Below are positions 1 through 48,734 of a DNA stretch of 48,734 nucleotides, one piece after another (positions within the stretch are counted from its first letter, which is position 1; each line of letters starts with the position of its first letter). Position numbers and translations under genes: made by a program. This DNA comes from Cellulomonas citrea (GTDB lineage: Bacteria > Actinomycetota > Actinomycetes > Actinomycetales > Cellulomonadaceae), in NCBI RefSeq assembly GCF_009829685.1, contig NZ_VWSD01000007.1:1-48734 (forward strand), read 5' to 3'. The notes beneath the pieces were generated by a model. It made no database searches, was not told the origin of the DNA, and saw nothing but the letters and a program-made list of their open reading frames with translations.

Positions 1-6
1 CTGGGC

Positions 7-32
7 CGACCCGAGCCGGCCGGCCCGGGTCG
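7..32 (-). terminator. candidate terminator of proS
   Basis: A 7-bp inverted repeat (CGACCCG at 7-13, CGGGTCG at 26-32) encloses a GC-only, partly self-complementary loop. It starts 2 nt beyond the proS stop codon on the minus strand. There is no U-tract, which is usual in high-GC actinobacteria. The stem is seen directly; its function is inferred. Confidence 0.4.
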
Positions 33-33
33 C

Positions 34-1821
34 TCAGGCCGGCTCGCCCAGCATCGCCGCGACGCGGGCCGCGACCTGCTCGACCACGTCGGCCACCGGC
101 ACCTGCTCGCTGTCGCCGCCCACCCGCGGCCGGACCTCGACGACGCCCTCGGCCAGACCCCGACCCACGACGACGACCAGCGGGACGCCGAACAGCTCGG
201 CATCGGCGAACTTGACCCCGGGCGAGACCTTCGGCCGGTCGTCGTAGAGCACCTCGATCCCACGGGAGTCCAGCTCGGCCGCCAGCCGGGCGGCGGTCTC
301 GAAGACCGCCGGGTCCTTGCCGGTCGCCACCAGGTGCACGTGCGCGGGCGCCACGTGCGCCGGCCAGGCCAGACCCGCCTCGTCGTGGTGCGCCTCGGCG
401 AGCGCGGCGAGCACGCGCGTCACACCGATGCCGTAGGAGCCCATCGTGACGACCTGGGCCTTGCCGTTCTGGTCGAGCACCGTCAGACCCAGCGCCTGGG
501 CGTACTTGCGCCCGAGCTGGAAGATGTGACCGATCTCGATGCCGCGGGCCAGCTCCAGCGGGCCGGAGCCGTCCGGGGCCTCGTCACCGGCGCGCACCGA
601 CGCGGCCTCGACGGTCCCGTCGGCGGTGAAGTCACGTCCGGCCACCAGGTCCAGGACGTGCCGACCGGCCTGGTTGGCGCCGGTGATCCACCGGGTGCCC
701 GGCACGATGCGCGGGTCGAGCAGGTAGCGCACCGCACGCTCCGGGTCGGCCGCGTTGGGACCCAGCACCGCCGGGCCGATGTAGCCGCGGACCAGCTCGG
801 GGTGCGCGGCGAAGTCGGCCTCGCCGGCCACCTCGACCTCGGCCGGGGCGAGCGCGGCCTCGACCCGCTTCATGTCGACCTCACGGTCGCCGGGCACGCC
901 GATGACGACGACCTCGCGCTCCCCCGTCGGCTGCACGAGCGCCAGGACCACGTTCTTGAGCGTGTCGGCCGCGGTCCACGCCCGGTCGGGACGCGGGAAC
1001 CGGGCGTTCACCAGCTCGACGAGCGAGTCGATCGTCGGGGTGTCCGGGGTGTCCTCGACATGGGGCGCCGGCACGTCCGCCCAGTCCAGGGCGGGCGGCA
1101 CCGGGGTGGTCACCGCCTCGACGTTCGCCGCGTAGCCACCGGGCGAACGGACGAAGGTGTCCTCGCCGATCGGTGTCGGGGTGAGGAACTCCTCCGAGCG
1201 CGAGCCGCCCATCGCCCCCGACATCGCCGAGACGATGACGTACTCCAGGCCGAGCCGCGTGAAGATCCGCTGGTAGGCGGCGCGCTGGTTCTCGTACGCG
1301 GCCTCGAGGCCCGCGTCGTCCAGGTCGAAGGAGTACGCGTCCTTCATGATGAACTCGCGGCCTCGGATCAGACCGGCGCGCGGCCGGGCCTCGTCGCGGT
1401 ACTTCGTCTGGATCTGGAAGAGCGCGAGCGGCAGGTCCTTGTACGAGGAGTACAGGTCCTTGACCAGGAGCGTGAACATCTCCTCGTGCGTGGGCGCCAG
1501 CAGGTAGTCGCCGCCCTTGCGGTCCTGCAGCCGGAAGATGTTCTGCCCGTACTCCGTCCAGCGGCCGGTGGCCTCGTAGGGCTCCTTGGGCAGCAGCGCC
1601 GGGAAGTGCACCTCCTGGACGCCCGCGGCGACCATCTCCTCGCGGACCACGGCCTCGACCTTGGCGAGCACGCGCAGGCCCAGCGGCAGCCAGGTGTAGA
1701 TCCCGGGGGCCGCGCGGCGGATGTAGCCCGCCCGCACCAGCAGCCGGTGGCTGGCGACCTCGGCGTCGGCCGGGTCCTCTCGCAACGTGCGGACGAACAG
1801 GGAGGACAGGCGCAGCAGCAT
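34..1821 (-). CDS. proS: prolyl-tRNA synthetase
   Basis: Charges tRNA-Pro with proline in the cytoplasm. The 595-residue protein has the bacterial-type ProRS layout: class II motifs near the N-terminus (APTHEE at residues 109-114, and an [16 protein letters not shown] motif-2 loop from residue 142), a long insertion at about 225-400 matching the editing domain of bacterial ProRS, and the motif-3-like GSYGIGVTR near residue 460, followed by an anticodon-binding domain. The length is normal for the bacterial form. The ATG at 1821 has a TAGGCT hexamer (1828-1833) only 6 nt upstream, so the mRNA may be leaderless. It is transcribed divergently from the glycosylase gene and is the last gene of the conserved dxr-rseP-ispG-GNAT-proS order, from which it is separated here by inserted genes. 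Confidence 0.97.
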
Positions 1822-1827
1822 GCGCCG

Positions 1828-1833
1828 AGCCTA
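1828..1833 (-). promoter_or_regulatory. candidate -10 box of proS (leaderless)
   Basis: TAGGCT on the minus strand fits the TANNNT actinobacterial -10 pattern and ends 6 nt before the proS ATG, which would put transcription initiation at or next to the start codon. No good -35 hexamer is visible 17 nt upstream. The 103-nt gap to the divergent glycosylase gene also carries a 14-bp tandem repeat with one mismatch (1846-1873). Confidence 0.4.
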
Positions 1834-1924
1834 CCGAGGTGCGCGGGGTGCCTCGGCGGGGGTGTCTCGGCGGGGGCGCCACGACCCTTGTGCCGCGCGT
1901 CGCCCGCACCGGCAGGATGGGGCC

Positions 1925-2818
1925 ATGCCCGAGCTGCCCGAGGTGGAGGCCCTCGCCGACTTCCTGCGCACCCGCACGGCCGGGCGCACGGTCACCGGCG
2001 TCGAGGTCGGGGCGATCGCGGCGCTCAAGACGTTCCGACCCGCCCCGGACGAGCTCGTCGGGCACCGCGTGCACGACGTCTCGCGGCACGGCAAGTGGCT
2101 CGACCTCACGCTCGAGGTCGGACCGGACGGCACCGGCCTGCACCTGGTGTGGCACCTGGCCCGGGCCGGGTGGGTGCGCTGGTCGGACACGCTGTCGAGC
2201 ACACCGCTGCGTCCGGGCCGGTCGCCGATCGCGCTGCGGCTGCGGCTGGACGACGGGTCCGGCTTCGACCTCACCGAGGCCGGGACCCGCAAACGGCTCG
2301 CGGTGCACGTGGTCACCGACCCCGACCAGGTGCCGCAGATCGCCACGCTCGGCGTCGAGCCGCTGTCCGCCGCGTTCACCCGCGAACGGTTCGGGGCGCT
2401 GCTCACCGCGCGCAACCAGCAGCTCAAGGGTCTGCTGCGGGACCAGGGCACCATCGCCGGGATCGGCAACGCCTACTCCGACGAGATCCTCCTGGTCGCG
2501 CGCAGCAGCCCGTTCGCCCTCACTGCGACGCTCCCCGCCGAGCAGGCCGACCGGGTCTACGCGGCCGTCGGCGCCGTGCTGCGCGAGGCCGTGGCGACCG
2601 CGTCCGGCCGCCCGGCCGCCGAGCTCAAGGACGCCAAGCGCCGCGGGATGCGCGTGCACGGACGGACGGGGCAGCCGTGCCCCGGCTGGGACGGCACCCC
2701 GTGCGGCGACGTCGTGCACGAGGTGTCGTTCGCCGACTCCTCGTTGCAGTACTGCCCGACCTGCCAGACCGGTGGACGGGCGCTGGCCGACCGACGGATG
2801 TCCCGGCTGCTGCGCTGA
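1925..2818 (+). CDS. Fpg/Nei-family DNA glycosylase
   Basis: Base-excision repair glycosylase/AP lyase that removes oxidised bases and nicks the abasic site. The 297-residue protein begins MPELPEVE, the family hallmark in which the N-terminal proline (residue 2 before Met removal) is the catalytic nucleophile and the following Glu the acid. A conserved lysine lies in SRHGKWLDL. The H2TH region carries GTIAGIGNAYSDE, and the C-terminus ends with a four-cysteine zinc finger (CPGW...PCGD...YCPTC). The start was chosen because the nucleophile must be at the N-terminus; the open frame extends further upstream. Whether the substrate preference is Fpg-like or Nei-like cannot be decided by eye. It converges on the GNAT gene with only 18 nt between them. 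Confidence 0.93.
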   Translation: MPELPEVEALADFLRTRTAGRTVTGVEVGAIAALKTFRPAPDELVGHRVHDVSRHGKWLDLTLEVGPDGTGLHLVWHLARAGWVRWSDTLSSTPLRPGRSPIALRLRLDDGSGFDLTEAGTRKRLAVHVVTDPDQVPQIATLGVEPLSAAFTRERFGALLTARNQQLKGLLRDQGTIAGIGNAYSDEILLVARSSPFALTATLPAEQADRVYAAVGAVLREAVATASGRPAAELKDAKRRGMRVHGRTGQPCPGWDGTPCGDVVHEVSFADSSLQYCPTCQTGGRALADRRMSRLLR

Positions 2819-2836
2819 GCGGACCGGCCGCCGGGC

Positions 2837-3733
2837 CTACAGCTGGATCGTCGCGTAGGTGCCGACCTGACGGAACCCGACCGCCAGGTACGCGGCGATC
2901 GCCCGGGTGTTGTACACGTTGGCGTACAGCGAGACGACGGGCGCGAGGTCCCGCTGGGCGAGGCGCACGACCGCTGCCATCCCGGGTTCGGACAACCCGG
3001 TGCCACGCCGGTCCGGGGTCACCCAGACGCCCTGCACCTGGGCGACACCCAGCCCGACCGCGGCCAGCTCGGCCTTGAAGACCACCCGGGGGGCGCCCTT
3101 GTCGTCCTCGACCCGCACCAGCGAACGACCGGCGGCGATGAGACCGCGCACGCGGGAGGTGTACCCCGCGCCGCCACCGGACATCGGCGAGTAGCCGACC
3201 TCCTCGGTGAACATCCGCACGCAGGCCGGGAGCACGATGTCGAGCTCGGCGGGCCGGGAGGTGCGGACCAGCGGGTCGGCCGCCACCCGGGGCGGTCCGT
3301 CGATGACCATCGACGGCTGGTCCGCACGCACGTCCCGGGCCGGTGCGCGACCATCGCTCAGCACCTGCCACAAGTCCATGACGAGCTCGGCCGGGCCGAC
3401 GAGCGAGGAGTAGCTGCGTGGGCGGCGCGCCGCGAGCTCGGCGAACCCGGCCAGGGCCCGGGCCCGGGTGCGCCGGTCCAGCCCCGGGGCCACCGGCACG
3501 AGGTTGGCGCTCACCAGGACGACCGCGAGCAGCTGACCGTCCTCCGCGTAGCCCCACAGCTCGTTGCCGGTCCGGGCCAGTCCCCCGGTGGCGGCCAGTT
3601 CGAGCCGCGCCGACGCGAGCACGGCTGCGACGGGGTCGACCGCGCACAGCGCCAGGGCAGCGGGCACCGCGTCGTCGCCGAGGACCTGCGCACCGGGGCG
3701 CAGCCCGGTCGCGCGGCCGGCCACCGTGGTCAT
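2837..3733 (-). CDS. GNAT acetyltransferase, DUF4081 type
   Basis: 298-residue protein. The C-terminal half (about residues 155-298) is a GNAT fold: VQGVWVTPDRRGTGL is the acetyl-CoA-binding strand and loop, and the NVYNTRAIAAYLAVGF segment is the typical terminal motif. The N-terminal half resembles the DUF4081 domain found fused to GNAT in actinobacteria. The substrate is unknown. In other actinobacteria this gene sits directly between ispG and proS; here it is separated from ispG by the regulator/surface-protein cassette and from proS by the glycosylase gene. The ATG at 3733 was chosen because the upstream extension of the frame is arginine-rich, non-conserved-looking sequence. Confidence 0.85.
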   Translation of the reverse strand: MTTVAGRATGLRPGAQVLGDDAVPAALALCAVDPVAAVLASARLELAATGGLARTGNELWGYAEDGQLLAVVLVSANLVPVAPGLDRRTRARALAGFAELAARRPRSYSSLVGPAELVMDLWQVLSDGRAPARDVRADQPSMVIDGPPRVAADPLVRTSRPAELDIVLPACVRMFTEEVGYSPMSGGGAGYTSRVRGLIAAGRSLVRVEDDKGAPRVVFKAELAAVGLGVAQVQGVWVTPDRRGTGLSEPGMAAVVRLAQRDLAPVVSLYANVYNTRAIAAYLAVGFRQVGTYATIQL

Positions 3734-4014
3734 GGCGTCAGTGTGCCCCAGGTCACGGCCCTCGCGCAGAGGTTGCGCGGATCGCCCTCGTCGGCCCCGC
3801 ACGGCGCGGACCGGCCGCCCACGACGGACCTGGCCGACGCCCCGGAGCCCCACCTGGGTGGCACCACCCCAGGCACGCACTTCACCCCGCCGGACCGGCG
3901 CCCGGATGCCGAGCACCTGAGGACGAACCGGTACATTCCGGCCCCAGGCACAGGGAGCCCCGGGCGGTCCGAGGAGTGGTGCGGCGACCCGAGACCGGGC
4001 ACGAGGAGGTGGCT

Positions 4015-6573
4015 GTGCGGTACGGCGTCCCCCGGGTGCCCACCTGGAACGTGGCGCGAGTCACCCTGCTGGACCGGCTCGACCCCGCGGCCCCGCTGCT
4101 GCTCGTGCACGGCCCTGTGGGGAGCGGCACGACCACGCTGCTCGCCGACTGGGCGCTCACCCGCCACCCCGTGGACCGGCCTCTCGTCTGGGTCGACCTC
4201 GCCGGTCTGGCCGAACCGGCCGCCGTGTGGTCGGCTGTCGTCGACGCCGTGGTCGACGCCGGGCTCACCGCGCGGCCGCCGGCCGGGTCCGACGGCGCCT
4301 GCACGCCGCGGGCCGCCCGGCACGGCCTGCTCCGCGCGATCGGGTCCGTGACGATCGTGCTCGACGGCCTGCGGCGCCCGGGAGAGGCGTCCCTCGCACG
4401 CGACATGGTCGACCTCGTGCGCACCTGTCCCCGGCTGCACCTGGCGATCACCACGCACGGCGATCCGCGGGCCCTGCGGCAGGCCGCGTCGCTGTCGGTC
4501 GACCTCGTCGACCTGGGGCCGGCCGAGCTCGCGCTCACCCCCGACGAGGTCGCCCAGGTGCTCGGAGGCGGTGGGTCCGACCCGGGCGCCGCCGACGCGG
4601 TGCACGAGGCCACGGGCGGTCTGCCGGCCGCGGTCCGCGCGCTCGCCGTGGCCGCCGCCGACGGCACGCTCGACCTGCGCACGGCGTCATCCGAGGCGCT
4701 CACCGCGGTCGCGGCCGCGGAGGTGGTACGCGCGCTGCGCACCGAGGAAATCGATCTGGACGAGCACGTCCTGTCGATCGCCCGGAGGCTGTCCGTCGCC
4801 GCCCGCATCACACCGTCGCTCGCGCAGCACCTGGCCGGCGAGCAGGTCGACGGTGTGCTCAGCGACCTGCTCGACGCCGGCCTCGGCACGTGGACCACGC
4901 AGCCGCAGCCCGCGCTCGTCCTCACCCCCGTGGTGCGCCGGGCGCTGCGCGCCGAGCTCACGCGTGACGAACCCGCACTCGTCGAGCCCCTGCTGCGGAC
5001 CGTCGTCGAGCAGGCGCTCGCCGACCAGGACCCGACGACGGCCCTCACCGCCGCGACCGAGCTCGGCGACACCACGCTGGTCGGCACCGTCCTGCTCACC
5101 TCGATGGCGGCCGGCGGCACAGGAGACAGCCAGCAGACCCTCCGGCTGCTCCGCCGGCTGCCGACCGCCGCGCTCTCCCACGACCCGGTGCTCGCGTTCT
5201 TCATGGCGCTGAGCTACGGCACCGACGCGCGCCAACGGCCCCGTGCGCTGGAGTGGCTCGCTCTGGCGTCCGCAGCCATCGCCCACCGCGCACCGCAGGC
5301 GGACCCGGACGAGCAGACCCTGCTGCACGTCGCCGAGGCCGTCGTGCTGCGGCTGCGGGGCAAGGCCGAGCAAGCCGCTGCGACCGCCCGGCTCGCACTC
5401 GACCGGCTCGACACCACGCCCCGACGGGCGAACCACCTGATCGACCTGCTGCAACCGGTGGCGCACCGCCAGCTCGGTCTCACGCTCGCCGTCGCCGGCC
5501 ACCTCGGCGAGGGCATCGCCGCGATCAACCGGGCGCTGGCCTACGAGCAGCCCGGCTCGGCGGGCGAGTTCACCGTGCACAGCCTCCTGGCCGGGCTCAC
5601 CGCGACCCAGCACGACCTGCGGGTGGCGGCCGAGCACCTCGCCGCCGTCGACCGGATGCCTCGACCGCCGCGCACCGCCGCGCCCTACCAGCACGCCCTC
5701 GCCGACCTCGCGCGGATCCTGCTCTGGCTCGAGGCGGGTGAGGTCGACCGCGCCGAGCGGCTGCTGGACGAGCTCGGGCCCGAGCTGACCACGCACGAGC
5801 TGTGGGCGCCCTTCGCGCAGGCCTGGGCCTCGATCGACCTGCTCCGGGCCCGACCAGCCGTGGGCGAGGAACGGCTCGTCCAGGCGATGCGTGCCGGCCG
5901 GCGCGCCCCGCTGCCCACCCACTGGAGCTCGGCGCTCGTCGCCACCCGCGCGCTGCTGGCGCTCGCTGACGGCCAGGGCGAACGAGGCCTGGCGATGCTG
6001 GCGCCGCTGTCCTCCAGCCACCAGGCGGTCCGCGTCGTGCGCGCGCGGCTGCTGGTGTCCACCGGGCGGCTGGAGCAGGCGTCGTCGCTGCTCGCCTCCG
6101 CCGATCTGCCCGACGAAGGACCGTGGCTGCGCTCGGCGCGCAGGTTCCTGCTCGCCGTGACGGCCGATGCGCTCGGTCGGCCGCAGGTCGCCCGGACCTC
6201 CGCACGACAGGGCGTGGCGATCTCGCGCGCGGCCAGGACCGCGTACGGCTGGCTCGTGCTGGCCGACGACGAGCGGGCCGTGCTGCGCAGGCTGCTCGCC
6301 GGGACCGGCGAGGAGGAGACCGAGGCGTTCCTGCGCACCGTGCAGAGTGCGCCCTGCGTGCTGCCGGGTCGGGTCGGGGCCGCCGACCTCACCCGCCGTG
6401 AGCAGGTGGTGCTCGCGCACCTCGCCGAGGACGTCGAGCTCGCCGGCGTGGCGGCCCGGCTGCACGTGTCGCCCAACACGGTGAAGTCCCAGGTCCGCGG
6501 GGTCTACCGCAAGCTGGGCGTGGCATCCCGTGCCGAGGCGGTCGCGCGGGCCAAGGAGCTCGGGCTGCTCTAG
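4015..6573 (+). CDS. large LuxR-family (LAL/MalT-like) transcriptional regulator
   Basis: 852-residue regulator built like the LAL/MalT class: an N-terminal nucleotide-binding domain, a long helical middle region with TPR-like repeats (about residues 350-770), and a C-terminal LuxR helix-turn-helix (from about residue 792; LTRREQVVLAHLAED, then VSPNTVKSQVRGVYRKLG). The P-loop at residues 33-41 reads GPVGSGTTT: the invariant lysine of GxxxxGK[ST] is replaced by threonine. A Walker-B-like TIVLDG follows. GTG 4015 was chosen for its AGGAGG at 4004-4009; the open frame continues upstream without a ribosome-binding site. A TACATT hexamer at 3932-3937 is a possible -10. The gene diverges from the GNAT gene and lies just upstream of, and on the same strand as, the giant surface-protein gene, its most likely local target (inference). 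Confidence 0.88.
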   Translation: MRYGVPRVPTWNVARVTLLDRLDPAAPLLLVHGPVGSGTTTLLADWALTRHPVDRPLVWVDLAGLAEPAAVWSAVVDAVVDAGLTARPPAGSDGACTPRAARHGLLRAIGSVTIVLDGLRRPGEASLARDMVDLVRTCPRLHLAITTHGDPRALRQAASLSVDLVDLGPAELALTPDEVAQVLGGGGSDPGAADAVHEATGGLPAAVRALAVAAADGTLDLRTASSEALTAVAAAEVVRALRTEEIDLDEHVLSIARRLSVAARITPSLAQHLAGEQVDGVLSDLLDAGLGTWTTQPQPALVLTPVVRRALRAELTRDEPALVEPLLRTVVEQALADQDPTTALTAATELGDTTLVGTVLLTSMAAGGTGDSQQTLRLLRRLPTAALSHDPVLAFFMALSYGTDARQRPRALEWLALASAAIAHRAPQADPDEQTLLHVAEAVVLRLRGKAEQAAATARLALDRLDTTPRRANHLIDLLQPVAHRQLGLTLAVAGHLGEGIAAINRALAYEQPGSAGEFTVHSLLAGLTATQHDLRVAAEHLAAVDRMPRPPRTAAPYQHALADLARILLWLEAGEVDRAERLLDELGPELTTHELWAPFAQAWASIDLLRARPAVGEERLVQAMRAGRRAPLPTHWSSALVATRALLALADGQGERGLAMLAPLSSSHQAVRVVRARLLVSTGRLEQASSLLASADLPDEGPWLRSARRFLLAVTADALGRPQVARTSARQGVAISRAARTAYGWLVLADDERAVLRRLLAGTGEEETEAFLRTVQSAPCVLPGRVGAADLTRREQVVLAHLAEDVELAGVAARLHVSPNTVKSQVRGVYRKLGVASRAEAVARAKELGLL

Positions 6574-6581
6574 CTCGCCGC

Positions 6582-6630
6582 GTCCGGGGTGTCTCGCGGC
6601 GGAGCGGGTGACGTGCCGTTCACCCCGGAC
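6582..6630. repeat. 10-bp inverted repeat between regulator and surface-protein genes
   Basis: GTCCGGGGTG (6582-6591) is exactly mirrored by CACCCCGGAC (6621-6630) with a 29-nt spacer. It begins 8 nt after the regulator stop and ends about 85 nt before the surface-protein ATG. It could be an RNA hairpin that attenuates or terminates transcription, or a two-half-site operator. The sequence does not decide between these. Confidence 0.45.
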
Positions 6631-6715
6631 CTCACCCTGCGCACCCCACCGCACGGCCGATGGTGTCGGGCTGGAACGGACGCCGCGCGTCCAGCACCCC
6701 GACCCGGACGGACCC

Positions 6716-9700
6716 ATGCACCTGCACGTCGCCGACCCCCGACCCGCCACGACCGCACGCGGTCGACGTCGCCGCCGGCTGAGCCTGGTGCTCGCCGTCC
6801 TGCTCACCGGGGGCGTCGCCGTCACGGTGCCGGCCTCGGCCCAGGCCGCGCCCGACGGCAGGGGCGCGCTCAGCGTGCGCAAGACCGTGTCGGCCGCCAC
6901 AGCCCGGCCCGGCGACCGCCTCACCTGGACCGTCCAGGTGACCTGCGAGTCCATCACCGCCATGTGCCAGGACGTCACCCTCGACGACACCGTGCCCAGC
7001 CCGTTCGTGCTCGACGACAACGGGGTGAGCGTGCAGGGGCAGCAGACCGGGCACGCCACCACCACCGTGTCCGGCAGCTCCGTGACGGTCGCGTTCGCCG
7101 AGACGGACCCGAACCACCCCGGGGCCACCGGGCTGGCGGCCGGGCAGTCGGTCTCCGTGCTGCTGTCCACGACGCTGCCCGCCGGGACGGGGCTCAGCTG
7201 GGACGGGCGCACCGTCACGAACACGGCCCAGGCGCGGGCCACGAACGCCGACCAGGCCACCGACTCCGCCGACGTGTCCGTCGTCGTCCCGGTGACCCCG
7301 TCGGTGGCCGTCACCAAGTCGTTCACCCCGTCCGACCAGGTCGCCGGGCAGTCCGGTCAGGTCGCCCTGCACCTGACCGCCGCGAACAGCTCACCCGTCG
7401 ACGGCACCGGACTCACGCTCACCGAGCCCGCCGCGACGTCCCCGGCCTCCTTCGGCCCCGGCACCCCGCTGGAGCTCACCGGCATCGGCAGCTGGACGCT
7501 GCCGCAGGGCGCGACGGCGATGAGCCTGGACCTGGTGACCGCGGACGGCACCACCACGGTCGGGCCGTACGCGGCCGGCGCGACGGTCGACACCGGCACG
7601 CTCGACCTCACAACCGTCACGGCGGTCACCGCCCGCTACACCGGGCCGATCGCTGCCGGCGGGTCGGCCGGGTCCCTCGACCTCCAGCTGCGGCAGAACG
7701 GCTCGGCGCCGCGCGATGCGGTGACGAAGGTCCCCGACACGGTGGCCGCCCACCTGGCGACCTCCCGCGGGGACGCCGATGCGACGGCGAGCGCCACCTT
7801 CCAGATCAACCCGGTCATCGTCGAGGTCTCGGCCGGCAAGGTCATCGACGGCGTCGCGCACGCCCAGGTGGTCGCGGGCGCCGACGCCACGGTCACGTTG
7901 ACCGCCACGAACTCCTCCAACACCTCGCTGGGCTCGCTGAGCATCGCGGAGCCGTCCGGCTCGTCGACGTCCCCGTTCGGCGACCCCGCCGCGGGCAAGC
8001 TCGGCTTCGTCGGGTTCGGCACCGACGGGTCGGGGACGCTGCCCGCCTCGACGTGGCCGTCCGGTGCGACCAGCGCGGTCGTCACCCTCACCGGGACAGG
8101 CACCGGTCTCCCCCAGCAGACCACCGTCGTCGCACCCTCAGGCGGCACGGTGACCTGGCCCTCCGTGCCCTCCGGTGCCGTCGTCACCGGGTTCACGGTG
8201 GCGTACACCGGGTCGGTGGCCGCCACCGCGAGCGCCCAGGTGCCGTTCCGGGTGCGGACGGACGCCGCCTGGGCGTCGACCACCCTGTTCCCCAACGAGG
8301 TCGCCGTCGACGGTGCGGCCAGCGACGGGACCGCCGCGGACACCCGCACCGCCTCGGCCGACCTCACCGTGCTGCCCCGCCGCGTCGTCACCACCACGAC
8401 CAAGACGCTGACCGGGACCGTCGGGACGACACCGGTGACCGGGGCCACCGGGCAGCAGCTCATCGCCCGGCTCACCGGCCGGATCTCGGCCGACACGACC
8501 GTCCCGGTCGACCAGCTCGTGGTCGAGGACCTCGCGGGGCCGGGCTCGACCCTCTGGTCGGTCGCCGCGCTCGACCGCATCGGCTCGGTGCAGGTCCCGT
8601 CGGGCGCCCAGGCGGCGGTCCTGCTGCACAGCTCCTCCGGCTGGGCCACGCTGGCGGGGCCGACGTCGGACGCCTCGACGCTGCTCGACCTGACGGTCCC
8701 GGCCGGCGTGGACGGCGTGCGCGTGGTCTACACCGGCACCTCGCTGCCGATCGACGGCACCTTCACCCCGGTCACCGCCCTCGTGTTCGCCCTCACCTCG
8801 ACCCAGACCCCAGGGACGTCGGCCACCGACACGGCCACCAGCACCGCGACCGGAACCGGCACCGGTGCGGGGCTGACCGGCCAGTCGCAGGGCGACGCCG
8901 CCGTGACGTTCGGACCGGGGTCCACACCGATCTCGCTCGACCGGGTGGACGCCTCCAAGTCGTGGCAGACGCCGGCGGCGCTCATCCCGCTGGACAACGC
9001 CGACCCCGGGGCGAGCGACCGGCCGACCAACCGGCTGACGCTGCGGGTGCAGAACATCACGGGCGTCCCTGTGCACACGCTGCGCATCGTCGACCCCGCC
9101 CCAGGCAGCACCTCGGACGCCTTCGAACGGGTCGACGTGACCCACCTGAGCGTCACGGCGCCCACCGGCACCACCGGTCTGCAGGTCGTGCTGCGGGACA
9201 GCACCGGTGCGACGCTGGCGACGCTCACGTCGGCCGGTGCGGTGGCGGCGCTCAGCGCGGCGGACCTCGCCGACGTGGCGGGCCTGTCGGCCACCGCCAC
9301 CGGCACGCTGCCGGACAACGCGGCACTCGTCGTGCAGGCCGACACCGTGCTGCGGGCCGCGACCCGCACCGACGGCACACCCGTCGTGGGCACGCAGGAC
9401 GGCCCGGCCTCGACCACCCTCACCAACACCCTGCGCGGCGACCTCGGTGACGGGACCGCCTCGGACGACGCCCAGGCGTCCACCGTGCTCTACCCGCAGG
9501 CACGCCAGCCGCTGGCCGCGGCCTCGGTCAAGTCGCTCACCCCGGCCACCGGGACCCGGTACTCCGCGAACGCTCGGACCGTCCGGCTCGCGCTGTCGGC
9601 CCATCGCACGAGCGACGCCGCCGTCAGCCGTCCGTCGCAGTACGTGCTGGAGGACACCACCGCGGCCTTCTGGGACGAGTTCGACCTCGTGGGCCTCACG

Positions 9701-12157
9701 GCGCTCTCCGGGATCACCTCCGCCGACGGCCCCGGATACACGGCCGCCGTGCAGTACCTCGTCGACGGCACCTGGTCGACGCCCGTGACCAGCGTCCTCG
9801 CGGCGGGCACGCCGACCACGTCCCCCGCCCTCCCGGCCGGGGCGGGCGCCCTGCCGAGCGGGGTGACCGGCGACCGCGTGACGGGCATCCGGGTCACGTT
9901 CACCGCCCCCGACGGCGCCTGGTTCGCCAACCGCACGGTCGGCGGGTTCGAGGGACCCACCGCCCTGGTGTCCCTGAGCCCGCGCAGCACCCTGCGCAGC
10001 TCGGCCGCCCTGGTGCCGACCGGCACGGTCACCAACGTCGTCACCGGCACCGTGACCGCCCAGTCCCTGAGCTCACCCGTGACGCTCACGCCGGCGTCGG
10101 CGACCTACACCGTGACCGACGGGACGCCCGGCGCCACCCTCACCAAGACGCCGGCCTCGACGACCACCGGGCCGGGCAGCCGGCTCGTCTTCACCCTCAC
10201 GGCCACGAGCAGCGGCTCGGCCCCGATCGCCGACCCGGTGCTCACCGACGTGCTGCCCACGGACGGCGACGGAGCCCAGCTCGTCTACGACCCGGACGTG
10301 TGGGGCGCCGCCACCGTGACCGTCACCCCGGCCGGCACGGACCTGGGGACCCCCACGGTCGCGCTCGTCGGCACCCAGCTGCAGGTGACGTTCCCGGCGG
10401 GCACCCGGCTCATGCCGGGTCAGCAGGTGCAGGTGAGCGTGCCGCTCGCGGTCCGGGCCGGGGTGGCCGCCGGGACCACGCTGGTCAACACCGCGCGGTT
10501 CACCGGCAGCGGTCTGGTGCGGGTGGCCACCGCCCAGGTCTCGGTGATCTCGTTGCCGACCTACCTGCGGGTCAAGGACGTGCGCGAGGACGTCACGGAC
10601 GGTGCCACCGCCTCCGGTGCGGTGAACTCCGTGACCGGTCAGGCGTGCACCTCCGCCGACGGCTTCTTCCGCACCCCGTGCCTGGTGCGGACGCAGCCGG
10701 GCGGGACGGAGACCTGGCGGCTGCGGCTGACCAACACGGGCAACCTGCCCACCGCCTCCGCGACGCTCGTCGACGTGCTGCCGTACGCCGGGGACACCGG
10801 CATCTCCCGCTCGCAGAGCACGAGCGCGCGCGGCAGCGTCTGGGCGACCCGGTACGTCGGTGACCTGCAGGTCAGCGGGGTCCCCACGGGGGCGAGCAGC
10901 ACGGTGTCCTACCTCGTGGGGGCCGCGACCTGCTCCTACACCGGCGACCCGCGCTCGGCTGACCCGTTCGGCTCCGGCTGCCCGGCCTCGGCGTGGACCC
11001 CGGCCGACCAGGTGGGCGACCTCTCGCAGGTGCGCGGTGTGCGGGTCGACCTTGACCTGTCGAGCGCCCGGCTGGAGCCGGGCCAGACCGTCACGGTGAC
11101 GTTCCGGACCCGCTCGGCCACGAGCTACGACCTGGCGGCCGCGGATGTCGACGCCCCTGCCTGGAACACCATGGCGGTGACGACCGCGAGCGTGAGCACC
11201 GCCGGGCTGGTCTACGAGACGCTCGAGCCCAACCGGGCCGGGGTCGCCGTCGACCGGACCTTCGCACTGGGCGACCGGGTGTGGCAGGACTTCGACCTGG
11301 ACGGTGTGCAGGACGAGGGTGAGCCGGGCGTCGGCGGGGTGCGGGTCGAGCTGTACCGGGCCGGCTCGGACACCCTGCTGGCGTCCACGACGACCGACGC
11401 CGACGGCCACTACCTCTTCGACATGCTGCCGGCCGGGGACTACCGGGTGCGGTTCGTGCCGGACGCAGCCACGGCCTCCCGGCTGATGTTCACCGTGACC
11501 GGCCAGGGTGACCCGTCGACGGACTCCGACGCCGACCGCAGCACGGGGTGGTCGGGCACGGTCCACCTGGGCTCCGACTCCGGCCGGGTCCGCGCGGTCG
11601 TGGCCGCCGACGGGTCGGCCGCGGACTACATCGACCCGACGGTCGATGCCGGCATGGCGCCGCACACCGACGTGGCACTCACGATGACCAAGAAGGCGGT
11701 GGACCGTTCGGCCTCGACCGTCACCTGGCTGCTCACGGCGACCTCGGTCGGCCTGCACGACACGTGGGCGGGGATCACGGTCACCGACCCGCTCCCCCGG
11801 GGCCTGCGGTTCGTCTCGGCGTCCGGCGACGGCTTCACCTGCACGGCGGACGACGGGCAGGTCACCTGCTCGCACCCGGACCGGCTGGCGGCCGGCACCT
11901 CCGCGACCGTCACGGTCGTCACGACGCTGGTGGACCCGCGCAGCACCGTGTCCAACACGGCCACCGTCCAGGCCGACCGGCCGCACGGGGTGATCCAGGT
12001 GCTGGCAGACAGCGGGTCGGCGACCAGCGCCCCGTCCCGCGGGTCGCTCGCCTCGACGGGTGCCGCAGGTCTCGGGTGGCTGCTCGCGGCCGCGGTGCTC
12101 GCGCTGGGATCCGGTGCCGGGCTGCTGCTGCTCGTCCGGTCTCGTCGAACCCGCTGA
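6716..12157 (+). CDS. giant secreted, wall-anchored surface protein (DUF11/SdrB-like, LASTG anchor)
   Basis: 1813 residues. The N-terminus is a Sec signal peptide: arginine run at residues 17-21, hydrophobic core, and AQA-A cleavage near 44-45. The body is Thr/Ser/Ala/Gly-rich beta-sandwich-like sequence with several repeated modules of roughly 165-200 residues, many closing with a strand such as GFTVAYTG, GVRVVYTG or GIRVTFTA. A DUF11-like module follows (TGPGSRLVFTLTATSSG). Residues about 1515-1585 resemble an SdrD B-type domain (GDRVWQDFDLDGVQDEGEPG, then DADGHYLFDMLPAGDY), and about 1650-1745 is another DUF11-like repeat. It ends with LASTG (1778-1782), a hydrophobic segment and RSRRTR: a sorting signal matching the LAXTG motif of class E sortases. 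No sortase is encoded in the window. An adhesin, fibre or S-layer-like role is inferred. The start was chosen because it yields the signal peptide. Confidence 0.88.
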   Translation: MHLHVADPRPATTARGRRRRRLSLVLAVLLTGGVAVTVPASAQAAPDGRGALSVRKTVSAATARPGDRLTWTVQVTCESITAMCQDVTLDDTVPSPFVLDDNGVSVQGQQTGHATTTVSGSSVTVAFAETDPNHPGATGLAAGQSVSVLLSTTLPAGTGLSWDGRTVTNTAQARATNADQATDSADVSVVVPVTPSVAVTKSFTPSDQVAGQSGQVALHLTAANSSPVDGTGLTLTEPAATSPASFGPGTPLELTGIGSWTLPQGATAMSLDLVTADGTTTVGPYAAGATVDTGTLDLTTVTAVTARYTGPIAAGGSAGSLDLQLRQNGSAPRDAVTKVPDTVAAHLATSRGDADATASATFQINPVIVEVSAGKVIDGVAHAQVVAGADATVTLTATNSSNTSLGSLSIAEPSGSSTSPFGDPAAGKLGFVGFGTDGSGTLPASTWPSGATSAVVTLTGTGTGLPQQTTVVAPSGGTVTWPSVPSGAVVTGFTVAYTGSVAATASAQVPFRVRTDAAWASTTLFPNEVAVDGAASDGTAADTRTASADLTVLPRRVVTTTTKTLTGTVGTTPVTGATGQQLIARLTGRISADTTVPVDQLVVEDLAGPGSTLWSVAALDRIGSVQVPSGAQAAVLLHSSSGWATLAGPTSDASTLLDLTVPAGVDGVRVVYTGTSLPIDGTFTPVTALVFALTSTQTPGTSATDTATSTATGTGTGAGLTGQSQGDAAVTFGPGSTPISLDRVDASKSWQTPAALIPLDNADPGASDRPTNRLTLRVQNITGVPVHTLRIVDPAPGSTSDAFERVDVTHLSVTAPTGTTGLQVVLRDSTGATLATLTSAGAVAALSAADLADVAGLSATATGTLPDNAALVVQADTVLRAATRTDGTPVVGTQDGPASTTLTNTLRGDLGDGTASDDAQASTVLYPQARQPLAAASVKSLTPATGTRYSANARTVRLALSAHRTSDAAVSRPSQYVLEDTTAAFWDEFDLVGLTALSGITSADGPGYTAAVQYLVDGTWSTPVTSVLAAGTPTTSPALPAGAGALPSGVTGDRVTGIRVTFTAPDGAWFANRTVGGFEGPTALVSLSPRSTLRSSAALVPTGTVTNVVTGTVTAQSLSSPVTLTPASATYTVTDGTPGATLTKTPASTTTGPGSRLVFTLTATSSGSAPIADPVLTDVLPTDGDGAQLVYDPDVWGAATVTVTPAGTDLGTPTVALVGTQLQVTFPAGTRLMPGQQVQVSVPLAVRAGVAAGTTLVNTARFTGSGLVRVATAQVSVISLPTYLRVKDVREDVTDGATASGAVNSVTGQACTSADGFFRTPCLVRTQPGGTETWRLRLTNTGNLPTASATLVDVLPYAGDTGISRSQSTSARGSVWATRYVGDLQVSGVPTGASSTVSYLVGAATCSYTGDPRSADPFGSGCPASAWTPADQVGDLSQVRGVRVDLDLSSARLEPGQTVTVTFRTRSATSYDLAAADVDAPAWNTMAVTTASVSTAGLVYETLEPNRAGVAVDRTFALGDRVWQDFDLDGVQDEGEPGVGGVRVELYRAGSDTLLASTTTDADGHYLFDMLPAGDYRVRFVPDAATASRLMFTVTGQGDPSTDSDADRSTGWSGTVHLGSDSGRVRAVVAADGSAADYIDPTVDAGMAPHTDVALTMTKKAVDRSASTVTWLLTATSVGLHDTWAGITVTDPLPRGLRFVSASGDGFTCTADDGQVTCSHPDRLAAGTSATVTVVTTLVDPRSTVSNTATVQADRPHGVIQVLADSGSATSAPSRGSLASTGAAGLGWLLAAAVLALGSGAGLLLLVRSRRTR

Positions 12158-12165
12158 CCCCGGCA

Positions 12166-12202
12166 GGTCAGGCCGCACGTCACCGCGACGGGCGGTCTGA
12201 CC
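12166..12202. terminator. candidate bidirectional terminator
   Basis: An 11-bp stem (12166-12176 with 12192-12202, one G-T wobble) with a 15-nt loop lies in the 99-nt gap between the convergent surface-protein and ispG genes. It is placed to stop transcripts from both sides. There is no U-tract. Confidence 0.5.
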
Positions 12203-12256
12203 AGCAAGGCGGCATGAGCCTGCCGACCCGGGACGGAGCGGTCCGAATGCGTCCGG

Positions 12257-13411
12257 TCAGCCGACGACGACCTGCGGTGCGCCGGACTCGACCGGCTCCA
12301 TGGTCTCGGCGATCCGCAGCGCCTCCTCGATGAGGGTCTCGACGATCTGCGACTCGGGCACCGTCTTGACGACCTGCCCCTTGACGAAGATCTGGCCCTT
12401 GCCGTTGCCGGACGCGACACCCAGGTCGGCCTCGCGCGCCTCGCCCGGACCGTTGACGACGCAGCCCATGACGGCCACCCGCAGCGGCACCGTGAGGCCC
12501 TCGAGCCCGGCGGTGACCTTCTCGGCGAGCGTGTAGACGTCCACCTGGGCGCGGCCGCACGAGGGGCAGGACACGATCTCCAGCTTGCGGGGGCGCAGGT
12601 TGAGCGACTGCAGGATCGCCGCGCCGACCTTGACCTCCTCGACGGGCGGTGCCGACAGGGAGACGCGGATGGTGTCGCCGATGCCCTGGGACAGCAGCGC
12701 ACCGAACGCGGTGGCCGACTTGATGGTGCCCTGGAACGTCGGACCGGCCTCGGTCACGCCCAGGTGCAGCGGCCAGTCGCCACGTTCGGCGAGCAGCTGG
12801 TAGGCGCGCACCATGACGACGGGGTCGTTGTGCTTCACCGAGATCTTGAAGTCGTGGAAGTCGTGCTCCTCGAACAGCGACGCCTCCCAGACGGCCGACT
12901 CGACGAGCGCCTCGGGGGTGGCCTTGCCGTACTTGGCGAGCAGCCGCGGGTCGAGCGACCCGGCGTTCACCCCGATCCGCAGCGAGACCCCGGCGTCGGA
13001 GGCCGCCTGCGCGATCTGCTTGACCTGGTCGTCGAACTTGCGGATGTTGCCCGGGTTGACGCGTACGGCGGCGCACCCGGCGTCGATCGCGGCGAACACG
13101 TACTTGGGCTGGAAGTGGATGTCGGCGATCACCGGGATCTGGCTCTTGCGGGCGATCGCCGGCAGCGCGTCGGCGTCGTCCTGGCTGGGGACGGCCACCC
13201 GGACGATGTCGCAGCCCGCGGCGGTCAGCTCGGCGATCTGCTGCAACGTCGCGTTGATGTCGGTGGTCGGGGTGGTGCACATCGACTGGATGCTGATCGG
13301 GGCGTCGCCGCCGACCTCCACCTTGCCGACCCGGATCTTGCGGGTGGGCCGGCGCGGGGCCAGCACGGCGACCGGGGCGGCGGGCATGCCGAGGGAGACT
13401 GAGGTGCTCAC
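12257..13411 (-). CDS. ispG: 4-hydroxy-3-methylbut-2-en-1-yl diphosphate synthase
   Basis: Iron-sulfur enzyme of the MEP pathway; converts methylerythritol cyclodiphosphate to HMBPP in the cytoplasm. The 384-residue protein has a TIM-barrel N-terminal half ([42 protein letters not shown]) and a C-terminal half with the [4Fe-4S] ligands: CPSCGR and CVVNGPGE. The GTG at 13411 was chosen because a GGGAG lies about 9 nt upstream; an internal start at MPAAPV is possible. It follows rseP on the same strand after a 100-nt gap. dxr, the MEP entry enzyme, lies 14 kb to the right; in related genomes the two are much closer. Confidence 0.97.
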
Positions 13412-13511
13412 CCGAGCATTCTCCCACCGCGGCCGCACGTTTCGCGGCCCGGCCGACCTGAGGGTCGGTGCCCAGCGCGGTGCGCGGGACCTCGCGGGGT
13501 GCTCGTCGAGG

Positions 13512-14831
13512 TCAGCCGAGCCGCACCGGGTTGACGATGTCGGCCCACACGAGCAGCAGGCCCATCCCGCCCAGCAGCACGAACATCGTGTACGACAGCG
13601 GCATCAGCCGCGCGGTGTCGGCGGGTCGCGGCCGGGCCCGACCACGCAACCGGGCCAGCTGGCGCCCGGCGCCTTCCCACAACGCCGCAGCGATATGCCC
13701 ACCGTCCAGCGGCGGCAGCGGGATCATGTTGAAGACGAAGAGCGACACGTTGAGCGCCGCGAGCATCTGCAGCAGGCTGAAGACCCGCAGCGAGTCGCTG
13801 ATCCCGGCCCCCTGGACCGAGGTCACCTCACCGGCGATGCGGCCGACCCCGACGATCCCGATGACGCTCGTGGCGTCCCGCGGCTGCCCGGTGAACGTCG
13901 AGTACGCCACCTGCCACACCCGCTCCGGCAGCGTGAGCACGACCTTGGCGGTCTGCCAGGTCGTGGTCGCGACCGCGCCCGGCACGGACCACAGCGACTG
14001 GTGCTGCATCGCGGTGAGCGGGGCGATGCCGACGTAGCTCGACCGGGTCACCACCGCCGTGCCGGAGGCGTCGGTGACGGCGTTCCCCGCGGCGTCGACC
14101 GCGGTCTGCTCGCGCTGCACCGGGGTCACCGTGAGGTCGACCTGTCGTCCGCCGCGGTCCACCACGACGGCGACCGGCTCGGTGCCCGAGGCCCGGATGG
14201 CCGTGACCAGCTCGGCCCAGGTCGAGACCTGCCGGCCGCCCCACGACACCACGGTGTCCCCGTCCTGCATCCCGGCGAGGGCGGCGGGCGAGCGCGGGTC
14301 GTCGCTCGTGCACGTGGTGCCGGCGGCGGCGCTCGCGGGCAGCACGCACGGCTGCACCTGGCCCACCGTGAGGGTGGGGCCCTCGACGCCGATCCCGACG
14401 AGCGCGATCGCCATCAGGACGAACGCGATGACCAGGTTCATCACCGGTCCGCCGAACATGACGAGCAGCTTCTTGGGGGTGGACAGCCGGTAGAACGCCC
14501 GCCCGTCCTCACCGGGCCGGATCTCCTCGGCGCTGGCCTCACGCGCGTCGGCGGCCAGCCGACCGGCCCAGCCCCGGGGCTCGCGGGCGCCGACCGCATC
14601 CTTCGTGGGGTACATGCCGACGAGGCGCACGTACCCGCCCAGCGGGATGGCCTTGATCCCGTACTCCGTCTCACCCCGGGTGCGCGACCACAGCGTCGGG
14701 CCGAAGCCGACCATGTACTGGCTGACCCGGACCCCGAACCGCTTGGCCGGGACCATGTGGCCGACCTCGTGCAACGCGATCGAGGCGAGCACCACCAGCA
14801 GCGCCACGAGCACGCCGACCACGTACGCCAT
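13512..14831 (-). CDS. rseP: M50 site-2 intramembrane zinc metalloprotease (RseP/Rip1-like)
   Basis: Intramembrane protease that cuts membrane-bound substrates such as anti-sigma factors. The 439-residue protein starts with a transmembrane segment carrying HEVGH (residues 21-25, two zinc His and the catalytic Glu). It also has [10 protein letters not shown], a central periplasmic region with a PDZ-like domain ([17 protein letters not shown]) and a C-terminal membrane segment with [10 protein letters not shown], whose Asp is the third zinc ligand. ATG 14831 has GGAGG 5 nt upstream. The gene diverges from gabT across a 223-nt regulatory gap. In related genomes its upstream neighbour is dxr; here the polyamine cluster lies between them. 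The physiological substrates are unknown. Confidence 0.95.
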
Positions 14832-14991
14832 CTGTCCTCCGTCCGAACCTGGACGTCCATTGTCCCCCGACGACCTGGTATTCGGCTGGGTGCCGGGAGA
14901 CGGGCCGGCACCCCGTGCGCGGCGACCGCACACGGCCGCGCCCGGACAGTGCGGGCACCCAGCCCACCGGCGCGACATCGACGTCCGCCCC

Positions 14992-15013
14992 CGACCACCG
15001 GATTCGGTGGTCG
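14992..15013. promoter_or_regulatory. palindromic operator candidate upstream of gabT
   Basis: CGACCACC (14992-14999) and GGTGGTCG (15006-15013) form a perfect 8-bp inverted repeat with a 6-nt spacer. It ends 6 nt before the -35 box of the gabT promoter, a typical position for a dimeric regulator. The bound protein is unknown; the Lrp/AsnC protein of this cluster is one possibility. Confidence 0.45.
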
Positions 15014-15019
15014 CGTCGC

Positions 15020-15048
15020 TTAACAACAGACGAGAACAGCACTACGGT
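15020..15048 (+). promoter_or_regulatory. gabT promoter, near-consensus, probably leaderless
   Basis: TTAACA (15020-15025), a 17-nt spacer and TACGGT (15043-15048) match the primary-sigma consensus well. Only 6 nt separate the -10 box from the GTG start at 15055, so transcription would begin at the start codon. No Shine-Dalgarno sequence lies in front of that GTG, which agrees with a leaderless mRNA. Confidence 0.65.
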
Positions 15049-15054
15049 CGTGGC

Positions 15055-16398
15055 GTGCCTACGCAATCCGTCGCTGTCGAACAGTCCCGCTCCGTCCTCA
15101 CCGCCATCCCGGGTCCCGCGTCGCGCGCCCTGGCCGAGCGGCGACGCACCGTCGTCAGCGCGGCGGTCGGCTCCTCCGTGCCGGTCTGGGCGGCCCGCGC
15201 CGGCGGCGCGATCGTCGAGGACGTGGACGGCAACCGGCTCATCGACCTGGGCGCGGGCATCGCGGTCACCTCGGTGGGCGCTTCGCACCCTGCGGTCGTC
15301 GCCGCCGTGCAGGAGCAGGTCGCCGCGTTCACCCACACGTGCTTCATGGTGACGCCGTACGAGAGCTACGTCGCCGTCGCCGAGGCGCTGTCCCGCGTCA
15401 CCCCGGGCGAGCACGAGAAGCACTCGGTGCTCGTCAACTCGGGGGCGGAGGCGGTGGAGAACGCCGTCAAGATCGCCCGCCGCGCCACCGGTCGCCCGGC
15501 CGTCCTCGTGCTCGACCACGCCTACCACGGCCGCACCAACCTCACGATGGCCATGACCGCGAAGGCCATGCCGTACAAGACCGGCTTCGGGCCGTTCGCC
15601 GGGGAGATCTACCGTGTGCCGGCCTCGTACCCGTTGCGCGACCCGGCCGGCATGACCGGTGAGCAGGCCGCCCGCCGGCTCATCGAGGTCGCCGAGCGGC
15701 AGGTGGGCACCGACCAGATCGCCGCCCTGGTCGCCGAGCCGATCCTCGGTGAGGGCGGCTTCCTGGTCCCCGCCCCCGGCTTCTGGACCACGCTGCGCGA
15801 GTGGACCACCGCGCACGGCATCGTGCTCGTGGCCGACGAGGTGCAGTCCGGGTTCGCCCGGACCGGCGCCATGTTTGCGATCGAGCACGAGGGCGTCGTC
15901 CCCGACCTCGTGACCACGGCCAAGGGCATCGGCGGCGGGATGCCGCTGGCCGCCGTGACCGGCCGGGCCGACCTCATGGACGTCGTGCACGGCGGCGGGC
16001 TCGGGGGCACCTTCGGTGGCAACCCGGTGGCCTGCGCCGCAGCCCTCGCGACCATCGACGTCTACGAGCGTGAGGACCTGCCCGCCGCGGCCCGCGCCAT
16101 CGAGGCCCAGGTGACCGCGCGGCTGCGCGAGGTCGCGACCCGGGTGCCGGCGATCGCCGAGGTGCGGGGGCGCGGCGCGATGCTCGCGATCGAGCTGGTA
16201 CGGCCCGGCACCCTCGAGCCCGACAAGGCCGCGGCCGCCGCGGTCGCCGCGGCGTGCCTGGCGCAGGGCGTGCTCGTCCTCACCTGCGGCAGCTGGGGCA
16301 ACGTGATCCGGTTGCTGCCGCCGCTGGTCATCGAGCCGGCCCTGCTCGACGACGCGCTCGACGTCCTGTCGGCCGCGCTCGAGGGTCTGGCCGGATGA
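15055..16398 (+). CDS. gabT: 4-aminobutyrate aminotransferase
   Basis: PLP-dependent class-III aminotransferase that transfers the amino group of GABA to 2-oxoglutarate, giving succinate semialdehyde and glutamate. The 447-residue length is typical. Visible motifs are NSGAEAVENAVKIAR (phosphate-binding region), the DHAYHGRTN loop, ADEVQSGF with the pyridine-nitrogen Asp at 261 and Gln 264, and TTAKGIGGGMP with the Schiff-base Lys at 290. The GTG at 15055 is supported by the promoter directly in front of it. It overlaps the next gene by 4 nt (ATGA). The cluster context supports GABA as the substrate, as the last step of putrescine breakdown here. No succinate-semialdehyde dehydrogenase gene is present in the window. 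Confidence 0.92.
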   Translation: MPTQSVAVEQSRSVLTAIPGPASRALAERRRTVVSAAVGSSVPVWAARAGGAIVEDVDGNRLIDLGAGIAVTSVGASHPAVVAAVQEQVAAFTHTCFMVTPYESYVAVAEALSRVTPGEHEKHSVLVNSGAEAVENAVKIARRATGRPAVLVLDHAYHGRTNLTMAMTAKAMPYKTGFGPFAGEIYRVPASYPLRDPAGMTGEQAARRLIEVAERQVGTDQIAALVAEPILGEGGFLVPAPGFWTTLREWTTAHGIVLVADEVQSGFARTGAMFAIEHEGVVPDLVTTAKGIGGGMPLAAVTGRADLMDVVHGGGLGGTFGGNPVACAAALATIDVYEREDLPAAARAIEAQVTARLREVATRVPAIAEVRGRGAMLAIELVRPGTLEPDKAAAAAVAAACLAQGVLVLTCGSWGNVIRLLPPLVIEPALLDDALDVLSAALEGLAG

Positions 16399-17750
16399 CG
16401 ACCCCCGACCCGGCCCGCGTGCGCGATCTCATCGCCGCCGAGTCAGCCGCACTGGTCGCCGCCCACCCCCGGTGCGCCGAGCTCGCCGCGCAGGGCCGCG
16501 AGCACCTCACCTACGGCGTCCCGATGTCCTGGATGGCCAAGTGGCCGGGGCCGTTCCCGCTGTCGGTCGCGCACGCCCAGGGCGCGCACTTCACGTGCGC
16601 CGACGGGATCGACCACGTCGACCTGTGCCTGGGCGACACGGGGGCGATGTGCGGGCACGCCCCGGCGGCGACGCTGGCCGCGATCACCGCGCAGCTGCCG
16701 AACGGGCTCACCGCGATGCTGCCGACACCGGACGCGGCCGCGGTCGCCGGGCTGCTCGCCGACCGGTTCGGCGTCCCCCGCTGGCAGCTCACCCTCACGG
16801 CCACCGACGCCAACCGGCACGTGCTGCGCTACGCCCGGCACCTCACCGGCCGGCCGAAGGTCGTGGTGATGGACTACTGCTACCACGGCACAGTCGACGA
16901 GGCCTTCGCCAACCTCGACGAGCAGGGCCGCACCGTGGCCCGCCGCGGCAACATCGGCGCCCCCGTCGACCCGGCGCTCACCACGATCGTCGTGCCGTAC
17001 AACGACGTCGACGCGCTGGCCGCGGCCCTGGCGACCGGTGAGGTCGCGGCCGTCCTCATGGAGCCGGCGCTCACCAACATCGGGATCGTGCTGCCCGACC
17101 CGGGCTACCTGGAGGCGGTCCGTCGGCTCACCCGGCAGGCGGGTACCTGGTGGGTGGTCGACGAGACGCACACGCTGTGCGCCGGTCACGGCGGCTGCAC
17201 CCGGGCCTGGGGGCTGGACCCCGACGTCGTCGTCATCGGCAAGACCATCGGCGGCGGGGTGCCCATCGGGGCGTTCGGGATGACCGAGGGCCTCGCCCGT
17301 GCCGTCGAGGAGCGCATCGAGCTCGAGGACATCGACGTCGGCGGGGTCGGCGGCACGCTGGCCGGCAACGCGCTGTCCACCGCGGCCGCCCGGGCGACCC
17401 TCGCGCAGGTGCTCACCCCGGACGCCTTCGACCAGATGGTCACGCTGTGCGACCGCTGGGCCGACGGTGTGCAGCAGGTGCTCGAGACGTTCGGGCTGGA
17501 CTGGCACGTCACCCGGCTCGGCGCCCGCGCCGAGTACGCGTTCAGCGCCCAGCCGCCGCACGACGGGGCGCAGGCCGCCGCGGCCGACGACTTCGAGCTG
17601 CAGCAGTACCTGCACCTGCAGGCTCTGGTACGGGGTGTGCTGCTCACCCCGTTCCACAACATGGCCCTCATGAGTCCGGCGACCACGGCGGCCGACGTCG
17701 ATGCGCACACCGCGGCGTTCGAGGCTGCGGCGCGGGCGCTCACCGCATGA
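16395..17750 (+). CDS. HemL-like class-III aminotransferase, substrate unknown
   Basis: 451-residue fold-type-I PLP enzyme, closer in style to the glutamate-1-semialdehyde aminotransferase group than to GabT. It has YCYHGTVDEAFAN, VVDETHT (Asp 256, with His 259 where GabT has Gln) and VVIGKTIGGGVPIGAFG (Lys 283). The N-terminal MSWMAKWPGPFPL segment and the HVDLCLGDTGAMCGH strand resemble actinobacterial proteins annotated as aspartate aminotransferase family. It is unlikely to be the haem enzyme given its place in a polyamine cluster. Its ATG overlaps the gabT stop by 4 nt and its stop overlaps the next gene by 4 nt, so the three are translationally coupled. The actual amino donor is not deducible. 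Confidence 0.82.
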   Translation: MTTPDPARVRDLIAAESAALVAAHPRCAELAAQGREHLTYGVPMSWMAKWPGPFPLSVAHAQGAHFTCADGIDHVDLCLGDTGAMCGHAPAATLAAITAQLPNGLTAMLPTPDAAAVAGLLADRFGVPRWQLTLTATDANRHVLRYARHLTGRPKVVVMDYCYHGTVDEAFANLDEQGRTVARRGNIGAPVDPALTTIVVPYNDVDALAAALATGEVAAVLMEPALTNIGIVLPDPGYLEAVRRLTRQAGTWWVVDETHTLCAGHGGCTRAWGLDPDVVVIGKTIGGGVPIGAFGMTEGLARAVEERIELEDIDVGGVGGTLAGNALSTAAARATLAQVLTPDAFDQMVTLCDRWADGVQQVLETFGLDWHVTRLGARAEYAFSAQPPHDGAQAAAADDFELQQYLHLQALVRGVLLTPFHNMALMSPATTAADVDAHTAAFEAAARALTA

Positions 17751-18418
17751 GCGTGCTGGTCGCGGGCACCGACGGTCCGGACACGCCGCCGCTGCGCCCG
17801 ACCCGGTTCGCCGAGCTGGCCAGCACCGACCGGGCAGCGCTCGACGCACTGCTCGACCGGGTCCCGATGGCGCACATCGGGCTGGTCACCGCGCAGGGCC
17901 CGTTCGTGGTGCCGACCCTGCAGGCCCGTGACGGGGACGACCTGCTGCTGCACGGCTCGTCGGGCTCGCGCTGGATGCGGGCGCTGGCCGCCGGCGCACC
18001 GGTCTGCGTGGCCGTGAGCGAGCTGAGCGCGCTCGTCGTGGCACGCTCCGCATTCGAGTCGGGGGTGCGCTACGCGAGCGCCACGATCTTCGGCACACCG
18101 CGTGTGCTCACCGGCGCCGAGCACGTGCACGGTCTCGACGTGCTCACCGACCGGCTGCTGCCTGGTCGCACGGCCGAGGTCCGCCGTCCGACGCCCAAGG
18201 AGCTCGCGGCCACCATGGTGCTCGCGCTCCGGCTCGAGCACTGGTCGCTCAAGGTGGCCGACGGCTTCTCCGAGGACGCACCGGACGACGTCGCCGGCCC
18301 GGCCTGGGCGGGTGCCGTGCCGCTCATGAGCGTCTGGGGCCCGCCGCAGGCCGCGCCCGATCTGCGCGCCGGGATCGAGGTGCCCGCCTCGGTACGGGCG
18401 CTTGCCGGACGTTCCTGA
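17747..18418 (+). CDS. pyridoxamine 5'-phosphate oxidase-family (FMN split-barrel) protein
   Basis: 223-residue protein of the flavin-binding split-barrel type (the Pyridox_ox_2/NimA-like branch). It shows MAHIGLVTAQGPFVVPTL at the start of the barrel, LLLHGSSGSRWMRAL and VCVAVSELSALVVARSAF in the middle, and the C-terminal WAGAVPLMSVWG typical of the branch. Its ATG overlaps the preceding aminotransferase stop by 4 nt. Coupling to two PLP enzymes invites the guess that it acts on the cofactor or detoxifies an intermediate, but no sequence feature proves this. It ends just before a strong terminator. Confidence 0.78.
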   Translation: MSVLVAGTDGPDTPPLRPTRFAELASTDRAALDALLDRVPMAHIGLVTAQGPFVVPTLQARDGDDLLLHGSSGSRWMRALAAGAPVCVAVSELSALVVARSAFESGVRYASATIFGTPRVLTGAEHVHGLDVLTDRLLPGRTAEVRRPTPKELAATMVLALRLEHWSLKVADGFSEDAPDDVAGPAWAGAVPLMSVWGPPQAAPDLRAGIEVPASVRALAGRS

Positions 18419-18435
18419 GCACGACGCACCGCCAG

Positions 18436-18480
18436 CACGCCAGCGGGTCCGCACACCTGGTGTGCGGACCCGCTGGCGTG
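18436..18480. terminator. strong bidirectional terminator (perfect 22-bp inverted repeat)
   Basis: Bases 18436-18457 are the exact reverse complement of 18459-18480, with a single central base. It occupies most of the 71-nt gap between the convergent FMN-protein and potC genes, so it can terminate both transcripts. It is the most perfect dyad noticed in the window. Confidence 0.8.
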
Positions 18481-18489
18481 TGCGCAGGT

Positions 18490-19338
18490 TCAGCCTGCGC
18501 GCCGCTTGCCCCGTGCGTGGCTGACCAGCTGGGCGACCAGCACGATCGCGAGCGCCGCGACGAACATGAACGACCCGATGACGTTGGCCTGCGGCGGGAT
18601 GCCGCGGGTGGCCGAGACGTACACGAACTTCGGGAACGTGGTGAACGACCCGGAGTTGAAGTTCGTGATGATGAAGTCGTCGAACGACAGGCTGAAGGAC
18701 AGCAGCGCCGCCGCCGCGATCCCGGGCAGCAGCAGCGGGAAGGTGACCCGCCAGAACGCCTGGAACGGTGAGGCGTACAGATCTGCCGCGGCCTCCTCCA
18801 GCGCCGGGTCCAGCCCGGCGACCCGTGCCTTGACCGTCACCACGACGAAGCTGATGCAGAACATCACGTGCGCCGCGACGACCGTCCAGAAGCCCAGCTG
18901 CACCCGCAGGCTGAGGAACTGGGCGAGCAGCGCCGCACCGAGCACCACCTCGGGGGTCGACATGGGCAGGAAGACGAGCAGGTTGACCGCCGGCCGCCCC
19001 CGGAACGCGAACCGCGCCAGTGCGAGGGCGAGCAACGTGCCGATCACCGTCGCGATGAGCGTGGCGACCACGCCGACCGACAGCGAGTTGCGGAACGCCT
19101 CGCACACCTGGGGCGCACCGCAGGGGTTCTGCCAGTTCTTCCAGGTGAAGCCCCGCCAGACGAGGTTCGACTTGCCGGCGTCGTTGAAGCTGAACGCGAC
19201 CGTGTAGACGATCGGGACCAGCAGGTAGATGAAGGCGAGTGCGGCCAGCACCGGGATGAGGGCGTCACCCAGGTGCCAGCTGCGCCGACGCGCGGTCGGC
19301 ACGGTCCCCCGCACCACGGGCCCGGTGGTCGCGCTCAC
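18490..19338 (-). CDS. potC: spermidine/putrescine ABC transporter permease
   Basis: 282-residue inner-membrane permease with about six transmembrane segments, starting near residue 26 (LIPVLAALAFIYLLVPIVYTVAF). The EAA motif is recognisable as LEEAAADLYASPFQAFWRVTFPLLLPGI, which contacts the ATPase. The PotC-type SFDDFIITNF segment lies near the C-terminus. GTG 19338 overlaps the potB stop by 4 nt. It is the last gene of potD-potA-potB-potC and converges on the FMN-protein gene at the palindromic terminator. Polyamine specificity rests on family resemblance and on the surrounding catabolic genes. Confidence 0.92.
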   Translation of the reverse strand: MSATTGPVVRGTVPTARRRSWHLGDALIPVLAALAFIYLLVPIVYTVAFSFNDAGKSNLVWRGFTWKNWQNPCGAPQVCEAFRNSLSVGVVATLIATVIGTLLALALARFAFRGRPAVNLLVFLPMSTPEVVLGAALLAQFLSLRVQLGFWTVVAAHVMFCISFVVVTVKARVAGLDPALEEAAADLYASPFQAFWRVTFPLLLPGIAAAALLSFSLSFDDFIITNFNSGSFTTFPKFVYVSATRGIPPQANVIGSFMFVAALAIVLVAQLVSHARGKRRAG

Positions 19339-20249
19339 AGCAGGTCCTCCGTCCCCGCGCGGCGCACGTAGCCGGCCACGAGCAGCAGGATCGCCGCCAT
19401 GAGCACGACCGACAGCGCCGAGGCGGTCGGGTAGTCGAGCACCTTGAAGAACCGGGCGTCGATCACCTGGCCGATCATCGCGGTGTTCGTGTTGTTGCCC
19501 AGCAGGGAGGAGTTCACGTAGTCACCGGCCGCCGGGATGAAGACGAGCAGCGTGCCGCCGACGACGCCCGGCAGCGACAGCGGCCAGGTCACCGTGCGGA
19601 ACGTCGTGACCGGCGAGGCGTACAGGTCCGCGCCGGCCTCGAGCATCCGCGGGTCCAGTCGTTCGAGGCTGGCGTAGACCGGCAGCACCATGAACGGCAG
19701 GAAGTTGTAGGTCAGACCGCAGACCACGGCGAACGCCGTCGCGGTGAGCCTGCCGTCGGGTGGCAGCAGGTGGACGAACCGCAGCGCGGCGACCACCGGA
19801 CCCTCGTCGGCCAGGATCTGCTTCCAGGCGATGGTCCGCAGGATGAACGAGGTGAAGAACGGCGCGATGACCAGCACGAGCAGCAGCCCCTGGAGCAGCG
19901 ACCTGCCGCGCGCCCGCACCGCGATGACGTACGCCATCGGGTAGCCGATCGCCAGGCAGGCCAGGGTCGCGATGGCAGCGAACACGAACGAGCGCACCAG
20001 CTGCGGCCAGAACTGGCTGAGCGCGTCGACGTAGTTCTGCCAGTGCAGCGCCGGCTGGTACTGCCCGAGCTCACCACCGGGCACAGGCACGTACAGGCTG
20101 GTGGCCAGCAGCGCACCGACCGGCACGATGAAGAACACCGTGAGATAGACCAGGCCGGGCGCCAGCAGCCACCGGTGCCCGGCGCCCCGGGCCCGCTCCT
20201 TCGGTGCCGGTCCCCCGCCGCCGGCGCCGAGGCCGGCCAGCAGGCTCAC
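19335..20249 (-). CDS. potB: spermidine/putrescine ABC transporter permease
   Basis: 304-residue permease partner of PotC, with about six membrane segments beginning at WLLAPGLVYLTVFFIVPVGALL. A periplasmic loop follows, then an EAA loop (MLEAGADLYASPVTTFRTVTWPLSLPGV). PGLVYL at the N-terminus and GDYVNSSLLG near the C-terminus are typical of PotB. GTG 20249 overlaps the potA stop by 4 nt and its own stop overlaps the potC start by 4 nt. Confidence 0.92.
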   Translation of the reverse strand: MSLLAGLGAGGGGPAPKERARGAGHRWLLAPGLVYLTVFFIVPVGALLATSLYVPVPGGELGQYQPALHWQNYVDALSQFWPQLVRSFVFAAIATLACLAIGYPMAYVIAVRARGRSLLQGLLLVLVIAPFFTSFILRTIAWKQILADEGPVVAALRFVHLLPPDGRLTATAFAVVCGLTYNFLPFMVLPVYASLERLDPRMLEAGADLYASPVTTFRTVTWPLSLPGVVGGTLLVFIPAAGDYVNSSLLGNNTNTAMIGQVIDARFFKVLDYPTASALSVVLMAAILLLVAGYVRRAGTEDLL

Positions 20250-21382
20250 GGCTCGGCGTCCAGGTCGGCGGCCCCTTCGGCGGCGTCCTGGTCGCCGTCC
20301 AGACCGAAGGTGAACTCCTGGGACCAGGCCAGCCGGACCTTGGTGCCCAGCGTCACGGTGGCCCCGCCGAGCAGGTTCTGGGAGAACACCCCGAACGTGC
20401 CCAGATGCTCCACCTCGACCTGGTACTGGGTGCTCACCCCGGTGAACGACACGTCGGTCACGATGCCGGGGCCGACGACGTTGTGGTTGGGCGACGGCTC
20501 CTGGCCCTCGATGAGCAGCCCGATCTTCTCCGGCCGGACCCCGACGAGCACGGAACCCGTCGTGGCGACCGCCCGGTCGACCGGCACCTTGACGGTGGCG
20601 CCGCCGACGGTGACGAGCAGCAGGTCGCCCTCCCGCCCGACGACCTGGCCGGGTGCGAGGTTCGACTGGCCGAGGAAGTTGGCGACGAAGGCCGTGTGCG
20701 GGCGCGAGTAGAGCTCCTCGGGCGGGCCCATCTGCTCGATCTTGCCCTTGTTCATCACCGCGACCGTGTCGGCCATGGTCATGGCCTCCTCCTGGTCGTG
20801 CGTGACGTGCACGAAGGTGAGCCCGACCTCGGTCTGGATCCGCTTGAGCTCGAGCTGCATCTGGCGACGCAGCTTCAGGTCGAGCGCACCGAGCGGCTCG
20901 TCGAGCAGCAGCAGCTCGGGCCGGTTGACGATGGCCCGAGCCAGGGCGACCCGCTGGGCCTGGCCACCGGACAGCTGAGTCGGCTTGCGCTCCCCCAGGT
21001 GTCCCAGCTCGACGAGGTCGAGCGCCTCCTTCACCTTGGCGTCCACGTCGTGCTGGCGTCGCCGGCGCAGCCCGAAGGCGACGTTGTCGGCGATCGTCAG
21101 GTGCGGGAACAGCGCGTAGCTCTGGAAGACGGTGTTGACCGGCCGGCGGTGCGCCCGGTCACCGGTGACGTCGCGCCCGCCGATGCACACCGTCCCCGAG
21201 GTCGGCTGCTCCAGCCCGGCGACCATGCGCAGAGTGGTCGTCTTGCCGCAGCCCGACGGGCCGAGCAGGGCGAAGAACGATCCGGCGGGGATCGTCAGGT
21301 CCAGGTCGTCGACGGCGAGGAACGAGCCGAACGACTTGGTGACGGACATCAGCTCCAGGGCGGGTGTGGTCACCTCAGGCAC
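20246..21382 (-). CDS. potA: spermidine/putrescine ABC transporter ATPase
   Basis: 378-residue cytoplasmic ATPase. Walker A is GPSGCGKTT, the Q-loop FQSYALFPHL, the signature LSGGQAQR, and Walker B LLLLDEPLGALD with the H-loop HVTHDQEEA. The C-terminal part is a TOBE-type domain, as in PotA. The start is ambiguous: GTG 21382 overlaps the end of potD by 8 nt, while GTG 21373 begins 1 nt after the potD stop. The longer form is listed. The other junctions of this operon use 4-nt GTGA overlaps. Confidence 0.93.
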   Translation of the reverse strand: MPEVTTPALELMSVTKSFGSFLAVDDLDLTIPAGSFFALLGPSGCGKTTTLRMVAGLEQPTSGTVCIGGRDVTGDRAHRRPVNTVFQSYALFPHLTIADNVAFGLRRRRQHDVDAKVKEALDLVELGHLGERKPTQLSGGQAQRVALARAIVNRPELLLLDEPLGALDLKLRRQMQLELKRIQTEVGLTFVHVTHDQEEAMTMADTVAVMNKGKIEQMGPPEELYSRPHTAFVANFLGQSNLAPGQVVGREGDLLLVTVGGATVKVPVDRAVATTGSVLVGVRPEKIGLLIEGQEPSPNHNVVGPGIVTDVSFTGVSTQYQVEVEHLGTFGVFSQNLLGGATVTLGTKVRLAWSQEFTFGLDGDQDAAEGAADLDAEP

Positions 21383-22595
21383 CGATGGCGTCGAGGAACT
21401 GGTTGTTGTACTTGGTTTCCTCGTCCGTCGTCAGCGTGCGGAACATCGCGACCTTGGACAACGTGGCCTCGCTCGGGAAGATGAGCTCGTTGTCCACCAG
21501 GGTCGGGTCGACCTTCTCCATCGCCTGCTTGGCGCCCTGCACCGGGGTGATGTAGTTGACGTAGGCGGCGACGGTCGCGGCGACCTCGGGGTCGTAGTAG
21601 TAGTCGATGAGCTTCTGGGCGTCGGTGACCTGGCCCGAGGTGATGGGCACCATGAGGTTGTCGCTCCAGAGCGTGCCGCCGGCCTCCGGGATCGCGAACG
21701 TGAACTTGTCGTCGTTCTCGAAGTTGAGCTGCTGGATGTCGCCGGACCAGCCGATGACGGCCACCGCGTCCCCGCTCACCAGGTCTTCCTTGTACGAGTT
21801 GCCCTTGACCGAGCGGATCTGACCGTTCGCGATCTGCGCCTTGAGCACGTCGAGCGCGTTCTCGAACTCGGTGTCGCCCCAGCTGTCGGACGCCGGGTTG
21901 ACCCCCTGGTCGAACATGATGAGGCCGATCGTGTCGCGCATCTCCGAGAGCACCTCGACCCGGCCCTTGAGCTCGGGCTTCCACAGGTCGGAGACCGTGG
22001 CCAGCCCGCCCGGCACGGCGTCCTTCGCCCAGGCGATCCCGCCGAAGCCCGACTGCCAGGTGAGGGAGTGCGTGCGGCCCGGGTCGTAGTCCACGTTCGC
22101 CAGGTTGGGCAGGATGTTGGACGTGTTCGGCATGGCCGAGCGGTCCAGCGTGGCGGTGTAGCCCTGGCGGACCCAGCGTGCGGCCATCCAGTCGGTGAGG
22201 GTCACCAGGTCGTAGCCGATGTCCTGCCCGTTGGCGAGCTGGCCCTTGACCTTGCCGTAGAAGGAGTCGTTGTCGTCGATGTCCTCGGAGTACTCGACCG
22301 TGAGGCCCGAGGACTTCTGGAACGCCTTGAGCGTGGGCGAGGTGACGTGGTCGTCCGCGAGGTCGATGTAGAGCGTCCAGTTCGCCCAGCGGAGCGTGCC
22401 GGCCTTGCCGCCGGTGCCGGCGGCGGGCCCGGACGAGCTCGCCGCCGTGCCGCCGCCGGTGCCGCACGCGGCCAGGGCCGCGGCCGACCCGGCGGCGCCG
22501 AGCAGCCCGAGGAAGGTACGACGCGACAGACCTGCCGAACCGGCACGGGCCATCAGCTCACGCAGCACGGGGTCGGGGCTTGCGTTGCGGGTCAT
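21375..22595 (-). CDS. potD: polyamine-binding lipoprotein, Tat-type signal
   Basis: 406-residue extracellular solute-binding protein of the PotD/PotF family. The N-terminus carries a twin-arginine motif (SRRTFLGLL, residues 24-32) followed by a lipobox LAAC with the lipidated Cys at 44, so it is probably exported folded and anchored to the membrane. A Gly/Ser/Ala-rich linker follows. The mature part has WANWTLYIDLADD (start of the first lobe), VSGDAVAVIGWSGDIQQL and AYVNYITPVQGAKQAM, as in periplasmic spermidine/putrescine-binding proteins. ATG 22595 has GAGAGGAG upstream. It is the first gene of potDABC. Confidence 0.93.
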   Translation of the reverse strand: MTRNASPDPVLRELMARAGSAGLSRRTFLGLLGAAGSAAALAACGTGGGTAASSSGPAAGTGGKAGTLRWANWTLYIDLADDHVTSPTLKAFQKSSGLTVEYSEDIDDNDSFYGKVKGQLANGQDIGYDLVTLTDWMAARWVRQGYTATLDRSAMPNTSNILPNLANVDYDPGRTHSLTWQSGFGGIAWAKDAVPGGLATVSDLWKPELKGRVEVLSEMRDTIGLIMFDQGVNPASDSWGDTEFENALDVLKAQIANGQIRSVKGNSYKEDLVSGDAVAVIGWSGDIQQLNFENDDKFTFAIPEAGGTLWSDNLMVPITSGQVTDAQKLIDYYYDPEVAATVAAYVNYITPVQGAKQAMEKVDPTLVDNELIFPSEATLSKVAMFRTLTTDEETKYNNQFLDAIGA

Positions 22596-22666
22596 GGTGC
22601 TCCTCTCGTTCCGGCGGTGCTGCCGGGGCTGGGGCGTCAGTGGACGTCAGTATCGCGGCGCCGTCG

Positions 22667-22694
22667 GACTTAGCGTGGCGAAACCATCTCTCAA
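22667..22694 (-). promoter_or_regulatory. weak candidate promoter of potDABC
   Basis: TTGAGA (22689-22694 read on the minus strand), a 16-nt spacer and TAAGTC (22667-22672) lie about 70 nt before the potD start. The -10 is a poor match, so this is only the best candidate in the 148-nt gap. The gap also has a 7-bp inverted repeat with distant arms (CGAAACC 22679-22685, GGTTTCG 22731-22737). Confidence 0.3.
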
Positions 22695-22743
22695 CAACGA
22701 GAACCGAAGGCTACGGACGTGTGTCGCAACGGTTTCGTGCGTC

Positions 22744-24171
22744 TCAGGCCCATGCAGACATCACATGCTTGATCCGCGTGTAGTCCTCGAAGCCGTACAT
22801 CGACAGGTCCTTGCCGTAGCCGGACTGCTTGTACCCACCATGGGGCATCTCGGCCACGAACGGCAGGTGGGTGTTGATCCAGACCACACCGAAGTCGAGC
22901 GACCGCGACATCCGCATCGCGGTCGCGTGGTCGGTGGTCCACACCGAGGAGGACAGGCCGTACTGCACCCCGTTGGCGGCCCGCAGCGCCTGCGCCTCGT
23001 CGGCGAAGGTCTGCACCGTGATCACCGGGCCGAACACCTCCTGCTGGCTGAGCTCGTCGTCCTGGCGGAGCCCGTCGACGACCGTGGCCTGCAAGAAGTA
23101 GCCGGCCTGCCCCTGCCGGGCACCACCGGCCACCACCTGTGCGTGATCGGGCAGCCGGTCCAGGAACCCGCTCACCCGGGCCAGCTGGGAGGCGTTGTTC
23201 ACCGGGCCGAACGCGACCGTGGGGTCGGCAGGGAGCCCGGTGCGCTGCTCGCGCGCCGCCTGCGCGAGCGCGGCGACGAACTCGTCGTGCACCGACTCGT
23301 GCACGAGCACGCGGGTGGCCGCCGTGCAGTCCTGCCCGGCGTTGTAGTAGCCGGCCTGGGCGATCCCCGCAGCGGCGGCCTGGACGTCGGCGTCCGCGAA
23401 CACGATCACCGGCGCCTTGCCGCCGAGCTCGAGGTGCACCCGCTTGACGTTGGCCGCGGCAGCCTGCGCGACCTGGGAACCGGCACGCACCGACCCGGTG
23501 ATCGCCACCATGTCGGGCCGGGGGTGCGCGACGAGCGCCTGGCCGGTCTCCCGGTCGCCGCACACGACGTTGAGCACACCGGGCGGCAGGATCTCGTTGG
23601 CGACCTGGGCGAGCAGCACGGTCGAGGCGGGCGTGGTGTCGGACGGCTTGAGGACCACGGTGTTCCCCGCCGCCAGCGCGGGCGCGATCTTCCAGACCGC
23701 CATCATGAGCGGGTAGTTCCAGGGCGTGACCTGGCCGACCACCCCGACCGGCTCCCGCCGGACCCAGGAGGTGTGCCCCGCCAGGTACTCCCCCGCGGAC
23801 GCCCCCTCGAGGATCCGGGCGGCACCGGCGAAGAACCGCAGCTGGTCCACGCACGGCGGCACCTCGTCGGTGCGGGTCAGGTGCAGCGGCTTGCCCGTGT
23901 TGCGCGACTCGACCTCGACGAACTCGTCCGCGCGCTGCTCCATCGCATCGGCCAGCGCCAGCAGCGCCCGCTGACGTTCGGCCGGGGTGGTGTCGCGCCA
24001 CGTCTCTGACGCCACGTCAGCCGCCCGGTAGGCGGCGTCCACATCGACCGCACCTGACAGCGGAGCGGTGCCGTACGCCTGCCCGGTCGACGGGTCGATG
24101 ACCTCGGTGGTCCGACCGGAGGCGGAGGGGACCGACTCACCGTTGACGACGTTGAGCAGGGACACGGACAC
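22744..24171 (-). CDS. patD: gamma-aminobutyraldehyde dehydrogenase
   Basis: NAD-dependent aldehyde dehydrogenase that would oxidise 4-aminobutanal from putrescine to GABA. The 475-residue length and motifs match the PatD/YdcW group: VTPWNYPLMMAVWKIAPALAAGN, the catalytic Glu in LELGGKAP (residue 248), the nucleophile Cys 282 in NAGQDCTA, and the C-terminal EMPHGGYKQSGYGKDL. The GTG start at 24171 has GGAG about 6 nt upstream and a good promoter 36 nt away. It is a single-gene minus-strand unit, divergent from the Lrp regulator and followed by potD after 148 nt. The aldehyde specificity is supported by its neighbours but not proven. Confidence 0.9.
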   Translation of the reverse strand: MSVSLLNVVNGESVPSASGRTTEVIDPSTGQAYGTAPLSGAVDVDAAYRAADVASETWRDTTPAERQRALLALADAMEQRADEFVEVESRNTGKPLHLTRTDEVPPCVDQLRFFAGAARILEGASAGEYLAGHTSWVRREPVGVVGQVTPWNYPLMMAVWKIAPALAAGNTVVLKPSDTTPASTVLLAQVANEILPPGVLNVVCGDRETGQALVAHPRPDMVAITGSVRAGSQVAQAAAANVKRVHLELGGKAPVIVFADADVQAAAAGIAQAGYYNAGQDCTAATRVLVHESVHDEFVAALAQAAREQRTGLPADPTVAFGPVNNASQLARVSGFLDRLPDHAQVVAGGARQGQAGYFLQATVVDGLRQDDELSQQEVFGPVITVQTFADEAQALRAANGVQYGLSSSVWTTDHATAMRMSRSLDFGVVWINTHLPFVAEMPHGGYKQSGYGKDLSMYGFEDYTRIKHVMSAWA

Positions 24172-24206
24172 GGCGGCTCCTCACCGGTGGGCTACGACGT
24201 CCGCGC

Positions 24207-24235
24207 AGGCTACGCCGCACCTGCCGAGATGTGAA
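24207..24235 (-). promoter_or_regulatory. promoter of the aldehyde dehydrogenase gene
   Basis: On the minus strand TTCACA (24230-24235), a 17-nt spacer and TAGCCT (24207-24212) match a primary-sigma promoter. The -10 lies 35 nt before the GTG start, which has its own GGAG. It sits in the divergent gap shared with the Lrp/AsnC gene, so that protein could control it. Confidence 0.55.
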
Positions 24236-24312
24236 CCCATGACCGACGTATCCGTCAGGATCCGACCTGCGGAACGAGCGATCTCGCAGGCTGGAGCGCG
24301 CCACACCACGGA

Positions 24313-24324
24313 TTCGCTTGCGAA
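24313..24324. promoter_or_regulatory. short palindrome upstream of the Lrp/AsnC gene
   Basis: TTCGC-TT-GCGAA is a perfect 5-bp inverted repeat with a 2-nt spacer, 30-40 nt before the likely start of the Lrp/AsnC gene. A looser GAGCGATCTC dyad lies a little further upstream. Lrp proteins often bind short dyads at their own promoter; assignment here is a guess. Confidence 0.3.
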
Positions 24325-24353
24325 CGCGGCGAAGGAGGGGGACCATCGGGGCC

Positions 24354-24818
24354 GTGACCCCGCACCCCCGCGCCCCCCTGGACGACATCGCCAAGGCGAT
24401 CATCGAGCAGCTGCAGGAGGACGGCCGACGACCCTACGCGGCGATCGGCCAGGCCGTGGGCCTGTCGGAGGCCGCCGTCCGGCAACGCGTCCAACGGCTC
24501 GTCGAGTCCGGTGTGGTGCAGATCGTCGCCGTCACCGACCCGCTCCAGGTGGGTTTCCCCCGCCAGGCGATGATCGGCGTCAACGCCGACGGCGACACCC
24601 AGCGGGTGGCCCGGGCGCTGGCCGAGCTGCCCGAGGTCGACTACGTGGTGAGCACCGCCGGAGGTTTCGACGTGCTCGCCGAGGTCGTCTGCGAGGACGA
24701 CGAGCACCTGCTCGAGGTGCTCAACAGCAAGATCCGCATGCTGCCCGGTGTGCGGTCGACGGAGACGTTCGTCTATCTCAAGCTGCACAAGCAGCAGTAC
24801 AACTGGGGAACCCGATGA
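24354..24818 (+). CDS. Lrp/AsnC-family transcriptional regulator
   Basis: About 154 residues. An N-terminal winged helix-turn-helix (LDDIAKAIIEQLQEDGRRPYAAIGQAVGLSEAAVRQRVQRL) is followed by an RAM/AsnC ligand-binding domain (about residues 60-145; MIGVNADGDTQRVARALAELPEVDYVVSTAGGFDVLAEV). Such proteins sense amino acids or related amines and usually form dimers to octamers. The start is uncertain: GTG 24354 gives the usual family length but lies 15 nt from the only good Shine-Dalgarno (AAGGAGG, 24332-24338). An ATC at 24345 has ideal 6-nt spacing, and a TTG at 24318 lacks a site. The stop overlaps the next start by 4 nt, tying it to the aminotransferase and FAD oxidase. Control of polyamine catabolism is inferred. 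Confidence 0.88.
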   Translation: MTPHPRAPLDDIAKAIIEQLQEDGRRPYAAIGQAVGLSEAAVRQRVQRLVESGVVQIVAVTDPLQVGFPRQAMIGVNADGDTQRVARALAELPEVDYVVSTAGGFDVLAEVVCEDDEHLLEVLNSKIRMLPGVRSTETFVYLKLHKQQYNWGTR

Positions 24819-26197
24819 GCTCGAGCACGACCCCCGCCGGCACCGACCGCTCCGACGCCGCGCGGGCCCACCTCTGGGGGCACTTCACCCCCGCGTCCTG
24901 GTGGGACAGCAAGGTCCCGACCATCGTGCGCGGCTCCGGCCACCACATCTACGACGACGCCGGCAAGGAGTACATCGACGGCCTGTCCGGGCTGTTCGTC
25001 GTGCAGGCCGGTCACGGGCGCACCGAGCTGGCCGAGGTCGCCGCCAAGCAGGCCGAGAAGCTCGCGTTCTTCCCGCTGTGGTCCTACGCCCACCCCGGCG
25101 CCATCGACCTGGCCGAACGGCTGGCCGGCTACGCCCCCGGCGACCTCAACAAGGTGTTCTTCACCACGGGCGGCGGCGAGGCCGTCGAGTCGGCGTTCAA
25201 GCTGGCCAAGCAGTACTGGCTGCTGCGCGGCCGGTCGCGCAAGACCAAGGTGATCTCCCGGGCCACCGCGTACCACGGCACCCCGCACGGCGCGTTGTCG
25301 ATCACGAGCCTGCCCGGGATGAAGTCGATGTACGAACCGCTCGTGCCCGGTGCCGTCAAGGTGCCCAACACCAACATCTACCGCGCCGACGAGTCGCTGC
25401 GCGACGACCCGAAGGCGTTCGGCCGCTGGGCCGCCGACCGGGTGGCCGAGGCCATCGAGTTCGAGGGCCCGGACACCGTCGCAGCCGTGTTCGTCGAGCC
25501 GGTGCAGAACGCCGGCGGCTGCTTCCCGCCGCCGCCCGGGTACTTCGAGCGGCTGCGCGAGATCTGCGACGAGTACGACGTGCTGCTCGTCTCCGACGAG
25601 GTGATCTGCGCGTTCGGCCGCATCGGGTCGATGTTCGCGTGCACCGACTTCGGCTACGTGCCGGACATCATCACCTGCGCCAAGGGCCTGACCAGCGGCT
25701 ACTCACCGCTCGGCGCGATGATCGTCTCGGACCGCGTCTACGAGCCGTTCGCCGACGGGTCGGCCACCTACCTGCACGGCTACACGTTCGGCGGGCACCC
25801 CGTCTCGTGCGCGGTGGCCATGGCCAACCTCGACATCTTCGAGCGCGAGGGTCTCAACGACCGGGTGCACACCCTCGCGCCGGCGTTCCGCACGACGCTG
25901 GAGAAGCTGCACGACCTGCCCATCGTCGGGGACGTGCGCGGCGCCGGGTACTTCTACGGGATCGAGCTGGTCAAGGACAAGGCCACCCGCGAGTCGTTCG
26001 ACGCCGACGAGTCCGACCGCCTGCTGCGCGGCTTCCTGTCCGAGGCGCTCTTCGAGGCCGGGCTGTACTGCCGGGCCGACGACCGCGGCGACCCCGTCAT
26101 CCAGCTCGCACCGCCGCTCACCGTCGGCCAGGCCGAGTTCGACGAGATGGAGTCGATCCTGCGGTCGGTGCTCACGCAGGCCTGGGACCGGCTGTGA
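24815..26197 (+). CDS. putrescine/diamine-type class-III aminotransferase
   Basis: 460-residue PLP enzyme related to the omega-amino acid/putrescine:pyruvate aminotransferases. Motifs: FTTGGGEAVESAFKLAKQYW (cofactor phosphate), TAYHGTPHGALS, the Asp 261 of VSDEVICAFGR, and Lys 290 of ITCAKGLTSGYSPLGA. The N-terminal HLWGHFTPASW is typical of this group. It would convert putrescine to 4-aminobutanal, or use a related omega-amine, with pyruvate as acceptor. ATG 24815 overlaps the regulator stop by 4 nt; the stop overlaps the FAD oxidase GTG by 4 nt. The exact substrate is inferred from the cluster. Confidence 0.87.
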   Translation: MSSSTTPAGTDRSDAARAHLWGHFTPASWWDSKVPTIVRGSGHHIYDDAGKEYIDGLSGLFVVQAGHGRTELAEVAAKQAEKLAFFPLWSYAHPGAIDLAERLAGYAPGDLNKVFFTTGGGEAVESAFKLAKQYWLLRGRSRKTKVISRATAYHGTPHGALSITSLPGMKSMYEPLVPGAVKVPNTNIYRADESLRDDPKAFGRWAADRVAEAIEFEGPDTVAAVFVEPVQNAGGCFPPPPGYFERLREICDEYDVLLVSDEVICAFGRIGSMFACTDFGYVPDIITCAKGLTSGYSPLGAMIVSDRVYEPFADGSATYLHGYTFGGHPVSCAVAMANLDIFEREGLNDRVHTLAPAFRTTLEKLHDLPIVGDVRGAGYFYGIELVKDKATRESFDADESDRLLRGFLSEALFEAGLYCRADDRGDPVIQLAPPLTVGQAEFDEMESILRSVLTQAWDRL

Positions 26198-27573
26198 GCG
26201 CAGCCTCGCGGCTCTCGCTGTGGTGGGAGCAGGCGCTGGCGGACGACCCGTCGGCGGCCACCCCGAGCACACCGCTGGACGGTGACACCACCGCCGACGT
26301 CACGATCGTCGGCGCAGGGCTCACCGGACTGTGGACCGCCTACTACCTGCTCGAGGCCGACCCGTCGCTCGACGTGCTGGTGGTCGAGCAGCAGGTCGCC
26401 GGGTTCGGCGCCTCGGGCCGCAACGGCGGCTGGTGCTCGGCGCTGTTCCCCGCCTCCGCACAGGGCCTGGCCCGCAAGCACGGCGAGCAGGCCGCCCGCG
26501 AGATGCGCGCAGCCATGCGGGACACCGTGGTCGAGGTCGGCGGTGTCGCCGCCGCCGAGCAGATCGAGTGCGACTTCGTCTACAGCGGCACGCTCACCCT
26601 GGCGCGCACCCCCGTACAGCTCGAACGGGTGCGGGCCGAGGTCGTCGAGGACAACGAGTGGGGCGAGGAGACCGTGCTGCTGTCGGCCGCCGAGGCGTCC
26701 GACCGGGCGCGGGCGACCCATGTGCTGGGCGGCTCCTGGAACCCCAACTGCGCGCGCGTGCAGCCGCAGCGCCTGGTGCGCGGGCTGGTGCGGGTGCTGC
26801 GCGGCCGCGGCGTGCGCATCGCCGAGGGCACACGCGCCCTGCGGATCAGCCCCGGTGCCGTCGTCACCGACCTGGGGACCGTGCGCACCCGGTGGGCCAT
26901 CCGGGCCACCGAGGCCTGGACCCCCGACCTGCCCGGGTGGCGCCGCGCCGTCGCCCCCGTCTACTCCCTCATGGTGGCCACCGCACCGCTGGACGAGGCG
27001 ACCTGGGCGCAGATCGGCCTGGACGGGCGCGAGGTCTTCACCGACGGGCGCAACGTCGTCATCTACGGCCAGCGCACCGCCGACGGACGCATCGCGTTCG
27101 GCGGCCGGGGCGCGCCCTACCACCTGCGGTCGCGCATCGATCCCGCGTTCGACCGGGACGAGACCGTGTTCGCGCACCTGCGCACCACACTCGTCGAGAT
27201 GTTCCCGGCGCTGGCCGACGTGCCGTTCACGCACTCCTGGGGTGGGCCGCTGGCCATCCCCCGCGACTGGCACGCCTCCGTCGGCATGGACCCGCAGACC
27301 CGCATCGGCTGGGCCGGGGGCTACGTCGGCGACGGTGTGGCGACCACCAACCTGGCCGGCCGCACGCTGGCCGACCTGGTGACGGAGGCCGACACACCGC
27401 TCGTGCGCCTGCCGTGGGTGGGCTACCGGTCCCGCGACTGGGAGCCCGAGCCGCTGCGCTGGCTGGGCATCACGGCCGGACTCCAGGCGGCCGCATGGGT
27501 GGACCGCGCCGAGGACCGGAGCGGCCGGCCGAGCCGGCTCGAACCGGTGCTGGCCAAGCTCACCGGGCACTGA
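26194..27573 (+). CDS. FAD-dependent oxidoreductase (DAO family, PuuB-like)
   Basis: 459-residue flavoprotein of the D-amino-acid-oxidase/PuuB group. The dinucleotide-binding GAGLTGLWTAYYLLEA follows a beta-strand near residue 36; GFGASGRNGGW is the second flavin contact; the C-terminal GWAGGYVGDGVATTNLAGRTLADL closes the FAD site. In the puu pathway PuuB oxidises gamma-glutamylputrescine. No PuuA glutamate-putrescine ligase is present here, so it may oxidise putrescine or another amine directly (inference). It is translationally coupled (GTGA) to the aminotransferase and ends 21 nt before the convergent dxr stop. Confidence 0.85.
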   Translation: MSAASRLSLWWEQALADDPSAATPSTPLDGDTTADVTIVGAGLTGLWTAYYLLEADPSLDVLVVEQQVAGFGASGRNGGWCSALFPASAQGLARKHGEQAAREMRAAMRDTVVEVGGVAAAEQIECDFVYSGTLTLARTPVQLERVRAEVVEDNEWGEETVLLSAAEASDRARATHVLGGSWNPNCARVQPQRLVRGLVRVLRGRGVRIAEGTRALRISPGAVVTDLGTVRTRWAIRATEAWTPDLPGWRRAVAPVYSLMVATAPLDEATWAQIGLDGREVFTDGRNVVIYGQRTADGRIAFGGRGAPYHLRSRIDPAFDRDETVFAHLRTTLVEMFPALADVPFTHSWGGPLAIPRDWHASVGMDPQTRIGWAGGYVGDGVATTNLAGRTLADLVTEADTPLVRLPWVGYRSRDWEPEPLRWLGITAGLQAAAWVDRAEDRSGRPSRLEPVLAKLTGH

Positions 27574-27594
27574 GGGCCCAGGCGCCGCCGTGCG

Positions 27595-28788
27595 TCAGCG
27601 CTGGTCGAGCAGGGCCGAGGCGCGGGCGCGGGCCCAAGTGTCAGCCCGCAGCACGTCCGCCAGCTCGAGTCCGTCGGCGGCGGTGCCGTCATGCTCGGCG
27701 AGCACCCGTTCGACCGTCGCCACGATGTCCAGGAAGCCGATGCGGCCGGCCAGGAACGCCTCGACACCCACCTCGTTCGCGGCGTTGTAGACCGCCGGGT
27801 GCGTCGCGGACGCGCCGACGGCCTCCCGGGCCAGCCGCACCGCCGCGAAGACGTCCTCGTCGAGGGGTTCGAAGGTCCACGAGGTCGCCGACGTCCAGTC
27901 GCAGGACGGGGCTGCCTGCGCGATCCGGTCCGGCCAGCCCAGGCCCAACGCGATCGGCAGGCGCATGTCCGGCGGCGACGCCTGCGCGATGGTGGCGCCG
28001 TCGACGAACTCCACCATCGAGTGCACCACCGACTGCGGGTGCACCACGACGGCGATCTGCTCGGTCGGCACATCGAACAGCAGGTGCGCCTCGATGAGTT
28101 CGAGGCCCTTGTTCATCAACGAGGCCGAGTTGACCGTGACGACCGGGCCCATCGACCACGTCGGGTGCGCCAGCGCCTGAGCCGGCGTCACGCCCTTGAG
28201 CTCGTCGGCGGTCCAGCCGCGGAACGGCCCGCCGGACGCGGTGAGGACGAGCCGGCGCACCTCGCCCCGGGTCCCGGCCCGCAGGCACTGTGCGATCGCC
28301 GAGTGCTCGGAGTCGACCGGCACGATCTGGCCCACCCGGGTCCGGGTCGCGCGCACGAGCGGCCCGCCGACCACCAGGGACTCCTTGTTGGCCAGTGCCA
28401 ACGTGGTCCCCGCGGCCAGCGCCGCCAGGGTCGGGGCGAGGCCGACCGACCCGGTGATGCCGTTGAGCACGACGTCGGCCGGCATGGCCGCGAGCGTGAC
28501 CGCCGCCTCGGGCCCGGTGACGAGCTCGACCCCGGCGCCCGACCAGCCCGGGTGCACCGGGCTCTGCGCCGCCAGCGCGGCCCGCAGCTCGTCGGCGGCC
28601 GACGCTCGGCTGATCGCGACAGCGGACACGCCGAGCTGCGCAGCCTGCCGGGCGACCGTCGCGACGTCCCGTCCGCCGGCGGCCAGGCCGACGACCTCGA
28701 AACGACCGGGGTTGCGGGTGATGACGTCGATCGCCTGGGTCCCGATCGATCCGGTCGACCCCAGCAGCACAACCCGACGGCGACTCAT
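27595..28788 (-). CDS. dxr: 1-deoxy-D-xylulose 5-phosphate reductoisomerase
   Basis: First committed enzyme of the MEP isoprenoid pathway; rearranges and reduces DXP to MEP with NADPH and a divalent metal. The 397-residue protein has the NADPH motif GSTGSIGTQ (residues 10-18), [11 protein letters not shown], the metal-site region [12 protein letters not shown], and the flexible-loop region [10 protein letters not shown]. Its ATG overlaps the DivIVA-domain gene stop by 4 nt, so it is the last gene of the long minus-strand operon starting at rpsB. It is convergent with the FAD oxidase gene. Confidence 0.97.
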
Positions 28789-29342
28789 TCGACGCCGAGC
28801 AGGACCTCGACCGCGCGTGCGCAGAAGGCGTCGACGCTGTCCTCGTCGTAGGCGTTGCGACCGCGCCGCGGACGGAACGTGAGCGCCCGCACCTCACCGG
28901 CGGTGAGCGCGGCACCCTGGTCGAAGTAGGCGATGAGACGGTGGCACAGCGCGTCGACGTCGGCCGGCTCGTAGCCGTGCGCGCCCTTCGTCGGCGGGGC
29001 GAACCGGTCGCCGTCCGGGCGTCCGAGCCGACCGTAGAGGGTGCGCGCCCGCTCCCCGAGGTGGTCCATCCACGCCTTCTGGCCCTGCTGGGCCACGAAC
29101 TCGGCCCGCGCCCGGGCCACGAACGCGGCCTCCAGACGGTCGAGGGCGGCGTCCACCGCGGCCGTCACGTAGCCGCCGCGCACGAGCTCGAAGCCCGCAC
29201 TGCGCACATCAGCCGCCGACAGGGCGCCGGCCGGGCCCTTCTCGTAGACCGAGCGGGCATGGGTGAAGAACTCGTCGACCTCGTCCGGGTCGTAGCCACG
29301 CCGCAGCGCACCCACCGTCCGGAACATGCCGTCGTCGCTCAC
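28785..29342 (-). CDS. DivIVA-domain repeat protein
   Basis: 185-residue cytoplasmic protein made of DivIVA-like repeats: [20 protein letters not shown] at the N-terminus, [22 protein letters not shown] in the first half, [16 protein letters not shown], and [20 protein letters not shown] at the end. Such repeats are associated with polar or membrane targeting and coiled-coil assembly, though this protein lacks the long coiled coil of true Wag31/DivIVA. A role near the division or growth site is inferred. GTG 29342 overlaps the rlmN stop by 4 nt, and the stop overlaps dxr by 4 nt. Confidence 0.82.
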
Positions 29343-30463
29343 TCGTCCTCCTGTCCGGCGAGCTGACCGCATGCGCCGTCGATCTCGCTCCCACGCGTGT
29401 CACGGACCGTCGTCGGGATCCCGTGCGCCCGCAAGCGTGCCACGAACTCCGCCTCGACCGAGGGCTCACTCGCCGTCCACCGCGACCCCGGGACGGGGTT
29501 GAGCGGGATCGGGTTGGCATGCACCCATCCGCGCCCCCGGGCGTTGAGCAGCTCGCCGAGCAGATCGGCCCGCCACGCCTGGTCGTTGACGTCGCGCATG
29601 AGCGCGTACTCGATCGAGACCCGACGTCCGGTGCGCTCGAAGTACCGCCGCGCCGAGTCGAGCACCTGCGCCACCGACCAGCGTGTGTTGACCGGCACCA
29701 GCTCGCCGCGCAGCTCATCGTCCGGGGCGTGCAGCGACACCGCGAGCGTCACCGGGATGCCCTCGTCCGCCAGCTTGTCGATCGCCGGGGCGAGCCCCAC
29801 GGTCGAGACGGTCACGTTGCGGGCCGACAGGCCGAACCCGTCCGGCACCGGGGCCACGAGGGTCCGGACCGCCGCCATCACCCGGGCGTAGTTCGCCAGC
29901 GGCTCCCCCATCCCCATGAAGACCACGTTCGAGAGCCGGGTCGGCCCACCCGGGAGGTCACCGTCGGCCAGCATCCGCCCGGCGGCCCGCACCTGGTCGA
30001 CGATCTCGGCCGTCGACAGGTTGCGGGTCAGCCCGAGGCGGCCGGTGGCGCAGAACGCGCAGGCCAGACCGCAGCCGGCCTGGCTCGACACGCACAGCGT
30101 CGAGCGGTGCGGATAGCGCATGAGGACAGACTCGACCCGGGCGCCGTCGAACAGGTGCCACAGGGTCTTCACGGTGGTGCCACGGTCGGCCGTGAGCCGC
30201 TTCGACTGCGTGAGCAACGGGGGCAGCAGCGCCTCGACGAGCGCCTGCCGGCTGGCGGCCGGCAGGTCCGTCATCTCGTCGGCGTCGGTGGTCAGGTGCC
30301 CGTAGTAGTGCGTGGCGAGCTGACGCGCACGGAACGCCGGCTGACCCAGATCCGTGACCGCCGCGGCACGCTCGTCCGGCGACAGGTCCGCGAAGTGGCG
30401 CGGCGGCTTGCCCCGCGCGCCGGCGGAACGGGTCGACAGGTCCAGGGCGACGGGCTCGCTCAT
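29339..30463 (-). CDS. rlmN: dual-specificity 23S rRNA/tRNA adenine C2-methyltransferase
   Basis: Radical-SAM enzyme methylating A2503 of 23S rRNA and A37 of some tRNAs. The 374-residue protein has the [4Fe-4S] motif CGLACAFC (Cys 131, 135, 138), [12 protein letters not shown] and [17 protein letters not shown]. The C-terminal Cys in EIDGACGQL is the second catalytic cysteine. ATG 30463 overlaps the cdsA stop by 4 nt, and the stop overlaps the DivIVA-repeat gene by 4 nt. Confidence 0.96.
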
Positions 30464-31302
30464 GAGGCCACCGGCTGCAGCACGGCGAGGATGAGGTAGA
30501 CGGCGGGCGCCGAGATGAGCATGGAGTCCAACCTGTCGAGGATGCCGCCGTGACCGGGCAGCAGCCGCCCCATGTCCTTGAGCTCGAGATCCCGCTTGAG
30601 CATGGACTCCGCCAGGTCGCCGAGCGTCGCGGTGGTCACCACGGCGATCCCGAGGAACGCACCGACCAGCGGGCGACCGTGCAACCACCACTGCACCCCC
30701 ACGACGCCGACGACGCAGGCCAGCACGAGCGAGCCGGCGAAGCCCTCCCAGGACTTCTTCGGGCTCACCGACGGCGCCATCGGATGGCGGCCGAGCAGCG
30801 TCCCGACGGCATAGCCGCCGGTGTCCGAGGCCACCGCGAGCAGGATGAACAGCAGCACCCGCACCGGCCCGTCGGGGGCGGCGAGCATGAGCATCGCGAA
30901 CCCGGCGAGGAACGGGATGTACGCGGCCGCGAACACGGCCGCCGTCGCGTCCCGCAGCGCCGGCAGCCCGCTGCCGTCGAGCACCCGCCACACCACGGCA
31001 CCGCCGACGGTGAGCAGGAACGCGACGAACAGCGCCTCCGGCCCAGCCGTGTACGCCGAGACGAGGATGCCGACCGAGCCCACGAGCAGCGGCAGCAGCG
31101 GCAGGTGGATCGAGCGCCGGGTGAACGCCTGCGCCAGCTCCCACAGCGCCGCGCCGACCGCGACCACCGCCAGGACGGCGAAGGCCTCCTTGCGGATGAA
31201 CAGCGAGGCGACGACGAGCAGCACCAGGCCCAGCCCGACGGCGAACGCGACCGGGAGGTCACGTCCGGCCTGGGGCTTGCGGGGCGCGGCGAGCTCCGAC
31301 AT
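30460..31302 (-). CDS. cdsA: phosphatidate cytidylyltransferase
   Basis: Integral membrane enzyme making CDP-diacylglycerol from phosphatidate and CTP, the precursor of the anionic phospholipids. 280 residues with about seven hydrophobic segments. The family signature is present near the C-terminus: [34 protein letters not shown]. An upstream conserved piece is [29 protein letters not shown]. The ATG shares one base with the frr stop (TGATG), and the gene is coupled to rlmN. Confidence 0.96.
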
Positions 31303-31859
31303 CAGACCTCGAGCAGCTCGCTCTCCTTGCTGGCGAGAAGGTGGTCGACGAGCTCGGTGTGCTTCTTGGTGAGCGCCTCCAGCTCCTTCTCGGCACGGGT
31401 GACCTCGTCCTCGCCGACCTCGCCGTCCTTGACCAGACGGTCGAGCACGTCCTTGGCGTGACGGCGCACGGAGCGCACCGAGATCCGGGCGTCCTCGGCC
31501 TTGGTGCGGGCGAGCTTGACGTAGTCGCGCCGGCGCTCCTCGGTGAGGGCCGGCAGCACGACGCGGATGACCTGGCCGTCGCTCGTCGGGTTGACGCCGA
31601 GGTCGGAGTTGCGCAGCGCCTTCTCGATCGCCGTGATCGACGACCGGTCGAACGGCGAGATGATGACCGTGCGGGCCTCGACCACGTTGAACGAGGCGAG
31701 CTGCTGCAGCGCGGTCGGCGTGCCGTAGTACTCGACGAACACCTTGGCGAACATCGCCGCGTTGGCCCGGCCGGTGCGGATCGCCGAGAAGTCCTCCTTG
31801 GCGACCTCGATGGCCTTGTCCATCTTCTCCTCGGCCTCGAAGAGGGTCTCGTCGATCAC
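31302..31859 (-). CDS. frr: ribosome recycling factor
   Basis: Splits post-termination ribosomes together with EF-G. 185 residues, the standard length. The three-helix domain is recognisable by MDKAIEVAKEDFSAIRTGRANAAM at the start and by EERRRDYVKLARTKAEDARISVRSVRR in the C-terminal helix; the hinge-domain segment VEARTVIISPFDRSSI lies between. GTG 31859 is preceded by AAGGAG. It follows pyrH after 46 nt. Confidence 0.97.
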   Translation of the reverse strand: MIDETLFEAEEKMDKAIEVAKEDFSAIRTGRANAAMFAKVFVEYYGTPTALQQLASFNVVEARTVIISPFDRSSITAIEKALRNSDLGVNPTSDGQVIRVVLPALTEERRRDYVKLARTKAEDARISVRSVRRHAKDVLDRLVKDGEVGEDEVTRAEKELEALTKKHTELVDHLLASKESELLEV

Positions 31860-31905
31860 CGCTGCTCCTTCTCGATGTCTGCCGGGGACTGCGTGCCGCG
31901 CACGC

Positions 31906-32637
31906 TCACGCGGTCGTCACCAGGGTGCCGATCTTCTCACCCTGAAGTGCGCGGGTGACGTTGCCGGGCTCCTCGAGCCCGAAGACGCGCATCTGGACGT
32001 CGTTGTCCCGGCACATCGACAGCGCGGTCGCATCCATCACGGCGAGGCCGTCGACGAGTGCGCGGGTGTACGTGAGGTGGTCCAGCCGACGTGCCGTCGG
32101 ATCGGTGCGCGGGTCGGCGGTGTAGACCCCGTCGACCCCGTTCTTGCCCATGAGCACCTCGCTGCAGTGCGTCTCCAACGCACGCTGCACGCTCACGGTG
32201 TCGGTGGAGAAGTACGGCATGCCCGCACCGGCGCCGAAGATGACGACGCGCCCCTTCTCCATGTGGCGGATGGCGCGCAGCGGGATGTACTGCTCGGCGA
32301 CCTGGCCCATCGCGATGGCCGTCTGCACCCGCGTGCTCACATCCGCCTGCTCCAGGAAGTCCTGCAGCGCCAGGCAGTTCATCACCGTGCCGAGCATGCC
32401 CATGTAGTCGGCGCGGGCACGGTCCATGCCGGCCTTGGACAGCTCGGCACCGCGGAAGAAGTTGCCGCCGCCGACCACGATCGCGACCTGCACGCCGGAG
32501 CGCACGGCCACCGCGATCTCGCTGGCGATCCGCTTGACCACCTCGACCGACAGACCGACGTCACCGCCGCCGAAGGACTCCCCCGAGAGCTTGAGCAGCA
32601 CCCGACGGACACCCGTCGGCGACGGTGACCCGGTCAT
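31906..32637 (-). CDS. pyrH: UMP kinase
   Basis: Phosphorylates UMP to UDP in pyrimidine nucleotide synthesis. The 243-residue protein belongs to the amino-acid-kinase fold. It has [12 protein letters not shown] at the N-terminus, [24 protein letters not shown], the nucleotide-binding [14 protein letters not shown], and [16 protein letters not shown] 32637 lies 3 nt after the tsf stop, so the two are almost certainly cotranscribed. Confidence 0.97.
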
Positions 32638-32640
32638 CGG

Positions 32641-33486
32641 TCAGGCCCCGACCCGGAAGCGGGCGAAGCCGGTGACGGTCCCGCCGGCCTCGGCGAGCAC
32701 CTGGCCCACGGTCTTCTTCGGGTCCCGGGCGTACGCCTGGTCGACCAGCACGTTCTCCTTGAAGAACCCGTTGACCCGGCCCTCGACGATCTTGGGCAGC
32801 GCCGCCTCGGGCTTGCCCTCGTTGCGGGCCGTCTCCTCGGCGATCCGACGCTCGTCGGCGACCAGGTCGGCCGGCACGTCCTCACGCGTGAGGTAGGTCG
32901 GGGAGAACGCCGCGATGTGGGTCGCGACGTCGTGCGCCACGGACGCGCCCTTGGCGTCGGTGCTCACGAGCACACCGACCTGCGGGGGCAGGTCCTTGTT
33001 GACCTTGTGCAGGTAGACCTCGACGTGCTCGCCCGCGAGCCGGGCGATCCGGCGCACGACGAGCTTCTCGCCGATCGTCGCCGCCACACCGTCGACCGCC
33101 TCGGCGACCGTGACACCGTCGGTGTCCGCCGCCAGCAGGCCGTCCACGTCGGACGCCGCCGAGGCGACAGCCGCCGCCAGGACCCGGTCCGCCAGGGAGA
33201 TGAAGGCCTGGTTCTTCGCGACGAAGTCCGTCTCGGAGTTCACCTCGACGAGGACGCCGACCTGGCCCTCGCCGTCGGACGTCGGGCCGACGTGCGCCGC
33301 GACGAGGCCGTCGGACGCCGACCGGCCCTCACGCTTGCTCACGCCCTTGAGGCCCTTGACCCGGATGATCTCCAACGCCTTGTCGGCGTCGCCCTCGGCC
33401 TCCTCGAGCGCCTTCTTGACGTCGAGCATGCCCGCACCGGTCTTCTCGCGCAGCGCCTTGATGTCCGCCACCGAGTAGTTCGCCAT
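32641..33486 (-). CDS. tsf: elongation factor Ts
   Basis: Nucleotide-exchange factor for EF-Tu. 281 residues. The N-terminal UBA-like domain contains [22 protein letters not shown] in its family form (here [15 protein letters not shown]). The TDF catalytic motif appears in [10 protein letters not shown]. Two core subdomains and a C-terminal segment follow. It lies between rpsB (47 nt upstream) and pyrH (3 nt downstream). Confidence 0.98.
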
Positions 33487-33533
33487 CAGATGTCCTCGTT
33501 CTCGTCGTGGTGCACCGGGGAACGGCGCGGGAT

Positions 33534-34460
33534 TCAGTTGGCCTCGGGAGCCGTCTCGTCGGCCGCAGCAGCCGGCGCCTCGTCGGCGGCGACCTCGGCA
33601 GCAGCCTCGACGACGACCTCGTCGACCGCAGCGGTCTCGCCGGCGGCAGCCGTGACGTCCTCGGTCACGACGGCCGCAGCGGCCTCAGCACCGGCGAGGA
33701 GCTCCTGCTCCCACTCGGCGAGCGGCTCGGCGGGAGCAGCGGCGGCCTCGCCGTCACCGGTCCGCGAGGCGTGGCGCTTGATGAGGCCGTCGGCCACGGC
33801 GTCGGCCACCACGCGGGTGAGCAGCTGCACGGCGCGGATCGCGTCGTCGTTGCCCGGGATCGGGTAGTCGACCTGGTCGGGGTCGCAGTTGGTGTCCAGG
33901 ATCGCGACGATCGGGATGCCCAGCTTGCGGGCCTCGTCGACCGCCAGGTGCTCCTTGTTGGTGTCGACGATCCAGACCGCCGACGGCACCTTGGCCATGT
34001 CGCGGATGCCACCCAGGGTCTTGGCGAGCTTGTCCTTCTCGCGACGCAGGACGAGCAGCTCCTTCTTCGTCAGACCGGAGCCGGCGACGTCGTCGAAGTC
34101 GATCTGCTCGAGCTCCTTGAGGCGCTGCAGACGCTTGTGCACCGTCGTGAAGTTGGTGAGCATGCCACCGAGCCAGCGCTGGTTGACGTAGGGCATTCCC
34201 ACGCGGCTGGCCTGCTCGGCCACCGGCTCCTGGGCCTGCTTCTTGGTGCCGACGAACAGGATCGTGCCGCCGTGGGCCACGGTCTGGCTGACGAACTCGT
34301 ACGCGGAGTCGATGTAGGTCAGCGACTTCTCGAGGTCGACGATGTAGATCCCGTTGCGCTCGGTGAGGATGAAGCGCTTCATCTTCGGGTTCCAGCGGCG
34401 GGTCTGGTGCCCGAAGTGGACACCGCTGTTCAGCAGCTGGCGCATGGTGACGACGGCCAT
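33534..34460 (-). CDS. rpsB: 30S ribosomal protein S2
   Basis: 308 residues. The S2 core is clear: [45 protein letters not shown], and the C-terminal [11 protein letters not shown]. After about residue 235 comes a long Ala/Glu-rich acidic tail, as in other actinobacteria. ATG 34460 is preceded by GAAAGG. It is the first gene of the rpsB-tsf-pyrH-frr-cdsA-rlmN-DivIVA-dxr run and has a long structured leader upstream. Confidence 0.98.
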
Positions 34461-34696
34461 GATCGACCTTTCGGCGCGCGCACGGCGCGCGCACTCCTGC
34501 GGACCGACAGGTCCGCGTGCTCGGTTGTCGACCCCGACCGGGTGGCCGAGGTCCCTGGCGCCCGCCGGACCCGCACCGGGTGCTCCCCGGACCGCTGCGG
34601 GCGTCGGCCTCGTCCCCGGTGCCGCACGAGTGCGGCGTGGATCGGAGTCTGGACGCGCGAAGTCGACCGGCATGCCGGTCGCAGGCAGGAAGTCTA
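34461..34696 (-). promoter_or_regulatory. structured 5' leader and candidate -10 of rpsB
   Basis: On the minus strand a TAGACT (34691-34696) could be a -10 box, followed by an about 230-nt leader. The leader contains several stable dyads: an 18-bp perfect palindrome (34664-34681), GCCGCAC/GTGCGGC (34621-34636), GCGGACC/GGTCCGC with a 4-nt loop (34499-34516), and a GC-only stem at 34474-34492 that abuts the GAAAGG ribosome-binding site. Autoregulation by S2 is a plausible use. The remainder of the gap (34697-34813) belongs to the divergent peptidase gene and shows only a 14-bp palindrome at 34760-34773. Confidence 0.45.
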
Positions 34697-34813
34697 CCCG
34701 ACCCGGGCAGACGCGCCGACTCACCGGTGACGAGCCGTCCTGCGCCGTCCGTCGCCCCGGCCGGTGCACCGGCGCCCGGCCCGACAGCCCCGCTGCGGAC
34801 CAGTCTCGCGGGC

Positions 34814-35893
34814 ATGCGGACCTCGACACTCGCGCGCACCCTCGGCCTCGCCCTGCTCGTCCCCCTCACGCTGAGCGCCCCGCAGCCCGTCGCCGACCGC
34901 GCCGCACCCGCCCCGGCCCCCGTCCGACCCGCCTACCGGCTCCCCCTCGACCCGCCCGCCCCGGTCGTCCACCCGTTCCGGGCGCCGCCTGACCGGTGGT
35001 CCGCCGGGCACCGCGGGGTCGACCTCGGCGCCATCCCGGGGACAGCCGTCCTGGCACCGGCCGACGCTCTGGTCACCTTCGCGGGCCAGGTCGCCGGCCG
35101 GCCGGTCCTCACGCTCACCCACCTCGACGGACGGCGATCGAGCCTGGAACCCGTGATCGCCTCGGTCGGCCTCGGCCAGGCGGTCGTCGCAGGCGAGGTC
35201 GTCGGGACGCTCGATGACGGCGCGCTGTCGCACTGCGCGCCCGCGGCCTGCCTGCACTGGGGTGTGCGTGCGGAGCAGACGTACCTGGACCCGCTGAGCC
35301 TGCTGCCCGGATCAGGTCCGGTGGTGCTGCTGAGCTCCGCTCACCGACCGCCGGTGGCTGGTCGGTCAGGCGACCCGCTCGGCCTCGCGCATCTGGTGAC
35401 GCAGCCGCGCCATCGCGGCCGTGTGCATCTGGGACACCCGGGACTCGGTGACACCGAGCACCCGGCCGATCTCGGCGAGCGTGCGCCGCTCGTAGTAGTA
35501 CAGGACGACGACCAGGCGCTCACGCTCCCCCAGCGTCTCGATCGCACGGCCCAGCAGGTGGGAGGTCTCCATCGCCTCGACCTGCGCCACGGGGTCGGGC
35601 ACCCGGTCGTCACCGAGACGGTCGCCCATGCTGAGGCTGCCCGAGGCGTCCTCACCCGAGACGACCTCGTCGAGGGCTGCGAGGTTGACGCTGGCGACCT
35701 GGCCCAGCACCGAGTTGAGCTCACCGGTCGAGATCCCCAGGTGCTCGGCGACCTCACGCTGGCTCGGCGCCCGGTGCAGGTCGACCTCGAGCTCGCAGAA
35801 GGCCCGGTCGATCGCACGCGCCTTGGACCGAACCGAGCGCGGCACCCAGTCCATGGCACGCAGCTCGTCGAGGATCGCACCCCGGATCCGTGA
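34814..35893 (+). CDS. secreted M23/LytM-type peptidase-like protein; frame runs on into the sigma gene
   Basis: Residues 1-28 form a signal peptide ([21 protein letters not shown]), followed by a Pro/Ala-rich linker and an M23-like domain (about 45-172). That domain holds HRGVDLG (His 66, Asp 70), [20 protein letters not shown] and CLHWGVR (146-152), where classical M23 enzymes have HLH. It may be a cell-wall hydrolase or a catalytically altered relative. The recognisable domain ends near 35330 ([15 protein letters not shown]), but no stop follows. The frame continues to 35893, 528 nt into the antisense of the sigma gene, giving 359 residues with an Arg/His/Asp-rich tail unlike any domain. 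A lost stop, a frameshift, a sequence error or a true long overlap are all possible. The start was chosen for the signal peptide. Confidence 0.65.
35343..35366. terminator. candidate terminator between convergent peptidase and sigma genes
   Basis: ACCGACC (35343-35349) pairs with GGTCGGT (35360-35366), with an inner GCC/GGC extension and one bulge. It overlaps the last base of the sigma stop codon and sits where the peptidase-like gene would be expected to end, supporting the view that the natural gene ends here. Confidence 0.4.
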
Positions 35894-36259
35894 GGAGGCG
35901 TAGGACTCGAACCGCACGGCGCGGTCGGTCTCGAACTTCTCGATGGCGTCGATGAGACCGAACATGCCGTACGAGACCAGGTCGGCCTGCTCGACAGTGT
36001 TCGGCAGCCGCATCCCGAGCCGACCCGCGACGGCGGTGACGAGCGGGACGTAGTGCAGGATCAGCTGCTCACGGGCGACCGGCGACGAGGTCGTCTTGTA
36101 GTCGAGCCACAGCGCGTCGACGGGGTCGACGTCGGCGACGGTCCGCTGAGTGGGGATGACACCGACCGGCGCGGTCGGTACCGGGAACCGGTGCACCGGG
36201 ACCTGCTGCGTCGCCACGGTGGTCGTCATGGTGGTCTCCATCTCCTGCAGTGCGCTCAT
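35366..36259 (-). CDS. fliA/whiG: FliA/WhiG-family (sigma-28) RNA polymerase sigma factor
   Basis: 297-residue alternative sigma factor with regions 2, 3 and 4: LVTAVAGRLGMRLPNTVEQADLVSYGMFGLIDAIEKF (region 2), [32 protein letters not shown] (2.4/3.0), [12 protein letters not shown] (3) and [37 protein letters not shown] (4.2). In motile relatives this class drives flagellar and chemotaxis genes; in Streptomyces (WhiG) it drives sporulation. No flagellar gene lies in the window. ATG 36259 overlaps the xerC stop by 4 nt. An internal ATG at the MTTTVATQ segment with GGAG upstream is an alternative. A sigma28-like box lies upstream of xerC, so the operon may be self-activated. Confidence 0.93.
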   Translation of the reverse strand: MSALQEMETTMTTTVATQQVPVHRFPVPTAPVGVIPTQRTVADVDPVDALWLDYKTTSSPVAREQLILHYVPLVTAVAGRLGMRLPNTVEQADLVSYGMFGLIDAIEKFETDRAVRFESYASSRIRGAILDELRAMDWVPRSVRSKARAIDRAFCELEVDLHRAPSQREVAEHLGISTGELNSVLGQVASVNLAALDEVVSGEDASGSLSMGDRLGDDRVPDPVAQVEAMETSHLLGRAIETLGERERLVVVLYYYERRTLAEIGRVLGVTESRVSQMHTAAMARLRHQMREAERVA

Positions 36260-37179
36260 GCCCGGGGGTGAGCCAGGTCGAAGGCTGAACGAAGCCGCTC
36301 GGCGGACACGTGGGTGTAGCGCTGCGTCGTCGCAAGGCTCGCGTGGCCGAGCATCTCCTGGACCGAGCGCAGGTCGGACCCGCCCTCGAGCAGATGGGTG
36401 GCCGCCGAGTGCCGCAGTGCGTGCGGGGCCACGTCGTCGACACCCGCGGCAGCGGCGAGGCGGTGCACCGCGGCGCGCGCCTGCCGCTGGTCGAGCCGTC
36501 CGCCGCGCGAGCCCACGAGCAGCGCCGCGCATCCCGCGCCGGCGAGCGCGGGACGGGCCGAGCCGAGCCAGGTCTGCGCGGCTCGGACGGCCGGCAGACC
36601 GATGGGCACGACCCGCTCCTTGCGGCCCTTGCCCAGCACCCGCAGGGTGCGCTGGTCCAGGTCGAGGTCCGACACGTCGGCGCCGCACAGCTCCCCGACC
36701 CGCACCCCGCTGGCGTACAGCAGCTCGGCGAGGGTCCAGTCGCGCACCTGCACCGGCCCGCCGTCCTGCGCCGCGAGCCGCGCGGTGTCCAGCAGCTCCG
36801 CGACGGCCTCCTGGCCGAGCACCGTCGGCAGGGTGCGCGCGGCGCGGGCGTTGGCGAGCCGGGTCGTCGGGTCCACCGCGAGGCGGCCGGTGTGCACCGA
36901 CCAGGCGAAGAAGGTGCGGGCGGCGGCGCTGCGGCGCGCGATCGTGGCACGGGACCTCGACGCGGCGACCATGGCACCGAGCCAGCTGCGCAGCACCATG
37001 AGGTCGATCTGGTCGAGACGGCCGTGCCCGAGACGGACGGCGTGGTCGAACAACGACTCGAGATCACCGAGGTAGGCGCGGACGGTGTGCTCGGACAGCC
37101 CGCGCCCCGCCTTCAGGTGCAGGGCGAAGTCGGACAGCAGCCGAGCCCTGTCGGCTGCGCCCTCCTCGATCTGCGCCAT
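36256..37179 (-). CDS. xerC: tyrosine recombinase XerC-like
   Basis: 307-residue site-specific recombinase. The N-terminal SAM-like domain includes LSEHTVRAYLGDLESLFDH. The catalytic domain shows the first Arg in LLYASGVRVGELCG, the HALRHSAATHLL box, LGHASLATTQRYTHV with the nucleophilic Tyr, and an intervening Lys in GKGRKERVVPIG. This is the XerC type used for chromosome-dimer resolution, not an island integrase; its place between dprA and the sigma gene is syntenic in relatives. ATG 37179 is preceded by a weak AGGGG; GTG just upstream is an alternative. It is translationally coupled to the sigma gene. Confidence 0.93.
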   Translation of the reverse strand: MAQIEEGAADRARLLSDFALHLKAGRGLSEHTVRAYLGDLESLFDHAVRLGHGRLDQIDLMVLRSWLGAMVAASRSRATIARRSAAARTFFAWSVHTGRLAVDPTTRLANARAARTLPTVLGQEAVAELLDTARLAAQDGGPVQVRDWTLAELLYASGVRVGELCGADVSDLDLDQRTLRVLGKGRKERVVPIGLPAVRAAQTWLGSARPALAGAGCAALLVGSRGGRLDQRQARAAVHRLAAAAGVDDVAPHALRHSAATHLLEGGSDLRSVQEMLGHASLATTQRYTHVSAERLRSAFDLAHPRA

Positions 37180-37274
37180 GAACACACCCCTACCCTGGTT
37201 GGCACATGGGCCCCCCACAAGAGGCACTCAAAGTACATGGATGTAGTCCTTGCCCAGAAGGTCGACTATGTCCG

Positions 37275-37300
37275 ATATCGGCGGAGACCGACTCCCTTTC
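37275..37300 (-). promoter_or_regulatory. sigma28-like promoter candidate for xerC-sigma operon
   Basis: On the minus strand GCCGATAT (37275-37282) matches the -10 element of sigma28/WhiG promoters (GCCGATAA; CCGATAT in Bacillus) at 7 of 8 positions. A GAAA (37297-37300) lies 14 nt upstream, a 3-of-4 match to TAAA. A true TAAA is 23 nt away, too far. The core CCGATATCGG is palindromic, so the element reads on both strands, but only the minus strand leads to a gene, about 95 nt downstream. Confidence 0.4.
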
Positions 37301-37376
37301 GTCCGTTTATTTCACCCGCCCGACGCGTCATCCAGCGGCACCTTCGCCCAGATGGATGCAGGACCAGCCCGGGACA

Positions 37377-38597
37377 TTAGTCCTGGTCACGAGGCTGCCG
37401 AGCCCGCCAGCCGGAACCCGAGCGGGCGGCAAGACCAGCCAGCTCGAGGCGTCCCAGGCTCGCCCGGACGCTCGCGACGGACATCCCGCACGCGGTCGCG
37501 AGGTCAGCCGGCTCGGTCGGGCGCCGCACCGACAACGCCTCGTGCACGGTGCGTGCCGCGGGGTCGAGCCCGTCGAGCGGACGTCCGACGTCCGGCTCGG
37601 CGCCCAGGCTCGCGTCGACCGGCCCGACGAGCTCGAGCACCTCGTCCGACTCCGTCACGCAGACCGCGCAGCCCTCCCGCAGCAACCGGTGGCAGCCGGC
37701 CGACGCGGCCGACGTCACCGGCCCCGGGACGGCCCCCACCGGTCGCAGCAACCGCGCCGCATGGTGCGCCGTGGACAGCGCCCCGGATCGCCATGCGGCC
37801 TCGACGACGACGGTGGCCGTCGCCATGGCCGCGATGAGCCGGTTGCGCTGCAGGAACCGCGAACGCAGCGGCGCCGCACCGGGTGGGGCCTCACCCACGA
37901 GGGCGCCGCCGGTCGCCACGACCTCGTCGAACAGCTCGCGGTGCGCGCCGGGGTAGGGCCGGTCGATCCCGCCTGCGAGGAGCACGACGGTCGCGCCGCC
38001 CGCCGCCATCGCTCCCCGGTGCGCCGCCGCATCGATCCCGAACGCCCCACCGGACACGACGAGGACGCCGCGCGATGCGACGCCGTGGGCCAGCTGGGCG
38101 GCGACCTGGCGCCCGTAGGCCGTGCAGGCACGAGACCCCACGAGCGCCACCGCGGACAGCGGACCCGCCGGCAGCCGCCCGCGCACCCACAGGCAGTGCG
38201 GCCGCCCCGCACCCAGATCGTCCAGACCGGCCGGCCACTGCGCATCACCGGGCACCACGACATGGAGGCCGTCCGGGACCGCCAGCTCACCGCCGACCAC
38301 GCCTGCGGCCGCACCCCGTCGGGCCCACAGCGCGGCCCGACGCGCGAGCCCGGAGCGCGAGCCCACCGACAGCCCGCGCCCCAGGTCCCCGAGCAGCGTC
38401 CAGTCGGGACCGTGCGCACCGACGGAGGCCACCCACGAGGCAGCGGCCTGCGCACCGACCGCCTCGAGCAGCGCACCCGCGGCCTCGTCACCGGGTTCGG
38501 CGAGCACGCTCCACAGGGCGCGGGCCCGCCGGTCCGCGGACGAGCAGTCCTCCGGGCCGGACGCCTCGGCCGGCTCCCCGGGCCCCGACGTCCTCAC
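37377..38597 (-). CDS. dprA: DNA-processing protein DprA
   Basis: Loads RecA onto incoming single-stranded DNA during transformation. The 406-residue protein has a Rossmann-type core: ALVGSRACTAYGRQVA, VVSGGAFGIDAAAHRGAMAAGG, VLLAGGIDRPYPGAHRELFDEV and SRFLQRNRLIAAM. The C-terminus has a small winged-helix-like domain (RRPTEPADLATACGMSVASVRASLGRLEL). GTG 38597 overlaps the comM stop by 4 nt; the longer upstream frame is antisense and overlap material inside comM. It is in the yraN-comM-dprA operon. Confidence 0.93.
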   Translation of the reverse strand: MRTSGPGEPAEASGPEDCSSADRRARALWSVLAEPGDEAAGALLEAVGAQAAASWVASVGAHGPDWTLLGDLGRGLSVGSRSGLARRAALWARRGAAAGVVGGELAVPDGLHVVVPGDAQWPAGLDDLGAGRPHCLWVRGRLPAGPLSAVALVGSRACTAYGRQVAAQLAHGVASRGVLVVSGGAFGIDAAAHRGAMAAGGATVVLLAGGIDRPYPGAHRELFDEVVATGGALVGEAPPGAAPLRSRFLQRNRLIAAMATATVVVEAAWRSGALSTAHHAARLLRPVGAVPGPVTSAASAGCHRLLREGCAVCVTESDEVLELVGPVDASLGAEPDVGRPLDGLDPAARTVHEALSVRRPTEPADLATACGMSVASVRASLGRLELAGLAARSGSGWRARQPRDQD

Positions 38598-40114
38598 GCC
38601 GCACCGCGACGCGTGCGCAGCGCCATCGCCTCGCCGATCTCGTCGTCCCCCGGTGCGACACGGCCGGCCAGGTCGGCGAGGGTCCAGGCGAGCCGCAGCA
38701 CCCGATCGGCTCCGCGCAGCGACAACCAGCCACGGTCGAGCGCCTGGTCGAGCTCGGCCGCCGCACGCCCCCGACGCCCGAGCCGCTGCCGCAGCCACGA
38801 GCCGGGGACCTCGGCGTTGGTGCACCACCCGGTGCCCGCCAGCCGCGCCGCGGCCGCGCGCCTGGCACCGAGCACGCGCTCCGCTACGACGGCCGTGCTC
38901 TCACCGGAGCGACCGTCCGAGGTCGCCGGGGGTACGTCGAGCTGGATGTCGACCCGGTCGAGCAGCGGTCCGGAGATCCGGCCGAAGTAGCGACGTCGCT
39001 GCTCGGCGCGGCAGGTGCAGTCCGCCCCCTTGCCGAACCAACGACCGCAGGGGCACGGGTTAGCCGCCAGCACGAGCTGGAAACGTGCCGGATAGCGTGC
39101 GGCGCCTGCCGCCCGGTGCAGCACCAGCTCACCGTGCTCGAGGGGTTGGCGCAGCGTCTGCAGCACCGAGCTGGCGAACTCGGGGGCCTCGTCGAGCAGC
39201 AGGACACCTCGGTGCGCACGCGACGCGGCACCCGGCCGTGGCACCCCCGACCCGCCCCCGATGATGGCGGCGGGAGTCGCGGTGTGGTGCGGGTCCTCGA
39301 ACGGCGGGCGGCGCATGAGGCCGCCGGACGGGTCGAACGTCCCCGCGACCGAGTGCACCGCGGTCACCTCGAGCGACTGCGCGGCGTCCAGGTCGGGCAG
39401 CAGACCCGGCAGCCGGGCCGCGAGCATCGTCTTGCCCGCGCCCGGCGGCCCGACGAGGAGCAGGTGGTGCCCTCCGGCCGCCGCCACCTCGAGCCCGCGG
39501 CGCGCCTCGACCTGCCCGAGCACATCGGCCAGGTCGAGCCCGGCCGACCGGTGCACCTCGACCGGTTCGGCACCCACGGGTTCCACCGCGGGCACCTCGA
39601 CCTCGCCGCCGTACCAGGCCGCGACCTGCGCGAGGCTGTCGGCCGCGGCGACCTGGGCCCCGGGGACGAGCGCCGCCTCGGCCGCGTTCGCCGAGGGCAC
39701 GACGACCCGTGGGATACCCGCCGCCACGGCCGCGGCCACCGCAGGGAGCACACCGCGGAGCGGTCGAAGCCGTCCGTCGAGCCCGAGCTCCCCGAGGTGG
39801 ACCACCGGACCGGGACGGTCGGCGTCGACGAGCCCGGCACCCGCGAGCACCGCGACGGCGATCGCCAGGTCGAAGCCCGAACCGGACTTCGGCAGGCTCG
39901 CGGGTGTGAGGTTGACCGTCACCCGGCGGTTGGGCCAGGTCAGCCCCGAGGACGCGACCGCGGCACGGACCCGGTCACGCGCCTCGGACAGCGCCGCGTC
40001 CGGCAGCCCGACGATGGCGAAGGCTGGCAGCGAGGGCGCGAGGTGCGCCTCCACCTCGATGGGGTGCGCCCTGGTCCCCACGAGCGCGACGGAGCGCGTG
40101 CGGCCGAGCGGCAC
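38594..40114 (-). CDS. comM: ComM/YifB-family Mg-chelatase-like AAA+ ATPase
   Basis: 506-residue AAA+ protein, a hexameric helicase promoting branch migration during natural transformation. An N-terminal Lon-protease-like domain (LPAFAIVGLPDAALSEARDRVRAA, NLTPASLPKSGSGFDLAIA) precedes the ATPase: Walker A GPPGAGKTM, Walker B GVLLLDEAPEF, sensor LAANPCPCG. A cysteine cluster (CPCGRWFGKGADCTC) follows. The GTG start at 40114 is immediately next to the yraN stop. It overlaps dprA by 4 nt. Confidence 0.95.
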   Translation of the reverse strand: MPLGRTRSVALVGTRAHPIEVEAHLAPSLPAFAIVGLPDAALSEARDRVRAAVASSGLTWPNRRVTVNLTPASLPKSGSGFDLAIAVAVLAGAGLVDADRPGPVVHLGELGLDGRLRPLRGVLPAVAAAVAAGIPRVVVPSANAAEAALVPGAQVAAADSLAQVAAWYGGEVEVPAVEPVGAEPVEVHRSAGLDLADVLGQVEARRGLEVAAAGGHHLLLVGPPGAGKTMLAARLPGLLPDLDAAQSLEVTAVHSVAGTFDPSGGLMRRPPFEDPHHTATPAAIIGGGSGVPRPGAASRAHRGVLLLDEAPEFASSVLQTLRQPLEHGELVLHRAAGAARYPARFQLVLAANPCPCGRWFGKGADCTCRAEQRRRYFGRISGPLLDRVDIQLDVPPATSDGRSGESTAVVAERVLGARRAAAARLAGTGWCTNAEVPGSWLRQRLGRRGRAAAELDQALDRGWLSLRGADRVLRLAWTLADLAGRVAPGDDEIGEAMALRTRRGAA

Positions 40115-40474
40115 CTAGCCCACCACCCCGACGAGGTGCTCGATCGACGGGCCACCGCTGCGGGGCACCGTGATCGCGATGACGTCGACGCGCACCGCGG
40201 CCGGTCGCAGCTCGTGGGCGGCGAGCCAGGCGGCCGCCAGGCGACGCAGCCGGACCAGCTTGGTCCTCGTGACGGCCTCGGCGGGTGAGCCGTAGGTCGC
40301 ACTCCGTCGGGTCTTGACCTCGACGGCGACCAGCTCGTCGCCGTCGAGGGCGACGAGGTCGAGCTCACCGGTCGCGCACCGCCAGTTGCGGTCGAGGACC
40401 TGCCACCCGGCCGACGTCAGGTGTGCAGCCGCGACGTCCTCACCGAACCGACCGACCGCCTGTGTGACCCGCAT
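40115..40474 (-). CDS. yraN: YraN/UPF0102 nuclease-like protein
   Basis: 119-residue protein with the Holliday-junction-resolvase-like endonuclease core: GRFGEDVAAAHL at the N-terminus, WRCATGELDLVALDGDELVAVEVKTR with Glu/Asp and the E-x-K motif, and LRRLAAAWLA. It is routinely found upstream of comM and dprA. Its nuclease activity is inferred from fold; the biological role is not established. The TAG stop directly abuts the comM GTG. Confidence 0.93.
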   Translation of the reverse strand: MRVTQAVGRFGEDVAAAHLTSAGWQVLDRNWRCATGELDLVALDGDELVAVEVKTRRSATYGSPAEAVTRTKLVRLRRLAAAWLAAHELRPAAVRVDVIAITVPRSGGPSIEHLVGVVG

Positions 40475-40510
40475 ACGTGCAGGGTCCGCCTCCGCGACCG
40501 GCGGCAGACG

Positions 40511-40543
40511 GCGGCTGGCTCCCGCAGGACAACCCGCAGCCGC
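40511..40543 (-). terminator. candidate terminator downstream of DUF2469 gene
   Basis: GCGGCTG (40511-40517) and CAGCCGC (40537-40543) form a 7-bp stem with a 19-nt loop, beginning 23 nt after the DUF2469 stop on the minus strand. It could end the lepB-rnhB-DUF2469 transcript before yraN. Loop size is large and no U-tract follows. Confidence 0.35.
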
Positions 40544-40566
40544 TCACCGGGGCTGGGGACGGCTGG

Positions 40567-40884
40567 TCAGGCGCGGCCGACCTCGCCCAGGTCCAGCTCG
40601 GCCTTGGCGAGCTCCTCGACGTTGACGTCCTTGAACGTGACCACCCGCACCGACTTCACGAACCGCGCGGAGCGGTAGACGTCCCACACCCACGCATCGG
40701 TGAGCGACAGCTCGAAGTAGACCTCACCGGCCGCCGACCGCACCTGCAGGTCGACCTGGTTGGCCAGGTAGAACCTGCGCTCGGTCTCCACCACGTACGA
40801 GAACAGACCGACGACGTCGCGGTACTCCCGGTACAGGGCGAGCTCGGCATCGGTCTCGTAGTTCTCCAGGTCCTCGGCGCTCAC
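40567..40884 (-). CDS. DUF2469 family protein
   Basis: 105-residue protein that is highly conserved in actinobacteria at this position; function unknown. It is nearly all one conserved block: [29 protein letters not shown], then [29 protein letters not shown] and [21 protein letters not shown] (short pieces of a continuous domain). GTG 40884 was chosen because it overlaps the rnhB stop by 4 nt and matches the usual N-terminus; an ATG 18 nt upstream is possible. Acidic, soluble, no signal peptide. Confidence 0.92.
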
Positions 40885-41615
40885 CCGCCCATCATCCCCC
40901 ATGGACCCGTCCGGTCGACCGCGAGGACCTCCGCGGCCACCGGCGGCAGACCGGGCAGCCGCCAGGAGCGCCGGTGCCAGGGGCACGGACCGTGCTCGGC
41001 GAGCGCGGAGACGTGCTCGGCCGAGGCATAGCCCTTGTTCGCCTCCCACCCGTACTGCGGGAACTGCGCACCCAGCTCGACCATGAGCCCGTCCCGCTCG
41101 CACTTGGCCAGCACCGAGGCGGCGGCCACGCTCGCGCACTCACGGTCGGCCTTCACCCGCAGGTGGACGGCGCGGTGCACCGGCTCCTCGGGGCCGAACA
41201 GGTCCGCCGGTGGCGTGAGCCAGTCGTGGGAGCCGTCGAGCAGGACGGCGTCGACCGGGCCGACCTGCTCCTCGGCCACCGCCAGGGCCCGGGTTCCGGC
41301 CAGCCGCAGGGCGGCGATGATCCCGACCTCGTCGATCTCCGCCGCACTGGCATGGCCGACGGCACGCGCCCGCCCCCACCGCGCGAGCGCCGGCAGCAGC
41401 GCACGCCGCGCCGCCGGGCTCAGCAGCTTGGAGTCGGCGACACCGACGGGCGCCGACCGTGTCGCCAGGTCCACGACCACCACGCCGACGCTCACCGGGC
41501 CCGCGAGCGAGCCCCGGCCCACCTCGTCCATCCCTGCGACCAGTCGGGCGCCGGCCCGCAGCACCGCGCGCTCGTGGCCCAGGTGGGGTGCGCGCCGTCG
41601 AGCGGCGCCCGTCAT
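40881..41615 (-). CDS. rnhB: ribonuclease HII
   Basis: Cleaves RNA in RNA-DNA hybrids, including single ribonucleotides misincorporated in DNA. The 244-residue protein has the N-terminal [14 protein letters not shown] motif (first acidic pair), [34 protein letters not shown] and the [12 protein letters not shown] segment. ATG 41615 overlaps the lepB stop by 4 nt, and the stop overlaps the DUF2469 start. Confidence 0.95.
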
Positions 41616-42409
41616 GACGGGTCGGGGACCGAGGCGAACACCGCCCCCGGGTTCGGCAACGTCGTGAGGCGGTCGAGCGGCCACACGGTGACGAAGGCGA
41701 CGCCGACCACATCCGAGACCGGGACGGCCCCGCCGCCGGGACGCCCCTGGTTGTACCGGGAGTCCGCCGAGTGCTGGCGGTTGTCGCCCATCACCCACAG
41801 GTAGCCGTCGGGGACGACGACGTCGAACGCGACCTCGCTCGGCTGGGAGCCCGGTTTGAGGTACGTCTCCGTGATCGGCACACCGTTGACCGTGACCGGC
41901 GACCCGGCGCCCGCGCAGGCGACGTGGTCCCCCGGCAGACCGATGACCCGCTTGACCAGGTGGTCACCCGAGTCGGTGGGCAGCAGCCCGATCCAGCGCA
42001 GCGCGTCGTCGAGCACGACCGTGGGGCCGGACTCCCGGGGCGCCTCGGTGGGGGGCAGCCAGCCGCCCGGGTCCTTGAACACCACGATGTCGCCCCGGTG
42101 CAGCGAGAACACCCGCGGCACCAGCTTGGACACGAGGATGCGGTCGTGGACGATCAGCGTGTCGTTCATCGAGTCCGACGGGATGAAGAACGCCTGGACC
42201 AGGAACGTCTTGACCACGACGGACAGCACGACCGCACTGACCACGATGATCGCGGTCTCGCGCAACCAGGCCAGCGGACCGCTCGCGGCCGGCTTGCGGC
42301 GCCGCGCACCACGTCCGTCACGCGGGCGGGCCCGGACCTGCTCAGGGAGCTGGTCCGGGCCCGGTCCACCGTTGCTCGGGGACGCCGCCTCGGCGGTCTC
42401 GTCGCTCAC
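41612..42409 (-). CDS. lepB: signal peptidase I
   Basis: Membrane-bound Ser/Lys protease that removes signal peptides from exported proteins. 265 residues: a charged cytoplasmic N-terminus, a single transmembrane segment (about 52-72), then PSDSMNDTL with the catalytic Ser 80, and [13 protein letters not shown] with the general-base Lys 153. The C-terminal boxes [17 protein letters not shown] and [12 protein letters not shown] are present. GTG 42409 lies 56 nt after rplS. It would process the surface protein and peptidase-like protein of this window. Confidence 0.95.
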
Positions 42410-42465
42410 GCGCTCACTGTCGCACGACGATGCGGCGACTGGCGAACCGTTCGCCGCACGGCGAC

Positions 42466-42831
42466 TCAGGCCTGCTTGGCCGGGATCGCGTCGCGCTTCT
42501 CCTTGATCTTGGCCTTCTTGCCGCGAAGGCTGCGCAGGTAGTAGAGCTTCGCGCGCCGCACGTCACCGCGGGTCACGACCTCGATGGTGTCGATGGTCGG
42601 GGCGTGCAGCGGGAAGGTGCGCTCGACGCCCACCCCGAAGCTCACCTTGCGCACCGTGAAGGTCTCGCGGACGCCGCCGCCCTGGCGGCCGATGACCACG
42701 CCCTGGAAGGCCTGGATACGCGAGCGCGTGCCCTCGACGACCTTGACGTTCACCTTGACGGTGTCGCCCGCGCGGAAGGCGGGGATGTCGGAGCGGAGCG
42801 ATGCCGCGTCGATCGGGTCGAGCGTGTGCAT
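42466..42831 (-). CDS. rplS: 50S ribosomal protein L19
   Basis: 121 residues. The L19 family is clear from [46 protein letters not shown] and [20 protein letters not shown]. It sits at the subunit interface near the 30S bridge. ATG 42831 follows a 214-nt gap after trmD. That gap holds a small GTGTG-C-CACAC dyad (43016-43026) but no convincing promoter. Confidence 0.98.
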
Positions 42832-43045
42832 GGGTGTCGCCTCTCAGCCCTGCCACCGGTCAGAGCGATCATCCGGGCCCGACCGCCAGGCGGCGTGCGG
42901 ACCACGTGCTTCATGGACGTGACGTGTGCGATGCACGACCGGCCACATCGGCCGACCGGCAGGGCCTGTGCTGTCCCCCCGGAGGCAGGGACATCAGGCG
43001 CGCACCGACCTGACAGTGTGCCACACGGGTGCGCCGCGGGCCGAA

Positions 43046-43819
43046 TCAGGGTGTCCGGACGACGGCCCCGTCGCGCACCGACCAGCCCAGACCCGCGAGC
43101 ACCTGCAGGTCCTCACGGTCCAGCACCGACGGGTCCAGCCCGGCGAGCAGGTCCGGACGACGTGCCGCGGTGCGTTCGAGGGCCCGGTCCCGGCGCCACC
43201 GGGCGACGTTGCCGTGGTGCCCCGACAGCAGCACCTCCGGCACGTCGAGCCCGGCCCAGCTCGTCGGACGCGTGTACACCGGGTACTCCAGCAGGCCGTC
43301 GCCTGCGTGCGACTCCTCGACGAGCGACTGCGGGTTGCCGATCACCCCGGGCAGCAGCCGGGCGACCGCCTCCACCACGACGAGCGCCGCGACCTCGCCG
43401 CCGTTGACGACGTAGTCGCCGATCGACACCTCGGTGACCGCGCCGCTCGCGGCGAAGTGCTCGGCCACCCGTGCGTCGATCCCTTCGTAGCGACCGCAGG
43501 CGAAGACAAGGTGCTGCTCGGCGGCCAGCTCCTCGGCGAGCGGCTGGCTGAACCGTTGGCCGGCCGGCGACGGCACGATGAGCCGCGCCCCCGGCGTGAG
43601 GACCGCATCGAGCGCCTCGCCCCACACGTCCGGCCGCATCACCATGCCGGCTCCACCGCCGAACGGGGTGTCGTCGACCGTGCGGTGCCGGTCGAGGGCC
43701 CAGTCGCGCAGGTCGTGCACCGCCAGGTCGAGCACACCGTCCCGCACCGCCTTGCCGACCAGCGACAACGACAGCGGCGACAGGTACTCGGGGAAGATCG
43801 AGACCACGTCGATGCGCAC
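43046..43819 (-). CDS. trmD: tRNA (guanine-N1)-methyltransferase
   Basis: Methylates G37 of tRNAs to prevent frameshifting, using SAM bound in a trefoil knot. The 257-residue protein starts [24 protein letters not shown] lies in the substrate region; the knot region shows [33 protein letters not shown] and RLLPGVIGN. The C-terminal part has the conserved [21 protein letters not shown] 43819 begins 1 nt after the rimM stop. Confidence 0.97.
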
Positions 43820-43820
43820 G

Positions 43821-44372
43821 TCAGCGACCGTCCTGCCCGGTCTCCTCGCTGACGACCAGCGCGTCGGCGTCCACCGCCAGCAGACCGCCGGGCGGGTCCA
43901 TGAGCACCCGTCCGCCGGCCACGTCGACCACCGGGACGATCTCGCGGACGAAGGGCACCCGGCTCACCGTCCCGTCGGGCTCGCGCAGCACCAGCAGGTC
44001 CTGGGCGGGCAGGTGCTCGAGGTCGACCACGGTGCCCAGCAGCTCGTGGCTGCCGACCCGCTCGACCCGCAGACCGATGAGCTCGTGGCGGTACCACGAC
44101 TCGTCGTCACCCTCGTCGTCCGCCTCGACGACGAGGTCCACGCCACGCAGCGCCTCGGCGCCGGTGCGGTCGTGCACCCCCTCGAAGGTGGCGAACCAGC
44201 GGCCCTGCTGCTCGCGGACCGCCTCGACGACGAGAGGCCCGGCGCCCGCGGGGTCGGTGTCGAGCACCGCCCCGCGGGTCAGCCGGGCCTGGGGGTCGTC
44301 GGACCGCACGTCGAGGGCGACCTCGCCGCGCAGCCCGTGGGCGCGCCCGATCCGAGCGACCGTCAACTGCAC
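43821..44372 (-). CDS. rimM: 16S rRNA processing protein RimM
   Basis: Assembly factor binding S19 during maturation of the 30S head. The 183-residue protein has [18 protein letters not shown] at the N-terminus (RimM domain), a PRC-barrel-like C-terminal domain ([34 protein letters not shown]) and the ending [26 protein letters not shown]. The GTG at 44372 starts 7 nt after the khpA stop; no Shine-Dalgarno is evident, suggesting coupled translation. The upstream frame is antisense-like filler inside khpA. Confidence 0.95.
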
Positions 44373-44379
44373 GAGGAGC

Positions 44380-44619
44380 TCAGCGCCGGTCGACGTCCAC
44401 GACGTCGACACGGACGGAACCGTCCGTCGACAGCGCGTTGACGACCTGGCGCAGGGCCTTGGCGGTGCGGCCGCTGCGGCCGATGACGCGCCCGAGGTCG
44501 TCGGGGTGCACCCGGACCTCGAGCAGCTCACCGCGCCGCAGCGCGGCCTGACGCACGTGCACGTCGTCCGGGTGATCGACGATCCCCCGGACCAGGTGCT
44601 CCAGCGCGTCGGAGAGCAT
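44380..44619 (-). CDS. khpA: KH-domain RNA-binding protein KhpA
   Basis: 79-residue single KH domain. The GxxG loop is IGRSGRTAKALRQVVNAL; LEHLVRGIVDHPDDV forms the N-terminal helix. KhpA proteins bind RNA broadly and, with KhpB/Jag, influence cell elongation and division in Gram-positive bacteria. The ATG at 44619 shares one base with the rpsP stop, giving tight coupling between a ribosomal protein and this RNA-binding protein. Confidence 0.95.
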   Translation of the reverse strand: MLSDALEHLVRGIVDHPDDVHVRQAALRRGELLEVRVHPDDLGRVIGRSGRTAKALRQVVNALSTDGSVRVDVVDVDRR

Positions 44620-45035
44620 CAGGCCTGCTCGTCGTCCGCGGCCGGCGCGGCCGCAGCCTGGGACTTGCGCTCCGAGGCGGTCGCCTTGACCTTCTCGGCG
44701 GCGACGGCGACGGCCTCGACCGCAGCGGTCGCGTCGACCTTGGGGGCCTTGGTGCGCAGCGTGCCCTCGGTCCCCGGCAGGCCCTTGAACTTCTGCCAGT
44801 CACCGGTGATCTTGAGCAGCACGGCGACCTGCTCGGTCGGCTGGGCGCCGACGCCGAGCCAGTACTGGGCGCGCTCGGAGTTGACCTCGATGAACGAGGG
44901 CTCCTCGGTGGGGTGGTACTTGCCGATCTCCTCGATGACGCGACCGTCGCGCTTGGTGCGCGAGTCGGCGACGACGATGCGGTAGTACGGCGCGCGGATC
45001 TTGCCCAGGCGCTTGAGACGGATCTTGGTGGCCAC
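44619..45035 (-). CDS. rpsP: 30S ribosomal protein S16
   Basis: 138 residues. The S16 core (about 1-85) is clear: [59 protein letters not shown]. An Ala/Lys/Glu-rich tail follows, as in other actinobacteria. The GTG start at 45035 has AGGAG about 10 nt upstream. It is the first gene of rpsP-khpA-rimM-trmD. Confidence 0.97.
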
Positions 45036-45075
45036 GGTGTGATGTCTCCTGAACGTGCAACGGGGCGGTCCTTGC

Positions 45076-45099
45076 CGCGCCTCCCGTGGGGCAGGCGCG
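45076..45099 (-). promoter_or_regulatory. hairpin in the rpsP leader
   Basis: CGCGCCT (45076-45082) and AGGCGCG (45093-45099) form a 7-bp GC stem with a 10-nt loop in the roughly 125-nt leader of rpsP, about 40 nt before the start. It could be a regulatory element or a processing site. Confidence 0.35.
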
Positions 45100-45166
45100 C
45101 GGGTAAGACCTGAAGGACTACGGCAACGGCAGGTAGAGGGGCTGCGTGCGCCGTGGACAGCCGCTC

Positions 45167-45195
45167 ATTGTGCCAGATGCGCGGGCCCCGCCCAA
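45167..45195 (-). promoter_or_regulatory. promoter of the rpsP operon
   Basis: On the minus strand TTGGGC (45190-45195), a 17-nt spacer and CACAAT (45167-45172) resemble a primary-sigma promoter (4 of 6 and 5 of 6 matches). It lies in the 238-nt gap between the amidohydrolase stop and rpsP, leaving a leader of about 125 nt. The rest of the gap shows no coding sequence. Confidence 0.5.
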
Positions 45196-45273
45196 CTCAG
45201 GCGCACCGCCCGCACCGCGGAGGACCTGCCCCTCCGGCCTCGCGACGCGCCGAGCGCGCCGCCGACCGCCGGC

Positions 45274-46380
45274 TCAGCGCACCCGCACCCCGCGCAGCAC
45301 GACGGCGGCCGGGGCCGCCAACGCACGGATGTCCACCCGCGGGTCGACGTCGTAGGCCACGAAGTCGGCGGAGGCGCCCTCGCTCAGCCCAGGAACCCCG
45401 AGCCACTGCCTGGCGCGCCAGCTCGCGGCGGCCACCACCTCGGCGGCGGGCAGCCCGGCAGCGACCAGCTCGGCCGCCTCGTCGGCGATCCGGCCGTGCG
45501 CGATGGTGCCGCCGGCGTCCGTGCCGACCAGGATCGGCGCCCCGGCGTCGTGCAGGTCCCGCACCTGCTGGTAGCGACGGGCGTGCATCTGCCGCATCCG
45601 GGCGGCGAACGCCGGGAACCGGGTGCCGGCGTCGGCGATCGCACCGAACTGGGCCACCTGGAGCAAGGTCGCGGTCACCGGGATCCCGGCGGCCGCGATC
45701 GCCTCGACCTGGGTGGCGTCGGCGCCGGTCGCGTGCTCGAGGCAGTCGATGCCCGCCGCGAGCAGGTCGTCCAGCGTCTCGGTCGCGAAGGTGTGCGCCG
45801 TCACGCGGGCCCCGGCGGCGTGCGCCGCCGCGATCGCGTCGGCGAGCTGGCGGGCCGACCACAGCGGACGCAGGTCGCCGCCCGAGACCAGTTCACGGTC
45901 GATCCAGTCGCCGACCAGCTTGACCCAGCCGTCGCCGCGCGCGGCCTCCTGGGCCACCGCGACCGGCAGCTCGTCCGGGTCGTCCAGCTCGCGCGCGTAG
46001 GACCGCAGGTAGCGCTTGGGCCGCGCCAGGTGGTGCCCGGCCCGCACCAGCCGCGGCAGGTCGGGCTCGTCGGCCACCCACGAGGTGTCCAGCGGCGAGC
46101 CCGCGTCCCGGATCGCCAGCACCCCGCTGTCCCGGTCGGCCAGCGCCTGGGCCCGGGCCGTGGCCCGGTCGGTGGCGCCGCCGGCCGCCAGCCCCACGTG
46201 GCAGTGCACGTCGACCAGCCCGGGCAGCACGACGCCGCGCACCGTCGCCGCGGGCTCACCCGCAGGACGGGTGTAGGTGATCCGCCCGCCCTCGACCCAG
46301 GCCTCGCCGACCTCGTGCTCGTCGTCGACGACGACCCGACCCACCAGGTGCAGGACGGACATGGCTGCCAGGCCCGTCAC
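45274..46380 (-). CDS. metal-dependent amidohydrolase
   Basis: 368-residue protein of the imidazolonepropionase-like amidohydrolase group, a distorted TIM barrel with metal site. Visible ligands: VDVHCHVG (HxH), AHTFATE, LEHATGAD and the Asp in VGTDAGGTIAHG. N- and C-terminal beta-strands form the composite domain (VVLPGL just before the HxH; GASADFVAYDVDP at the end). The substrate is unknown. GTG 46380 overlaps the ffh stop by 4 nt; the ATG at MSVLHLV is an alternative. The gene is commonly found between ffh and rpsP in actinobacteria. Confidence 0.92.
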   Translation of the reverse strand: MTGLAAMSVLHLVGRVVVDDEHEVGEAWVEGGRITYTRPAGEPAATVRGVVLPGLVDVHCHVGLAAGGATDRATARAQALADRDSGVLAIRDAGSPLDTSWVADEPDLPRLVRAGHHLARPKRYLRSYARELDDPDELPVAVAQEAARGDGWVKLVGDWIDRELVSGGDLRPLWSARQLADAIAAAHAAGARVTAHTFATETLDDLLAAGIDCLEHATGADATQVEAIAAAGIPVTATLLQVAQFGAIADAGTRFPAFAARMRQMHARRYQQVRDLHDAGAPILVGTDAGGTIAHGRIADEAAELVAAGLPAAEVVAAASWRARQWLGVPGLSEGASADFVAYDVDPRVDIRALAAPAAVVLRGVRVR

Positions 46381-47960
46381 TGACCGCGCAGGTACTGGTC
46401 CAGCCCCTCGGGCAAGGTCACGTCGGCCGGACGGCTCGGCGCGCCGCCACCCAGACCGAACGCCGAGCCTGCCGGGGAGGCCGGCCGGGCGACCTCGCCG
46501 CGCAGCTGCGCGGCCCGCGTCGCCGGGTTGCCCGACCGCGCCTTGCCGCGCTTGGGCGGCGGTGCGGTGCGGCCCTTCGCCTTCTTGCCCGAGCCCGGCA
46601 GGTTGCCCATCCCCGGCATCGACGGCATGCCGCCGCCGCGCGCCATCTGGCGCATCATCTTCTGCGCCGCGTCGAACCGGACCACCAGGTCGTTGACGTC
46701 GGAGACCTTGGTGCCCGAACCGGCGGCGATGCGCGAGCGGCGCGACCCGTTGAGGATCTTGGGGTTGGCGCGCTCGGCCGGGGTCATCGAGTGGATGATC
46801 GCCTCGACGCGGTCGACCTCGCGCTCGTCGAAGCTGTCCAGCGCCTCGCGCATCTGACCCATCCCGGGGAGCATCCCGAGCATCTTCTTCAGCGGCCCGG
46901 CGCTGCGGACCTGCTGCAGCTGGCTGAGGAAGTCAGCGAGGGTGAAGTCCTCACCGCTGGCCAGCTTGCCGGCGAACCGCTCGGCCTGCTCGGCGTCGAA
47001 GGTCTTCTCGGCCTGCTCGATGAGGGTGAGGACGTCACCCATGTCGAGGATGCGCGAGGCCATCCGGTCGGGGTGGAACACCTCGAGGTCGCTGAGCTTC
47101 TCACCGGTCGAGGCGAAGAGGATGGGGCGCCCGGTCACCTGCGTGACGGACAGCGCCGCCCCACCGCGGGCGTCGCCGTCGAGCTTGGACAGCACGACGC
47201 CGGTGAACCCGACACCGTCGGCGAACGCCTGGGCGGTGGTGACCGCGTCCTGGCCGATCATCGCGTCGACGACGAACAGGATCTCGTCGGGCGAGGTCGC
47301 GTCCCGGATCGCCGCGGCCTGCGCCATGAGACCGTCGTCGACCCCCAGCCGCCCCGCGGTGTCGATGACGACGACGTCGTGCTGACGCGCACGTGCGGTC
47401 TCCACGCCCGCACGAGCCACCGCGACCGGGTCGGCACCGGCCGGGAGCACGTCGTCCGCACCGGCGTTGCCCGGGTGCGGGGCGAACACGGGGACCCCGG
47501 CCCGCTCCCCCACCACCTGCAGCTGGGTGACGGCGTTGGGACGCTGCAGGTCGGCCGCGACGAGCAGCGGGGTGTGCCCCTGCTCGCGCAACCAGAGCCC
47601 CAGCTTGCCGGCGAGCGTCGTCTTGCCCGCACCCTGCAGACCCGCGAGCAGGATGACGGTCGGCGGGTTCTTGGCCAGCCGCAGCTCACGGGTGGCGCCA
47701 CCGAGCACCGTGACCAGCTCGTCGTGCACGATCTTGACGACCTGCTGCGCCGGGTTGAGGGCGCCGGACACCTCGGACGACAGCGCCCGCTCACGGATCG
47801 CCCCCGTGAAGGAGCGGACCACCGGGACGGCGACATCGGCGTCGAGCAGGGCACGGCGGATCTCGCGCACGGTGGCGTCGACATCCGCCTCCGACAGCTT
47901 GCCCTTGGTGCGCAGGTTGCGGAAGGTGGCGGTCAGCCGGTCGGACAGGGAGGCGAACAC
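46377..47960 (-). CDS. ffh: signal recognition particle protein Ffh
   Basis: GTPase that binds signal sequences and 4.5S RNA, delivering nascent membrane proteins to FtsY. The 527-residue protein has an N domain (FASLSDRLTATFRNLRTKGKLSEADVDATVREIRRALLDADV), then the GTPase domain with LLAGLQGAGKTTLAGKL, DTAGRLGVDDGLM and VVLSKLDGDARGGAAL. The M domain ends with a Met/Gly-rich segment (MARGGGMPSMPGMGNLPG). The GTG start at 47960 lies 24 nt after the glnD stop. Confidence 0.97.
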   Translation of the reverse strand: MFASLSDRLTATFRNLRTKGKLSEADVDATVREIRRALLDADVAVPVVRSFTGAIRERALSSEVSGALNPAQQVVKIVHDELVTVLGGATRELRLAKNPPTVILLAGLQGAGKTTLAGKLGLWLREQGHTPLLVAADLQRPNAVTQLQVVGERAGVPVFAPHPGNAGADDVLPAGADPVAVARAGVETARARQHDVVVIDTAGRLGVDDGLMAQAAAIRDATSPDEILFVVDAMIGQDAVTTAQAFADGVGFTGVVLSKLDGDARGGAALSVTQVTGRPILFASTGEKLSDLEVFHPDRMASRILDMGDVLTLIEQAEKTFDAEQAERFAGKLASGEDFTLADFLSQLQQVRSAGPLKKMLGMLPGMGQMREALDSFDEREVDRVEAIIHSMTPAERANPKILNGSRRSRIAAGSGTKVSDVNDLVVRFDAAQKMMRQMARGGGMPSMPGMGNLPGSGKKAKGRTAPPPKRGKARSGNPATRAAQLRGEVARPASPAGSAFGLGGGAPSRPADVTLPEGLDQYLRGQ

Positions 47961-47984
47961 CGCAGGGACTCCAGAGGCAGGTGA

Positions 47985-48734
47985 CTACGGACGGTCCACA
48001 GTATCCGTCAGCGCGGCCCGGGCCAGGTCCGTGAGGTCGTCCACGAGCCGCGCCCGCCACGTGGTCCAGGCCGTCGGGCCGGCCGCCGACGCATCGGCCT
48101 CGGTGAGCGCACGCAGCAGCTCGAGCAGGTCGGCGCGGTGGTCGACCGCGACGAGCAGCCGCTCGACGGTGGCCGGGTCGTCCAGGTCGGCCGTCGTGGC
48201 CAGGTCGGCGAGCGTGAGGTGCTCGCGCACCAGCCGGGTGACGTCGGCGGCGACCTGCGCGCCGAACCCCATCCGGGTGACGATCGGCCCGGCCAGCCGG
48301 GCGCCCTCGATCGAGTGGTCACCGGCGCCGGCGCGTTTGCCGATGTCGTGCAGCAGCGCGGCGACGAGCAACGTGTCGGAGTTCTCCAGCTCGCGCCGGT
48401 CCCGGCCGGCCCGCGCCACGGTCTCGACGATGTGCCGGTCGACGGTGTGGTGGTGCACCGGTGAGCGCTGCGGCCGGTTGCGCACCCCGGCCCACTCCGG
48501 GATCCAGGTGGTGACGACGCCCGCCAGGTCGAGCGCCTCCCAGACCGGCACCTGCGCGGGGCCGCTGCCCAGCAGCGCGAGGAGCTGGGTGCGCGCCGTG
48601 CGGGGCCACGGGACCGGCAGCGGCGGGGTGGCCTGCAGGCTGGCCACCGTGACCGGGGACAGCACCAGGCCGGTGCGGGCGGCCGTGGCCGCGGCCCGCA
48701 GGGACAGCACGGGGTCCTCGCCCGGGCGGGCGTC
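47985..48734 (-). CDS. glnD: PII uridylyltransferase-like protein GlnD, C-terminal part (cut by window end)
   Basis: The 3' part of a gene whose start lies beyond the window; about 249 codons are visible. It carries a GlnD-style linker and HD domain: [76 protein letters not shown] and the [25 protein letters not shown] segment. In typical GlnD proteins two ACT domains follow this point; here the protein stops about 18 residues later (TAG at 47985), and only 24 nt remain before ffh. GlnD modifies the PII protein according to glutamine status. The position upstream of ffh is typical for actinobacteria. Confidence 0.88.

Follow-up and report, generated by a model that had tools for sequence, protein, structure and literature searches.

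A LAL-type regulator, a predicted direct-repeat operator and a giant wall-anchored protein as a probable regulator-target unit in Cellulomonas citrea

LAL regulators are familiar mainly from the control of sugar utilisation and of secondary metabolism. Does one of them, with a threonine in place of the P-loop lysine, control the giant surface protein encoded next to it? The window analyzed here is a whole 48,734-nt stretch (contig NZ_VWSD01000007.1) of a 3.4-Mb draft assembly in 434 contigs. We confirmed what the preliminary description reported of its architecture, namely an 852-residue regulator, a 142-nt gap and, on the same strand, a 1813-residue wall protein with an LASTG motif. Its reading of the regulator P-loop as GPVGSGTTT, with threonine at the lysine position of the Walker A pattern GxxxxGK[ST], is likewise correct. 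We predict, with a probability of roughly three in four, that regulator, operator and wall protein form a dedicated regulator-target unit. The features are as follows.

2837-3733, minus strand: GNAT-like flanking gene (named by eye), left edge, outside the unit
3770-12252, no strand: extra DNA; similarity to genome G064 ends at ~3769 and restarts at ~12253
4015-6573, plus strand: LAL/STAND regulator of 852 aa with nucleotide-binding domain (NBD), winged-helix/arm, helical repeats and LuxR-type helix-turn-helix (HTH)
4111-4137, plus strand: Walker A region GPVGSGTTT, residues 33-41, with Thr39 at the lysine position (codon 4129-4131)
4348-4368, plus strand: Walker B region VTIVLDG, Asp117 kept
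6388-6546, plus strand: LuxR/GerE HTH, aa 792-844 (Pfam E 2e-11; PF00196, 43.8 bits)
6618-6639, plus strand: predicted operator GTTCACCCCGGACCTCACCCTG, half-sites TTCACC and CTCACC with starts 12 nt apart
6716-12157, plus strand: giant wall-anchored surface protein of 1813 aa
12047-12061, plus strand: LASTG sorting motif, then a hydrophobic stretch and the basic tail RSRRTR
12257-13438, minus strand: ispG flanking gene (named by eye), right edge, outside the unit

The regulator starts with GTG at 4015, just downstream of GAGGAGG, runs for 852 codons without a stop and aligns end to end with its relatives. Among solved structures, the one nearest to it by sequence is MalT (8bob_C, E 2e-33; 391 profile positions). 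An AlphaFold model of the regulator (pLDDT 87.3, pTM 0.74) also returned MalT first in Foldseek (TM-score to query 0.24), followed by CED-4 and Apaf-1; TM-scores are below 0.3 because the whole chain was compared. At E <= 1e-40 the LAL family was found in 38 of 221 genomes. A tree of 36 rows places the window regulator beside six group-1 members with clade support of 100/100, on a branch of its own of 0.74, and its relatives reach ~47% identity at most. Group-1 LALs are present in eight genomes: that of the window, G073, G011, G049, G055, G065, G005 and, as a partial copy, G022.

The wall protein carries the LPxTG-like motif, hydrophobic stretch and basic tail of the sortase-anchored class, into which its sequence places it. 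The C-terminal signals of its orthologues read LAVTG, LARTG or LAITG, its N-terminus (RGRRRRRLSLVLAVLLTGG...AQAA) looks like a signal peptide by eye, and the source genome has three sortase-domain matches, all on other contigs. Recognized domains are a TIGR04226 isopeptide-type fimbrial domain (aa 53-172), SdrD_B (1517-1621) and DUF11 (best stretch 1652-1754), while Pfam gives no family over most of the 1813 residues. Residues 51-528 were modeled as an all-beta domain array (pLDDT 91.2). Foldseek listed integrin alpha chains first for this segment; its top 20 also include Ig-like domains of PrgB and antigen I/II, and TM-scores to the query are <= 0.34. The model fits a stalk or adhesin and implies no ligand.

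ispG and the GNAT-like gene are adjacent in 9/9 relatives examined (79 have an IspG match), and in G064 about 0.1 kb lies between them. In the window the same interval measures ~8.5 kb and by our gene calls, made with a simple GC-frame script, consists of the regulator and the wall gene only; the calls gave no third gene in the inserted stretch. Its GC content is 75.3% vs 72.5% in the flanks. In the two genomes nearest by IspG, G064 (97%; 89% complete) and G061 (98% over two fragments; 81% complete), the wall segment found no counterpart, and the best regulator matches listed are HTH-sized, too short to bear on residue 39. We infer that regulator and wall gene would have entered the lineage as one block between ispG and the GNAT-like gene. 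Mobile-element ends at the block edges were rejected, as edge-to-edge repeats are no longer than in shuffles: the longest exact direct match is 7 nt and the longest inverted one 8 nt, against a shuffled mean of 8.3.

The pairing recurs elsewhere. When 81 genomes of the genus were searched with 478 aa of the wall protein, 27 matched, 12 strongly and 15 weakly; the strong set consists of the window itself plus 11 genomes at 57-63% identity. Seven of the eight group-1 LAL genomes encode a strong wall protein, in six of them directly downstream on the same strand. In the five linked genomes other than the window's, the DNA examined around the pair contains neither ispG nor the GNAT-like gene; G049, G055, G065 and G005 share a gene context, which differs from that of the window. 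The proposed pairing of regulator and surface protein thus holds at another genomic site in five further genomes, accompanied by a specific intergenic DNA site. In G011 the two genes lie on separate contigs, and the DNA site accompanies the pair even there. The co-occurrence that the preliminary description had wished to see checked is incomplete in the other direction: five strong wall orthologues (G021, G057, G056, G062 and G008) come without a group-1 LAL, G056 and G057 having a group-2 LAL elsewhere in the genome. A regulator homologue without the surface protein, which that description held would count against the pairing, also exists, as G073 lacks this wall protein and has a different one, with CshA repeats, two genes upstream. 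More broadly, 17 of the 209 genes within three of a LAL encode sorting-signal proteins vs 0 of 247 more distal ones, which amounts to 17 of 38 loci. The wall gene of G050 was apparently split by the gene calls and is left out of the counts; closer study also leaves aside G167 and, in G205, the second LAL.

Five orthologues of the wall protein, at loci L075-L079, have in place of a LAL a divergent neighbor that by eye is sigma-like, and they lack the operator. One frame tested beside these orthologues matched zf-HC2 and Big_6. The type of regulator has apparently been swapped there.

A third gene often stands near the LAL. The cassette was described as free of other genes, which is true of the window, but an MFS gene lies within three genes of the LAL at 16 of 38 loci and adjoins each of the six other group-1 LALs that are readable on the upstream side (MFS_1 was confirmed by Pfam in G049, G073 and G025). 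A profile search of the whole source genome found no MFS counterpart, the best match being partial at 30.7 bits; LAL neighbors in G073, G011 and G049 score 390-419 bits. In G022, where the LAL contig is cut, a partial 113-bit match lies on another contig. The MFS protein may be the signal partner of the relatives' switch.

The predicted operator was derived by aligning the six linked LAL-wall gaps, which share the block TTCACCCCGG..CTCACC. Its core TTCACCCCGGnnCTCACC (6619-6636) is present in all six, and in the window the operator ends 76 nt before the wall start codon. Among the five close genomes some of this conservation is to be expected; in the window, where the gap has otherwise diverged, it is less so. 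Scanning the family loci, we recovered 16/16 bases before the unlinked G011 wall gene and 15/16 before the G073 wall gene, while three shuffles of 820 kb contained one or two 14/16 matches and zero 15s. All 15- and 16-base sites of the scan are intergenic; three 14s fall in genes (G055, G139 and G142). Upstream of the five wall orthologues without a group-1 LAL the site was found in 0/5.

Genome-wide scans gave a similar distribution. The degenerate pattern TTCACMCCGGNNYTCACC occurs at 12 places in 11 of the 81 genus genomes (reversed-pattern control, 0): eight known sites before group-1 targets, a second G022 copy that falls within a gene, and one place each in G029, G056 and G057, which are among the 73 genus genomes without a group-1 LAL. 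The single exact match in the source genome is the 6618-6639 site; two one-mismatch sites both lie within called genes and 44 sites have two mismatches, so that matches total 47 vs 3 for the reversed pattern. A second pattern, TTTCACACCGNNNTTCACMC, chosen from the eight known sites, occurs at nine places in the 221 genomes. The one new place is in the LAL-bearing G085, before a DUF11-containing gene on a different contig from the LAL. Fisher P values for these contrasts (5e-9, 6e-8 and 0.001) are only descriptive because the patterns come from sites partly known beforehand, which makes them partly circular, and because the genomes are related. Only a handful of contrasts are independent, those given by the window, by the G049/G055/G065/G005/G022 cluster, by G011, by G073, by group 2 and by the family's remaining members.

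With a matrix built from 13 seed sites, 26 of the 38 LAL loci have a site above 18 bits, all 26 intergenic by our own gene calls. Eight of these lie outside the seeds, the one in G055 being a near copy of one seed. Twenty shuffles gave a mean of 0.35 sites above this threshold and a top chance score of 25.3 bits. At the remaining 12 loci the stretch covered contains no such site; some of these loci are cut by contig ends, while those of G173, G203, G207, G196 and G197 are not.

In the window and its cluster, and in G011, the site runs in the direction of its presumed target gene. It is reversed relative to the presumed target in G073 (L039:2209-2230), G050, G032, G057, G099 and G085. In G029, which has no group-1 LAL, an exact site (L180:1501-1518) stands just before a chemotaxis-receptor-like gene (by eye). 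In nine genomes (L158:10615-10636, L160:11163-11184, G117, G168, G170, G171, G142, G111 and G122) the site lies 49-119 nt before a gene of 303-319 aa, two products of which were tested and gave no Pfam match. Near these loci csrA (G172) and flhA (G122) were recognized by Pfam, and the LAL may control a flagellar locus in these nine genomes. In G139 (L150:5197-6801) the site separates the LAL from the divergent gene of a second GerE-domain protein, of 535 aa; next come an MFS gene and the gene of a 2081-aa LPRTG protein.

Overall, these patterns suggest that the regulator acts as a MalT-type STAND switch, which would bind the predicted operator at 6618-6639 through its LuxR HTH. From there the bound LAL would control, presumably activate, transcription of the giant wall protein. 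In its relatives the switch has a normal P-loop and often, encoded nearby, an MFS-type membrane protein that possibly helps to supply the signal.

What the threonine would do to this switch is a separate matter. The P-loop is readable at 36 of the 38 family loci (the region is absent from view in G022 and G167), and GK[ST] stands in 35 of these with threonine in the window alone; MalT aligns to the window P-loop with GYGKTT. Judged from these alignments, Thr39 is private to the window genome among readable relatives and not a family trait, and since the window regulator stands on its own 0.74 branch beside the group-1 members, the change is derived. The regulator is a P-loop LAL by descent, though not necessarily one that binds ATP. 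A degenerate ATPase as a property of the whole system, as initially suggested, is therefore not borne out, the threonine being confined to the branch of the window.

Thr39, taken as real, would be expected to abolish the usual ATP-driven activation. In the excerpted text of PMC5015266, MilR lost its activity in K37A and K37R variants and PikD required K38; by this precedent Thr39 should disable activation. No MFS counterpart was found either. The switch may therefore no longer function or may function without ATP, and control of the wall protein here would be either lost or no longer dependent on ATP.

That the regulator has lost its function is quite possible, if short of probable. Thr39 and the missing MFS gene would then mark early decay, and the wall gene would be silent or served by another promoter. 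Besides the MilR and PikD precedent and the MFS search, such a loss is favored by the columns that do not vary among the other six group-1 members. At these the window deviates in 14/39 NBD, 98/224 repeat and 8/48 HTH positions, more than G073 or G011 in every part, and the excess is greatest in the helical repeats (28/154 in G073). The extra deviations can be put down to the long branch. On the other hand, the reading frame is free of stops, the site is kept exactly, and positions conserved across the family are largely intact: the window deviates at 2/19 in the NBD (one being residue 39), 0/11 in the next stretch, 4/25 in the repeats and 0/18 in the HTH area (aa 780-852), compared with 0-3, 0-4, 0-9 and 0-2 in 19 other members. 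Decay of the NBD at family-conserved positions was rejected on these counts.

A regulator that has lost both partner and nucleotide switching and is permanently active or otherwise controlled is a somewhat doubtful alternative. It would account for Thr39 and the absence of a detectable MFS gene alongside a conserved HTH and an exact site, but the lysine was required in both LALs tested elsewhere, according to PMC5015266. The fuller version, in which the LAL family of the Cellulomonas group controls giant wall proteins through the operator with the MFS protein as its signal partner, and in which the window regulator, having shed both lysine and partner, still controls its one giant surface protein independently of nucleotide, is unlikely and we put it forward tentatively.

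We consider it improbable that Thr39 is a base-calling or assembly error in an ordinary LAL with an intact P-loop. An error would agree with the lysine in all 35 readable relatives, the retained P-loop glycines and Asp117, the single base between Thr and Lys codons and the draft state of the assembly. However, any given draft base is seldom wrong, and one more real change would fit a branch of 0.74 along which 14 of 39 group-1-invariant NBD positions differ. Lysine in close relatives had been named as a sign of sequence error; the relatives that have it are at most ~47% identical, so their lysine does not show one.

PHO boxes of actinobacteria consist of direct repeat units of 11 nt. It is very improbable that the site belongs to another factor, e.g. 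as a PhoP-type box, or is a mere promoter element with the LAL as bystander: GTTCACC does resemble the PHO repeat unit, orientation to the target varies and three exact sites lack a group-1 LAL, but the spacing is 12 nt, an 11-nt scan gave nothing in the window, and the site follows the LAL, standing before wall genes unlinked to it (G011, G085), before another wall protein (G073) and at other loci, and is missing before the five wall orthologues without the LAL. A PHO box was rejected on this spacing, the empty scan and the distribution.

The dedicated regulator-target unit would link the LAL family to giant wall proteins. Because the predicted operator is exact, this link can be tested directly, and G011 and G085 offer natural unlinked cases. 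The window is also a natural P-loop variant that asks whether a STAND regulator can work without the lysine. The direct-repeat site is new. Among the matches listed in open-licence literature, neither a LAL tied to a wall protein nor a LAL without the P-loop lysine was found.

The closest known system is MalT of Escherichia coli, the LAL/STAND prototype, which shares the domain order and the use of direct-repeat sites. MalT is closed when bound to ADP, switches to an open, multimerizing form bound to ATP (PMC4381067) and binds two boxes in direct repeat (excerpt of PMC6099782). The MalT box GGGGA(T/G)GAGG, as given in a part of PMC7567727, is resembled by the reverse complement of the window site, GGGGTGAA. 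Unlike MalT, the window regulator has threonine at the Walker A lysine, one presumed wall target, a 12-nt repeat and relatives with MFS genes alongside. MilR and PikD, pathway-specific LALs of Streptomyces, share the architecture and cluster-situated control, but their targets are genes of macrolide biosynthesis and they depend on the P-loop lysine (PMC5015266). The MalT-like LuxR regulator of Actinoplanes sp. SE50/110 is likewise actinobacterial, with a conserved MalT-box-like motif obtained by motif search; in contrast, that motif is palindromic (TCATCC-5nt-GGATGA) and the regulator affects 40 out of the 51 genes in a region (PMC7567727). Finally, the wall protein differs from CshA-type adhesins, whose repeats occur in the G073 and G057 wall proteins and not in that of the window, and resembles SdrD-type adhesins in its SdrD_B and DUF11 domains, LPxTG-like anchor and all-beta array.
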